Source: a virus
DNA: 48,736 bases
Virus record (IMG/VR): IMGVR_UViG_3300011440_000008
Span: 1 to 48,736 of that record
Reading direction: 5' to 3' (one strand)
The translations under genes were made by a program, and so were the position numbers. This document shows, piece after piece, positions 1 through 48,736 of this stretch. The notes beneath the pieces were generated by a model that saw only the letters and a list, made by a program, of their open reading frames with translations, ran no database searches and had not been told where the DNA came from. How positions within the stretch are numbered: position 1 is the first letter of the stretch; each line of letters opens with the position of its first letter.

Positions 1-123
1 CTATCCGCAGGGCGAGCGCCACGCCTGCGAGTTGGAGCGCGACCACGCCGACGACTATCACGCGCAGGGTGGTGTCCGATGGATTGGCTATTTCAAGACG
101 CCACCGGAGGAGCCCCCAGCCGC
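1..123. repeat. Terminal direct repeat, left copy
   Basis: Bases 1-123 are identical to 48614-48736 at the other end. An exact end-to-end repeat of this size is what an assembler leaves when it opens a circular or circularly permuted molecule. It lies inside an open reading frame that continues without a break across the join, so it is more likely an assembly overlap than a true physical terminal repeat, though the latter cannot be excluded. Confidence 0.95.
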
Positions 124-418
124 ATCCAGCCAGGACAGCGAGAAGTGCTGGACTTGTGGGGGCCAGCCGACCCACGACTGCATCTGCAACGGCAGCGGTC
201 TACACGTGGACGAGGTTCGTGCCATGAGAACAGAACTGCTGATGCGACGCGGCGAGTTGCCGGGGGAGCCCCCGGACGAGAAGCGGGAGGAGCCGATCCT
301 GAAGCTGACTGCGCACTGCAAAGGGCGCTATCCAGTGCCGGGACGACGCAGCGAGCCATTCCCGGTGACCTATCGCTGCGGCAAGCCTGATGGTCACGAA
401 GGCGAGCACGGCCAGTGA
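1..418 (+). CDS. Coiled-coil, Cys/His-rich protein, C-terminal part (starts at 48093)
   Basis: C-terminal part of the junction-crossing gene, in frame from base 2 and ending in TGA at 416-418. It carries several Cys/His groups: HACELERDHADDYHAQG, CWTCGGQPTHDCICNG and a final RCGKPDGHEGEHG. The last type, a Cys followed by H.G.H near the C-terminus, is common in short zinc-binding proteins of actinophages. Metal binding is inferred from the motifs; no enzymatic domain is recognised. The stop overlaps the GTG of the next gene. Confidence 0.85.
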   Translation, partial: YPQGERHACELERDHADDYHAQGGVRWIGYFKTPPEEPPAASSQDSEKCWTCGGQPTHDCICNGSGLHVDEVRAMRTELLMRRGELPGEPPDEKREEPILKLTAHCKGRYPVPGRRSEPFPVTYRCGKPDGHEGEHGQ

Positions 419-816
419 CCCCCTCACAGCCGGAGAAGCTGCGGGCGATGGCGTCAGAGCTGCGAAAGCGTATCGCGGAGGAGCCGCTTACGCCGTCGCT
501 GGAGCAGAACGTAGACCGGATGATCCTGTCAGTCCTAACCCGCTGTCAGGCAGAGCGGGATATGGAATGGTGGGAGCAGCTGGTGTTGGTGGATAACGTG
601 GCGCCCACTCCCGAGGCCGCTAAGGCTTGGCTGCTGGCGCTGTCGGCTCATGAGCAGGAAGGGGCCAGGGCAGAGCAGCGGGCGGCGGATCTGGAGAAGG
701 CGTGCATGACGATCCTGACCGAGAGGGGACTCAGTGCTTCGTCACGCTTGATTGCGTCTAAGTCGGTGCGCCGCGCTTTCCAACCGGCGGCGAAGGAGGA
801 AAAGCATGGCGCCTGA
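415..816 (+). CDS. Hypothetical helical protein
   Basis: 133 residues starting at GTG, whose GTGA overlaps the stop of the preceding gene, so translational coupling is likely. The sequence is rich in Ala, Glu, Arg and Leu, has a WW pair (MEWWEQLVLVD) and looks fully helical, with a basic C-terminus. I recognise no family. The same operon carries small zinc-binding proteins before and after it. Confidence 0.75.
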   Translation: MTPSQPEKLRAMASELRKRIAEEPLTPSLEQNVDRMILSVLTRCQAERDMEWWEQLVLVDNVAPTPEAAKAWLLALSAHEQEGARAEQRAADLEKACMTILTERGLSASSRLIASKSVRRAFQPAAKEEKHGA

Positions 817-940
817 ACGCTGGAAGGACGCAGCCGAGACGCTGGAGGAGCTGGCCGAGTCGGTGGTGCCGGAGTGGGAGCGCCTCGAAGGCGAATCCAT
901 GCGCGATGACCAATACGATGAAGAAGACTTCTACGACTGA
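806..940 (+). CDS. Small acidic hypothetical protein
   Basis: 44 residues. I chose the ATG at 806 over an upstream in-frame ATG because AAGGAGGAAAAGC is placed correctly before it. The protein is strongly acidic and ends in DDQYDEEDFYD. It overlaps the end of the preceding gene by 11 bases and the next gene by 23. No family recognised; acidic small phage proteins often act on host proteins or mimic DNA, but nothing here shows that. Confidence 0.6.
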   Translation: MAPERWKDAAETLEELAESVVPEWERLEGESMRDDQYDEEDFYD

Positions 941-1085
941 TCGCGCATCGTGCCCGCACCGTCGCGTTTATTGCGTATGCCGCCGCTGTGGTGCGAAGTC
1001 CCGAACGTACCGCACCGGGCCGAAGCTACGCGGTGATTTCTCATTGAAGAAGACCAAGCGGCGATTGCTCCCAGGAATTCACTGA
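918..1085 (+). CDS. Small basic zinc-finger-like protein
   Basis: 55 residues, ATG at 918, stop TGA 1083-1085 overlapping the next ATG (TGATG). It begins MKKTSTTDRASCPHRR and contains CVCRRCGAKS, giving Cys residues at about 12, 19, 21 and 24, then a very basic tail. The Cys spacing suggests one zinc knuckle, and the charge suggests nucleic-acid binding; both are inference. The stop-start overlap on the downstream side supports it being a real gene. Confidence 0.6.
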   Translation: MKKTSTTDRASCPHRRVYCVCRRCGAKSRTYRTGPKLRGDFSLKKTKRRLLPGIH

Positions 1086-1285
1086 TGGCCGTGTATGACA
1101 TTCCAACTGTCGTGTGCCCAGTGTGCGGTGTCCGTCTTACTTGGGTGGGGTGCCCACCGGAGCAGATCACCGATGGCATGACCGGTAGTTGCTCCCTCTG
1201 CAATCACAATCTCCTGTTCGTGCCTGACGGGATAGTCCATGACCCTGATTGTGGTTGTGGTGGCGTTGCGCTTGACATTCATTAA
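1085..1285 (+). CDS. Zinc-ribbon protein
   Basis: 66 residues, start ATG overlapping the previous stop. Two CxxC knuckles, CPVCG near residue 11 and CSLC near residue 36, form a standard zinc ribbon; a further CGCGG lies near the C-terminus. Such proteins usually bind nucleic acid or mediate protein contacts. Role in this phage unknown. Confidence 0.75.
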   Translation: MAVYDIPTVVCPVCGVRLTWVGCPPEQITDGMTGSCSLCNHNLLFVPDGIVHDPDCGCGGVALDIH

Positions 1286-1334
1286 GGATATGGGAAATAA
1301 TCCCGCTATGCCGTACATCGAAAGGAGAGTTGCA

Positions 1335-1631
1335 GTGCTCAAGAGAGTCACCGCGGTGCTCTGCTTGGCCATGCTGGTGTGTGCCGTGACGGCACTCCCG
1401 GTGGTCCAGGCAGGCGACGTGAGCCCGCCCCTGGTGGCGGTGCTCGATGCCCAGATGGGCGAATATGCGATCAGGAACCTCAAGCTGGACGGCGACCCCT
1501 GGACCGACCCCTGCATCCCGTGTCGCGCGAGCTATGCCGCCCTGATCGGCGGAGGCATCGGCGGCCTGGCCTTCAGCGGCGTCTTCAGTACGACCGGCAT
1601 GGGCTCAGCAGTCTATCCGCTACTCCTGTGA
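1335..1631 (+). CDS. Secreted or membrane small protein with signal peptide
   Basis: 98 residues from GTG at 1335, chosen because AAAGGAGAG sits just upstream and the resulting N-terminus is a textbook signal peptide: basic MLKR, a hydrophobic core (VTAVLCLAMLVCAVTAL) and VVQAG as a probable cleavage site near residue 25. A second hydrophobic, Gly-rich stretch (LIGGGIGGLAFSGVF) near the C-terminus could span a membrane. DPCIPC is a CxxC pair. Possible superinfection-exclusion, cell-surface or lysis accessory protein. It is the last gene before a strong terminator. Confidence 0.7.
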   Translation: MLKRVTAVLCLAMLVCAVTALPVVQAGDVSPPLVAVLDAQMGEYAIRNLKLDGDPWTDPCIPCRASYAALIGGGIGGLAFSGVFSTTGMGSAVYPLLL

Positions 1632-1653
1632 CTGACGGCCGGGCTTGATGCCC

Positions 1654-1699
1654 AAGGGCCGGGCGGTGACTCACCCTCACCCCCGGCCCTTTCCTTTTA
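1654..1699 (+). terminator. Rho-independent terminator
   Basis: A perfect 10-bp stem, AAGGGCCGGG (1654-1663) with CCCGGCCCTT (1682-1691), encloses an 18-base loop and is followed by TTCCTTTT. It separates the small-gene operon from the terminase gene. Confidence 0.85.
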
Positions 1700-1709
1700 G
1701 TGCCCCCGC

Positions 1710-1731
1710 TTGACAACTACCCCTTAGTAAG
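1710..1731 (+). promoter_or_regulatory. -35-like box and TACCCCTTAGTAAG motif upstream of terminase
   Basis: TTGACA at 1710-1715 follows the terminator, so a new promoter is needed here, but no good -10 lies 16-18 bases downstream. The 14-mer TACCCCTTAGTAAG at 1718-1731 recurs exactly at 46981-46994 in the control region, so this may be a binding site for a regulator of late transcription. Confidence 0.4.
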
Positions 1732-1743
1732 CGCACCCTCTCC

Positions 1744-3525
1744 TTGAAAGGCGGGGAGAGGCTTAGTCAGCCGTTGGTCTACACCCGTCACCAAACCCTA
1801 CTCAACCAACAGCAAGCCAGAGGCACCCGTCGCCTGCAATGGGCGATGGATGAGCAGGCAGAAGCCTTCGCGTACGGCCCTGCGCCGCTTTGCCTCAACG
1901 GTGGCTTCGGTGGCGGCAAGACCATCTGTACCACCCGCAAGATCCTCTACCTCTCGTCTCTATTCCCAGGTAACCGCGGTGTCGTCGCGCGTCGCGTTGG
2001 CGACGAGTTACGCAAGACCACCATGGTTACGTTCTTCAAGGACTGCCCGCCCGAAGCCTATATGTACGGTGGCAGGCGAGCGGACCAAGAGAAGATACTC
2101 AGGCTAAATCCCGTCAAGTGCGAAGACGGGATTATTCGTTCGTCCGAAATACTATTCCTCCACTTGGATGATCCCAACATCCAACACATCCTACGCGGGC
2201 TTGAAATCAATTGGTTCCTCTTGGATCAGGCGGAAGAAATGGAGGAGGAGAACTTCGATACCCTCCTTCGCCGCTTGGGACGTTGGGATCAAGCCTTCGT
2301 ACCGCAGTGGTTGCTAAATCAGGAGCGTGCGCAAGGCCGAGAGTGGGCGTGGTGGAATACGCCCGATGGTCTGCCGCACCCAGGCGCGAAACCGATTCCG
2401 CCCATCTATCCGATGATTACCGTCAACCCAGACTTGGAGACTCACTGGGTTTGGCGCCGCTTCCACGAAGAATCGCCCGAGTGGCAGGAGAAGTGGCGTG
2501 CATTCGGCTACAAGATGATCACGTTCAATCCCCTTCACAACAAGTTCCTCAGCAAGCAGAACCGTGATCAGTTGATGAGTGCCGACCCAGTGTGGATCGA
2601 TAAGTACGTCTATGGCAAGTGGGGGAGTAGCGAGGCCCAGATACATAAGATCCCCGACGAGTCAATCATCACGCCCGATTCACCGGAGGCGTACGAGGGA
2701 ATTCTCAACCACATCCGCAACACCTGTACGCTGCACCGAGTAATGGACCACGGAGACTCATCACCTACTTGTGTCTTGTGGTACGCCACGGACGATGACG
2801 GGAACTGCATTTGCTATCGGGAGTACTACAAGGGTCGGACACTCATTAGCGAGCACCGCCAGAACGTCCACTCCCTGAGCCTCATGGGCGAGACGGGAAG
2901 GATGGAGCCCTACACCTTCAACATCGGTGATCCGTCAATACACAACAAGACGATGCAGAAGAAAGAAGGGTGGTACTCCGTTGCCGATGAGTGGACCGAT
3001 ACCGCTAATGGCCAATTACCGGAGACTGCGATCTTCTGGGCCAAGGGGAATAACGACGAATTTGGCACCCGCAACCGGATTAACGAATACCTGAAGGTAG
3101 ACCCCAATCACATTCACCCGTTCACCAAGAAGATGGGGTCACCGCGAATCTTCTTTCTCAAGCGGCACCCTGAGTTTTACCACTTCGGTTGCGAACACGC
3201 TATCAGGGAACTCAGGGCTCAAAGGCGTGAGAAGACTGGCTCGGAGAATGGCCGAGACGTTTACTCCGACGAGCGGGATCCTAAAGTTCCAGATCACGGG
3301 TACGATCCCACTCGGTACTTCATCGCCTCGCGTCCCCCGTTGTTCACTGCTCAGAGGAAAGTGGCACTACACGGGACGATGCTGGAGGCTCGCATGAAGT
3401 TGAAGCGACATTTGAAGACGGATAGGCGTTGGCAGGAAGTCCTGCGGGCGCAAGAGGACTACATCAGGCAGAAGCTTCACGGTCGTATCGAGGATCTGTC
3501 TGCTCAATTCGGATCACAGGAGTAA
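1744..3525 (+). CDS. terL: Terminase large subunit
   Basis: The packaging motor: an ATPase that pumps DNA through the portal plus an RNase H-fold nuclease that cuts the concatemer. Walker A is GGFGGGKT (residues 53-60); the Walker B segment reads WFLLDQAEEM, with Gln after the Asp. The nuclease Asp residues are visible in MDHGDS, NIGDPS and HGYDPTRYF near the C-terminus. 593 residues, slightly long for the family. The TTG start at 1744 is uncertain; another TTG at 1774 is preceded by GGGGAGAGG. No small terminase is adjacent. Confidence 0.95.
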   Translation: MKGGERLSQPLVYTRHQTLLNQQQARGTRRLQWAMDEQAEAFAYGPAPLCLNGGFGGGKTICTTRKILYLSSLFPGNRGVVARRVGDELRKTTMVTFFKDCPPEAYMYGGRRADQEKILRLNPVKCEDGIIRSSEILFLHLDDPNIQHILRGLEINWFLLDQAEEMEEENFDTLLRRLGRWDQAFVPQWLLNQERAQGREWAWWNTPDGLPHPGAKPIPPIYPMITVNPDLETHWVWRRFHEESPEWQEKWRAFGYKMITFNPLHNKFLSKQNRDQLMSADPVWIDKYVYGKWGSSEAQIHKIPDESIITPDSPEAYEGILNHIRNTCTLHRVMDHGDSSPTCVLWYATDDDGNCICYREYYKGRTLISEHRQNVHSLSLMGETGRMEPYTFNIGDPSIHNKTMQKKEGWYSVADEWTDTANGQLPETAIFWAKGNNDEFGTRNRINEYLKVDPNHIHPFTKKMGSPRIFFLKRHPEFYHFGCEHAIRELRAQRREKTGSENGRDVYSDERDPKVPDHGYDPTRYFIASRPPLFTAQRKVALHGTMLEARMKLKRHLKTDRRWQEVLRAQEDYIRQKLHGRIEDLSAQFGSQE

Positions 3526-3531
3526 TAAGAA

Positions 3532-5481
3532 ATGGCCTACGCGACCGGCGCTTCCACCAGTGACAGGGAACGCATTGAGGTTGGGCGATGGCACGAGCGC
3601 ATTGGCCTAGCCGATAAGGCGTACAAGAAGTGGGAGAAGCGCTTCCTCTGCAAGCAGGGGTGGGATTGGTACGAGGGGTATCAGGGGAAGAATGCGTACG
3701 CAAACGCGGATCCCTCGGCCGATCCGTACATCATCAACCTGCTGTACCCTACGATCGAAGTGAAAATACCAAGCCTGTTCTTCCGCAATCCGGGGTGCTC
3801 AGTCGTTCCTCGCCCGCAAAGGGAAGACGATCCAATGACCACCCTGATGGAGCGAGCAAGACTGAGTGAGGACACGGCCAATTCGTTCATGACCGATCCT
3901 TCACTACACCTACAGGAGCACATCAATGCGGCGCTGAAGGACTCCTTCTTCTACTTCGGTATGATTGAGACTGGGTACTCTGCGCAGTTCATCAACAATC
4001 CGAATGCGGGGAAGCCTGTCCTGGCCGGTGACTTCGATCAGCCAGTGACCGATCTAATGGCAGGGGGAGTACCGATCAACCAACCGGCGCAGGTACCGAC
4101 GCAGGAGTCCATCTACTACAAGCGTATTCCCCCACAGAACTTCCGCGTCAGTATCCGCGCCACCAGTATCCTTGAGGAGTGCGACTGGGCGGGCTATTGC
4201 GAATGGTGGTACGCGGAGGATATCAAGCGCTCACCGATCCTGGCCAACCGAGACAAGATCAAGGCCACTGGGAAGTACGACGAGGACTACACCGGCAAGA
4301 TCGATCTGAGCGCCAATGAAGGTGGGGATGGGTACCACACCGTAGACGAAACGCCCAAGAAGCAGGGGATGTTGAAGGTCTGGAAGATTTACGACTTCAG
4401 AACTCAATCGTGGTTCATGATCCCCCAGGAGCAGAAGTTCTACCTGTTACCCCCTGTGCATTGGGGCATTAACCCATTCGGTAACGGCTTCAAGCACCAC
4501 GAGAGGAGCGAGGGTTGGTACCCGCTTCCTCCGCACTTCAACCTGCTTTCCCCCCAGGCGGAACTCAACGAGACACGGGAGAAGCAGCGGTCACATCGGC
4601 GCCGCATGGATCGCCGGTACCAGATGGTCCGAAACGCAATTGCCGATGACGAACTGGTGAAGCTGGAGCAAGGGGGTGATGGGACCATCGTGCAGACGAA
4701 CGGGATGATCCCGGCCATCATTCCGATCGAAGACGCACCGCTTGACCCCGCAGTGGCGAGGAATGTTCCTGAGACGCGTTTGGACTTCATGGAGATAGCG
4801 TCGGTCGGTAGCAATCAGCGTGAGGCCAAGACGGGCGGTACTGCTACCGAAGCGACGGTGGTGGAAACGCGAGCCCGTATTCGTGAGTCCTTCGGACAGA
4901 TGGGCGTTGCCCGGTTCGTCGGCAGCATTGCCCGCTGCACCATCGAAACCTGCAAGGCGTTCATGTCACTCCCATTCTGGATTCAGCGCAACGTAGACCC
5001 ACTGAGCCCAACGGGAATGATGGAAGCCATGCGCGTGGTCCAGGTTTACCAAGAACTCACCAGTGAGCAATTGGGTCCGCTCACCTACGACGTATCGGTA
5101 GAGGCCGAGTCACTAAGCCCGATCAACGACGATATTGAGCGGCAGCAGTTTGACCAAGCGCTACTCGCTCTCACCAGCAGCATGGTCCTGATGCTGTTCC
5201 TGCGCTTCTCCGATATGCTGCTGCGTAAGTGGCTGTCGTTCCGAGGAATCAGGAACGAAAAGGCCATTCAGCAGTTCAAGTTGGCCATTGAGTTGACGTT
5301 GATGGCCATGGGCAGTGCGGCTTCACAATTGCCCAGTGACCAAGGGGAATCAGGCACGAAGGGAACCGAAGTGGCCATTGCTTCTTCCGGTGCTGGCGGT
5401 GGTGGAGGGGGAGGGCGTCCTCAACTCCCAGGCATGATGGATATGGTCAACCAACTCCGTAACCAGATTGGTCTGAAGTAA
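3532..5481 (+). CDS. Portal protein
   Basis: 649 residues directly after the large terminase, the usual portal position. The dodecameric portal forms the DNA channel and the docking site for the motor and the tail. Features include a Trp/Tyr-rich N-terminal region, a long central helical region with LNETREKQRSHRRR, and a C-terminal Gly tract (GAGGGGGGG) before a helical tail. The length is closer to podovirus portals (P22-like) than to the 400-500 residues of siphoviruses, which supports podovirus morphology. Identification rests on size and position, as portal sequences diverge strongly. Confidence 0.85.
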   Translation: MAYATGASTSDRERIEVGRWHERIGLADKAYKKWEKRFLCKQGWDWYEGYQGKNAYANADPSADPYIINLLYPTIEVKIPSLFFRNPGCSVVPRPQREDDPMTTLMERARLSEDTANSFMTDPSLHLQEHINAALKDSFFYFGMIETGYSAQFINNPNAGKPVLAGDFDQPVTDLMAGGVPINQPAQVPTQESIYYKRIPPQNFRVSIRATSILEECDWAGYCEWWYAEDIKRSPILANRDKIKATGKYDEDYTGKIDLSANEGGDGYHTVDETPKKQGMLKVWKIYDFRTQSWFMIPQEQKFYLLPPVHWGINPFGNGFKHHERSEGWYPLPPHFNLLSPQAELNETREKQRSHRRRMDRRYQMVRNAIADDELVKLEQGGDGTIVQTNGMIPAIIPIEDAPLDPAVARNVPETRLDFMEIASVGSNQREAKTGGTATEATVVETRARIRESFGQMGVARFVGSIARCTIETCKAFMSLPFWIQRNVDPLSPTGMMEAMRVVQVYQELTSEQLGPLTYDVSVEAESLSPINDDIERQQFDQALLALTSSMVLMLFLRFSDMLLRKWLSFRGIRNEKAIQQFKLAIELTLMAMGSAASQLPSDQGESGTKGTEVAIASSGAGGGGGGGRPQLPGMMDMVNQLRNQIGLK

Positions 5482-7184
5482 TGATCGAACTCCGCTACCT
5501 CGATCCCAGTAGCGGTACTGGGATCATAGACGGTGCTTTGGACACCGTACTACCGGACGCGGCACTCTACGTTGGCCAGCAAGTCTTCGTGGCCAACATA
5601 GCGCCGGTGTCCGCGGCTCTTATCGTTCGCCCGAATGGAAATCAGCTTATCGATGGAGCACAGTCCATTGTCAGCCTGGGCCAAGGTGAAACGATACTGT
5701 TCCTGAGCGATGGAGTCAGTTGGAGAGCACTGAGGGGTGCTACCCCAAGCGGACTTCCGTCTCACGCGACTTCCCATGAGTCTGGTGGTAGTGACGAAAT
5801 ACTCGTGGACAACTTGATTGGTCTACTGCAAGACCCTCAGAAACCATTGACACATACCATTAACGGTAGTGATCACTCCTTCCCAGGCGGCGCAGCGATC
5901 TTTCTCAACGCGGATGGAAGCTTCGTGGCCGCTGGTGGTGGGTCACCGCCGACCGGCACAGGCTTCAGGCATGTTACTGCCGGTGTTGAGGACGCAGCAT
6001 CGAAGCTGGTTGACACAGCGGACGTAAATAACGATCAGATCACCAATGCGCTACTTGCAAACATGGCTCAGAGCACGGTAAAGGGCCGAGCGGTCGGCGC
6101 CGGTACCGGTGATCCAGTCGATTTGACTGCTACTGAGCTTACCGCAATCCCCAATGTGTTCACGTCAGCACTACAGGGAATGGTTCCGGCATCAAGCGGC
6201 GGCACAGCTAACTTTCTCCGCGCCGATGGGTCATTCGCCACTCCACCGTCAGGCGGATCACCGCCGACCGGCACAGGCTTCCGTCACATTACCGCTGGAG
6301 CAGAGGACGCGGCAGCAAAGCTAGTCGATACGGCAGATGTGAACACCGATCAGATCACCAACACTCTGCTTGCTAACATGGCAGCAGCTACGATCAAGGG
6401 ACGTGCCCTTGGTGCCGGGACTGGTGATCCCACGGACTTGACGGCAGCGCAGGTGCTTACCGCTATCTCCGCTATCTCCAATGTCCAGCTACAAGTCTTC
6501 ACTGCTGTCGGAGCTAACACTTACACTCCCACTGCTGGAATGAAGACGTGTCTCGTTATCTCTACTGGGGCCGGTGGTGGTGGCGGTGGTGCAGATACTT
6601 CAGCGGGCGGCAGCGGTGACGTAGGCGTCGGCGGTGGTGGTGGGGCTGGCGGCACCTGCATTGAGCTATTCTCAGCCGCCACTATCGGCGCATCACAGAC
6701 TGTCACTATCGGAACCGGCGGCCTAGCAGGCACCAATGCTGGTGGCGCTGGTGGTACTGGCAGCAACACCACATTCGGGGCTCTACACACCGCGAATGGT
6801 GGGACCGGCGGTAATGGATCTGGGTCTGTTGCTGTAGATGCACAAGCCACCAATGGTGGTGTTGGTGGTTCACCCACGGGTGGACTGCTCAATATCTTAG
6901 GTGGCGATGGTGGATGCGGTCTTGCCTCCGCCCACGATCAGACTACCAGCGACATGATCATCGGCCGCAGTGGATTCGGTGGTGCATCGTTCTGGGGTGG
7001 TGGTGGTCGTGAGACAGTTGGCGCTCAGTTGAGTCTTGTAACTGACCTTACTGTTGTCGGTAACAATGGCAAGGCGTTTGGCTCCGGTGGCAGCGGCGCG
7101 TTGGACTTCACCACCGTCAATGGTGTTGCCGGTGGAGTTGGTGCCGATGGGGTCTGTGTCGTGATCGAGTTCTTGGCGCCGTAG
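5481..7184 (+). CDS. Glycine-rich tail fibre / receptor-binding protein
   Basis: 567 residues; its ATG overlaps the portal stop (TAATGA). A module beginning GSPPTGTGFRH and running through KGRAVGAGTGDPVDLT is present twice (about residues 155-225 and 260-325), typical of phage fibre shafts. The last 200 residues are a Gly-rich tip (AGGGGGGADTSAGGSGD and many GGAGG runs) like the polyglycine receptor-binding tips of T-even and related adhesins. It should bind the host surface. Its place between portal and scaffold is unusual; fibre genes normally lie after the tail genes. Confidence 0.8.
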   Translation: MIELRYLDPSSGTGIIDGALDTVLPDAALYVGQQVFVANIAPVSAALIVRPNGNQLIDGAQSIVSLGQGETILFLSDGVSWRALRGATPSGLPSHATSHESGGSDEILVDNLIGLLQDPQKPLTHTINGSDHSFPGGAAIFLNADGSFVAAGGGSPPTGTGFRHVTAGVEDAASKLVDTADVNNDQITNALLANMAQSTVKGRAVGAGTGDPVDLTATELTAIPNVFTSALQGMVPASSGGTANFLRADGSFATPPSGGSPPTGTGFRHITAGAEDAAAKLVDTADVNTDQITNTLLANMAAATIKGRALGAGTGDPTDLTAAQVLTAISAISNVQLQVFTAVGANTYTPTAGMKTCLVISTGAGGGGGGADTSAGGSGDVGVGGGGGAGGTCIELFSAATIGASQTVTIGTGGLAGTNAGGAGGTGSNTTFGALHTANGGTGGNGSGSVAVDAQATNGGVGGSPTGGLLNILGGDGGCGLASAHDQTTSDMIIGRSGFGGASFWGGGGRETVGAQLSLVTDLTVVGNNGKAFGSGGSGALDFTTVNGVAGGVGADGVCVVIEFLAP

Positions 7185-7206
7185 TAGTAGGAAGGAGCAT
7201 TATCCA

Positions 7207-7659
7207 ATGTGCAAGCTGTGGGATGACCCCGAACAGAGAGCAGCGTTTGAAGCATCTGGTTGGCCTGAGCCGAACTTCGACGTGTGCGATCGGTGCGAAC
7301 AGAAGATCCACGTTGGCGATTGGCCGATCTGCTGGGGCAAGTTTGGCGAACACAAGAGACAGGAGGAGTACCGACCATTCGCTGCCTTCTGGGATCCTCA
7401 CATCATGCCAATTCCAAAGGGCGGGGATCCAAGGGGGGTTTACATCAGCAGCTTGGCCCAGTGGAATTCACTGATGCACAAGCGGGGCGTGGACCTTGGC
7501 AGCAAGTACGACAAGGAAGTCCCGCCCTTCAAGTTCAACACCAACGGGATGGACAGGGCCTTCAATGAGGCTGTGCGACAGCACCATGGCGGGATGCGAG
7601 TGAGAGACGACAACGGCCGAGTGACCACCATCGGGAACTTGCTGCGCGACGACGATTAG
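7207..7659 (+). CDS. Hypothetical protein with CxxC motif
   Basis: 150 residues, with AAGGAGCATTATCCA before the ATG. It has CDRC near residue 27 and ICWGKFG further on, the start of a possible zinc ribbon, and is rich in Trp, Pro and Lys. Lies between the fibre and the scaffold promoter region. I do not recognise the family; structural or assembly role is possible by position only. Confidence 0.8.
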   Translation: MCKLWDDPEQRAAFEASGWPEPNFDVCDRCEQKIHVGDWPICWGKFGEHKRQEEYRPFAAFWDPHIMPIPKGGDPRGVYISSLAQWNSLMHKRGVDLGSKYDKEVPPFKFNTNGMDRAFNEAVRQHHGGMRVRDDNGRVTTIGNLLRDDD

Positions 7660-7660
7660 A

Positions 7661-7829
7661 CCGGTAACTCGTACTACTGTACGCGCATACTCCTGTACTC
7701 TTGTCCTCCTGTACGCGCGTACTCCATATTTAGTAAATACCCCATTTACACCCTGTAAAGGGTACCTGTGACGGTAGCAGTACAACTACGTCCACGAAGC
7801 GTATACTGCAATCAGCACAGGAGGCGCGC
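7661..7829 (+). promoter_or_regulatory. Probable promoter region of the head-gene operon, with repeats
   Basis: A 169-base gap before the scaffold gene holds two near-identical 17-mers, CTGTACGCGCATACTCC (7677-7693) and CTGTACGCGCGTACTCC (7709-7725), 32 bases apart, with a TGTACTC heptad between them (7694-7700). CATATTTAGTA follows, resembling the -10 regions at 48053 and 41068. Then comes a perfect dyad TTTACA-CCC-TGTAAA (7745-7759). TATACT at 7802-7807 is an alternative -10. The exact promoter is not resolved. Confidence 0.55.
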
Positions 7830-8879
7830 GTGGCAACAGCCGATTCAGCCGGTTCCGAGGGCCAGGGAGCACTCCCGACGATCGATCAAGCGCTCAACAG
7901 CGCATTCGATTCTCTGGAGCAGTCTGGTGAAGTCACCACCGAAGATGGCGGTGGTCCTGCAGTCAGCGATGACGATGCCGGGGCTGCCGACGAATCAGCG
8001 AGTGGTGATGGGACCGGTGATGGCGACACCAGCACGGCCGGCGCCGATGGCCAGGAGCAGCAGACCGACAAGGGGGAGGGTGCTCCTGACAAGGCCCCCG
8101 AGGCACCCGTCACACTTCCAGACTACCTACAGGGCTCAGGCAACGAAGAACTGGGCCGTCTCTATTCACAGCTTCAGCCGGAAGCACGCGACTACATCAA
8201 CAAGGTTCTGACTCCGAAGTTCCAAGAGTTCGCTGCGAACCGCAAGTTCCTTGAGGCGTTCCGAACGAACGCTGAGGAAGCCGCCAACGCCGTACTCGAT
8301 CAGATCCAGGGACAGAGAAAGCAAACAGCGCAGTCGGATGAAGAAGCGATCACGACAACGACGAAGGTCATCAAGGATGAATTGGTCGCTGGTGGTGTGG
8401 ATGCCGCGCAGGCCGAAGTCCAGGCGCGCGCAATGGCGAAGGCTCAGCACGCTACGATGGCTCCGTTTCGTCAGGCGGAACAGCAGCGCGCGGTAGAGTC
8501 GATCGCCAAGGCCGCCGAAGCCGAAACCACACGCTTCCAAACCGAATTCCCCGACTGCAAGGACGAGGAACCTCTGGGCAAGCGAGTAGGCGAACTGATG
8601 GACTCGTTAGTCCCCGCGCCGGGATCCAACACGAGCACCTACGACTACCTCAAGATGCTGCGCACCATCGCGGCTTCGGAACAGGGCATTGCGGACGGGA
8701 CGAGGAAGGCTGTGAAGAAGATGGTCAAGGGCGCCGAAGCTGCGGCTGCTGGAAAGGTACCGAAGGCGGTGGGCGACGGGACCGTCAAGCCCGGTCAGGC
8801 CGGAAAGCTTCTGTCCATCGATGAATCCATCGCCATGGCAGAGCGCGGCGAAGTAGTGGGGCGCGGGATCAACCGTTAG
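7830..8879 (+). CDS. Scaffolding protein (probable)
   Basis: 349 residues, GTG start with AGGAGG upstream. Immediately precedes the capsid gene. The N-terminal third is acidic and low complexity (VSDDDAGAADESASGDGTGD), followed by long charged helices with coiled-coil character (EAANAVLDQIQGQRKQ, QAEVQARAMAKAQHA) and a basic C-terminal segment. This is the standard architecture of tailed-phage scaffolds, which guide capsid assembly and are then removed or cleaved. Confidence 0.8.
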   Translation: MATADSAGSEGQGALPTIDQALNSAFDSLEQSGEVTTEDGGGPAVSDDDAGAADESASGDGTGDGDTSTAGADGQEQQTDKGEGAPDKAPEAPVTLPDYLQGSGNEELGRLYSQLQPEARDYINKVLTPKFQEFAANRKFLEAFRTNAEEAANAVLDQIQGQRKQTAQSDEEAITTTTKVIKDELVAGGVDAAQAEVQARAMAKAQHATMAPFRQAEQQRAVESIAKAAEAETTRFQTEFPDCKDEEPLGKRVGELMDSLVPAPGSNTSTYDYLKMLRTIAASEQGIADGTRKAVKKMVKGAEAAAAGKVPKAVGDGTVKPGQAGKLLSIDESIAMAERGEVVGRGINR

Positions 8880-8901
8880 TCCTCACTCCTTACTGATTGG
8901 G

Positions 8902-8919
8902 CTATCTCCAAGGAGATAG
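8902..8919 (+). promoter_or_regulatory. Palindrome masking the capsid ribosome-binding site
   Basis: CTATCTCC-AA-GGAGATAG is a perfect 8-bp inverted repeat. It contains the AAGGAG (8910-8915) that serves the TTG start at 8924. If it folds in the mRNA the ribosome-binding site would be in the stem, which could make capsid translation regulated. Confidence 0.55.
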
Positions 8920-8923
8920 GCCA

Positions 8924-9997
8924 TTGGCCGCAACCGCACAGACCATCAACTACAACGGTCTGTTCACCAGCACCCTGATGAACTACAACGCGACTCTGGT
9001 GGACAACGTGTCGAAGTCCATGCTGCTCCTCTATCACTTGATGAAGGAGCGCGACGACGGCTACGTTCCGGCCGGTGACGGACTCGGAGCGAAGAAGCAG
9101 ATCAACCTGATGTACGGGTTGAACAACGCCGAGCCCTACGCCGACTACGATCAGATCGAGTACGCTCCGGTGGACGGGATCACCGCAGCGTTCTGGGACT
9201 GGCGCCAACTCGCCACCACCGTGCAGATCAGCCGCATCGAGGAGCGCAAGAACTCCGGTCGGCACGCGATCTTCAAGTTGCTCAAGGCTCGCATCAAGCA
9301 GGCCACTCTCGGCATCCAAGAGAAGTTCGCCAAGATGCTGATGCAGGGCAATGGGATCAACAACAACGCTGCGGGCCAGATCGAAGCGCCCTACGCACAC
9401 CCGACGACGGGAAGGAAGTTCATCGATCCGCTGTTCCTGCTGGTGAAGAAGGATCCCACCACGTCAACGACCATCGGGGAAATCAACCAGTCCACCGAAA
9501 CGTGGTGGAGGAACATCAGCTATGAGAGCACGTCCAGCAGCTATGCGGGATTCCTGTTCGAACTGGACGATCTGTACACGCAGTTGCAGGAAGGGCCGGG
9601 TGGTTCGCCCACTCTGTTCGTGTGCGATCGGCGCACGTACCTGTACTACAACGCGGCGCTCCGTTCGAAGCAGCGCTTCATCGAATACAAGAGGGCCGGA
9701 TTCCCGTTCGAAGCCACCGACTTCCACGGACACCCGCTCGTGTGGGATACGTTCATGCCCAACGTGGAGGCCAGGACCACAACCCAATCGCCCTCGCAAG
9801 GGTCACTGGCGATGCTGTCGCCCCAGTTCCTCGAAATCGAGTACGACCCCGAAACGAACTTCATGAACACGCCTTTCGAGACACCGCCGGATCAGGATGC
9901 CCGTTCGTCCAAGCTACTCTGGTACGGCGCGCAGGGCACGTCACAGCGGCGGAAGCAGGGCGTGATGTGGGGCATCGACACCACGCCGGTCGCCTAA
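8924..9997 (+). CDS. Major capsid protein
   Basis: 357 residues from TTG at 8924, chosen for the AAGGAG eight bases upstream; an in-frame TTG at 8897 has no such site. The protein directly follows the scaffold, is of normal size and composition for an HK97-fold capsid protein, and has the long N-terminal helix region (LKARIKQATLGIQEKFAKML) and beta-rich C-terminal half (FVCDRRTYLYYNAALRSK) seen in several podovirus capsids. Forms the icosahedral shell. No obvious decoration domain fusion. Confidence 0.88.
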   Translation: MAATAQTINYNGLFTSTLMNYNATLVDNVSKSMLLLYHLMKERDDGYVPAGDGLGAKKQINLMYGLNNAEPYADYDQIEYAPVDGITAAFWDWRQLATTVQISRIEERKNSGRHAIFKLLKARIKQATLGIQEKFAKMLMQGNGINNNAAGQIEAPYAHPTTGRKFIDPLFLLVKKDPTTSTTIGEINQSTETWWRNISYESTSSSYAGFLFELDDLYTQLQEGPGGSPTLFVCDRRTYLYYNAALRSKQRFIEYKRAGFPFEATDFHGHPLVWDTFMPNVEARTTTQSPSQGSLAMLSPQFLEIEYDPETNFMNTPFETPPDQDARSSKLLWYGAQGTSQRRKQGVMWGIDTTPVA

Positions 9998-10025
9998 TCG
10001 AATACCGAGAGAGGAGAGAAGCCAA

Positions 10026-10517
10026 ATGACTGGCGTACACAGGAAGCTACTCGGTATCGATCTGGCCCGAGTCGATACCCTGCAAGAGCACGAGTTGGGT
10101 CTTCGTATCGAAACCAACGATGGCAAGGCGTTCCGTTACATGCACGCGGGCGCTGCCATCGCACTGGGCGATGCGCTCATTCCCGACTACGCGGAGGGCA
10201 CATGGGAGGCACAGCCATCTGCTGCTGCGGACACGGTACTGATCGGTGCGTGGCCCAACGAGAACGTGTCGCCCACTCAGGTTCGCGTTGCCATCTTGGA
10301 CAACCAGTACTTCTGGATGCAGTGTGGCGGTGACGCTCTCGTCAAGGCCGCTGCTACCGTCGTCGTCGCTGCTCCCGCCGTGCCCATCGCCACGGCCGGA
10401 ACGCTGGACGATACGGCCGCTACCGCCGCCAACGCACTCGCCGCCGCAGCGGGCGTGAGTGCCGTGTTCACCACCGTCACCACGACGGGCTTTGCCCGCG
10501 TCATGCTGAACGGCTAG
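10026..10517 (+). CDS. Probable capsid decoration or head protein
   Basis: 163 residues after the capsid gene. N-terminal half is soluble and beta-rich; the C-terminal half is Ala/Val/Thr-rich (KAAATVVVAAPAVPIATAG). Capsid stabilising or decoration proteins commonly sit here. It is followed by a strong terminator, so the capsid and this protein could be produced from a separate abundant transcript. Function is inferred from position only. Confidence 0.75.
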   Translation: MTGVHRKLLGIDLARVDTLQEHELGLRIETNDGKAFRYMHAGAAIALGDALIPDYAEGTWEAQPSAAADTVLIGAWPNENVSPTQVRVAILDNQYFWMQCGGDALVKAAATVVVAAPAVPIATAGTLDDTAATAANALAAAAGVSAVFTTVTTTGFARVMLNG

Positions 10518-10538
10518 TCGTCAATCACCCAACACCAT

Positions 10539-10580
10539 GGGGGCATCAGGAATAACCAAACCTGATGCCCCCTTCGTCTT
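10539..10580 (+). terminator. Rho-independent terminator within the late operon
   Basis: Perfect 12-bp stem GGGGGCATCAGG (10539-10550) / CCTGATGCCCCC (10561-10572) with a 10-base loop, followed by TTCGTCTT. Probably partial, since structural genes continue downstream; it would raise capsid mRNA relative to tail mRNA. Confidence 0.85.
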
Positions 10581-10591
10581 AAGGAGCGGCG

Positions 10592-11029
10592 ATGCAGTTC
10601 TTGAGAGAGAGCGAGGCGGTTGCGGAGCAAGTGCTGGAAGTGCTCTACAACAACTCAGGGGTGACGATTCAGCGTGGGTACCCAGTGGCCTTTGACACTC
10701 GCGTATTCGCGGACACCGATGGCGTGAACGTCATTCAGCCGTTGGCCGGTCAACTCAATCTGTTCTACGGCGTTGCTTACGAGGAAATCCTCGCTGGTGC
10801 TTACGGCCGGGTGCAGACCCAAGGTTGGTGCGATTACGCCTTGGTCGTAGCACATTCGGTCAACCCCACGATCATCGGTGACAAGCTGGCCCCCGTTGCA
10901 AATCAGTGGTACCTACAGCGCATCGCTGCCGGTGATGGCAGTGGTGCTCTCGCTACCGCCTTGGAGGCCATTGCCGCTTCGGGCGTAGTTACTCCGGTTG
11001 TTCGAAAAGTGCTGCTCCGCTGTAGATAA
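10592..11029 (+). CDS. Hypothetical head protein
   Basis: 145 residues, AAGGAGCGGCG before the ATG. Beta-rich with small residues: an N-terminal VLYNNSGVTIQRGYPVAFDT and YGRVQTQGWCDYAL in the middle, a pattern reminiscent of trimeric decoration proteins that cap capsid threefold positions (DUF2190-like). Similarity is my impression, not a computed match. It lies between the terminator and the holin candidate. Confidence 0.75.
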   Translation: MQFLRESEAVAEQVLEVLYNNSGVTIQRGYPVAFDTRVFADTDGVNVIQPLAGQLNLFYGVAYEEILAGAYGRVQTQGWCDYALVVAHSVNPTIIGDKLAPVANQWYLQRIAAGDGSGALATALEAIAASGVVTPVVRKVLLRCR

Positions 11030-11039
11030 GGAGTGTCAG

Positions 11040-11381
11040 GTGGACCCTGTACTTCAAGAGACGATAACGGAGTTGCAGTCAGCGGAGCAGACGCCGCTAC
11101 CGCCAACGACTACGTTCCAAGAGGACGTGACCACAGCGGGTCAGCGAAAGATCAACTTGATCTGGGAGTACACCCAAAGCATCGTCACGCTGGTGGTGGT
11201 TATGACGAACATGATTGTGGCCGCCATCAATGCCATTCGCAAGGTCGGCATGGTTGACAGCCATCCGGTGATCCTGTCGTCGTCGCTGTTCTTGATCCTT
11301 GGCTTCTACTACTCTCGCACCAACCACGCGGCGATCGGCGGCATCGGCAAAAAGCCGAACGAGGAGTACAAGGGGCGATGA
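11040..11381 (+). CDS. Holin candidate (two-TM membrane protein)
   Basis: 113 residues from GTG at 11040, with AAGGAGTGTCAG upstream. Two hydrophobic segments are clear: SIVTLVVVMTNMIVAAINAI (about residues 47-66) and PVILSSSLFLILGFYYS (about 75-91), with a basic tail. Stop and next ATG overlap (ATGA). Small two-TM proteins directly before an endolysin are usually holins, which open the membrane at a set time to release the lysin. No catalytic domain. Confidence 0.7.
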   Translation: MDPVLQETITELQSAEQTPLPPTTTFQEDVTTAGQRKINLIWEYTQSIVTLVVVMTNMIVAAINAIRKVGMVDSHPVILSSSLFLILGFYYSRTNHAAIGGIGKKPNEEYKGR

Positions 11382-11794
11382 ACGAGCGCGACCTAGACGT
11401 ACTGTCGCGGACGCTGTACGGCGAAGCGAGCAATCAGGATTGGAGCGGGCTCATCGCCGTAGCATTCGTGATAATGAACCGCGCCAAGCGGCCGAACAGA
11501 TTCGGGCAAGGCGTGATCGGGGTCTGCCTTCGCCCCAAGCAGTTCTCATGTTGGAACGACAATGACCCCAATCGCATTCGACTGATGAGGGTCACATGCG
11601 AGACTCCGGCATTCGTTAGGTGTATCGCGGCAGCAGCATCGGTACTGTCCAATTCGGTAACGGACATTACCGGTGGGTCCGATCATTACCACACGGTGCA
11701 GGCTCCCGCGAATACAGGCAATTGGCCGCCCGCTTGGGCTCGTCAGATGACGAGGACCGTAACGATAGGGGATCACGTCTTCTATCGTGAATAG
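11378..11794 (+). CDS. SleB-like cell wall hydrolase (endolysin)
   Basis: 138 residues. Matches the Hydrolase_2 / SleB family: LSRTLYGEASNQ with the likely catalytic Glu16, a hydrophobic helix ending in MNRAK, then VCLRPKQFSCWNDNDP, and the later SDHYHT. These enzymes cleave peptidoglycan glycan strands, in spores by a lytic transglycosylase mechanism. ATGA overlap with the holin candidate gives a holin-endolysin cassette. No signal peptide, so export would need the holin. Located among head genes rather than at the operon end. Confidence 0.85.
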   Translation: MNERDLDVLSRTLYGEASNQDWSGLIAVAFVIMNRAKRPNRFGQGVIGVCLRPKQFSCWNDNDPNRIRLMRVTCETPAFVRCIAAAASVLSNSVTDITGGSDHYHTVQAPANTGNWPPAWARQMTRTVTIGDHVFYRE

Positions 11795-11828
11795 GCAGTA
11801 ACAGTAACCACTAGGAAAGGGTGATTCG

Positions 11829-12614
11829 ATGACGAAGAAGCAGGACACACAAGACGAGAAGGAAGCGCAGGAGCGCCGCAACGAGGAAGACAGTGGGCTG
11901 CTCAGTCAGTCCTTGGCCTCCGCGGGCAACAACCAGAAGAACATCGTCGGAACGATCATCAACGCAGCGGATCAGGCAGGGTTGCTCGACAAGCTGCTGT
12001 CGTTGGTGATCGGGTGGTTCACTCGCGCACCGAAGCCCGTGCCTCCGCAGAAGCCGGTGGACAAGCCGACACCAGCGGGGGGCACCGACGACTTCCCCGA
12101 CGACCACATCCCACGTCCATCCGCCGGTCGGAAGGTGGCAAAGGTCACTCTCCATCTGGTCAGGAGTCAGTACTCCCGGCAGCGTTTCCCCGAGGAGTAC
12201 AACGACAACAACCCCTTCGGACTCGTCCCGCAAGGAGAACTGAAGCAGATCGAGCAGGGCAACGGTGCCCTCAACTGGGAGAACAAGTTCTGGTTGGATC
12301 TGACGGCCTATGACGAGCAGGGCCGGGAGTTCGTCCGCGCCGACGTGATGAGCCTGGGCCTCGCCTACAAGACGGAAATCCGGTGCGGCGACGCCTTCAT
12401 CATCGGCCACGGCGCCGCCGCCAACGGTGAGCCCATCGCCGGATACGAGACGAACGACACGGACGAGATCGGCAACGGCATCACCGCGTGGCTCACCAGC
12501 AAGGGCTTCCTCCACCAGATGCAGTGCTTCGCCTCCGCGGACGGCCAGTCGTTCCACTGCTTCGGGAGTGTCAACGGCGTTCGTTCAAACGAGTTCGATA
12601 TCAAGGTCAGCTAA
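11829..12614 (+). CDS. Hypothetical structural protein
   Basis: 261 residues. Very charged N-terminus (KKQDTQDEKEAQERRNEED), then an amphipathic helical stretch with AGLLDKLLSLVIGWFTR, a Pro-rich linker (residues about 65-95) and a beta-rich C-terminal domain of about 160 residues. Three-part layout suggests an anchor, a linker and a globular head, as in some virion surface or spanin-like proteins. No signal sequence or lipobox seen. Family unknown. Confidence 0.8.
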   Translation: MTKKQDTQDEKEAQERRNEEDSGLLSQSLASAGNNQKNIVGTIINAADQAGLLDKLLSLVIGWFTRAPKPVPPQKPVDKPTPAGGTDDFPDDHIPRPSAGRKVAKVTLHLVRSQYSRQRFPEEYNDNNPFGLVPQGELKQIEQGNGALNWENKFWLDLTAYDEQGREFVRADVMSLGLAYKTEIRCGDAFIIGHGAAANGEPIAGYETNDTDEIGNGITAWLTSKGFLHQMQCFASADGQSFHCFGSVNGVRSNEFDIKVS

Positions 12615-12708
12615 TCCTGGCTGACTGATAAAGGACTCACAAAGTGCGGAGTGATTAGCGCTTTTCTGAGAGGGCCTGCGGGCCAGAACGCTCAAGGTGA
12701 TTTTGGTA

Positions 12709-12741
12709 GGGCGGCGGGGTGGACCGATCACCCCGTCGCCC
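12709..12741 (+). other. Strong RNA hairpin between late genes
   Basis: GGGCGGCGGGGTG (12709-12721) pairs with CACCCCGTCGCCC (12729-12741), 13 pairs with one G-U, loop of 7. No T tract follows, so it may act as an mRNA stabiliser or weak terminator in the 138-base gap before 12753. The gap also has GGCC-TGCG-GGCC. Confidence 0.6.
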
Positions 12742-12752
12742 ATTAACAGGGA

Positions 12753-13082
12753 ATGACAATGAACAACTACTCAGTAGCAGATCGGGTGGTGTCACACGAG
12801 CCAGTAGCGGCAACAGCGGCAGTCGCAACGCTGGCAGGAGTGGCCGGGAGGCGTAATACCCTGCGCACCGTCTGGTGGAGTTACAGTGCAGCGCCCACCG
12901 GAGGGCGGCTTACCGTTTCGGACGGTACCACCAGCATCGCATTCGATATCATCGGGGGTGGTCCTGGGTTCTTCGATTTCGGTCTGACCGGGAGGACTGG
13001 CGCAACGTGGACCATCACTCTCGCGTCCGGTGCCGGTGCCGTGGTGGGAAAGGTCCACGCAGCATTCGAATCAGGGATGTAG
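12753..13082 (+). CDS. Hypothetical virion protein
   Basis: 109 residues, ATG-ACA-ATG start with CAGGGA upstream. Beta-rich, small-residue composition (APTGGRLTVSDGTTSIAFDIIGG and LASGAGAVVGKV), typical of small tail or decoration proteins. Sits between the hypothetical structural protein and the neck genes. No recognised family. Confidence 0.75.
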   Translation: MTMNNYSVADRVVSHEPVAATAAVATLAGVAGRRNTLRTVWWSYSAAPTGGRLTVSDGTTSIAFDIIGGGPGFFDFGLTGRTGATWTITLASGAGAVVGKVHAAFESGM

Positions 13083-13094
13083 TAGGGCCAGGTC

Positions 13095-13766
13095 ATGAAC
13101 TTCGGGGAAATCAGGGAGCGCGTCACCCAAGGGCTTGCAGAGTCAGCGAGTAATCCCGCCTATTGGACTCAAGACGACATAGACACGAGCATCAACGAAG
13201 GCTACACAGAAATGTGCGATGCCAGCGAGTGTCATGAGCGGTACGTAACGCTTCCGCAGTACGCACTGATGACCTACTTCGATCTTCGCGGGCTCTTGGG
13301 TGAAACGGTATTGGTCCCTCTCAGGGTCTTCACCGTCATGACGAAGCGGTGGATGATCTTCCGACATGCGCGGGACATGGATGAGGGTAGGTGCTCCATG
13401 TACGCCCAGTGGGAGACGGTAAGCGGTGAGCCGCGGGAAGTCTTCATGCGTTCGCTGTGGCAACTTGGCGTTTACCCTCGGTCACCGGGCGATCTGGACA
13501 AGCGGGACTCCTTGCGCTTGCACTTCCGCGGGCTGCCGAAGAAGATGGTCAGAGACTCAGACGTACCGGTGTTTCCCGAAGACTTACACGACGGCATCGT
13601 CGAGTACGCTCTTTACGACTTACTCTGCCAGGATCAGGAAGTACTCATCGCTTTCGATCATTGGGATGCTTACCAAGGTTGGGAGCAAAAGCTGATTGAC
13701 TACGTGCAGTCCAGGCAGATTGTCGATAAGCGCCACGGGATGAGCGAGGAAGGACCGGTCTTCTAA
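13095..13766 (+). CDS. Head-tail connector / adaptor (probable)
   Basis: 223 residues. The N-terminus YWTQDDIDTSINEGYTEM is the kind of helical motif seen in head-completion adaptor proteins that bind beneath the portal. The C-terminal half has a conserved-looking PEDLHDGIVEYALYDLL helix. It directly precedes another neck-like gene with a 1-base gap. Assignment rests on motif style and position. Confidence 0.65.
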   Translation: MNFGEIRERVTQGLAESASNPAYWTQDDIDTSINEGYTEMCDASECHERYVTLPQYALMTYFDLRGLLGETVLVPLRVFTVMTKRWMIFRHARDMDEGRCSMYAQWETVSGEPREVFMRSLWQLGVYPRSPGDLDKRDSLRLHFRGLPKKMVRDSDVPVFPEDLHDGIVEYALYDLLCQDQEVLIAFDHWDAYQGWEQKLIDYVQSRQIVDKRHGMSEEGPVF

Positions 13767-13767
13767 A

Positions 13768-15138
13768 ATGGCAATGGAGACTCCAGTAACGCTTGGATCC
13801 CTGGCTCTCGAAATACTAAGGCGTCTTGGTGATTCCCCATCGGAGATACCGGACGCTTCTCGCATCTGGCAGCACACGGAGATTGAGCGCTACATCGTAG
13901 ACGGCACCAACCAACTGTGCTTTCTATCCCTGTTGCTGTGGGACGTGGACTACTTGGATAACCTGCCCAACACGGCGAATTACCGCTACGAATGGGAGAG
14001 GAAGTACTTCCGCGCTCCTCAAGTGACGGTGGGCTTGGAAGTGGATCTTGGCCCTGATCCGTTGCCGATACCCGGAGGGGAAAGGCTCAGGTTCAAGTCG
14101 CCAACGCAAACCGAAGTCTACTTCACCGATGCCGCGTTCACCCAACCGTGGGAGTGGTCGTGGATGCCCGGTGGTCACGGGCCGAGTAACCACACGTCCA
14201 GAGTCGATCGGGATGCCTTCTTAGTCACCCCTTACGTCAATGCAGATTCGGAATTGCCCAGTCCCGTGCTGCAAATGGACCGGGCGACGTGGGATGACAG
14301 GAAGATAGATCCAGCGTCCTCACGCGAATTGGAACGACGGGACACTCTTTACGAAACGGTACCCGGTGATGTGATGGCATACCTACAGGATAAGGATGGG
14401 TTGAGAAGGCTGAGGAAGTGGAAGCGGCCGTCTGTCATCGCTGACTACTACTTCGCCATCGGCCTGTGGGGCGTGCTCCGCGGTGGGGCTAATCAGCAAG
14501 AAGGATCCGCTGCGTCCGTTTTCGTAATGCACATCGATGAGTTCGGCTCTGTCTTCAGCGGTGTGCTCGATGCTGAGCCGTCTGTGTTCCACGATTTCAC
14601 TCCCGCGGTACCAGTATTGGCTACTATCACTGTCACTGGTGGTATCACGGTGCTGGACGAATTCAGCGGATTTGAAGTAGTCATACCACCGCCCGCGTTC
14701 GTAGATCCATTTCCTCTGCCGGTGGAGTTGTTCGGTGGCACCGGATTTCTCCGTCGCCTTCCCGGTTACTTCGCCAGCTACGGCCCATTCGGTTTGGCCC
14801 GTCGTATGAGCAAGAGCAGGAGTAACGTGAGGATCGAGTTCTACCGCCGCCACCGCCCGATGGTGTGGCGTAATTCGGAGTTCGAAATCCCACTGCACTA
14901 CGTCACGTACATTCGGCACTACGCGATGTGGCAGGCGTTGAAGCACCGTGGGCCGGGTCAGGACTTGAAGTTGGCCAAGCATTACCAAGGCCGTTGGGAG
15001 TCTGGAGTCCGAAGGGTAATTGCCAGACGCGATGCCATTCACGCCGCACGTCTATTCCGATTCGGCGGCACTGATGAAGTGCTCCCCCGTGGTCGATTCG
15101 CCAAGTTGCCACGCAACATGCCGGATCCCGGTTTCTAA
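13768..15138 (+). CDS. Neck / tail-associated protein
   Basis: 456 residues. N-terminal LALEILRRLGDSPSEIPDASR and IERYIVDGTNQLCFL resemble adaptor helices, the middle is beta-rich with many aromatic residues, and the C-terminus has a basic RRVIARRDAIHAAR helix. Probably a component of the short tail or neck, inferred from the neighbouring adaptor and fibre genes. I cannot name a family. Confidence 0.7.
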   Translation: MAMETPVTLGSLALEILRRLGDSPSEIPDASRIWQHTEIERYIVDGTNQLCFLSLLLWDVDYLDNLPNTANYRYEWERKYFRAPQVTVGLEVDLGPDPLPIPGGERLRFKSPTQTEVYFTDAAFTQPWEWSWMPGGHGPSNHTSRVDRDAFLVTPYVNADSELPSPVLQMDRATWDDRKIDPASSRELERRDTLYETVPGDVMAYLQDKDGLRRLRKWKRPSVIADYYFAIGLWGVLRGGANQQEGSAASVFVMHIDEFGSVFSGVLDAEPSVFHDFTPAVPVLATITVTGGITVLDEFSGFEVVIPPPAFVDPFPLPVELFGGTGFLRRLPGYFASYGPFGLARRMSKSRSNVRIEFYRRHRPMVWRNSEFEIPLHYVTYIRHYAMWQALKHRGPGQDLKLAKHYQGRWESGVRRVIARRDAIHAARLFRFGGTDEVLPRGRFAKLPRNMPDPGF

Positions 15139-15152
15139 AGGAGTCAGGAGTC

Positions 15153-15545
15153 ATGGCTGGAGCACTGGTTTACGAGCGGGCCGTCGAACAGGACTTGGAC
15201 ATAGGCACTGGGGAGGTAGAAGTCAGTTCACCCGGTGGTGGGAAGCAAAAGGGAAGGAGAATCAACATTGCCTCTTTCGCCTTTGCCACTCAAGCCCAAG
15301 TGTGGGATCCGGGGTCCATCCCCGCTGGTGAGTTCTCATCGGTCAGCATCCCGATCACCGGTATCGAAGCGGGTGACTTCGTGTGGGTATCGTTCAATGG
15401 CATTCCGCACAGCCAAGTGATCCTGCACAGTACGGTCTACGGCGGCAATGTCATCGTGGCCATGACCAACAACGCGCTGGTAGCGCATAACCCCGGCAGC
15501 GGCACCCTGAGAGTTGCCGTGTTCAAGACCAATCTAGCGCTTTAG
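15153..15545 (+). CDS. Small structural protein
   Basis: 130 residues with AAAGGAGTCAGGAGTC before the ATG. Beta-rich, few charged stretches (IPITGIEAGDFVWVSFNGIP; NPGSGTLRVAVFKTN), the composition of small tail or decoration proteins. The fold could be a jelly-roll or Ig-like domain. Located immediately before the long repeat fibre, so it may cap or attach that fibre; this is inference. Confidence 0.75.
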   Translation: MAGALVYERAVEQDLDIGTGEVEVSSPGGGKQKGRRINIASFAFATQAQVWDPGSIPAGEFSSVSIPITGIEAGDFVWVSFNGIPHSQVILHSTVYGGNVIVAMTNNALVAHNPGSGTLRVAVFKTNLAL

Positions 15546-15561
15546 GAATCAGGAAGGAGCC

Positions 15562-17736
15562 ATGCTCGATCACTACTTTCATAGGCGGTACGGAGTCGCC
15601 GTCACCATTCGCTTCTCGTTGAGGCAGTGGCACGCGACGAACGCGCTTCCGCCAGACATGACCACTGGTGCTACCTTCGCTGCTGGTGATTGCGTCATCA
15701 GTAAGGACGGGGCAGCGTTCGCCAACACAACCAACTTACCTACGCACATCGGCAACGGCGTTTACGCTTTGGCCTTGGTAGCAGCGGAAATGCAGGCCGA
15801 TGACGTGACGATCGCCTTGCGAGATCAGACCGGCACTCACCTGTGGATAGACACCTTCCTCCACATTGAGACATTCCTTGAACTACGGCGGGTGGTGATC
15901 AACAACGATGCGGGCGACGGGATCAGTTCCACCAGCAGTGGCAGTAACGGAAGCGGTCTGGCGCTTGCCGGGAACGGCAGCGGAAGTGGTCTGAAGGGTA
16001 CCGGTGGGGCGACGGGACACGGCATCGAAGGGGTAGGTGGTACCGCCGGCAACGGCTTCCGCGGAGTAGGCAACGGGAATGGCCACGGACTCAGCTTGGC
16101 AGGACAGGGAAGTGGTCACGGGATCACCACGGTGGGTGGCGCAACAGGACACGGCATCAACACCAATGGTGGAGCGACAAGCGGTCACGGGATCAACTCA
16201 TCGGCCCCTGGCACTGGCCACGGAATGAATGTGGCTGGTGGTCCTAGCGGAACGAGTCATGGGATCAGGTGTCAGGCTGGTGCCACCGGAGTAGGCTTCG
16301 CAATCTTGGGTGGAGCGACGAGCGGCGCAGGAATGAGCATTACTTCTCAGGCGGGAAACAACGTCGGTGTGCTCATCACCGGTATGGGCTCAGGCGCCGG
16401 TATCGATGTTACTCCTGGGGCGACTGGCAACGGCATCCACACCCGCGGTGGAGCAACCGGCGGCGACGCCATGAGGCTCCAGGCGATCTCGGCTGGCGGC
16501 GCACACGGCTTGAACATCACCGGCTTCGCTTCCGGTAACGGCATCTCCGTTACTCCCGGAGCCACGGGGGTTGGTCTGCTGGTGAACGGTGGTGCAACAA
16601 GCGGCTCGGCTGCAAAGTTCCAAGCACTAGCCGGGAACAGCACGGGCCTGGAGATCATCGGTATTGGCACGGCAGCGGGGCTTTCCGCAGTGTCCGGTCC
16701 AACTGGCGTTGGTGGGTACTTCAGTGCTGGTGGCACTGTTATGCTCGGAATGAGCACGCACGGCTTCTACGCTGAAGGTATCCTCACTGGTCACGCCATG
16801 TATGCGAACGGTGCGGTCGCCTCCGGGGAAGGGTTCCGACTTGAGGGTGGGCTCGGCGGTACTGGTCTGCACTGCATTGCCGGTGGCAATGGTGCTGGCG
16901 CGAAGTTCGAGGGTGCTGGAAATCAACCCGGTATCTCGTCGGTCGGAGGAGCGACAGGAAACGCTGCCGACTTCACCGGAGGGGCCGGCAAGGCTGGTAT
17001 CTACTGCACCGCTGGCGCAGGGGGTCATGGGCTTCTTGTGCAAGCGGGGAGCGGCGGTGGGCACGGTGCTTACTTCCAGGCCAACGGTACCGGTGATGGG
17101 CTTCGGTGCGAGGGTGGCGCGACGAGTGGTAACGGTGCCCACTTCATCGCGATCAACACAGGCAACGGGATCTTCGCGGAAGGCTTCGGCACTCTGCACG
17201 GGATCTACGGTCAAGGAGGAGGCACCGGACAGGGGATGTACCTCCGCGGTGGTCTGACTTCCGGCGATGGCCTGTTCGCTGAAGCACAGACGTTGGGCTA
17301 CGGTGCTCGCTTCAGGGCCGTTGGTGCCAGGGACGGGATGATCACCATTGCGGGAACAACTGGTGTCGGCCTGCATACGCAAGGCGGCACGGTCGGTGGC
17401 GAGGGGATGAAGAACGAAGCCCTCGCCGGAAACAGCAGTGGTATTTTGGGTGTCAAGAGCGGAACGGGACACGGCATTGAAGGGTCACCAGACATATTCC
17501 CGTTGACCGCTGCTTTCTGGGATGAAGTCATGGGTGCGGAGCCGACGAGCATTGGCGCCAACCCATCCTTCAGGACTGCACTGTGGTTCATCCTCGCTGA
17601 GTTGTGCAATCGCATCAATCAGACGAGCGGAGCACCGGGTACGAGGACCATCTACAAGAGGGATGCGGCAACAGTGATGGCCACGCAAACGGTGCAAGTG
17701 ACTGGGATCGTACAGGACCGGGGGAGCATCACGTAA
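15562..17736 (+). CDS. Long Gly-rich repeat tail fibre (beta-helix-like)
   Basis: 724 residues. Residues 1-110 form a globular N-terminal domain (ISKDGAAFANTTNLPTHIGN) of the kind found at the start of many fibre proteins. Residues about 120-640 are near-periodic short repeats of the type GHGI...GGATG, more than forty in all, which would stack as a narrow beta-helical shaft. The last 75 residues (FWDEVMGAEP to the stop) return to a globular domain. It should be an elongated receptor-binding or side fibre. Its stop overlaps the next ATG (TAATG). Confidence 0.85.
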   Translation: MLDHYFHRRYGVAVTIRFSLRQWHATNALPPDMTTGATFAAGDCVISKDGAAFANTTNLPTHIGNGVYALALVAAEMQADDVTIALRDQTGTHLWIDTFLHIETFLELRRVVINNDAGDGISSTSSGSNGSGLALAGNGSGSGLKGTGGATGHGIEGVGGTAGNGFRGVGNGNGHGLSLAGQGSGHGITTVGGATGHGINTNGGATSGHGINSSAPGTGHGMNVAGGPSGTSHGIRCQAGATGVGFAILGGATSGAGMSITSQAGNNVGVLITGMGSGAGIDVTPGATGNGIHTRGGATGGDAMRLQAISAGGAHGLNITGFASGNGISVTPGATGVGLLVNGGATSGSAAKFQALAGNSTGLEIIGIGTAAGLSAVSGPTGVGGYFSAGGTVMLGMSTHGFYAEGILTGHAMYANGAVASGEGFRLEGGLGGTGLHCIAGGNGAGAKFEGAGNQPGISSVGGATGNAADFTGGAGKAGIYCTAGAGGHGLLVQAGSGGGHGAYFQANGTGDGLRCEGGATSGNGAHFIAINTGNGIFAEGFGTLHGIYGQGGGTGQGMYLRGGLTSGDGLFAEAQTLGYGARFRAVGARDGMITIAGTTGVGLHTQGGTVGGEGMKNEALAGNSSGILGVKSGTGHGIEGSPDIFPLTAAFWDEVMGAEPTSIGANPSFRTALWFILAELCNRINQTSGAPGTRTIYKRDAATVMATQTVQVTGIVQDRGSIT

Positions 17737-20576
17737 TGGGCCTGATTCACCGGGAAGGTTGGGAGAACGGATGGGATCCCTCCGCCGACTTGGTGAAGGG
17801 TCCGAAGAAGTCACTACTCCGATTCGACAACCTAGTCCTTGATGAGCGTGGAGCACTGACGCTTCGGCCCGGTGCAGCCACGCTCAATCCGTTAAGCGGA
17901 AGCGGTACACCGGAGCCGATGAACACCAACCAATCGTCGGTGCATTCGCTCTACACTGTAGCGATTGACAATCATCGGTTCCGGTGCGCTGGCGTAGATG
18001 AGTTCGCCTACAAGAATTTTAGTGCGTTCGCTACTCTCGGCGGTACTGGTGATATGGCCTTTGGCAGTTTCCAGGGCCATATCCTCGTTGCCCGCGGGGA
18101 GTCGAAGTGGAAGAACGACGGGCAAACGACAAGGACGTGGGGGCTCAGCCGACCAACTCAAGCGCCTGGGGTAAGTGTACTTGACCCACGAGTAATCGTC
18201 GTTGCCACTTTCGATGACGTAGAGGATCCTGCCTGGGTTGCCAAGGAGGGGTCGGTAGGTGCTAGCGAGGGTCAAGACGGACTGTCCAACGGATCCAGAA
18301 ATGTCACTTCGTCTAGTAGTGGCAAAGGTACGATTGAGAAGCTATACCCCAACGCTCAGAACTTCGACACGTTTGACGATGGGGCGGCTACTGGTGCCAT
18401 AGAAGATCGGATCGAGTTCTACGCCTGGGTCAGTAACCCAGACGCCTTGCAAATCCTCACTGTAGCATTTGACTGCAATCCCAACAGTAAGGCGCCTTTT
18501 CAAGACGACTACTACTATCAAGAATTCACCATCGATGAGGCAGTAGAGGTAAAGCTGGACGACAAGAAGCTGCTTGAGGATCGCCCAGACGTGGAAGGCA
18601 TTGACCGGGACGACTTCATCGATCGTAGGGAGAGCAGGAGGAATGCCAACAGGACAAGGGTCAGGAGGGATACACCAAGCGCCAACGTCGGTTGGAGCAA
18701 GTTCGTAGTATTCCGCGGCCAGATGCAGCGGTCTGGGAGCACACCGGACTGCAATTGGTCCACTATCAAGGCTGTGCAACTCGGCTTCAAGTTCAGCACT
18801 GATGTTGAGGAGGGCATTACCGTTGGCCGAGTGAGGTTCGATGGGCTCAGGATCCTTGGTGGTAGCGATCGTACTTTGACCGGTCGGTACCGCGCAGTAG
18901 CAGTGTGGGCCAGGGAGTTTACTGAATACACCGCTCTGAGCGGGCCGAGTGATGCGTCCGAAGAAGTAGAGTGCATGAACAACGCGATAGTAGTCACTAT
19001 TCCTTCGGCAGCGGTGGAGGCGAAGGATGCACAACTACTGGAGGTTGGCGGGAAGGCGTACGCCTACATCGGTGGTGGGTCACTGAGGAGCTATTACAAA
19101 ATGGGCGAGAGTAGCGCCCAGGTGGACGATGACCCAATCGCCATTGAGTGCATTATCAGTGAAAGGGAAGCGCTGGTAACTAACCTCCCGTTGGAGACGA
19201 ATAACCAAGAACCACCCAACGATATCATCGGGCCAAATGGCATCATCGGGCCGCACTACAACAAGATAGTCGCGCTCACCCGGAAGCAAGTATGGATAAG
19301 CAGGGACGGTAATCCTGACTCCTTCTGGAATGCTCTCGACGTAGCGGACAACAGCGAGCGTATTCAGTGGGGCATTATTACCGGTGGCGAAATCCTGATT
19401 GGCACTACCAAGGATATCTACCGACTGATGGGGAGTCTGAGCGAATTCCCAGACGGGAGTATTGATGCACGGTTGGAGAGTACCAGCAGTACTCCGCCGA
19501 TCGGTGAGTTCATGGCCCAGGACGGAGATACCTTTGTCTATCTAGCCAGTGACGGATTCCGAATGGGCGCCGGTTCTGGCAGCTTCCCAATCAACTACAA
19601 CCTAGACACCCTGGTTGGCGGAGGGCATCTTACGAGGTACGGTGTAGAGACGCTTAACCTTGGGTTAGCGCCGGGCAAGTTTCGCGGTGGCATGAGTAAT
19701 GGTCGCCTCTGGGTACTAGCCATGGAGGGAGCTAACGAGTTGTCCAGCAATATCGTTTACGTGCTGGACCTTGGCCAGAAGCGGTGGCGGAGGGAGCAGT
19801 ATCCAAGGAGTCTTCAATCACTGTATAGGGAGCCGACCGGTGCGGTGTTGGCAGGCGATAGCGGTGGGTGTCTGTGGTTGCTCAACGTGGATACGAGCGG
19901 GCAGGGGGACGCGTTTGGTGCCCAGGCCATAGCAATTCCCGTTGTAGCCCACACGGTGAGCGACGACAATGACCAACCGCTGACCTTCAAGGAGTGGCAT
20001 GACTGGCGCTCCGATCTGGATACGGGTGGAGTGAATGCCCAGGTGGAGTTGCTGTTGGACGAGGTATCAGCTACCACGCTGATTGCCAATTCGTCATCGT
20101 ACAGCACTGTGCAGAAGGATCTTGGATCGCTAAGTTTGGCGGCGGCCAAGCGTATTCAGCACAGGATCACCGGTAGCTTCTTCACCTTCAAGGTAGGCAG
20201 TCTGACCGTTACGTACCGCGATAGGCCGTTGCCAATGCTGTATTGGGATGTGTTCTTGGACTTCAATACGCCTGACCAAGTGTGGATCAGGGAGTTGGAG
20301 TTTAAGGCCCGATGCCAAAACAACATTACTGCGCAAATCCGATTTGATGGTGAAGTGAGGACACTGCCGGGTAACGGGTTAGTGACCGTGCGCTCCAACG
20401 TGGAGAGTACTTACCCCTTGGAGATTGGCCGATCGTGTCATGGGAGGCTCCCAAGGCTGATCATCACAGCGGACTCACCGATTGAGCTGTACTGGGTCAA
20501 GGTCAAAGCACGAGTGGCAGGAAGGCTCACCGAAAAGACGTTCAAGATGGTAGCAGGGCCGGGGGCCAATGCCTAA
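17736..20576 (+). CDS. Large tail protein (hub / stabilisation-type)
   Basis: 946 residues from ATG at 17736, chosen because it overlaps the previous stop (TAATG); in-frame codons upstream lie in the fibre gene. The start GWENGWDPSADLVKGPK with FDNLVLDERGALTLRPG looks like the N-terminus of podovirus tail-hub or stabilisation proteins, which seal the portal after packaging. The rest is beta-rich with WD-like strands (DTFVYLASDGFRMG; KRWRREQYPRSLQSLYRE), possibly a beta-propeller. Largest virion protein here. Confidence 0.75.
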   Translation: MGLIHREGWENGWDPSADLVKGPKKSLLRFDNLVLDERGALTLRPGAATLNPLSGSGTPEPMNTNQSSVHSLYTVAIDNHRFRCAGVDEFAYKNFSAFATLGGTGDMAFGSFQGHILVARGESKWKNDGQTTRTWGLSRPTQAPGVSVLDPRVIVVATFDDVEDPAWVAKEGSVGASEGQDGLSNGSRNVTSSSSGKGTIEKLYPNAQNFDTFDDGAATGAIEDRIEFYAWVSNPDALQILTVAFDCNPNSKAPFQDDYYYQEFTIDEAVEVKLDDKKLLEDRPDVEGIDRDDFIDRRESRRNANRTRVRRDTPSANVGWSKFVVFRGQMQRSGSTPDCNWSTIKAVQLGFKFSTDVEEGITVGRVRFDGLRILGGSDRTLTGRYRAVAVWAREFTEYTALSGPSDASEEVECMNNAIVVTIPSAAVEAKDAQLLEVGGKAYAYIGGGSLRSYYKMGESSAQVDDDPIAIECIISEREALVTNLPLETNNQEPPNDIIGPNGIIGPHYNKIVALTRKQVWISRDGNPDSFWNALDVADNSERIQWGIITGGEILIGTTKDIYRLMGSLSEFPDGSIDARLESTSSTPPIGEFMAQDGDTFVYLASDGFRMGAGSGSFPINYNLDTLVGGGHLTRYGVETLNLGLAPGKFRGGMSNGRLWVLAMEGANELSSNIVYVLDLGQKRWRREQYPRSLQSLYREPTGAVLAGDSGGCLWLLNVDTSGQGDAFGAQAIAIPVVAHTVSDDNDQPLTFKEWHDWRSDLDTGGVNAQVELLLDEVSATTLIANSSSYSTVQKDLGSLSLAAAKRIQHRITGSFFTFKVGSLTVTYRDRPLPMLYWDVFLDFNTPDQVWIRELEFKARCQNNITAQIRFDGEVRTLPGNGLVTVRSNVESTYPLEIGRSCHGRLPRLIITADSPIELYWVKVKARVAGRLTEKTFKMVAGPGANA

Positions 20577-22080
20577 GCTGCCCAAGGACGCTGGGCCGGA
20601 TACCCTTCGCTACTTGAAGGATCTGGAAGAACAGGTGCGGTTGTTGAGGACCGGCAACGTCGATCTGCAAAAGCGCAGGTTCATCAATGCTCACCCAGCG
20701 GTCAGCAGGGGAGACTTCATCACCAAGGGTGAGTTTGACGACACGGTAGAGCAAGTAGCCGAGAGCCTTAACAAAGTCAACCGCAGTTTGCGCCGGGCCA
20801 TCGCGGGGGTAGTGGTTAGCGGTGGAGTGGGCGCGTCATTGCCGCCACCGAATCACCCAATGGACTTCGGGTACTACAAGGTGAACACCGAAATCTTTGG
20901 TGGCGACTTTACTGATGAAGTAAAGGGATACACCAACTTGGTCTACGTGGGTCCAGTGGACTACGGGCCGGGTGATCCGCCTGGACCGCCGAGTGATCGG
21001 ATCGCCAAACTGACTGCGGCGATTTCCAAGTTCGCCCAGAACAACATCTACATGATGCTCGACACTGAGTTCGGCCAGATCCTTACTCACGGGGATACGC
21101 TCAGTGCGGCTCGGCCGTATTGGGACAAGGTGAAGTACATCTGCATGGGCGATGAGCCGGATATGACGGCGGCCCAGTTGGACAGTGAGATACAGCAAGA
21201 GCGCAATCGCATCGCCAATTTGGGATTACCCGCTAGGCCAATGGGGGTGACTCTTACCCCTGCAACGACGCTGAATAGCGACATTATCAACGCTCAGCAA
21301 CTCGACTTCATCAATATTGAGGCATACACGCCGACGCCTCAGAACCACGGGGATAGTCAACAGAATTTGGCGACGGTCAGGCAGTTGGTAGAGCGGATGG
21401 TAGCTCGGATCCCAGCGAGTAAGAAATTGGTGCTGATTCTCCAGGGGTACGACCGCAATGGGTGCTTCAGACCAATCAGTCCCGACTTGGTTGACATGCA
21501 AGACGCCTCTTATCTTTGGGTCAAGGACAACACGCGCGTGGTCGCAATGCTCAGCTTTTCCTACGGTCGTGAGGGGGCTACCGGCGATTGCGGCGTTGAG
21601 TACGGTGGTGCCCACCGTTACCCGGAGTTGGCTGCTCGTCATCGGGCGATCTGGGCTGCTATCAGTGGAGGTACCGGCGGTGGTCCAGCTACGGCGTGCG
21701 GCCAAGGCAGACCGTGTTGCGGTGGTGAAGACAACAACCCGAACTGTCCGCGGTGGTGCTCAGGTGGGGATTACGAAACCCCGGTGCGGGATGCTCAGGA
21801 TCGGTACGGGGCGGTGGCGCCGCCTACGGTGATTGACCCAGACAATCGTAATCATGTTCTAGACCCACCGGCTTATATGGCAGGGGTAGTGGCCACGTTC
21901 AACACAGATAATCCGTCACTCATTGCCCGTGTTGATCCTGGGCATGACGGTAAAGAGATTCAAGTCAAGAGGCTCGGTGCGACCGACTTCCACGAGCAGC
22001 ACGTACTGTGGAGTGGAGGGGGCGATCAGGCTTTCGTAAGACGGTTCTACGCCGCGACGTGTTACCCGGCGGAATTTTAA
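20569..22080 (+). CDS. Tail protein with glycoside-hydrolase-like TIM barrel
   Basis: 503 residues overlapping the previous gene by 8 bases. Residues about 1-90 form a coiled coil that probably anchors it to the tail (LKDLEEQVRLLRTG; ESLNKVNRSLRRA). Residues about 105-365 look like a beta/alpha barrel: DRIAKLTAAISKFAQNNIYM, VKYICMGDEPDMT, LDFINIEAYTP and KKLVLILQGYDRNG occur in barrel order. The Glu in GDEPD is placed as a clan GH-A acid/base would be. A Cys-rich stretch (CGQGRPCCGG, CPRWC) follows. Likely a virion depolymerase that degrades capsule or wall polysaccharide. Confidence 0.65.
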   Translation: MPKLPKDAGPDTLRYLKDLEEQVRLLRTGNVDLQKRRFINAHPAVSRGDFITKGEFDDTVEQVAESLNKVNRSLRRAIAGVVVSGGVGASLPPPNHPMDFGYYKVNTEIFGGDFTDEVKGYTNLVYVGPVDYGPGDPPGPPSDRIAKLTAAISKFAQNNIYMMLDTEFGQILTHGDTLSAARPYWDKVKYICMGDEPDMTAAQLDSEIQQERNRIANLGLPARPMGVTLTPATTLNSDIINAQQLDFINIEAYTPTPQNHGDSQQNLATVRQLVERMVARIPASKKLVLILQGYDRNGCFRPISPDLVDMQDASYLWVKDNTRVVAMLSFSYGREGATGDCGVEYGGAHRYPELAARHRAIWAAISGGTGGGPATACGQGRPCCGGEDNNPNCPRWCSGGDYETPVRDAQDRYGAVAPPTVIDPDNRNHVLDPPAYMAGVVATFNTDNPSLIARVDPGHDGKEIQVKRLGATDFHEQHVLWSGGGDQAFVRRFYAATCYPAEF

Positions 22081-22096
22081 GGAGTAAGGGGGAGTA

Positions 22097-22729
22097 ATGC
22101 CACTGCCGATCGCAGTACCGATTGGGCTTGGGGTTGCAAGCTTCATCGGAGGTCTCGTCGGCAACAAGAGGAAGCAGACCAACCAGATCAACCAAACGTC
22201 CACGAGCACGCCTACGTGGGGACCGGAATTCTCCGGTCTTAAGGACCGCGCGATTGCCCAGGCGATGAGACAACTGAATGGCATGGGTGGGTTCAACGCA
22301 GCCAGGAACATCACCAACCAGCGCTTGAACAGCACGGCCATGGCCGGGAATGCTGCGCAGAAGGGCTTGTCCGCTCGGCTCAGCGCTCAGGGGATTCGAG
22401 GGATGGCTGCTGGAATCCCACAGGCCAATCTGGCAAGTGGCATCTTCAGTGAGCAAGTGGGAGCAATGAACGAGGAGCCCATCCTCGGAAGGCAATTCAG
22501 CATGGAGGACTTGCAGCAAGCGATGGGCGTGTTGGGCATGGGCCGAGGGACGACGACGAGGACAACGGGCACGAGCACCGGTACGGAGACGAGTGGTGGT
22601 GGGATTGGCGGTGGGCTCACCGATCTGGGCGAAATGATCGGTTGGCTCGCGTCACAGGGGATGCTCAACTTTGGTAAGAAGGGTGGTGGTGCTGCGTTCG
22701 CCGGTTCCGGTGCCACCGGGAGTTTCTAA
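22097..22729 (+). CDS. Internal virion / DNA ejection protein (probable)
   Basis: 210 residues. Opens with a hydrophobic Gly-rich helix (PIAVPIGLGVASFIGGLVG), continues with Asn/Gln/Ser-rich helices and ends in a Gly tail. Podovirus ejection proteins such as T7 gp14-like proteins have a similar N-terminal membrane-active segment and size, and form the trans-envelope channel. It starts a three-gene cluster with ejection-like proteins. Assignment is by composition and position. Confidence 0.6.
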   Translation: MPLPIAVPIGLGVASFIGGLVGNKRKQTNQINQTSTSTPTWGPEFSGLKDRAIAQAMRQLNGMGGFNAARNITNQRLNSTAMAGNAAQKGLSARLSAQGIRGMAAGIPQANLASGIFSEQVGAMNEEPILGRQFSMEDLQQAMGVLGMGRGTTTRTTGTSTGTETSGGGIGGGLTDLGEMIGWLASQGMLNFGKKGGGAAFAGSGATGSF

Positions 22730-23883
22730 TGGCATTCGCTGAGTCCTTCATTCGCGGTTTCACTCGTGGACAGCAAGTACGATCGGCCAAGGACCGTGAA
22801 GCGAGAGAGCAAAAGGAGTTCGAGGCCAATCAGGAATTCCGAGAGGGACAGGTAAAGAGGCAGATCGAACTGGACAGGCTGTCCGCGGCCAATCAGCAAA
22901 TCGCACACAAGCTGACTCTGTTCAAGCTGAAGGAGGGCACGGAGCCGACCGCAGTGGACGTGCCAGGATTGGGGATGCGCGGGCCTACTACCTCATTACC
23001 TGGGCAGCACGCGCCAGTGACGTTCGATATGAGCGCATTCGGTGGTGGTGTGGAAACTGCCACTCCCGAGTCGGCAAGCAGTATCAGCCGCAGAGCGATT
23101 ACTCAGAAGTTGGCCGAAGCGGAAGCGGTAGGTGGGGTGAAGCAGCGATTGGACCGCGCTCCTCTACCGGTGGGACGTGAGGCTGCGGGTGCGCTCGGAG
23201 TTGAGCAAGGCGAATTCTCACCCACCGACATTGACATTCTCACCAAGGCCATGCAGGAGCGGGAGGCTACGAGGAGAACGGCCATTCAGAAGGCTGCTGC
23301 TCAAGCGGCGGGTGCGGATGAGAATGACGTAGCACTGCTTCTCCAAGGCGGTACGCTCGACAAGCTGCCTATCAAGAACCGGTCTGCTGCCGCTGCTGCG
23401 GCGCGAGCAAGCGGTGGTGTAGACGGGACTGGCTTTGTTCCGATGAACACGTTGCAGCAGCAGAAGTACACTGACTTTTCAGACTTGAGGACCAAAGCAG
23501 CGCGGCTCAAGGTGCTCATTGCTGACAAGGAAGTGGCCAGCAAGTTGGGACCGTTCGCTGGTAGGTTGGTAGGCGCGACCAAGGAAATGTCAATCATCGG
23601 GCAGAGCACAAAGGTCAAGGAAGCATTTGACCTGCTCAGGGATCTGTCGGACACGGAATTGAGGAAGCGGAGCGGCGCCGCAATCTCACCCGGTGAGTAT
23701 GCGCGCATTACCGGGTTTACGGTGGATCCGACCAAGCAAGCGGATTCGAATAAGACCAACTTGAAGCGTATGCTCAACGCCATTGAGGACGCGCTGGAGA
23801 ACATCGGTGCGGTGAATCTGCCAGGGGGAAGGCAGAAGGACGAGGATCAGGCTGACGAATATCTCAAGAAGATTGGGTATTAG
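22729..23883 (+). CDS. Internal virion protein (probable)
   Basis: 384 residues with TAATG overlap to the gene before. The N-terminus is a long charged helix (REQKEFEANQEFREGQVKRQ), the rest is Ala-rich and helical, with STKVKEAFDLLRDLSDTELR and a compact C-terminal helical region. No enzymatic signature. Composition and place resemble the second ejection protein of podoviruses; not certain. Confidence 0.6.
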   Translation: MAFAESFIRGFTRGQQVRSAKDREAREQKEFEANQEFREGQVKRQIELDRLSAANQQIAHKLTLFKLKEGTEPTAVDVPGLGMRGPTTSLPGQHAPVTFDMSAFGGGVETATPESASSISRRAITQKLAEAEAVGGVKQRLDRAPLPVGREAAGALGVEQGEFSPTDIDILTKAMQEREATRRTAIQKAAAQAAGADENDVALLLQGGTLDKLPIKNRSAAAAAARASGGVDGTGFVPMNTLQQQKYTDFSDLRTKAARLKVLIADKEVASKLGPFAGRLVGATKEMSIIGQSTKVKEAFDLLRDLSDTELRKRSGAAISPGEYARITGFTVDPTKQADSNKTNLKRMLNAIEDALENIGAVNLPGGRQKDEDQADEYLKKIGY

Positions 23884-23885
23884 AA

Positions 23886-25367
23886 ATGCCTCGGACGAGA
23901 GCCGAAGTAGAAAGCGATCCTGAGTTCCAAAAGCTGAGTCCTCAAGCCAGGGAGAGAGTGCTGGCCAGACTGTCAACAGGACAGGCGCCTGCACCAGTGG
24001 CTCAAGCGGAAGCATCACCGCGGTCAGGCGGCGCGCTTGACAAAGTTGGCAGTGCTGTTGGCAGCTTCCTGAAGTTCGAAGGCGAAGTGGGCAAGGGGTT
24101 GGGCAAGGGTGCGGCCAGGACGGCGATTGGTGCAGCGCAGTTGGTCAACAAGATTCCCTTCCCATTCCAGGGTGAAGCGGGCGACCGAAGACAGAGAGAG
24201 GATGCTGCTTTTCTCGAACAGGCCGCGAAGGAGTACGCCGAACCTGAGGGTGTTGGGCAGAACTTGGGATTCGCCGGGGAGCAGATCGCGGAGTTCTTCG
24301 CCACCCTGGCTACTACGAAGACTCCAGGGCCAGCAGGGGCGCGGATCGCCGCCAGCGCAGGGCGGATTAAGCAAGGGCTACAGCCGTTAGTAAGGGCCAC
24401 CGTGGGAGGGGCGAAGGGCGCAGCCGAAGCCGGAGGGGTGAGGGCGGTGCAGACCGGCGGGGATCCGGCGCAGACGGCCACTGCTGCTGCGCTCGGTGGT
24501 GCGGTCCCGGCCGCGGTGGAGGGGGTAGCAAGACCACTCGCAAGGGTGATTGCGCCACACGTCATCAGCAAGGTCATAGGGGCAACGCCCAAGAGTTTCC
24601 CGGCACAGGGGAAGAAGGTGCTGGAGGGAGCAAGGGGCGTGGCCATGGACTTGCTGAGGCACGGCCCGGTGAACAGCAGAGAGGAGTTCTTGGAACTAGC
24701 TGTACGTCGCATGGACTTCGTTACGAAGCAGATCGAGCGTGCCAGGGGCAGGGGCATGGTGCCAGGACAGGGCATCGTGCCAAGGAGACTGCTGGACGCG
24801 GAGGAGCATACCAAGCTGCTCGTGGATGGGCTGACGGGTGCGATTCAGAAGGCCAAGGCCAAGAGCCTGCCCGACGTGACGAAGTTCGCACTGCGCGCTT
24901 TCCCATTGGCCGTGCTCGGAGCGATTAACCCCACCGCGGGTATCGTGACCACCGGCAGTTACCTTGCAGAGAAGGCCCTGGAGCGGCCGAGTATTGCATC
25001 GCGCCTTGCCCGATTCGGATTCGAGTTGGGCAAGAGTCGCCCGTCCAATGCACATTTGCGGTTGCCTGGGGTGCCGCCTGTAATGGCCAGGGGGTCAGGA
25101 AGGGCCGCAGGGGAAACGGCCAACGTGGTCGGGCAGCGGCAGATTGGCGAGGCCGAAGTGACTGCGCTGGAGGCGTTCTCCAAGGTGAAGAACCTGACAC
25201 CGGAAGGGCAGGCTGCGCATCGGGCGATGAGGACGCAGCAAGTACGGGACGTGTTGCAGTCGGAAGGACTCAGTGAGGCAGAGACGACAGCGGCTGAGGG
25301 ACTGTACTTTCAGCATGGCGATTTGACGCTGCAAGAGGCGATTGACGCTGTGCTGAGAAGGAGGTAA
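23886..25367 (+). CDS. Internal virion protein (probable), last late gene
   Basis: 493 residues. Starts RAEVESDPEFQKLSPQARER, a helical opening common in large virion-internal proteins, then a long Ala/Gly-rich helical region with weak amphipathic hydrophobic stretches (AAALGGAVPAAVEGVARPL; FPLAVLGAINPTAGIVTTG) and an Arg-rich end. Probably injected with DNA. No lytic transglycosylase motif found. A bidirectional terminator follows. Confidence 0.6.
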   Translation: MPRTRAEVESDPEFQKLSPQARERVLARLSTGQAPAPVAQAEASPRSGGALDKVGSAVGSFLKFEGEVGKGLGKGAARTAIGAAQLVNKIPFPFQGEAGDRRQREDAAFLEQAAKEYAEPEGVGQNLGFAGEQIAEFFATLATTKTPGPAGARIAASAGRIKQGLQPLVRATVGGAKGAAEAGGVRAVQTGGDPAQTATAAALGGAVPAAVEGVARPLARVIAPHVISKVIGATPKSFPAQGKKVLEGARGVAMDLLRHGPVNSREEFLELAVRRMDFVTKQIERARGRGMVPGQGIVPRRLLDAEEHTKLLVDGLTGAIQKAKAKSLPDVTKFALRAFPLAVLGAINPTAGIVTTGSYLAEKALERPSIASRLARFGFELGKSRPSNAHLRLPGVPPVMARGSGRAAGETANVVGQRQIGEAEVTALEAFSKVKNLTPEGQAAHRAMRTQQVRDVLQSEGLSEAETTAAEGLYFQHGDLTLQEAIDAVLRRR

Positions 25368-25402
25368 ATGGGCAATAAGCATTAGTGAATTGACGAACGA
25401 AT

Positions 25403-25454
25403 AGGCCCACAGTAGTCGGGCATCCCGCCTTTCACCGATTACTGTGGGCCTTTA
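25403..25454. terminator. Bidirectional terminator between convergent operons
   Basis: Perfect 12-bp stem AGGCCCACAGTA (25403-25414) / TACTGTGGGCCT (25440-25451) around a 25-base loop. It ends the late plus-strand operon and the minus-strand gene at 25461. Confidence 0.85.
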
Positions 25455-25460
25455 GTGTGT

Positions 25461-25766
25461 CTACTTCTTCCGACGTACCTTGTCGGCAATACCGCCGGGC
25501 TTGAAGAATGCGTCGTTGAGTGCCCTGTTCGCAGCTTGAAGTGCAGCCTTGTCTATGGACTTCGATCGTTCGTCTTGGATGGCCTCCTTTACTTCCTTGG
25601 CCATCTGCTTCTTCACCTTCACCGGTGTGTTCTCTATCAGCGGTGCGTTCATCTTCCGGCAGTGCTTGATGCAGCCGTCCAGTAACGTCATCGCCTGATT
25701 GAGTCGCCGCTTCATCCGCCGCAGCGTTTCCAAGTTCGGTTCGTACACCGGCTTTCTCTTTGCCAT
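25461..25766 (-). CDS. Small basic hypothetical protein
   Basis: 101 residues, Lys/Arg-rich and helical (LETLRRMKRRLNQAMTLLDG; KQMAKEVKEAIQDERSK), ATG preceded by CAGGAGGCAGTA. It stands alone downstream of the terminator that closes the dUTPase operon, so it probably has its own promoter; no convincing -35/-10 pair was identified. The charge pattern suggests nucleic-acid or protein binding. Family unknown. Confidence 0.75.
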   Translation of the reverse strand: MAKRKPVYEPNLETLRRMKRRLNQAMTLLDGCIKHCRKMNAPLIENTPVKVKKQMAKEVKEAIQDERSKSIDKAALQAANRALNDAFFKPGGIADKVRRKK

Positions 25767-25878
25767 TACTGCCTCCTGAGTACCAATTTAGCAAACTCAC
25801 TTTTCAGGAACACGGCGTAGCGACGGTTATCAACAGGCGAAGTGTAATGACTGCATCATCGAAAATAAATTGCTTGAC

Positions 25879-25910
25879 AAAAAAGTGAGGCCGGGGAGTT
25901 ACCCCCGGCC
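25879..25910 (-). terminator. Rho-independent terminator of the replication operon
   Basis: Read on the minus strand: GGCCGGGG, loop of 6, CCCCGGCC, then TCACTTTTTTG. The 8-bp GC stem and T6 tract are canonical and face transcription coming from dUTPase. Confidence 0.85.
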
Positions 25911-25960
25911 CCACTGCTTCGTATCGGGCGAATCTTTAGGAGCCCTAAACCATGCGCCTC

Positions 25961-26521
25961 CTAGGTACGTGTGTTGGTGAGCCCACCAGAGGAACCGAAT
26001 CCAGCCTCTCCTCTGTCGGACTTGGAAAGTGACTCGGGTGCGTCCACTTCCTCCACCGTCACTGAGAGTAGAGGAAGCACCAGCAGTTGCGACAGACGCT
26101 CGTCACTGTTGACCGCCACAGAGCGTTTCGTGGGGTTGTAAACGACCGTCTGCACTTCGCCCCGGAAACCGGGGTCCAGAATCCCGATCATCACCAGTAA
26201 CCCTTTGTTCGGGAGAGTGGACGATCGGGGTACGACTATGCCGAACGTACCGATGGGTACTTCGACAGCGATGTTGTGCGGGAGTCGGACGGTGGCGCCG
26301 GGCATCACGAGTTGGTACTGGGAGACTTCAAGATCGAGTCCTGCGTCTCCCTTGTACTGTCGGCGCGGGAGTTTTCCGCTCTTGCTGTCCGGGCCTTGCG
26401 CTCGGCCGGTTGCGGGGTCCGACTTGGTTATTCGGATTCTGGCCACGCGCAGGACCGGTGGTTTCAGGTTGATTGCGGAAGTCCCCTGGCCCTGGCCCTC
26501 CTTCTGCTGAGGATCTGCCAT
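25961..26521 (-). CDS. dut: dUTP pyrophosphatase (dUTPase)
   Basis: Hydrolyses dUTP to dUMP and pyrophosphate, keeping uracil out of DNA and feeding dTMP synthesis. All five motifs of the trimeric family are present: DAGLDL (59-64), PRSS (98-101), GILDPGFRGE (113-122), ERLSQL (141-146) and RGEAGFGSSG (170-179). 186 residues from ATG 26521, chosen for GAAGGAG upstream; an in-frame ATG at 26554 lacks one. The N-terminal 50 residues are an extension overlapped by another ORF. It fits with the uracil-glycosylase-like domain on the polymerase. Confidence 0.95.
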   Translation of the reverse strand: MADPQQKEGQGQGTSAINLKPPVLRVARIRITKSDPATGRAQGPDSKSGKLPRRQYKGDAGLDLEVSQYQLVMPGATVRLPHNIAVEVPIGTFGIVVPRSSTLPNKGLLVMIGILDPGFRGEVQTVVYNPTKRSVAVNSDERLSQLLVLPLLSVTVEEVDAPESLSKSDRGEAGFGSSGGLTNTRT

Positions 26522-26681
26522 TAGCACTCTCCTTCGCGTCCAATGATCTGGCAATACGCTCTAACGCGGACGCGATCCGATCGAGCGCTAAGGAACAACG
26601 GTCGTGAGAGACGGCTAAGGCGCGATGGGCCTCGACGAAGGACTGAGCCGCCTGTACGAATTGAAGAAGCTGGTAGGACAC
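26328..26681 (-). CDS. Small helical protein overlapping the dUTPase gene
   Basis: 117 residues, GTG start 7 bases after the preceding stop. Residues 1-52 are strongly helical and gene-like (CSLALDRIASALERIARSL), the style of many short phage proteins. From residue 54 on it overlaps the first 194 bases of dUTPase in another frame and becomes Pro/Gly/Arg-rich, which may be non-functional tail sequence. The N-terminal part fills the otherwise empty gap 26522-26681, which argues that the ORF is real. Confidence 0.5.
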   Translation of the reverse strand: MSYQLLQFVQAAQSFVEAHRALAVSHDRCSLALDRIASALERIARSLDAKESANGRSSAEGGPGPGDFRNQPETTGPARGQNPNNQVGPRNRPSARPGQQERKTPAPTVQGRRRTRS

Positions 26682-26688
26682 TTGGTGA

Positions 26689-27084
26689 TTACTGCTTCTT
26701 GGCCGCGTCCACCCGAACGTGGTCGGCGTGGGGCACCCACTTCTCGCACGCCTTGATGATCTTGGGGTCCACGCCCTTCTCGATGAGCATTTCCTTGCTG
26801 AGCGCGACGTGTCCCGTCTTGACGATGCGAACCGGGTGCCCGTTGATGCGTACTCGCTCCACGTCGTTCTTTTCGAACAGGCCCATGATGTAGGTGGCGA
26901 GTTCCTTCTTCTGTGATTCGAGAGCCTTGGTCTGCTCGTGGAGGGCGGAGTAGCGATCGACGGCGTTCTCCAGTTTGCGCTTGTCCCGCTTGAGTTCCGG
27001 GTACTCGTCCAAGTCCTTCAGCGGTTCCTTCTTGTCCTCGTTTTCGTCAGGCGGGGCGAACTGCTTGACTTTCGTCTTAGCCAT
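26689..27084 (-). CDS. Hypothetical coiled-coil protein
   Basis: 131 residues with a long charged coiled coil (ALHEQTKALESQKKELATYI) followed by a compact C-terminal domain including VERVRINGHPVRIVKTGHVALSKEM. The layout resembles small phage proteins found beside recombination genes, such as siphovirus Gam/Erf-neighbour families, but no specific match is claimed. Overlaps the upstream gene by 8 bases. Confidence 0.8.
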   Translation of the reverse strand: MAKTKVKQFAPPDENEDKKEPLKDLDEYPELKRDKRKLENAVDRYSALHEQTKALESQKKELATYIMGLFEKNDVERVRINGHPVRIVKTGHVALSKEMLIEKGVDPKIIKACEKWVPHADHVRVDAAKKQ

Positions 27085-27289
27085 GATTGGCTCTCCTGTC
27101 GTCGGCTAGTGGTTCTCCCCAAGTGAGCAGTTGCTTGAGCGAGTTGAACGGTTGGCCGAAGGGGAGGTAAGGGTGGATGGAGCGAATGATGATGACGGCG
27201 AAGTGATCGTTGGTGAAGTCAACAGTGCCGCGGAAGGAACCTTCCGTTTCGTGTTTGAAGTCGTAGGTACGGCCTACTTGCAGATCCAT
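27077..27289 (-). CDS. Small beta-rich hypothetical protein
   Basis: 70 residues from ATG 27289 (TTG at 27301 is an alternative). Sequence MDLQVGRTYDFKHETEGSFRG and DFTNDHFAVIIIRS suggests a small Sm/SH3-like barrel. No clear ribosome-binding site: a perfect hairpin (27300-27331) ends 11 bases before the ATG. Confidence 0.65.
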   Translation of the reverse strand: MDLQVGRTYDFKHETEGSFRGTVDFTNDHFAVIIIRSIHPYLPFGQPFNSLKQLLTWGEPLADDRRANHG

Positions 27290-27299
27290 AAGAAAGGAC

Positions 27300-27331
27300 A
27301 AAGGGCGTGCCTATGTGAGCGCACGCCCTTT
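27300..27331 (-). terminator. Hairpin, probable terminator or leader structure
   Basis: AAAGGGCGTGC / GCACGCCCTTT, 11-bp perfect stem with 10-base loop, between the stop at 27336 and the start at 27289. On the minus strand it is followed by GTCCTTTCTT, a weak T-rich tail. It may reduce read-through or control the downstream start. Confidence 0.65.
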
Positions 27332-27335
27332 GCTC

Positions 27336-27692
27336 CTAGCCGTCGTAGTCGTCATCGTCGTTCACGACCGGAACTTCCTCTTCCCTCTCGCTGTGGGTGG
27401 TGATGACCTTGGTCCATGAGTACTGGTTGTAGTGCGCGGTCTCCTTGTTGTTCTGCTCGATAGTGAGCACGCCGTTATTGTTGACCATGGTGTCCAACCG
27501 GTCACCATCGAATTCGGTAGGGGAAGGCTGCACGGCCCTCATGCTGCCGTCCGTGGCGCCCTCGATGGGCTCGCTGGCCAGGGGGTGATGCACCACGACG
27601 TGACTGGTGCGAATCTTCCTGATCCGCGTCTTGGGCTTGTCGGGCTCCTCCGTGATGGGCTCCTTGGCCTTCTTATTGTTCAGCACTGCCAT
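27336..27692 (-). CDS. Hypothetical protein with acidic tail
   Basis: 118 residues with CTGGAGGATGAC before the ATG. Basic N-terminus (NNKKAKEP, RIRKIRTSHVVVHH), beta-rich centre and an acidic end VVNDDDDYDG. It has its own candidate promoter (27725-27753) and terminator-like hairpin, so it may be expressed as a separate unit at higher level. Function unknown. Confidence 0.75.
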   Translation of the reverse strand: MAVLNNKKAKEPITEEPDKPKTRIRKIRTSHVVVHHPLASEPIEGATDGSMRAVQPSPTEFDGDRLDTMVNNNGVLTIEQNNKETAHYNQYSWTKVITTHSEREEEVPVVNDDDDYDG

Positions 27693-27724
27693 GTCATCCT
27701 CCAGTGGTAGTGGTAGTTGGTAAA

Positions 27725-27753
27725 TGCTAACAGGGGTCTTTACAGCTTGTCAA
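27725..27753 (-). promoter_or_regulatory. Candidate promoter with TTTACA dyad
   Basis: Minus strand: TTGACA (27753-27748), 17-bp spacer, TTAGCA (27730-27725). The -35 overlaps TTTACAGCTTGTCAA (27739-27753), a dyad also found in variants at 7745 and 42089, and a 9-bp inverted repeat AGGGGTCTT / AAGACCCCT surrounds it. Confidence 0.55.
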
Positions 27754-27964
27754 GACCCCTTAGTGCTCGGATCTGGCTAACGTAGCCGTCGCGTCGACGC
27801 TCACCTAGTAGCTCAGCCGCAGTGTCCTTGGCCAGACCGCATACGGCACAGCGGAAGCCGCCAAGGAAGTGGCGGATAGGGTGGTGGTACCGCAGGCCGA
27901 CGAAGCAGAGGAGGGCAGACCACCACAGCCACCGCGGGACGCGTACCACCACCCCAAGGGTCAT
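27740..27964 (-). CDS. Small membrane protein with CxxC
   Basis: 74 residues. Residues about 10-26 (RWLWWSALLCFVGLRYH) form one transmembrane segment with a basic flank; FRCAVCGLAKDTAAELLGERRR follows in the cytoplasm. ATGA-type overlap with the upstream gene supports translation. Could be a membrane-tethered zinc protein; role unknown. Confidence 0.65.
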   Translation of the reverse strand: MTLGVVVRVPRWLWWSALLCFVGLRYHHPIRHFLGGFRCAVCGLAKDTAAELLGERRRDGYVSQIRALRGLDKL

Positions 27965-28332
27965 TGAGGCTTACTGCCAGTGTGGAACGGCTGGAGGATC
28001 GGGGAGACGGGCGACGTGGGTGCTGTGTCCCGGTCTGATCCGATCGTCACGCCGTCCGATTCGAGGAACCGGGTGGTCTGCTGGTGCGCTTCGGCAATGG
28101 CCGAATCCAGCGAAGTGCCGGTACCGGTGAACTTGACTACCTTCTGGGTTTGCAGCGGGCCGGGTTGACCGCCCGTCATGGGGGAGGGTCCGAATTCGTG
28201 AGAGTTCACGAGGACTTCGACCTGTACGTTGTGCCACATGGGGAGACTCCTCATCAGTGTTTGGCCGAATGATGCACGCATCGCAGCCTTCTCGGCCGAT
28301 GTAAGGGTGCGGTGCTTTTGCTTTTTCTTCAT
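27961..28332 (-). CDS. Hypothetical protein
   Basis: 123 residues directly downstream of the polymerase (3-base gap). Very basic start (MKKKQKHRTLTSAEKAAMRA), then a region with HNVQVEVLVNSHEFG and a helical SLDSAIAEAHQQTTRFLES, ending in a Ser/Pro-rich tail. Position suggests a replication accessory role, but nothing in the sequence shows it. Confidence 0.75.
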   Translation of the reverse strand: MKKKQKHRTLTSAEKAAMRASFGQTLMRSLPMWHNVQVEVLVNSHEFGPSPMTGGQPGPLQTQKVVKFTGTGTSLDSAIAEAHQQTTRFLESDGVTIGSDRDTAPTSPVSPILQPFHTGSKPQ

Positions 28333-28335
28333 TGG

Positions 28336-30909
28336 TTATGACACCTTGACCATGGTACCCCAGTCGTAGCCAATCTTAGCTTCGACTTTGAGAGGCACGC
28401 TTAGTAAGGGTTGATCCATGGTCATCAAGTGGGTGATGACCGGTGCTACATCTTCACTGCCGTCTGGGATGGAGAACAGGAGTTCATCGTAAATCTGCAT
28501 CAGCGGTTGGACTTTGACTTCCGGGTTTTGGTCAATCCACTGTTGGATGCGGGCCATCGCGCGCTTGGTGAAGTAAGCGTTGCCCTCTTGGATCGGGTAG
28601 TTACCTGCGTGTCGCTCCGCTTCACTTCGGAGCGGATCGCGTGAATCAAGGTAGATGTTAGGAAGGTGGCGGATTCGCCCTGAAAGGCCACGGACAAATC
28701 CGTGCCGCCTAACTTCAGAAAACAGGTTCTCAAGCCAGGACCGCACACCAGAGTAAAGCCGGAACCACTCAGCAATGATACGACGGCATTTCCGTTCCGA
28801 CTTGTCAATGCCCGCTTCAAGCAACTCAGCACGGAGGCGGACCCAGGACATGCCGTAGAAGATGCCGAAGTTGATCGTCTTGGCGATGTATCGGGAAATG
28901 CCGAGTGCTTGGGCCGTTTTTTCATGTAGGTCTTCTCCTTTGCGGAAGGCCCGGAGCATTTCCTTGTCTTGGGATAAGTGAGCCCCGATACGAAGCTCGA
29001 TTTGACTGTAGTCACAGGAGAGGAGAATACGGCCATGGCGGGCGACGAACGCTTCCCTGATGCGTCGGCCAATCCTCGTGCGGACCGGTATGTTGAGAAG
29101 ATTCGGCTCTGACGTAGAGGGTCGTCCGGTGATGGTACCTTGCGTGTTGATCTTGCAGAAGATCGTCGGGTACTCATGGCCATCCTCGTCTAGCACCATG
29201 ACGGCGTGCTTTGGAATGCGATCGATGAAGGTGACGTTGGTATGGAGTTTCTTCCACGCGATGTACTCAGAGATGGAGTCGTGTTGGTCCTTCAGGAGTT
29301 CTAAGGTGTTCTCATCCACCTTCGGCCGGGGTGCTTTGGTAGTGCCACCGTCAGTCCACTTAATAGGCTTCAGGCCAACTTTCTCGTAAAGGAATTTGGC
29401 GAGTAGATCACCCGATGCGAGGTTGAAGTAGTGCCCGCCGTTCCACTTCTTGAGCCATGCCTTTGCGACATCGTCCCTGGCCTTCACCACTTCGGGCCTG
29501 ATGCGGGCGAAGTGGTCAAGGTCAATGGTCATGCCTGTAGTGGACATGGCGGCGAACATCGGGATGGCGTTAAGGTCTGTTTTGTAGGCTTCCTCTAAGC
29601 CTAGAGCCTGAATGCGTGGCCAGTAAATTGCTTTTAGGCGCCGAGTGCCATCCGCGTCTTCGCAAGCGTAAGGAATTAGCTTCGACTCAGGCGCGAGCGA
29701 TGGGTCGGAAACAGGGAACGCACCACACTTGCGTACAATCCTCTTGCGAATGTCCGGCCCCAGTTTTTCCCACCGGCCACTGAGACTAACCTTCTTCCCA
29801 GACGCGATTGCCGTGAGGATGGACTCCAGTCGAGTGCCAATTGCGTGCGGGCGATATAGGCGCTTCTTGCCCGTCTTCTTGTCGAATATCTTCCTGGGCT
29901 TGGACTTTCCCCATTTACGATCGGCCGCATTAACCAAGTACTCAAGACAGGCACGCCGATAGTACGGGCCAACAACCGATTCATACTCACTCATTTCCAT
30001 ATCGCAATGTCGGAAGGCGCCTTCCTTGAGCCCTGCCGGCTCACCAAGGAGTTTCGCCATCAGCATGGTGTCGTGGAAGGGGTATTGAGTCTTGCCGTAG
30101 TAATCCCAGGTGTACTTGCGGTGGAGTCGAATGCCCATCTTAGTAATGACGGGCATATCGTGCATGGAGTGGTGGTACGTTACTCCTTCGGGGAGGAAGT
30201 CGCCTTTCTTGATATCGGAAGCAAGTACAGCAAAGCCTTCGCCCGTGCGCGTTGAGTAAGAGAGGCAGTGGGGTCTATGGAGATAGCCTTCAGTATCAAC
30301 CGCTGGATCTGGACCCGTGATGAGCAGGGACGGTTTGCGTGAGTACGAACGTTCGGGGCAGGGGTCTTTGCGCTCTCGGGGGGTGAGTTCCCCTCTGACG
30401 TACAGAGCAAACTGCTTAACATCGTGGAAGCACTTGTCAGCATTCTCTGGATTGCGCATTCCTGATGCGGGGTGGTATGCGGCGATGACCCAAGCATCAC
30501 CATGCCCGTCAGGGTACGGCCACAGGAAGGGCAAGCCATGTGCGACTTCCAGTGATGGAAAGTCTGACCCAAGGAACCATTCACAAGCGTAACGACCGCA
30601 AGCGAGGATAAAGCGTGGCCGCACGGTTTCAAGATCACGTCGTAGGATGTGCTCATATCTTAGTATTTGCTCCTTGGTGGGCTTCTTGTCCTCGCGGGAG
30701 TCGGGGTGAAGGCGGCCTAACCACTTTGGGAAGACGTTGGTGACGAATAGACGGTGCCGCGGAAGACTGTTTACGAAGCAGTAAGTATCGAGGATGCGAC
30801 CGGACTTGCCCGCGAAGGGGTAGCCTGCTTCGTGTTCCCAGTAGGAAGGGCCTTCGCCAACAACCATGGGGGTGTTGTGAAGGCGGGGGCCGTTACCGGG
30901 GATTATCAT
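28336..30909 (-). CDS. polA: UDG-like domain fused to proofreading family A DNA polymerase
   Basis: 857 residues, replicative polymerase. Residues 1-175 resemble family 4 uracil-DNA glycosylase: VVGEGPSYWEHEAGYPFAGKSG (first half 16-27) and AAYHPAS (143-149). The four Fe-S Cys of that family are not all present. Residues about 195-430 are a 3'-5' exonuclease with VDTE (D205, E207), a HHSMHD segment and YACED. The polymerase has motif A DYSQIELR (near 631), motif B KTINFGIFYG (near 675) and motif C IYDEL (near 807), where the usual His is Tyr. Fused UDG-like domains are known in SPO1-type polymerases. Confidence 0.93.
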   Translation of the reverse strand: MIIPGNGPRLHNTPMVVGEGPSYWEHEAGYPFAGKSGRILDTYCFVNSLPRHRLFVTNVFPKWLGRLHPDSREDKKPTKEQILRYEHILRRDLETVRPRFILACGRYACEWFLGSDFPSLEVAHGLPFLWPYPDGHGDAWVIAAYHPASGMRNPENADKCFHDVKQFALYVRGELTPRERKDPCPERSYSRKPSLLITGPDPAVDTEGYLHRPHCLSYSTRTGEGFAVLASDIKKGDFLPEGVTYHHSMHDMPVITKMGIRLHRKYTWDYYGKTQYPFHDTMLMAKLLGEPAGLKEGAFRHCDMEMSEYESVVGPYYRRACLEYLVNAADRKWGKSKPRKIFDKKTGKKRLYRPHAIGTRLESILTAIASGKKVSLSGRWEKLGPDIRKRIVRKCGAFPVSDPSLAPESKLIPYACEDADGTRRLKAIYWPRIQALGLEEAYKTDLNAIPMFAAMSTTGMTIDLDHFARIRPEVVKARDDVAKAWLKKWNGGHYFNLASGDLLAKFLYEKVGLKPIKWTDGGTTKAPRPKVDENTLELLKDQHDSISEYIAWKKLHTNVTFIDRIPKHAVMVLDEDGHEYPTIFCKINTQGTITGRPSTSEPNLLNIPVRTRIGRRIREAFVARHGRILLSCDYSQIELRIGAHLSQDKEMLRAFRKGEDLHEKTAQALGISRYIAKTINFGIFYGMSWVRLRAELLEAGIDKSERKCRRIIAEWFRLYSGVRSWLENLFSEVRRHGFVRGLSGRIRHLPNIYLDSRDPLRSEAERHAGNYPIQEGNAYFTKRAMARIQQWIDQNPEVKVQPLMQIYDELLFSIPDGSEDVAPVITHLMTMDQPLLSVPLKVEAKIGYDWGTMVKVS

Positions 30910-30948
30910 TGGTGACGCTCAATTCCCCGCCAGTCTGATCTGCCATGG

Positions 30949-31026
30949 TTATCGGTACTCATCGAATGCCCGAAGGTAGGAGTACACGCTGCCTATTAAG
31001 ATCGGGAGCAAATCCAGAATGATCAC
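30949..31026 (-). CDS. Very small hydrophobic peptide
   Basis: 25 residues from GTG 31026, beginning MIILDLLPILIGSVYSYL, a single hydrophobic helix. Its GTGA overlaps the preceding stop, the coupling used throughout this operon. It fills an otherwise empty gap before the polymerase. A TGTACTC heptad on the minus strand (30986-30980) lies within it and could instead be part of a promoter for the polymerase. Confidence 0.35.
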   Translation of the reverse strand: MIILDLLPILIGSVYSYLRAFDEYR

Positions 31027-31202
31027 AGGGCCGGATCTTCCGGGGCCAGTAGGTCAAGTGCTACCTCTAGGCCGCACCTGAGCATGTCTACAGCACCGTT
31101 GCGCTGCTTCAAATCGGCATTGGGCGAGAGCAGATGGTATAGCCCGAATGCGATTTGGTTCGCGGCTGTTTTGATCTTATCTTTCCTGTCGTTCCTATCC
31201 AT
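31023..31202 (-). CDS. Small helical hypothetical protein
   Basis: 59 residues from ATG 31202, preferred over the start at 31229 because TGGAGGAATCAGCC precedes it. All-helical: KTAANQIAFGLYHLLSPNAD, then VDMLRCGLEVALDLL. No family recognised. Confidence 0.7.
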   Translation of the reverse strand: MDRNDRKDKIKTAANQIAFGLYHLLSPNADLKQRNGAVDMLRCGLEVALDLLAPEDPAL

Positions 31203-31413
31203 GGCTGATTCCTCCAAAGTCCCACTCATCGATCAGGAAGCCGATCCAGAACAGTTCCTCATCGGTAGGGGTGTGACCTTCCGGTACGGTCCACTCCCAC
31301 TGACGGCTCAGCTTGTAACCACGCTTCTCCAATTCGTGAATAGCATGCTTACAGCCGATATCAGGGAAGCGATCGGTGTACTTCTTACGGTCTTCGTCGC
31401 TAGCTTGTGGCAT
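31195..31413 (-). CDS. Small acidic hypothetical protein
   Basis: 72 residues, ATG start. Helical N-terminus (SDEDRKKYTDRFPDIGCKHA) and an aromatic acidic C-terminus with PTDEELFWIGFLIDEWDF. Overlaps the next gene by 8 bases. Function unknown. Confidence 0.7.
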   Translation of the reverse strand: MPQASDEDRKKYTDRFPDIGCKHAIHELEKRGYKLSRQWEWTVPEGHTPTDEELFWIGFLIDEWDFGGISHG

Positions 31414-31419
31414 TGGTTA

Positions 31420-31626
31420 TTAGTAAGGGTTAGGAGGACAAGGCCCCCAGTACTTCTTATCCGGTGGTTGCAGCGGCTTCACCTTATCTACGTTGCCCTT
31501 GCACCCGCAGACGTGACAGGCTTCAAAGTGATAAGCGAAGTTGACCCAGGCCATCCGGCCGCAGTGGCAGTAGAGGGTAGCGTTGTTGGTACCACCGGGG
31601 CGCCGGATGCCACGGTTGACAGTCAC
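31420..31626 (-). CDS. Small zinc-ribbon protein
   Basis: 68 residues. YCHCGRMAW and CHVCGCKG give Cys pairs at about 20/22 and 37/40, a zinc ribbon with one CxC knuckle. ATGA overlap with the upstream ERCC4 nuclease gene. May bind nucleic acid next to the nuclease; inference only. Confidence 0.75.
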   Translation of the reverse strand: MTVNRGIRRPGGTNNATLYCHCGRMAWVNFAYHFEACHVCGCKGNVDKVKPLQPPDKKYWGPCPPNPY

Positions 31627-32450
31627 TCGTCACCCCGCAGTGCTTTGTGTATGCGCTTCGCTGTCTTGACCCCTATCCGACGCTTGTTACCCTTGCGGTC
31701 GGTAGTGGTTATTTCTGACCAAGCCTTGATATCGGCACGGCTAAGGGCTCGGAGGCTCTTGTCGAGCGTAGCTCTACGGAATGCTTTAGCGACTGCAACG
31801 GATCGAGCCCAACCAATGCTGGGGAGACAGGACACCATGCGTCGGAACACGGTAGGAGTCCCAAGCATGAATCCGATATTGGTGGGGTGGTTGTCTTCCT
31901 GTGCGGGCAGGGTGAAGGTGGATTTGTGTGAGGGCCACGGCTTCTGCCACCACCAATACAAAGCAGAGATAAAGCCGACCGTATCAGGAAGGCCAGATGA
32001 AAAACGGACACGGATACGACGCTCAGGATGACTCTTGACATAGGCGTGCTCCAGGCTGAATAGGTAGCCTTGCAGCATTGGGTAGGTGATTGCGGCGCGG
32101 GTGGGGAGAAACATCCCAAGGTCTTTGCCGTTGGTGGATTTGAACGGCTTGAATTTCTCCAGGCCGGAGTGCTTGTTCGGTCGTATCGTAGCTTCGATCA
32201 GCAAGTAGGAGTACTTGTACCGCTTGAGCATTCCTGGGAGTTGATGGGTGACAAGTGTCTTGTCCGAGACGCGGCCGATGAGTTCGTCTAGCTTCTTGTA
32301 CTCGATGCCGACGCTGACTTCGCCGTGAGGACCGTTGCCGGTCCAAGCGAAGTCACCAAACTTCATACGCTTGGAGCGGACTGGGAGGCGCATCTGCTGT
32401 AGGTAAGGGATGAGTGGGCCTGAGCCCGCGCGGGGGTCAACGTAAATCAC
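31623..32450 (-). CDS. ERCC4/XPF-like structure-specific nuclease
   Basis: 275 residues, GTG start. N-terminal nuclease: D5, FGDFAW (31-36) and GIEYKKLDEL (49-58), the ERCC4 pattern GD...ERK..D with Tyr for Arg in the ERK triad. C-terminal helix-hairpin-helix pair: LPSIGWARSVAVAKAF and RRIGVKTAKRIHKAL. XPF/Mus81-family enzymes cut branched DNA such as flaps and Holliday-like junctions; here it probably resolves replication or recombination intermediates. Clustered with HNH, Sak4-like and Cas4-like genes. Confidence 0.85.
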   Translation of the reverse strand: MIYVDPRAGSGPLIPYLQQMRLPVRSKRMKFGDFAWTGNGPHGEVSVGIEYKKLDELIGRVSDKTLVTHQLPGMLKRYKYSYLLIEATIRPNKHSGLEKFKPFKSTNGKDLGMFLPTRAAITYPMLQGYLFSLEHAYVKSHPERRIRVRFSSGLPDTVGFISALYWWWQKPWPSHKSTFTLPAQEDNHPTNIGFMLGTPTVFRRMVSCLPSIGWARSVAVAKAFRRATLDKSLRALSRADIKAWSEITTTDRKGNKRRIGVKTAKRIHKALRGDE

Positions 32451-33010
32451 AACCGCCCCTGTCTGAAGCCATCAGAGGACCGCCACGCCAACCACAGGGC
32501 GCCTTGTAGATCGCACGGGCGCCAACCAATGCAGCGGGCGGCTTCGCGTATCGCCTCGGCCATCTGCTCAAATTCCCGTCGTGACAGAGTGGATTGGGTA
32601 AGCGGTCGGAGTTCATTCTTGAGCAGGTTGGCGATGTGCCCGTCCACGCACACGTCCCACGAGTTGCCACTGTCGTAGAGGAGACGGTAGAAGGAGCACG
32701 TCTTGGGGCCAGCGAGGACCGTTTCAGGATCGGCCCCGGCTAGGATCCACAGGGCCTTGATTACATCGCGGGTGTACGTGGCAACGCCATCGTCCTGGCC
32801 GCCCAGAATAGAAATGGTGGCGTTCATGTTCGTGCGCCACGAATTGTTAGGGGAGGTAGCAGCCATGACGCCGCAGCAGACGCGCATGGTTACGCTCCAC
32901 TCCTGCGAGACTTCACGGCACCAATTACTCATCCACCGCCAAACGTCCAGGCCGCGCTCCCGTTCCTCAATGGTACAGGAGTCAAACGCGGAGAGGGCGC
33001 GTTGGGCCAT
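32447..33010 (-). CDS. DUF7178-like helical protein
   Basis: 187 residues from ATG 33010 (TGATG overlap with HNH). I recognise the pattern of an actinophage family: an early VMAATSPNNSWRTNM, then LAGADPETVLAGPKTCSFY, DVCVDGHIANLL and a final LQGALWLAWRSS. To my recollection this is DUF7178, and its helical layout is reminiscent of HhH-GPD DNA glycosylases, though no catalytic site is proven. Position among nucleases agrees with a DNA-repair or modification-sensing role. Function remains inference. Confidence 0.75.
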   Translation of the reverse strand: MAQRALSAFDSCTIEERERGLDVWRWMSNWCREVSQEWSVTMRVCCGVMAATSPNNSWRTNMNATISILGGQDDGVATYTRDVIKALWILAGADPETVLAGPKTCSFYRLLYDSGNSWDVCVDGHIANLLKNELRPLTQSTLSRREFEQMAEAIREAARCIGWRPCDLQGALWLAWRSSDGFRQGRL

Positions 33011-33282
33011 CACAGATCGAGGAGGGCATGGCACTCGTGACAGAGAAGTACGTAGCACTGCGGGTGCCGTATAACGTCCAAATACACCGCGCGTGACCCA
33101 CGGTTCCGTCCGCATAGCCCGGTAGGCTTCCCCGGTAGGTGTGCGAATTCGAGCGGTCCCACTTTGCCCCGCAGTTTCTTCTTTGACCTTGTAACGCCGC
33201 ACTTCACGCACTTACCACCCCATTGACGTTTTAGTTTGCGTAGCTTCTCAGCGTAATCGTAGGACCGGAGCCCGAAGGTCAC
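33010..33282 (-). CDS. HNH endonuclease
   Basis: 90 residues, GTG start overlapping the previous stop (GTGA). CVKCG (25-29), GPLEFAHLPG with the likely catalytic His and YVLLCHECHALLD (C-terminal) form a zinc-stabilised HNH domain. Stand-alone small HNH proteins can be packaging-associated nucleases, homing endonucleases or repair nucleases; tight operon coupling argues against a recent homing insertion. Confidence 0.85.
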   Translation of the reverse strand: MTFGLRSYDYAEKLRKLKRQWGGKCVKCGVTRSKKKLRGKVGPLEFAHLPGKPTGLCGRNRGSRAVYLDVIRHPQCYVLLCHECHALLDL

Positions 33283-42026: not shown

Positions 42027-42040
42027 TAGTGCCACTACTA
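42024..42040. promoter_or_regulatory. 17-bp dyad operator candidate
   Basis: TAGTAGTG-C-CACTACTA, a perfect inverted repeat with a one-base centre overlapping the XRE stop codon. Close variants form a three-site array at 47081-47146. Confidence 0.65.
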
Positions 42041-42088
42041 AGCCTCCTATTGAGCACACCGGAATGCGGAAAGACGGTAGCACAAGGC

Positions 42089-42157
42089 TTTACAGGGTGT
42101 CAATAGGTCACCAAGGCCCGATTGACAGCCTTTGGTGACTGTGCTATTGCTGCCCAC
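42089..42157 (+). promoter_or_regulatory. Leaderless promoter with flanking dyads for the HTH gene
   Basis: TTGACA (42122-42127), 17-bp spacer, TATTGC (42145-42150), then seven bases to ATG 42158: a leaderless arrangement. GTCACCAA (42107-42114) and TTGGTGAC (42132-42139) form an 8-bp inverted repeat around the -35, a probable operator. TTTACAGGGTGTCAA (42089-42103) is a relative of the dyads at 7745 and 27739. Confidence 0.6.
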
Positions 42158-43132
42158 ATGAGTAACCCCGGCCGGTGGGACCGCAGCTTCATCAAGAGGA
42201 TGCCCAAGGCGCAAAGGCAAGAAGTAGAGCGCCTGTTGGTGAAGGGTGTCACCGGGAAGTCCATTACTAAGAAGTTGGGACTCCCGCTGAATACGTGGGT
42301 GTCAGCGGTGAAAAAGAATCCGATTCCCGGTGGAGTGCTAGATCCAAAGGGCAAAGTGGCGAAGTTCGAAGGCGATTGGGTTGACTTCGATGGAGTGGTC
42401 AGAGAGTACAAGGGCCTTGACGCGAAGGGCCAGCCGAAGCCAGGGTTACCGATCATTAAGAGGAGGGGGAGAAGGCCGAATGCCCAAACGCAAAAAGCCG
42501 AAGTACAGGAAGTAAAGACCGCTGCGCGTGACTCGAAAGGAGTCCTACCTTTCAGCGCGAAGCGAGCCCGCCTTGATAGTGCTAAGCAGGCATCGGGTAA
42601 TGACAATGACAATGACCCTGCTGGTACTCCTATCAGTGAAGGGGGAGTGCCCGATGCTCCCCCCGCAATGCCGATGCCCAATGCGCAGCACGAAGGGAGT
42701 AAGGAGCGGGATACCGAAGCACCGATCCCCGATGAGCCTAAGAGAAGGAGCGCTCACAAGGGTCGCGTTGCCAAATTGGCCGAGACTAAGTATCCGATTA
42801 AGAAGCGCATGGATGACTTACTGACGATTAAGGCGGCAGCGCTAAAGGACGGGGAGCATAAGTTGGCGTTGGACGTGATCAAGACTTTCAACGACATGGA
42901 CGGCACTAGTACTGCGGCCAAGCGTGATGACCAAGGGCCGCCGAGTAACGCGCCGCTGTTTGCGATGCCGAAGGGGATTAGCAGTCAGGTAGCTGTAGGA
43001 GTAAGTCCTGTTGGGCCGGTGCCGCTGCGCCTGGATGATGACGAAGTAATCGTGGAAAGTGAAACCACGTCACCGATGAGTGGTGACGCGGTTGAGCCTC
43101 CCGCCGACGCTAGTACGATTACTGAGGACTGA
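42158..43132 (+). CDS. HTH protein, candidate small terminase
   Basis: 324 residues from ATG 42158, at the +1 of its promoter. Residues about 18-50 (QRQEVERLLVKGVTGKSITK followed by KLGLPLNTWVSAVKK) are a helix-turn-helix; a basic central region with KRRGRRPNAQTQK, a disordered Pro-rich part and a helical segment near residue 225 (PIKKRMDDLLTIKAAALKDG) follow. Small terminases have an N-terminal HTH and an oligomerisation region, and none sits beside terL, so this is the best candidate. It could equally be a separate transcription regulator. Confidence 0.6.
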   Translation: MSNPGRWDRSFIKRMPKAQRQEVERLLVKGVTGKSITKKLGLPLNTWVSAVKKNPIPGGVLDPKGKVAKFEGDWVDFDGVVREYKGLDAKGQPKPGLPIIKRRGRRPNAQTQKAEVQEVKTAARDSKGVLPFSAKRARLDSAKQASGNDNDNDPAGTPISEGGVPDAPPAMPMPNAQHEGSKERDTEAPIPDEPKRRSAHKGRVAKLAETKYPIKKRMDDLLTIKAAALKDGEHKLALDVIKTFNDMDGTSTAAKRDDQGPPSNAPLFAMPKGISSQVAVGVSPVGPVPLRLDDDEVIVESETTSPMSGDAVEPPADASTITED

Positions 43133-43135
43133 GGA

Positions 43136-43339
43136 CTAGCGCTTTTTCGGAACCGGTTTCAGTTTCACGCCTCCTCGGTTTCTCACGTTGTGCGTACCGC
43201 AAGGCTCACACATCCAATACGGTTGTTTGTCACCGTTGTCTACAATCATGGTGGCGGGAGCACCGCACGGGATGTAATACTCTTTGCTTAGTATTGACGC
43301 CTCCTGGCATTTCATTTCACGGCCGCGCGCGTTCTTCAT
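43136..43339 (-). CDS. Small zinc-ribbon protein
   Basis: 67 residues, CTGGGAGTAA before the ATG. Cys pattern IPCGAPATMIVDNG and MCEPCGTHNVRNRGG (positions about 25 and 44-47) is a zinc ribbon style found in short phage proteins. End-to-end convergent with the HTH gene; stops are 3 bases apart, with no terminator hairpin seen between. Function unknown. Confidence 0.75.
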   Translation of the reverse strand: MKNARGREMKCQEASILSKEYYIPCGAPATMIVDNGDKQPYWMCEPCGTHNVRNRGGVKLKPVPKKR

Positions 43340-43534
43340 TTACTCCCAGCCTTTCAGCGGGCGTAGTGACCATTGGCGCCCGCACTTGCGGCAGATGATC
43401 ACCTTAAGGCCCGTGTGCGTGTTGATGACTACTACCCAGAGATTGCGCCACGGCCATAGGTGAACGTAGAGGCACCAAGGGTAGCCTAAGCGCTCCCCTA
43501 AGAGCCATGCGCAGGCACGGATCAGTTCCCACAT
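43340..43534 (-). CDS. Small Trp-rich protein with CxxC
   Basis: 64 residues, AAGGAGTAATCGC before the ATG. Hydrophobic, aromatic first half (ACAWLLGERLGYPWCLYVHL), then VIICRKCGRQWSLRP. May be a peripheral membrane or zinc protein. The stop directly abuts the ATG of the next gene. Unknown function. Confidence 0.7.
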   Translation of the reverse strand: MWELIRACAWLLGERLGYPWCLYVHLWPWRNLWVVVINTHTGLKVIICRKCGRQWSLRPLKGWE

Positions 43535-43538
43535 GCGA

Positions 43539-43790
43539 TTACTCCTTGGCTAGCTCCGGGTGATGCTTGAGACACCGGGACAACGACTTATGGAGTGCGA
43601 CAGTCTCGTCTGGCGTTAGCTCCAGGCACAAGCGACGCGAGTCCACCGTGAAGCGAAGTGACGCGGAGACAAGCCCGCCGCCCTCGGACTGCGGCTTCTG
43701 GCTCCATGCGAAATCGATGTGGCGCCCGTCTGAATCATGCTTCACTTCAACGTAACGCTTCCCGCCGTCCTTAGTACTTGTTACGCGCAT
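43539..43790 (-). CDS. Small hypothetical protein
   Basis: 83 residues. Beta-rich first part (GKRYVEVKHDSDGRHIDFAW) and a helical end with PDETVALHKSLSRCLKHHPE. No recognised family; same operon as the small zinc proteins. Confidence 0.75.
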   Translation of the reverse strand: MRVTSTKDGGKRYVEVKHDSDGRHIDFAWSQKPQSEGGGLVSASLRFTVDSRRLCLELTPDETVALHKSLSRCLKHHPELAKE

Positions 43791-43815
43791 GGAAAACTAC
43801 CTCCGCTTAATACGG

Positions 43816-43983
43816 CTAATCCTCATCCTCTATTGAGCCTTCCTGCTCGCTGTGGGAGTCTTGATGCTCTGCCGCGCAGTCGTCGCAGCGCGGACCGGTA
43901 TGGCAGAGATAACAGGAATCCTGCCCGCCCTCACAATTGTCACAGTAGCTTAGTTCACAGTCAGTGCATCGATAGACACCCAT
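43816..43983 (-). CDS. Eight-Cys cross-brace-like zinc protein
   Basis: 55 residues, GGAGGTAATCA before the ATG. Cys at 6, 9, 14, 17, 24, 27, 33 and 36 with His40: CTDCELSYCDNC then CYLCHTGPRCDDCAAEH. Four CxxC pairs so closely spaced fit two zinc sites, as in RING, B-box or double zinc-ribbon folds. Acidic tail (SEQEGSIEDED). Probably a protein-protein adaptor; inference. Confidence 0.7.
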   Translation of the reverse strand: MGVYRCTDCELSYCDNCEGGQDSCYLCHTGPRCDDCAAEHQDSHSEQEGSIEDED

Positions 43984-43986
43984 TGA

Positions 43987-44175
43987 TTACCTCCGCTTGG
44001 AGCGCTTAGCGATTGGCCGCTGCGCCCGTGGTTTGTAGACGGGATCCCTCCACCAATTAGGCGAGTGGCAATGGGAGCACTTCTTAGGCTTGCCTATGGT
44101 AGTAGTGCGTGGGATCCATTGGTGATAGCAATGGCGACAGTGGTAAACGGGAAGCGATACTACTTGCTGGCTCAT
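43987..44175 (-). CDS. Zinc-ribbon protein
   Basis: 62 residues. YHCRHCYHQW (11-20) and KKCSHCHSPNW (31-41) are two knuckles of a typical zinc ribbon, like those in TFIIS/RPB9-type or phage regulator ribbons; the C-terminus is very basic (RAQRPIAKRSKRR), suggesting nucleic-acid binding. Function unknown. Confidence 0.75.
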   Translation of the reverse strand: MSQQVVSLPVYHCRHCYHQWIPRTTTIGKPKKCSHCHSPNWWRDPVYKPRAQRPIAKRSKRR

Positions 44176-44179
44176 GTCC

Positions 44180-44491
44180 TTAGCGCTTGCTCCTTGGAAA
44201 GCCAGTCAAGGAGTCCACTAGGTAAGCAAGCGGCGCCGCCGATTGATCCTTTAGCATGGAGTCCAGCAGTATCCTTTCGAATGCGTTAGCGCAATTGCGC
44301 GCAGCGATTTCGAAGAACTCGGTACCGCTTGCTCCACACTCTAACGCGTCACTGATCCGGCGCGCGTGGAATGAGAGTTGATTGACTAAGGCGCGCTGTA
44401 GGAGCGCACCAGCGATGGGTACGGGCGCAGGCTTACGGTTAACTTTGCGGTTAGCCTTGCGCTTGGGTGCAACCTTCTTAGTCTTGCGCAT
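44180..44491 (-). CDS. Basic helical hypothetical protein
   Basis: 103 residues. Lys/Arg-rich N-terminus (KKVAPKRKANRKVNRKPAP), then helices with LLQRALVNQLSFHARRISDA and a second helical pair. The basic tail may bind DNA. Unknown family. Confidence 0.7.
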   Translation of the reverse strand: MRKTKKVAPKRKANRKVNRKPAPVPIAGALLQRALVNQLSFHARRISDALECGASGTEFFEIAARNCANAFERILLDSMLKDQSAAPLAYLVDSLTGFPRSKR

Positions 44492-44502
44492 GGAGTCTCC
44501 CC

Positions 44503-45174
44503 TTACCAGTTAAGTCCAGCACGGCGCCGCTTCGCTTCCATCATTCGATAGATGGCACCAGCGTTAAACCAAATGTCACGAAACACTAAACACCCATCGG
44601 CATCTACACCTAGATTGCGTAGCGTGAATTCCAGGCTGTAACCGCTGCCGTAGTTGGACATGGCATTTAGCATTTCCGTTAGCGCCGCTGTGATTGACTC
44701 AGGCACCTTACCAGTTGCTAGCTCTATGACGTGCTCAGCGAAGTAAAGACCCCATTGACTGAGCGGCTTTGACTGCTTATCCCATGCGATCCACACATCA
44801 TCACGTATGGTCCTTAGTGTCTTGTACTGTCTCCATGCTAAGGCGTGGGTAGCGGTAAGTGTCCGATAGTAAGGCATGGAATAAACGCACTGCTCCTTAC
44901 CTACGGTAGTAATCGGTTCGTGCCGCTCTACTTCGGGAATGTGCGGAAGCTTATTGCACCACATGGACAAGGCTTCCTTGCTGAAGTCCGATAACTCGGA
45001 GTTATCATGGTCACGTATGAATAAGAACACACGCCCGGTAGGGGTTAGTTCATCACCAATGAATTCGCGGAAGGCCCCGCTGCAAAAGAAACCCTTACCT
45101 AAGTAAGCGGCGTTGAATGCGCGACCGTCAACAGTGATACGGCGCGAGTCACCTTTACGCATGGTCGTAACCAT
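44503..45174 (-). CDS. Possible protein-kinase-fold (pseudokinase) phage protein
   Basis: 223 residues. The order of elements resembles a small kinase fold: a Gly-rich turn AYLGKGFFCSGAF (23-35), a strand RVFLFIRDH, a helix LSDFSKEALSMW, hinge strand CVYSMPYYRTLT, and late LEFTLRNLGVDADGCLVFRD, where D..N and VFxD positions of the catalytic and DFG-like motifs would lie. The catalytic Asp of HRD is not evident, so it may be inactive. Related proteins in podoviruses phosphorylate or bind host RNA polymerase. Fold assignment is tentative; the gene itself is solid. Confidence 0.6.
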   Translation of the reverse strand: MVTTMRKGDSRRITVDGRAFNAAYLGKGFFCSGAFREFIGDELTPTGRVFLFIRDHDNSELSDFSKEALSMWCNKLPHIPEVERHEPITTVGKEQCVYSMPYYRTLTATHALAWRQYKTLRTIRDDVWIAWDKQSKPLSQWGLYFAEHVIELATGKVPESITAALTEMLNAMSNYGSGYSLEFTLRNLGVDADGCLVFRDIWFNAGAIYRMMEAKRRRAGLNW

Positions 45175-45388
45175 CGAACCATCGGCCGTGGCGCCGGGTG
45201 AGTGCTCGTCCCGCTTTGCCTGTGGCGGTAGTGCTAGAGGCTTCGGTAGATGAGCAATGCGCTTGAGCCTCCGTGCGGGTTAGACCGCGGGTGATGATGC
45301 GGCGCGTACCGTGGAAGTAGTGACGGACGATGATGTAACAATGGCACTCACCGTCTTTGCGGCACTCGGGGGTTTGTTTGTAAGCCAT
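45155..45388 (-). CDS. Conserved small phage protein (EAQAHC / RRHGxWFDGY type)
   Basis: 77 residues. I recognise a motif widespread in small phage proteins: LTRTEAQAHCSSTEASSTT followed by ATGKAGRALTRRHGRWFDGY. Function unknown. The end overlaps the next gene by 20 bases. Early-type operon position. Confidence 0.8.
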   Translation of the reverse strand: MAYKQTPECRKDGECHCYIIVRHYFHGTRRIITRGLTRTEAQAHCSSTEASSTTATGKAGRALTRRHGRWFDGYDHA

Positions 45389-45442
45389 GTCAGTCCTCCG
45401 CAGTGCCCGCGCCTTAATACGCGAGCACTAAGTAGGATCCGA

Positions 45443-45718
45443 CTAGAGTTTGCGGCTTGCTGCCGTCCGCTCGAAGCCTTCGTGCGGATGCTCCGAGTAT
45501 ATGAGCAGTGTCCCGTCCGGGTAGCCAAGTCCAGCAGTGATGATTTGCGGCTCAGCGAGCCAGGATGCTAACTCGGGTAGGAACTGCGGACCAATCTTCA
45601 GCACTACCTCACGCGAGGCGCGAAGTTCCTGAACGAATGCGGCCGGGATACCTCGGCCCGCTGCGGAGCGTGCGGCTTGGAAAGCGGTACCACGGACTAC
45701 AGCAGTGTAATAGAGCAT
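45443..45718 (-). CDS. Hypothetical protein
   Basis: 91 residues, start overlapping the stop of the larger gene before. AFQAARSAAGRGIPAAFVQE and a beta part with VVLKIGPQFLPELASWLAEP. No family recognised; conserved-type early gene by context. Confidence 0.75.
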   Translation of the reverse strand: MLYYTAVVRGTAFQAARSAAGRGIPAAFVQELRASREVVLKIGPQFLPELASWLAEPQIITAGLGYPDGTLLIYSEHPHEGFERTAASRKL

Positions 45719-46290
45719 TAGACGATACCCCAGACTTCGCGCCCGTTACGCCGATCGTAGAGTGTCACGTTGCCATGGTCATTGATGACCATCCGGTAAC
45801 GAACGTTGCGCGCCGGGACTTCCCGCATTGCTTCCTTGGCGGACTCAGCGCCGCGGATGCGACCGCACGAGTAAGCGTCTTTGGAACCGTTGGACGATTC
45901 AAGCAACACTTCCCCGTCGTACACGCCCATTTCTAGGCACTCGCGGCTAACCCACCAGCCAAAATCACTCCCGTCTCCTTCGGTATTGCCGAAGTAGCAG
46001 AAGGGTGCGGCGTGGTTTGAGAGTATGTCTTGCAGAGTGTTGCAGTCTTCTGACGCATCTTCCTGCCAGTATCGCTCCGCTTTCTCCTGAGTGGTAGCGC
46101 GTAGGCTTTCGTTCTGACGTTCCGCCTTGGCCACGGCCGCGGAGATAGAGCGCACTTGGTTACGCTCCGATTTGGTGAGGCGCAAGTCCTCGCACTCACT
46201 CAGGAACGCGGGTAGCAAGTCCTCCGATCGCAGTGTGCCGTGTGAGACGGTGCCCGTGGGACCGTGAAATGATGGCTTGCGATGCCGCAT
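45718..46290 (-). CDS. Conserved phage protein of unknown function
   Basis: 190 residues, ATAGGAGTAAC before the ATG. N-terminal GTLRSEDLLPAFLSECEDL and C-terminal YRMVINDHGNVTLYDRRNG are motifs found in a protein that recurs across many tailed phages, usually beside the WFDGY protein, as here. Middle contains WVSRECLEMG. No function is established to my knowledge. Confidence 0.8.
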   Translation of the reverse strand: MRHRKPSFHGPTGTVSHGTLRSEDLLPAFLSECEDLRLTKSERNQVRSISAAVAKAERQNESLRATTQEKAERYWQEDASEDCNTLQDILSNHAAPFCYFGNTEGDGSDFGWWVSRECLEMGVYDGEVLLESSNGSKDAYSCGRIRGAESAKEAMREVPARNVRYRMVINDHGNVTLYDRRNGREVWGIV

Positions 46291-46292
46291 GA

Positions 46293-46532
46293 CTAGTTAC
46301 TCCTATCGCGCTCACACTGTGCCTTATCGCACAGTGAATCGTAAATCATTGACGCTGTGCTGTCTGGCTCCGGACCGTTCTCCATGGCTCCGGGCCGGTA
46401 GTAGCGCGCGATGCGACATTGGCGCGCATACTCGTTGGACCATTGGCCGTTGTGGTGGTGGACGTTCCACCAGTAGTGCGCTTGTACCACATCAAAGCGG
46501 GAACACTCGCTGGGGATTAGTCCCTGTGGCAT
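46293..46532 (-). CDS. Conserved small phage protein
   Basis: 79 residues, CATAGGAGTTAAGCC before the ATG. Sequence FDVVQAHYWWNVHHHNGQWS and YARQCRIARYY is a pattern I recall in short proteins sharing operons with the two genes downstream. Role unknown. Confidence 0.75.
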   Translation of the reverse strand: MPQGLIPSECSRFDVVQAHYWWNVHHHNGQWSNEYARQCRIARYYRPGAMENGPEPDSTASMIYDSLCDKAQCERDRSN

Positions 46533-46535
46533 GGC

Positions 46536-46847
46536 TTAACTCCTATGCTTCAACACGAACACGGGCATATCGGGATGATGCTCCCTGAGCCCACGTGCGA
46601 ATTCTTCCGCTTCCGCTTCGCTGGTAAAACCGACTGTAGCGGCCGCGCTAATGTGTCCTGCGCGCTGCTGGTGCCAGGATGGGCGCCCTTCGTGAACGTC
46701 CCATGTATCGGGTATGACCGTACCCAATTCAGCAACGCGCATTGCCTTGGCCTGAGCATCGGTCAATGAGTCTTCAGGCTCACGGCCGGGCGGGTTATCG
46801 CGCTCGTCGTCGTTGACTGCGTCCCAATCGCGCTCGGGGTTTTCCAT
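46536..46847 (-). CDS. Hypothetical protein, first gene of the early minus operon
   Basis: 103 residues. Acidic N-terminus (NDDERDNPPGREPEDSLTDA), then SWHQQRAGHISAAATVGFTS and VFVLKHRS at the end. Transcribed from the promoter at 46872-46900. It begins an operon that runs to 43136. Function unknown. Confidence 0.75.
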   Translation of the reverse strand: MENPERDWDAVNDDERDNPPGREPEDSLTDAQAKAMRVAELGTVIPDTWDVHEGRPSWHQQRAGHISAAATVGFTSEAEAEEFARGLREHHPDMPVFVLKHRS

Positions 46848-46871
46848 GGGTTAGTCAAACCTCACTGAGCC

Positions 46872-46900
46872 ATTTTCCCACTAGTCGGCATTCGTGTCAA
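46872..46900 (-). promoter_or_regulatory. Promoter of the left early operon
   Basis: Minus strand: TTGACA (46900-46895), 17-bp spacer, GAAAAT (46877-46872). It lies about 25 bases before ATG 46847 and is the only good candidate for this operon. Confidence 0.6.
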
Positions 46901-46966
46901 GCATTAATAATTGGTCCACCGAAACGCCCGTTCAGCAATGCGGTAGCCGCGCTACTAAGTACTAAG

Positions 46967-46994
46967 TACCCCTTACTAAGTACCCCTTAGTAAG
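46967..46994. repeat. Tandem 14-mers TACCCCTTASTAAG forming an inverted repeat
   Basis: TACCCCTTACTAAG (46967-46980) is followed directly by TACCCCTTAGTAAG (46981-46994). Within them CTTACTAAG and CTTAGTAAG form a perfect 9-bp inverted repeat with a five-base centre. The second copy is identical to 1718-1731 upstream of terL. Confidence 0.8.
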
Positions 46995-47080
46995 TACCAA
47001 ACAGACACCACACCAACCAACCATCACACCTATAACTCATTGGTCACACAGCGAGCGGCCGCTGCCCGTCGCTCCGTGCC

Positions 47081-47146
47081 CAGTAGTACCACCACTGACC
47101 AAGTAGTAGTAGCACTACTACTGCGCTCCTAGTAGTACCACTACCC
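47081..47146. promoter_or_regulatory. Array of three 17-bp operator-like dyads
   Basis: Sites at 47081-47097 (CAGTAGTACCACCACTG), 47104-47120 (TAGTAGTAGCACTACTA) and 47130-47146 (TAGTAGTACCACTACCC), with starts 23 and 26 bases apart, match the perfect dyad at 42024-42040 at 13-15 of 17 positions. The middle one is part of a 9-bp-arm palindrome (47102-47122). Layout resembles lambda-type operators. Confidence 0.65.
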
Positions 47147-47205
47147 CTACCCCCCCGAGTGACACCCCCCTTACCACCCACCGGCGGGGCACCCATAGAC
47201 ACTGA

Positions 47206-47233
47206 CCAATCACCAATCACCAATCACCAATCA
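47206..47233. repeat. Four tandem CCAATCA iterons
   Basis: Four contiguous exact copies of the 7-mer CCAATCA. Short tandem direct repeats of this kind in non-coding DNA commonly bind a replication initiator. Confidence 0.85.
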
Positions 47234-47254
47234 CACCGGCGAGCGGCACACTGT

Positions 47255-47286
47255 TTAGTTATTACTAACTACTCACTAATAACTAA
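47255..47286. repeat. AT-rich 10-bp inverted repeat
   Basis: TTAGTTATTA (47255-47264) and TAATAACTAA (47277-47286) are exact reverse complements around a 12-base centre. It could be a cruciform or an initiator binding site next to the iterons. Confidence 0.8.
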
Positions 47287-47478
47287 GCACTGCGCCCCGG
47301 TGAAAAATCACTCCACCACAGGCACCACCGCACCAAGCACCACTGACAGGCATTCGTGACGTCGGTTCGCTCGTGATTACTTCCCGTCGCCCCGCTACGC
47401 GGTGCTCCGGGCAGGAGGCCAGTGGCAAAGGCGGACGGGCAATGGGTAGTCCGACCGGTACTACTTAGTAATTACTGC

Positions 47479-47507
47479 TTGATCTGTACTCAGGAGTCAC
47501 ATATAAT
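47479..47507 (+). promoter_or_regulatory. Leaderless sigma70-type promoter P47
   Basis: TTGATC (47479-47484), 17-bp spacer, perfect TATAAT (47502-47507), then seven bases to ATG 47515. The spacer carries TGTACTC (47485-47491), as in the promoters at 48029 and 41096. Confidence 0.7.
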
Positions 47508-47514
47508 AAATGCC

Positions 47515-47994
47515 ATGCCGAGGGTGAAACCTGACCCAGTGGAGACGGAATTGCGGCGGCGGATTGCTTTGGTCCAATACCGCGCCACCGAGGGGATCCG
47601 TACCGTTCAGTCATCGGTGGAGAGTGTGCTTGATCGAGCGGTGGGTGAGCACTCCTTACCCCTTAGTACCCGACGACGTGGTAGACCACTAAGGGCTAAG
47701 CACCCGCTACCCCGCCGCGAACCAAAATGGGACGAGCGCGGCCGACTGGACTCCGCAGCACACGAAAAACACCAAGGCGAATACGTGATCGGCTGTCACG
47801 GGTGCTATCTCAGAGAGTACATCTACTTCCGCAACCACCCCGATGAGCGACCCCTATTGGATCAGCGAAAAAAGCGCCGCCCGTGGATCGACAAGGGGTG
47901 GGAAAAGGACTATCAGGACGTTCCCACCGTGCCGAGAGTGGAAAAACCGGTGAAATTACCCCGCAGCCGCATGTCGAAACGCGGTAAGTGGTGA
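47515..47994 (+). CDS. Hypothetical basic protein, leaderless
   Basis: 159 residues from ATG 47515, placed at the +1 of a strong promoter. A longer frame from GTG 47422 with AGGAGG upstream would add 31 residues but would lie upstream of the TATAAT box. N-terminal helix with VETELRRRIALVQYRATEGI, a basic Arg/Pro region (RRRGRPLRAKHPLPRREPK), HGCYLREYIYF and a basic tail. Likely DNA- or RNA-binding; first gene rightward of the control region, so an early regulator is plausible. No family recognised. Confidence 0.7.
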   Translation: MPRVKPDPVETELRRRIALVQYRATEGIRTVQSSVESVLDRAVGEHSLPLSTRRRGRPLRAKHPLPRREPKWDERGRLDSAAHEKHQGEYVIGCHGCYLREYIYFRNHPDERPLLDQRKKRRPWIDKGWEKDYQDVPTVPRVEKPVKLPRSRMSKRGKW

Positions 47995-48028
47995 AAAAGT
48001 GGAAAAGTGCCCTGAAAAATGTGCAGAT

Positions 48029-48070
48029 TTGTACTCTGTACTCTGAGTGGCATATAGTAGAGGACTAATA
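48029..48070 (+). promoter_or_regulatory. Promoter P48 with tandem TGTACTC heptads
   Basis: TTGTAC (48029-48034), 18-bp spacer, TATAGT (48053-48058). Tandem TGTACTC at 48030-48036 and 48037-48043. The 16-mer TAGTAGAGGACTAATA (48055-48070) also lies at the promoter of 41034. Leader about 28 bases to ATG 48093 with AGGAGG. Confidence 0.7.
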
Positions 48071-48092
48071 CTATAAGTATAGGAGGTTGGTG

Positions 48093-48736
48093 ATGAGTGC
48101 ATCGTCCCAAGCGGACGGAGGAGGGGAATTGAGCGACGAGCGATACCTGCGGCTTTACCGAGATGAGCAGGTGCGCAGGTTCAAGGCGGAGCAGGAGAAC
48201 GCTGAGCTGCGGCTCGACCGCGATCAGTGGATTGACGTATGCCGACATGCGGAGGAGGAACGCGACGCCGCCGAGCAGTCACGGAAGGACGCCGAGGAGC
48301 AGCTTGAGCAGACACGTACCGATGCCTACAACCGCATCATGGAGGCGCGCGAGAAGGTACGCAAAGCTGAGGAGCAAGCGCACGCACTTTCTATCGACAG
48401 TGCGCACAAGATTGTCGCGCTGAAGGCCGCCGAGGAGCGGCTGGCCCAGGTGACGGAGGCGCTGCGCTCAGCCTTGAATGCGAATTTCACCGGAGGGCAC
48501 GGCGAGGACGGCACGCTGATCCGGCCCGGCTGCACTTGCTGGTTTTGCTACGGGCATAGCCGACTCACACCCCCAGCCGCGCCCGATGGCCCGGCCCGCT
48601 GCGGAGTGGTCGGCTATCCGCAGGGCGAGCGCCACGCCTGCGAGTTGGAGCGCGACCACGCCGACGACTATCACGCGCAGGGTGGTGTCCGATGGATTGG
48701 CTATTTCAAGACGCCACCGGAGGAGCCCCCAGCCGC
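48093..48736 (+). CDS. Coiled-coil, Cys/His-rich protein, N-terminal part (continues at base 124)
   Basis: First part of a 312-residue protein that crosses the window ends (48093-48736, then 124-418). The ATG has AGGAGG six bases upstream and lies about 28 bases below promoter 48029-48058. Residues about 15-130 are highly charged and heptad-like (RDEQVRRFKAEQENAELR and later EERDAAEQSRKDAEEQ), so probably a coiled coil. A CTCWFC motif follows near residue 150. Function unknown; it heads the operon that runs to 1631. It is probably a virion-independent early or middle protein, but that is inference from position only. Confidence 0.85.
   Translation, partial: MSASSQADGGGELSDERYLRLYRDEQVRRFKAEQENAELRLDRDQWIDVCRHAEEERDAAEQSRKDAEEQLEQTRTDAYNRIMEAREKVRKAEEQAHALSIDSAHKIVALKAAEERLAQVTEALRSALNANFTGGHGEDGTLIRPGCTCWFCYGHSRLTPPAAPDGPARCGVVGYPQGERHACELERDHADDYHAQGGVRWIGYFKTPPEEPPA
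48614..48736. repeat. Terminal direct repeat, right copy
   Basis: Second copy of bases 1-123. Removing one copy gives a unique length of 48,613 bases. The coding frame of the gene that starts at 48093 enters this copy and continues in the same frame from base 2 of the left copy, which supports joining the ends. Confidence 0.95.

What the first reader, a model, noticed from the sequence alone, without database searches (positions are those of the whole stretch)
47081..47146. Lambda-like array of 17-bp operators in the divergent control region, with a fourth site at the repressor gene
The perfect dyad TAGTAGTG-C-CACTACTA (42024-42040), which overlaps the stop of the XRE gene, is matched at 13 to 15 of 17 positions by three sites at 47081, 47104 and 47130, with starts 23 and 26 bases apart. 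Three 17-bp sites at two-turn spacing between divergent early operons is the geometry of CI/Cro operators, but the sequence is new to me. A 17-mer match of this quality clustered in 66 bases of non-coding DNA is very unlikely by chance.
Basis: partly seen in the sequence, partly recalled or inferred. Interest (0 to 1): 0.75.

Follow-up and report, generated by a model that had tools for sequence, protein, structure and literature searches.

The report
Repeated repressor-binding sites in uncultured phage
An uncultured bacterial virus carries a cluster of three similar 17-base mirror-symmetric DNA sites between its early and late gene blocks, with a fourth, perfect copy at the end of a small repressor-like gene; they look like docking sites for a gene-control protein, an ordinary kind of switch part found here in a poorly known phage group.

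Summary
The perfect dyad at 42024 and three related sites at 47081, 47104 and 47130 are present; the window is not expected to hold even one such match by chance, and the next-best independent match scores far lower. The window is very probably a complete phage genome without close cultured relatives. The array lies between the leftward replication operon and the rightward terminase/virion operon. A distant relative (L072) carries the same dyad, with a second site nearby, in the equivalent divergent region, about 230 bp from an XRE-type gene. Some other relatives carry paired or tripled dyads of different sequence upstream of their terminase genes. This supports protein-binding sites, most likely for the XRE protein.

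The CI/Cro-switch reading is not established. Spacing (23, 26 bp) matches lambda (23, 24), but the array sits about 180 and 330 bp from the two best promoter matches instead of overlapping them. The XRE gene is 5 kb away, no integrase or second repressor was recognised, and binding is untested. A second word, TACTWAGTA, occurs only four times in the genome, all in this region and nearer both promoters. Best reading: a new example of a known kind (phage operator array), ligand and mechanism unproven.

The parts
47081..47097 (+). dyad site 1, CAGTAGTACCACCACTG (13/17 to the 42024 dyad)
47104..47120 (+). dyad site 2, TAGTAGTAGCACTACTA (15/17; 16/17 on the other strand)
47130..47146 (+). dyad site 3, TAGTAGTACCACTACCC (14/17)
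42024..42040 (.). fourth site, perfect dyad TAGTAGTGCCACTACTA; first three bases are the stop codon of the XRE gene
41631..42026 (+). small XRE/Cro-type HTH protein (131 aa), proposed ligand of the sites
   Evidence: HTH_3 E=1.7e-4; family profile hits SinR, DdrO, lambda CI; HTH core residues 51-102 confident in the model
42158..43132 (+). gene downstream of the XRE gene and of the fourth site (324 aa); N-terminal HTH-like stretch by eye only
   Evidence: no confident family match
46953..46998 (.). second repeat class: three TACTAAGTA words plus TTAGTAAGTAC, 53-98 bp upstream of the leftward promoter match
47462..47470 (.). fourth TACTWAGTA word, just before the -35 of the rightward promoter match
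46872..46900 (-). leftward promoter match TTGACA-17-GAAAAT (early operon)
   Evidence: consensus match only
47479..47507 (+). rightward promoter match TTGATC-17-TATAAT, 7 nt before the ATG at 47515 (possibly leaderless)
   Evidence: consensus match only
46848..47514 (.). divergent non-coding control region between the early and late operons
47203..47234 (+). four tandem 7-bp repeats (overlapping TSACCAATCAC)
42009..42021 (.). second dyad beside the fourth site, GGTCACACTGACC
42106..42139 (.). inverted repeat GGTCACCAAGGC / GCCTTTGGTGAC upstream of the 42158 gene
   Evidence: sequence

Best explanation
The sites are operators for a phage-encoded DNA-binding protein, most likely the XRE protein from 41631-42026. 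A dimer would bind each dyad, with half-site TAGTAGTR. Two or three dimers spaced about 2.2-2.5 helical turns apart would bind the array together and set the balance between the leftward early operon and the rightward terminase/virion operon. Because the array overlaps neither best promoter match, it would act from upstream (a nucleoprotein complex or looping, perhaps helped by the TACTWAGTA words nearer both promoters) and not by simple promoter occlusion. The fourth site at the end of the XRE gene would give feedback, for example as a roadblock to transcription running from the XRE gene into the 42158 gene. Shown: sites, spacing, non-chance status, an HTH gene, and the same dyad in the equivalent gap of a distant relative. 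Inferred: binding, partner, cooperativity, direction of control.
For: Sites far above chance. XRE fold. L072 shares the helicase (39%) and terminase (31%) in the alignments and has TAGTAGTAGCACTACTA at 8441 and TAGTAGTTGCGCTACTA at 8607 in the divergent gap, with an XRE gene starting at 8214; weaker partner sites can be read by eye about 24-27 bp from each. L118 (XRE 37% identical) has three dyads TCGGTAGGCTACCGA at 9213, 9232 and 9251 in non-coding DNA before its terminase and no other copy of the core in its 41-kb record. L131 has TCTASTAGA 8 times in 21 kb (chance 0.45), outside the long ORFs, including a pair just upstream of a TTGACA-17-TATACT promoter match. L077 has repeated dyads on both sides of its XRE gene. 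XRE C-proteins are known to use paired dimer sites, and one acts as an elongation roadblock inside its own gene (PMC6237814).
Against: No binding data. The array is about 180 and 330 bp from the best promoter matches. The XRE gene is 5 kb from the array. L131 and L125 have dyad arrays but no XRE gene was found in the DNA held. L118 shows no extra site at its XRE gene. Most relatives lack the TAGTAGT dyad. L072 was picked from 71 pattern hits, so part of its weight is post hoc; my rough count gives an expectation of about 0.002-0.01 relatives among 71 random hits.
Confidence: 0.52

Rival explanations
1. Replication origin. The array and the other repeats of the control region are binding sites of an initiator, and the isolated perfect dyad is an autoregulatory copy, as in iteron replicons.
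For: The 667-bp gap also holds tandem heptamers and an AT-rich stretch near 47255-47290. The array sits upstream of, not on, the promoter matches.
Against: No initiator gene recognised. L131 spreads its dyads over three separate places, one beside a strong promoter match.
Confidence: 0.15
2. Operators, but of a different protein: the 42158-43132 product, another phage protein not recognised here, or a host regulator.
For: The fourth site lies between the XRE gene and the 42158 gene, so proximity does not separate the two. The window and L072 XRE proteins are only 24-26% identical over their length.
Against: L072 has its XRE gene beside the sites and no clear homologue of the 42158 product there.
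Confidence: 0.16
3. Packaging site: repeats bound by the small terminase subunit, like lambda cosB R sites or a pac site.
For: Arrays lie upstream of the large terminase gene in the window, L072, L118, L131 and L125.
Against: A strong site lies 5 kb away at 42024; L131 has sites at three places; distance to the terminase varies from about 0.7 to 3.4 kb.
Confidence: 0.09
4. RNA hairpins (antitermination or processing) instead of DNA operators.
For: The dyads can form stems; the L072 8598-8660 stretch folds better than shuffles (z -2.8).
Against: Window folds of the array are only moderately better than shuffles (z -1.7 and -2.0). Both promoter matches point away from the array, so no transcript from them would contain it. 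The half-site sequence is kept, not only the pairing.
Confidence: 0.05
5. Low-complexity TAGTA-rich DNA without function.
For: The region is enriched in TACTA and related words.
Against: Local Markov models rarely give such a triple (0.6% at order 3), and L072 shares the dyad in the equivalent place.
Confidence: 0.03

Closest known systems
Phage lambda OR/OL operators with CI/Cro
   Same: 17-bp imperfect dyads, three in a row, start spacing 23 and 26 here against 23, 24 (OR) and 24, 20 (OL); Cro/CI-type HTH protein encoded
   Different: Sites do not overlap the promoter matches, gap is 667 bp, one XRE gene 5 kb away, no integrase or two-domain CI-like repressor recognised, different operator sequence
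Staphylococcus phage Phi11 cI-cro operators (PMC3991615)
   Same: Three homologous operators in a divergent gap, HTH repressors
   Different: There 15-bp sites between two divergent repressor genes; here early/late operons with the repressor gene elsewhere
Cluster A mycobacteriophage operators/stoperators (PMC6550527)
   Same: Related phages carry different site consensus sequences; some sites are away from promoters
   Different: Stoperators are up to about 30 13-bp sites spread over the genome, mostly in one orientation; here four symmetric sites at two places
C-protein C-boxes, notably C.Kpn2I (PMC6237814)
   Same: Small single-domain XRE protein, paired dimer sites, and one case of a site inside the regulator's own gene acting as roadblock
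   Different: Part of restriction-modification systems; not phage early/late control

Membership tests
Lambda-type CI/Cro operator region | Three about 17-bp dyads at about two-turn spacing | tested here: met
   Starts 23 and 26 apart; lambda 23/24 and 24/20
Lambda-type CI/Cro operator region | Operators overlap the divergent promoters they control | tested here: not met
   Best promoter matches at 46872-46900 (-) and 47479-47507 (+), about 180 and 330 bp away; consensus scan only, other promoter types not covered
Lambda-type CI/Cro operator region | Two divergent repressor genes (cI and cro) flank the operators | tested here: not met
   Flanking genes 46536-46847 and 47515-47994 have no HTH match; the XRE gene is 5 kb away
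Lambda-type CI/Cro operator region | Temperate phage with integration or maintenance genes | tested here: inconclusive
   No integrase or ParA among the larger ORFs scanned; many ORFs have no family match at all
Lambda-type CI/Cro operator region | Repressor binds the sites cooperatively | not testable with these tools
   Needs purified protein
XRE (Cro/CI-type HTH) proteins | HTH_3-type helical DNA-binding domain | tested here: met
   PF01381 E=1.7e-4, 22.0 bits against cutoff 23; profile of 15 relatives hits SinR, DdrO and lambda CI chains; confident helices 51-58, 62-70, 77-87, 91-102; Foldseek top matches are XRE proteins but E-values are weak, 0.08 or worse
Cluster A stoperators | Many asymmetric 13-bp sites across the genome, mostly in one orientation | tested here: not met
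   Four symmetric sites at two places; next-best match far weaker
Iteron replication origin | Initiator gene plus direct repeats beside an AT-rich element | tested here: inconclusive
   Repeats and an AT-rich stretch present; no initiator recognised

The most novel reading that the evidence does not exclude
An uncultured phage group controls its early/late divide through upstream dyad arrays whose recognition sequence changes from lineage to lineage (TAGTAGT, CGGTAG, TCTAGTAGA and others) while the arrangement stays, using a small single-domain XRE protein that acts at a distance from both promoters and as a roadblock at the end of its own gene, and not as a lambda-type occluding switch.
Probability: 0.2. 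Interest if true: 0.5.

Novelty: new member of a known kind. Interest (0 to 1): 0.36.

Why it matters
It gives a concrete, testable repressor-operator pair in a phage group without close cultured relatives. If the sites of related phages differ in sequence while the layout stays, the group would offer a natural series for studying how operator and repressor specificity change together, as has been done with mycobacteriophage immunity.

Tried and rejected
A DNA comparison of 41.4-48.7 kb with known phages found nothing. The XRE protein had no hit in viral contigs or in phage records. Helicase relatives were absent from cellular genomes at the sensitivity of that scan. Most of the 71 exact dyad matches in viral contigs are AT-rich or triplet-repeat matches without relation to this phage by protein; L072 was the clear exception. 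A scan for paired GTAGT-NNN-ACTAC sites gave 15 loci, none related to the window by protein. L003 and L004 share one early protein but no dyad in the DNA held. Folding as RNA was only mildly above shuffles. A suspected homology of the 42158 product to the gene beside the L072 terminase was not supported, and no clear homologue was found among the relatives' ORFs. A comparison with an L081 ORF failed on coordinates and was not pursued.

Full report
What was checked. The four sites are at the stated coordinates. The 42024-42040 sequence is a perfect dyad (arms of 8, centre of 1) whose first three bases are the stop codon of ORF 41631-42026. Sites 47081, 47104 and 47130 match it at 13, 15 and 14 of 17 positions, with starts 23 and 26 apart. 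Five strand-hits with up to three mismatches compare with 0.04 expected, and no shuffle reached five. A matrix from the four sites scores the weakest at 22.0 and the best match elsewhere at 13.8; the matrix is trained on those sites, so this shows separation, not independence. The gap is rich in TACTA-type words, so I also compared with Markov copies of the gap itself. The triple was reached in none of 500 at orders 1 and 2 and in 0.6% at order 3.

The genome. The window is a virus record of 48,736 bases with an exact 123-base repeat at its two ends, so it is very probably a complete genome. Rightward genes include large terminase, portal, major head and tail-related proteins; leftward genes include a UDG-PolA fusion polymerase, a helicase, an ERCC4-domain protein and a weak RecE-like match. 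Read as a circle, the array lies between the leftward replication operon, first gene 46536-46847, and the rightward operon beginning at 47515 and running through the ends towards the terminase genes. No integrase was recognised in the ORFs scanned, though many ORFs have no match. The terminase's only matches in phage records are haloarchaeal viruses at 22-24% identity.

The protein. ORF 41631-42026 encodes 131 residues with an HTH_3 match (E=1.7e-4, one bit under the curated cutoff). Small XRE proteins were found in about a dozen of the helicase or terminase relatives. A profile of 15 of them matches SinR, DdrO, C-proteins and lambda CI chains. The AlphaFold model has a confident four-helix core at residues 51-102. 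Foldseek's top matches are mostly XRE-type proteins but with weak E-values. No second domain was recognised, so the protein resembles Cro or a C-protein more than CI.

Comparison with relatives. A scan for TAGTAGTRSYACTACTA in viral contigs found 71 loci. One, L072, also encodes the window's helicase and terminase families (39% and 31% identity in the alignments). It carries TAGTAGTAGCACTACTA at 8441 and TAGTAGTTGCGCTACTA at 8607 in the gap between its leftward XRE/terminase genes and its rightward genes leading to the helicase. Reading the sequence by eye suggests a weaker partner for each about 24-27 bp away. Its XRE gene starts at 8214. L072 was selected from 71 hits, so its weight is partly post hoc; my rough count is an expectation of 0.002-0.01 relatives among 71 random hits. 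Among 22 further helicase loci and the terminase loci, no other locus carries the TAGTAGT dyad, apart from a second copy of the L072 contig.

Other relatives have different dyads in the same kind of place. L118 has TCGGTAGGCTACCGA at 9213 and 9251 and a three-mismatch copy at 9232, all in the non-coding stretch before its terminase; a core search of the whole record found only this cluster. L131 has eight TCTASTAGA words (0.45 expected), outside the long ORFs, in three places, one beside a strong promoter match. L125 has a TACGTATAG array. L077 has repeated dyads flanking its XRE gene. Several other relatives showed no such arrays, so the pattern is frequent, not universal. This screen was run after the window had been seen and uses my own scoring, with only a few shuffles per locus, and in some loci (L077, L085) shuffles scored as high as the real sequence.

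Geometry. Lambda OR sites start 23 and 24 apart and OL sites 24 and 20 apart, close to the 23 and 26 here. But the best promoter matches here are TTGACA-17-GAAAAT at 46900-46872, leftward, and TTGATC-17-TATAAT at 47479-47507, rightward. The array lies about 180 and 330 bp from them, and both point away from it. L072 has the same layout, with promoter matches at 8250-8221 and 8724-8753 and sites between. Only sigma-70 consensus matches were scored and the host is unknown, so overlapping promoters of another type cannot be excluded. A second word, TACTWAGTA, occurs four times in the genome (0.05 expected), three times upstream of the leftward promoter match and once just before the rightward -35. 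It may be the site of a second regulator or a variant half-site.

Explanation. I think the sites are operators, most likely of the XRE protein, acting from upstream on one or both operons, with the fourth site giving feedback or a roadblock between the XRE gene and the 42158 gene. A C-protein binding inside its own gene as an elongation roadblock is known (PMC6237814). Probability about 0.52. The main rivals are another binding protein (0.16), a replication origin (0.15) and a packaging site (0.09). An RNA-hairpin reading is weak because folding of the array is only mildly better than shuffles and neither promoter match would transcribe it.

Verdict. Observation confirmed; interpretation partly supported. 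The features that define a lambda-type switch were mixed: spacing met, promoter overlap and flanking repressor pair not met, lifestyle inconclusive, binding untestable here. On present evidence it works like a phage operator array and should not be filed as a CI/Cro switch. I rate it a new member of a known kind, interest 0.36. Nothing was withheld as a referred step.

Noticed in passing
window 1-123 and 48614-48736: Exact 123-base direct repeat at the two ends, so the record is probably a complete, circularly mapped genome.
   Followed up: partly
window 28336-30909 (-): Family A DNA polymerase with an N-terminal uracil-DNA glycosylase-like domain (PF03167 E=5e-18, PF00476 E=3e-84), a fusion in one ORF.
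   Followed up: no
window 46953-46982 and 47462-47470: TACTWAGTA occurs four times in the whole genome, all in the control region and nearer the two promoter matches than the 17-bp array.
   Followed up: partly
window 42009-42021 and 42106-42139: Two further inverted repeats (GGTCACACTGACC; GGTCACCAAGGC / GCCTTTGGTGAC) around the XRE-42158 gene gap, beside the fourth site.
   Followed up: no
window 47203-47234: Four tandem 7-bp repeats (TSACCAATCAC overlapping) in the control region.
   Followed up: no
L103 3040-3080, L104 2845-2890, L105 6929-6969, L110 5304-5349, L112 329-370: Phages unrelated to the window by protein with tandem GTAGT-NNN-ACTAC dyads at 24-29 bp spacing beside the terminase gene.
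   Followed up: partly
L118 9213-9265; L131 558, 591, 4880, 6558-6693; L125 8115-8210; L092 9000-9048; L145 2464-2522: Paired or repeated dyads of lineage-specific sequence in relatives of this phage.
   Followed up: partly
window 47507-47515: The rightward promoter match ends 7 nt before the first ATG of 47515-47994, which would give a leaderless or nearly leaderless transcript.
   Followed up: no
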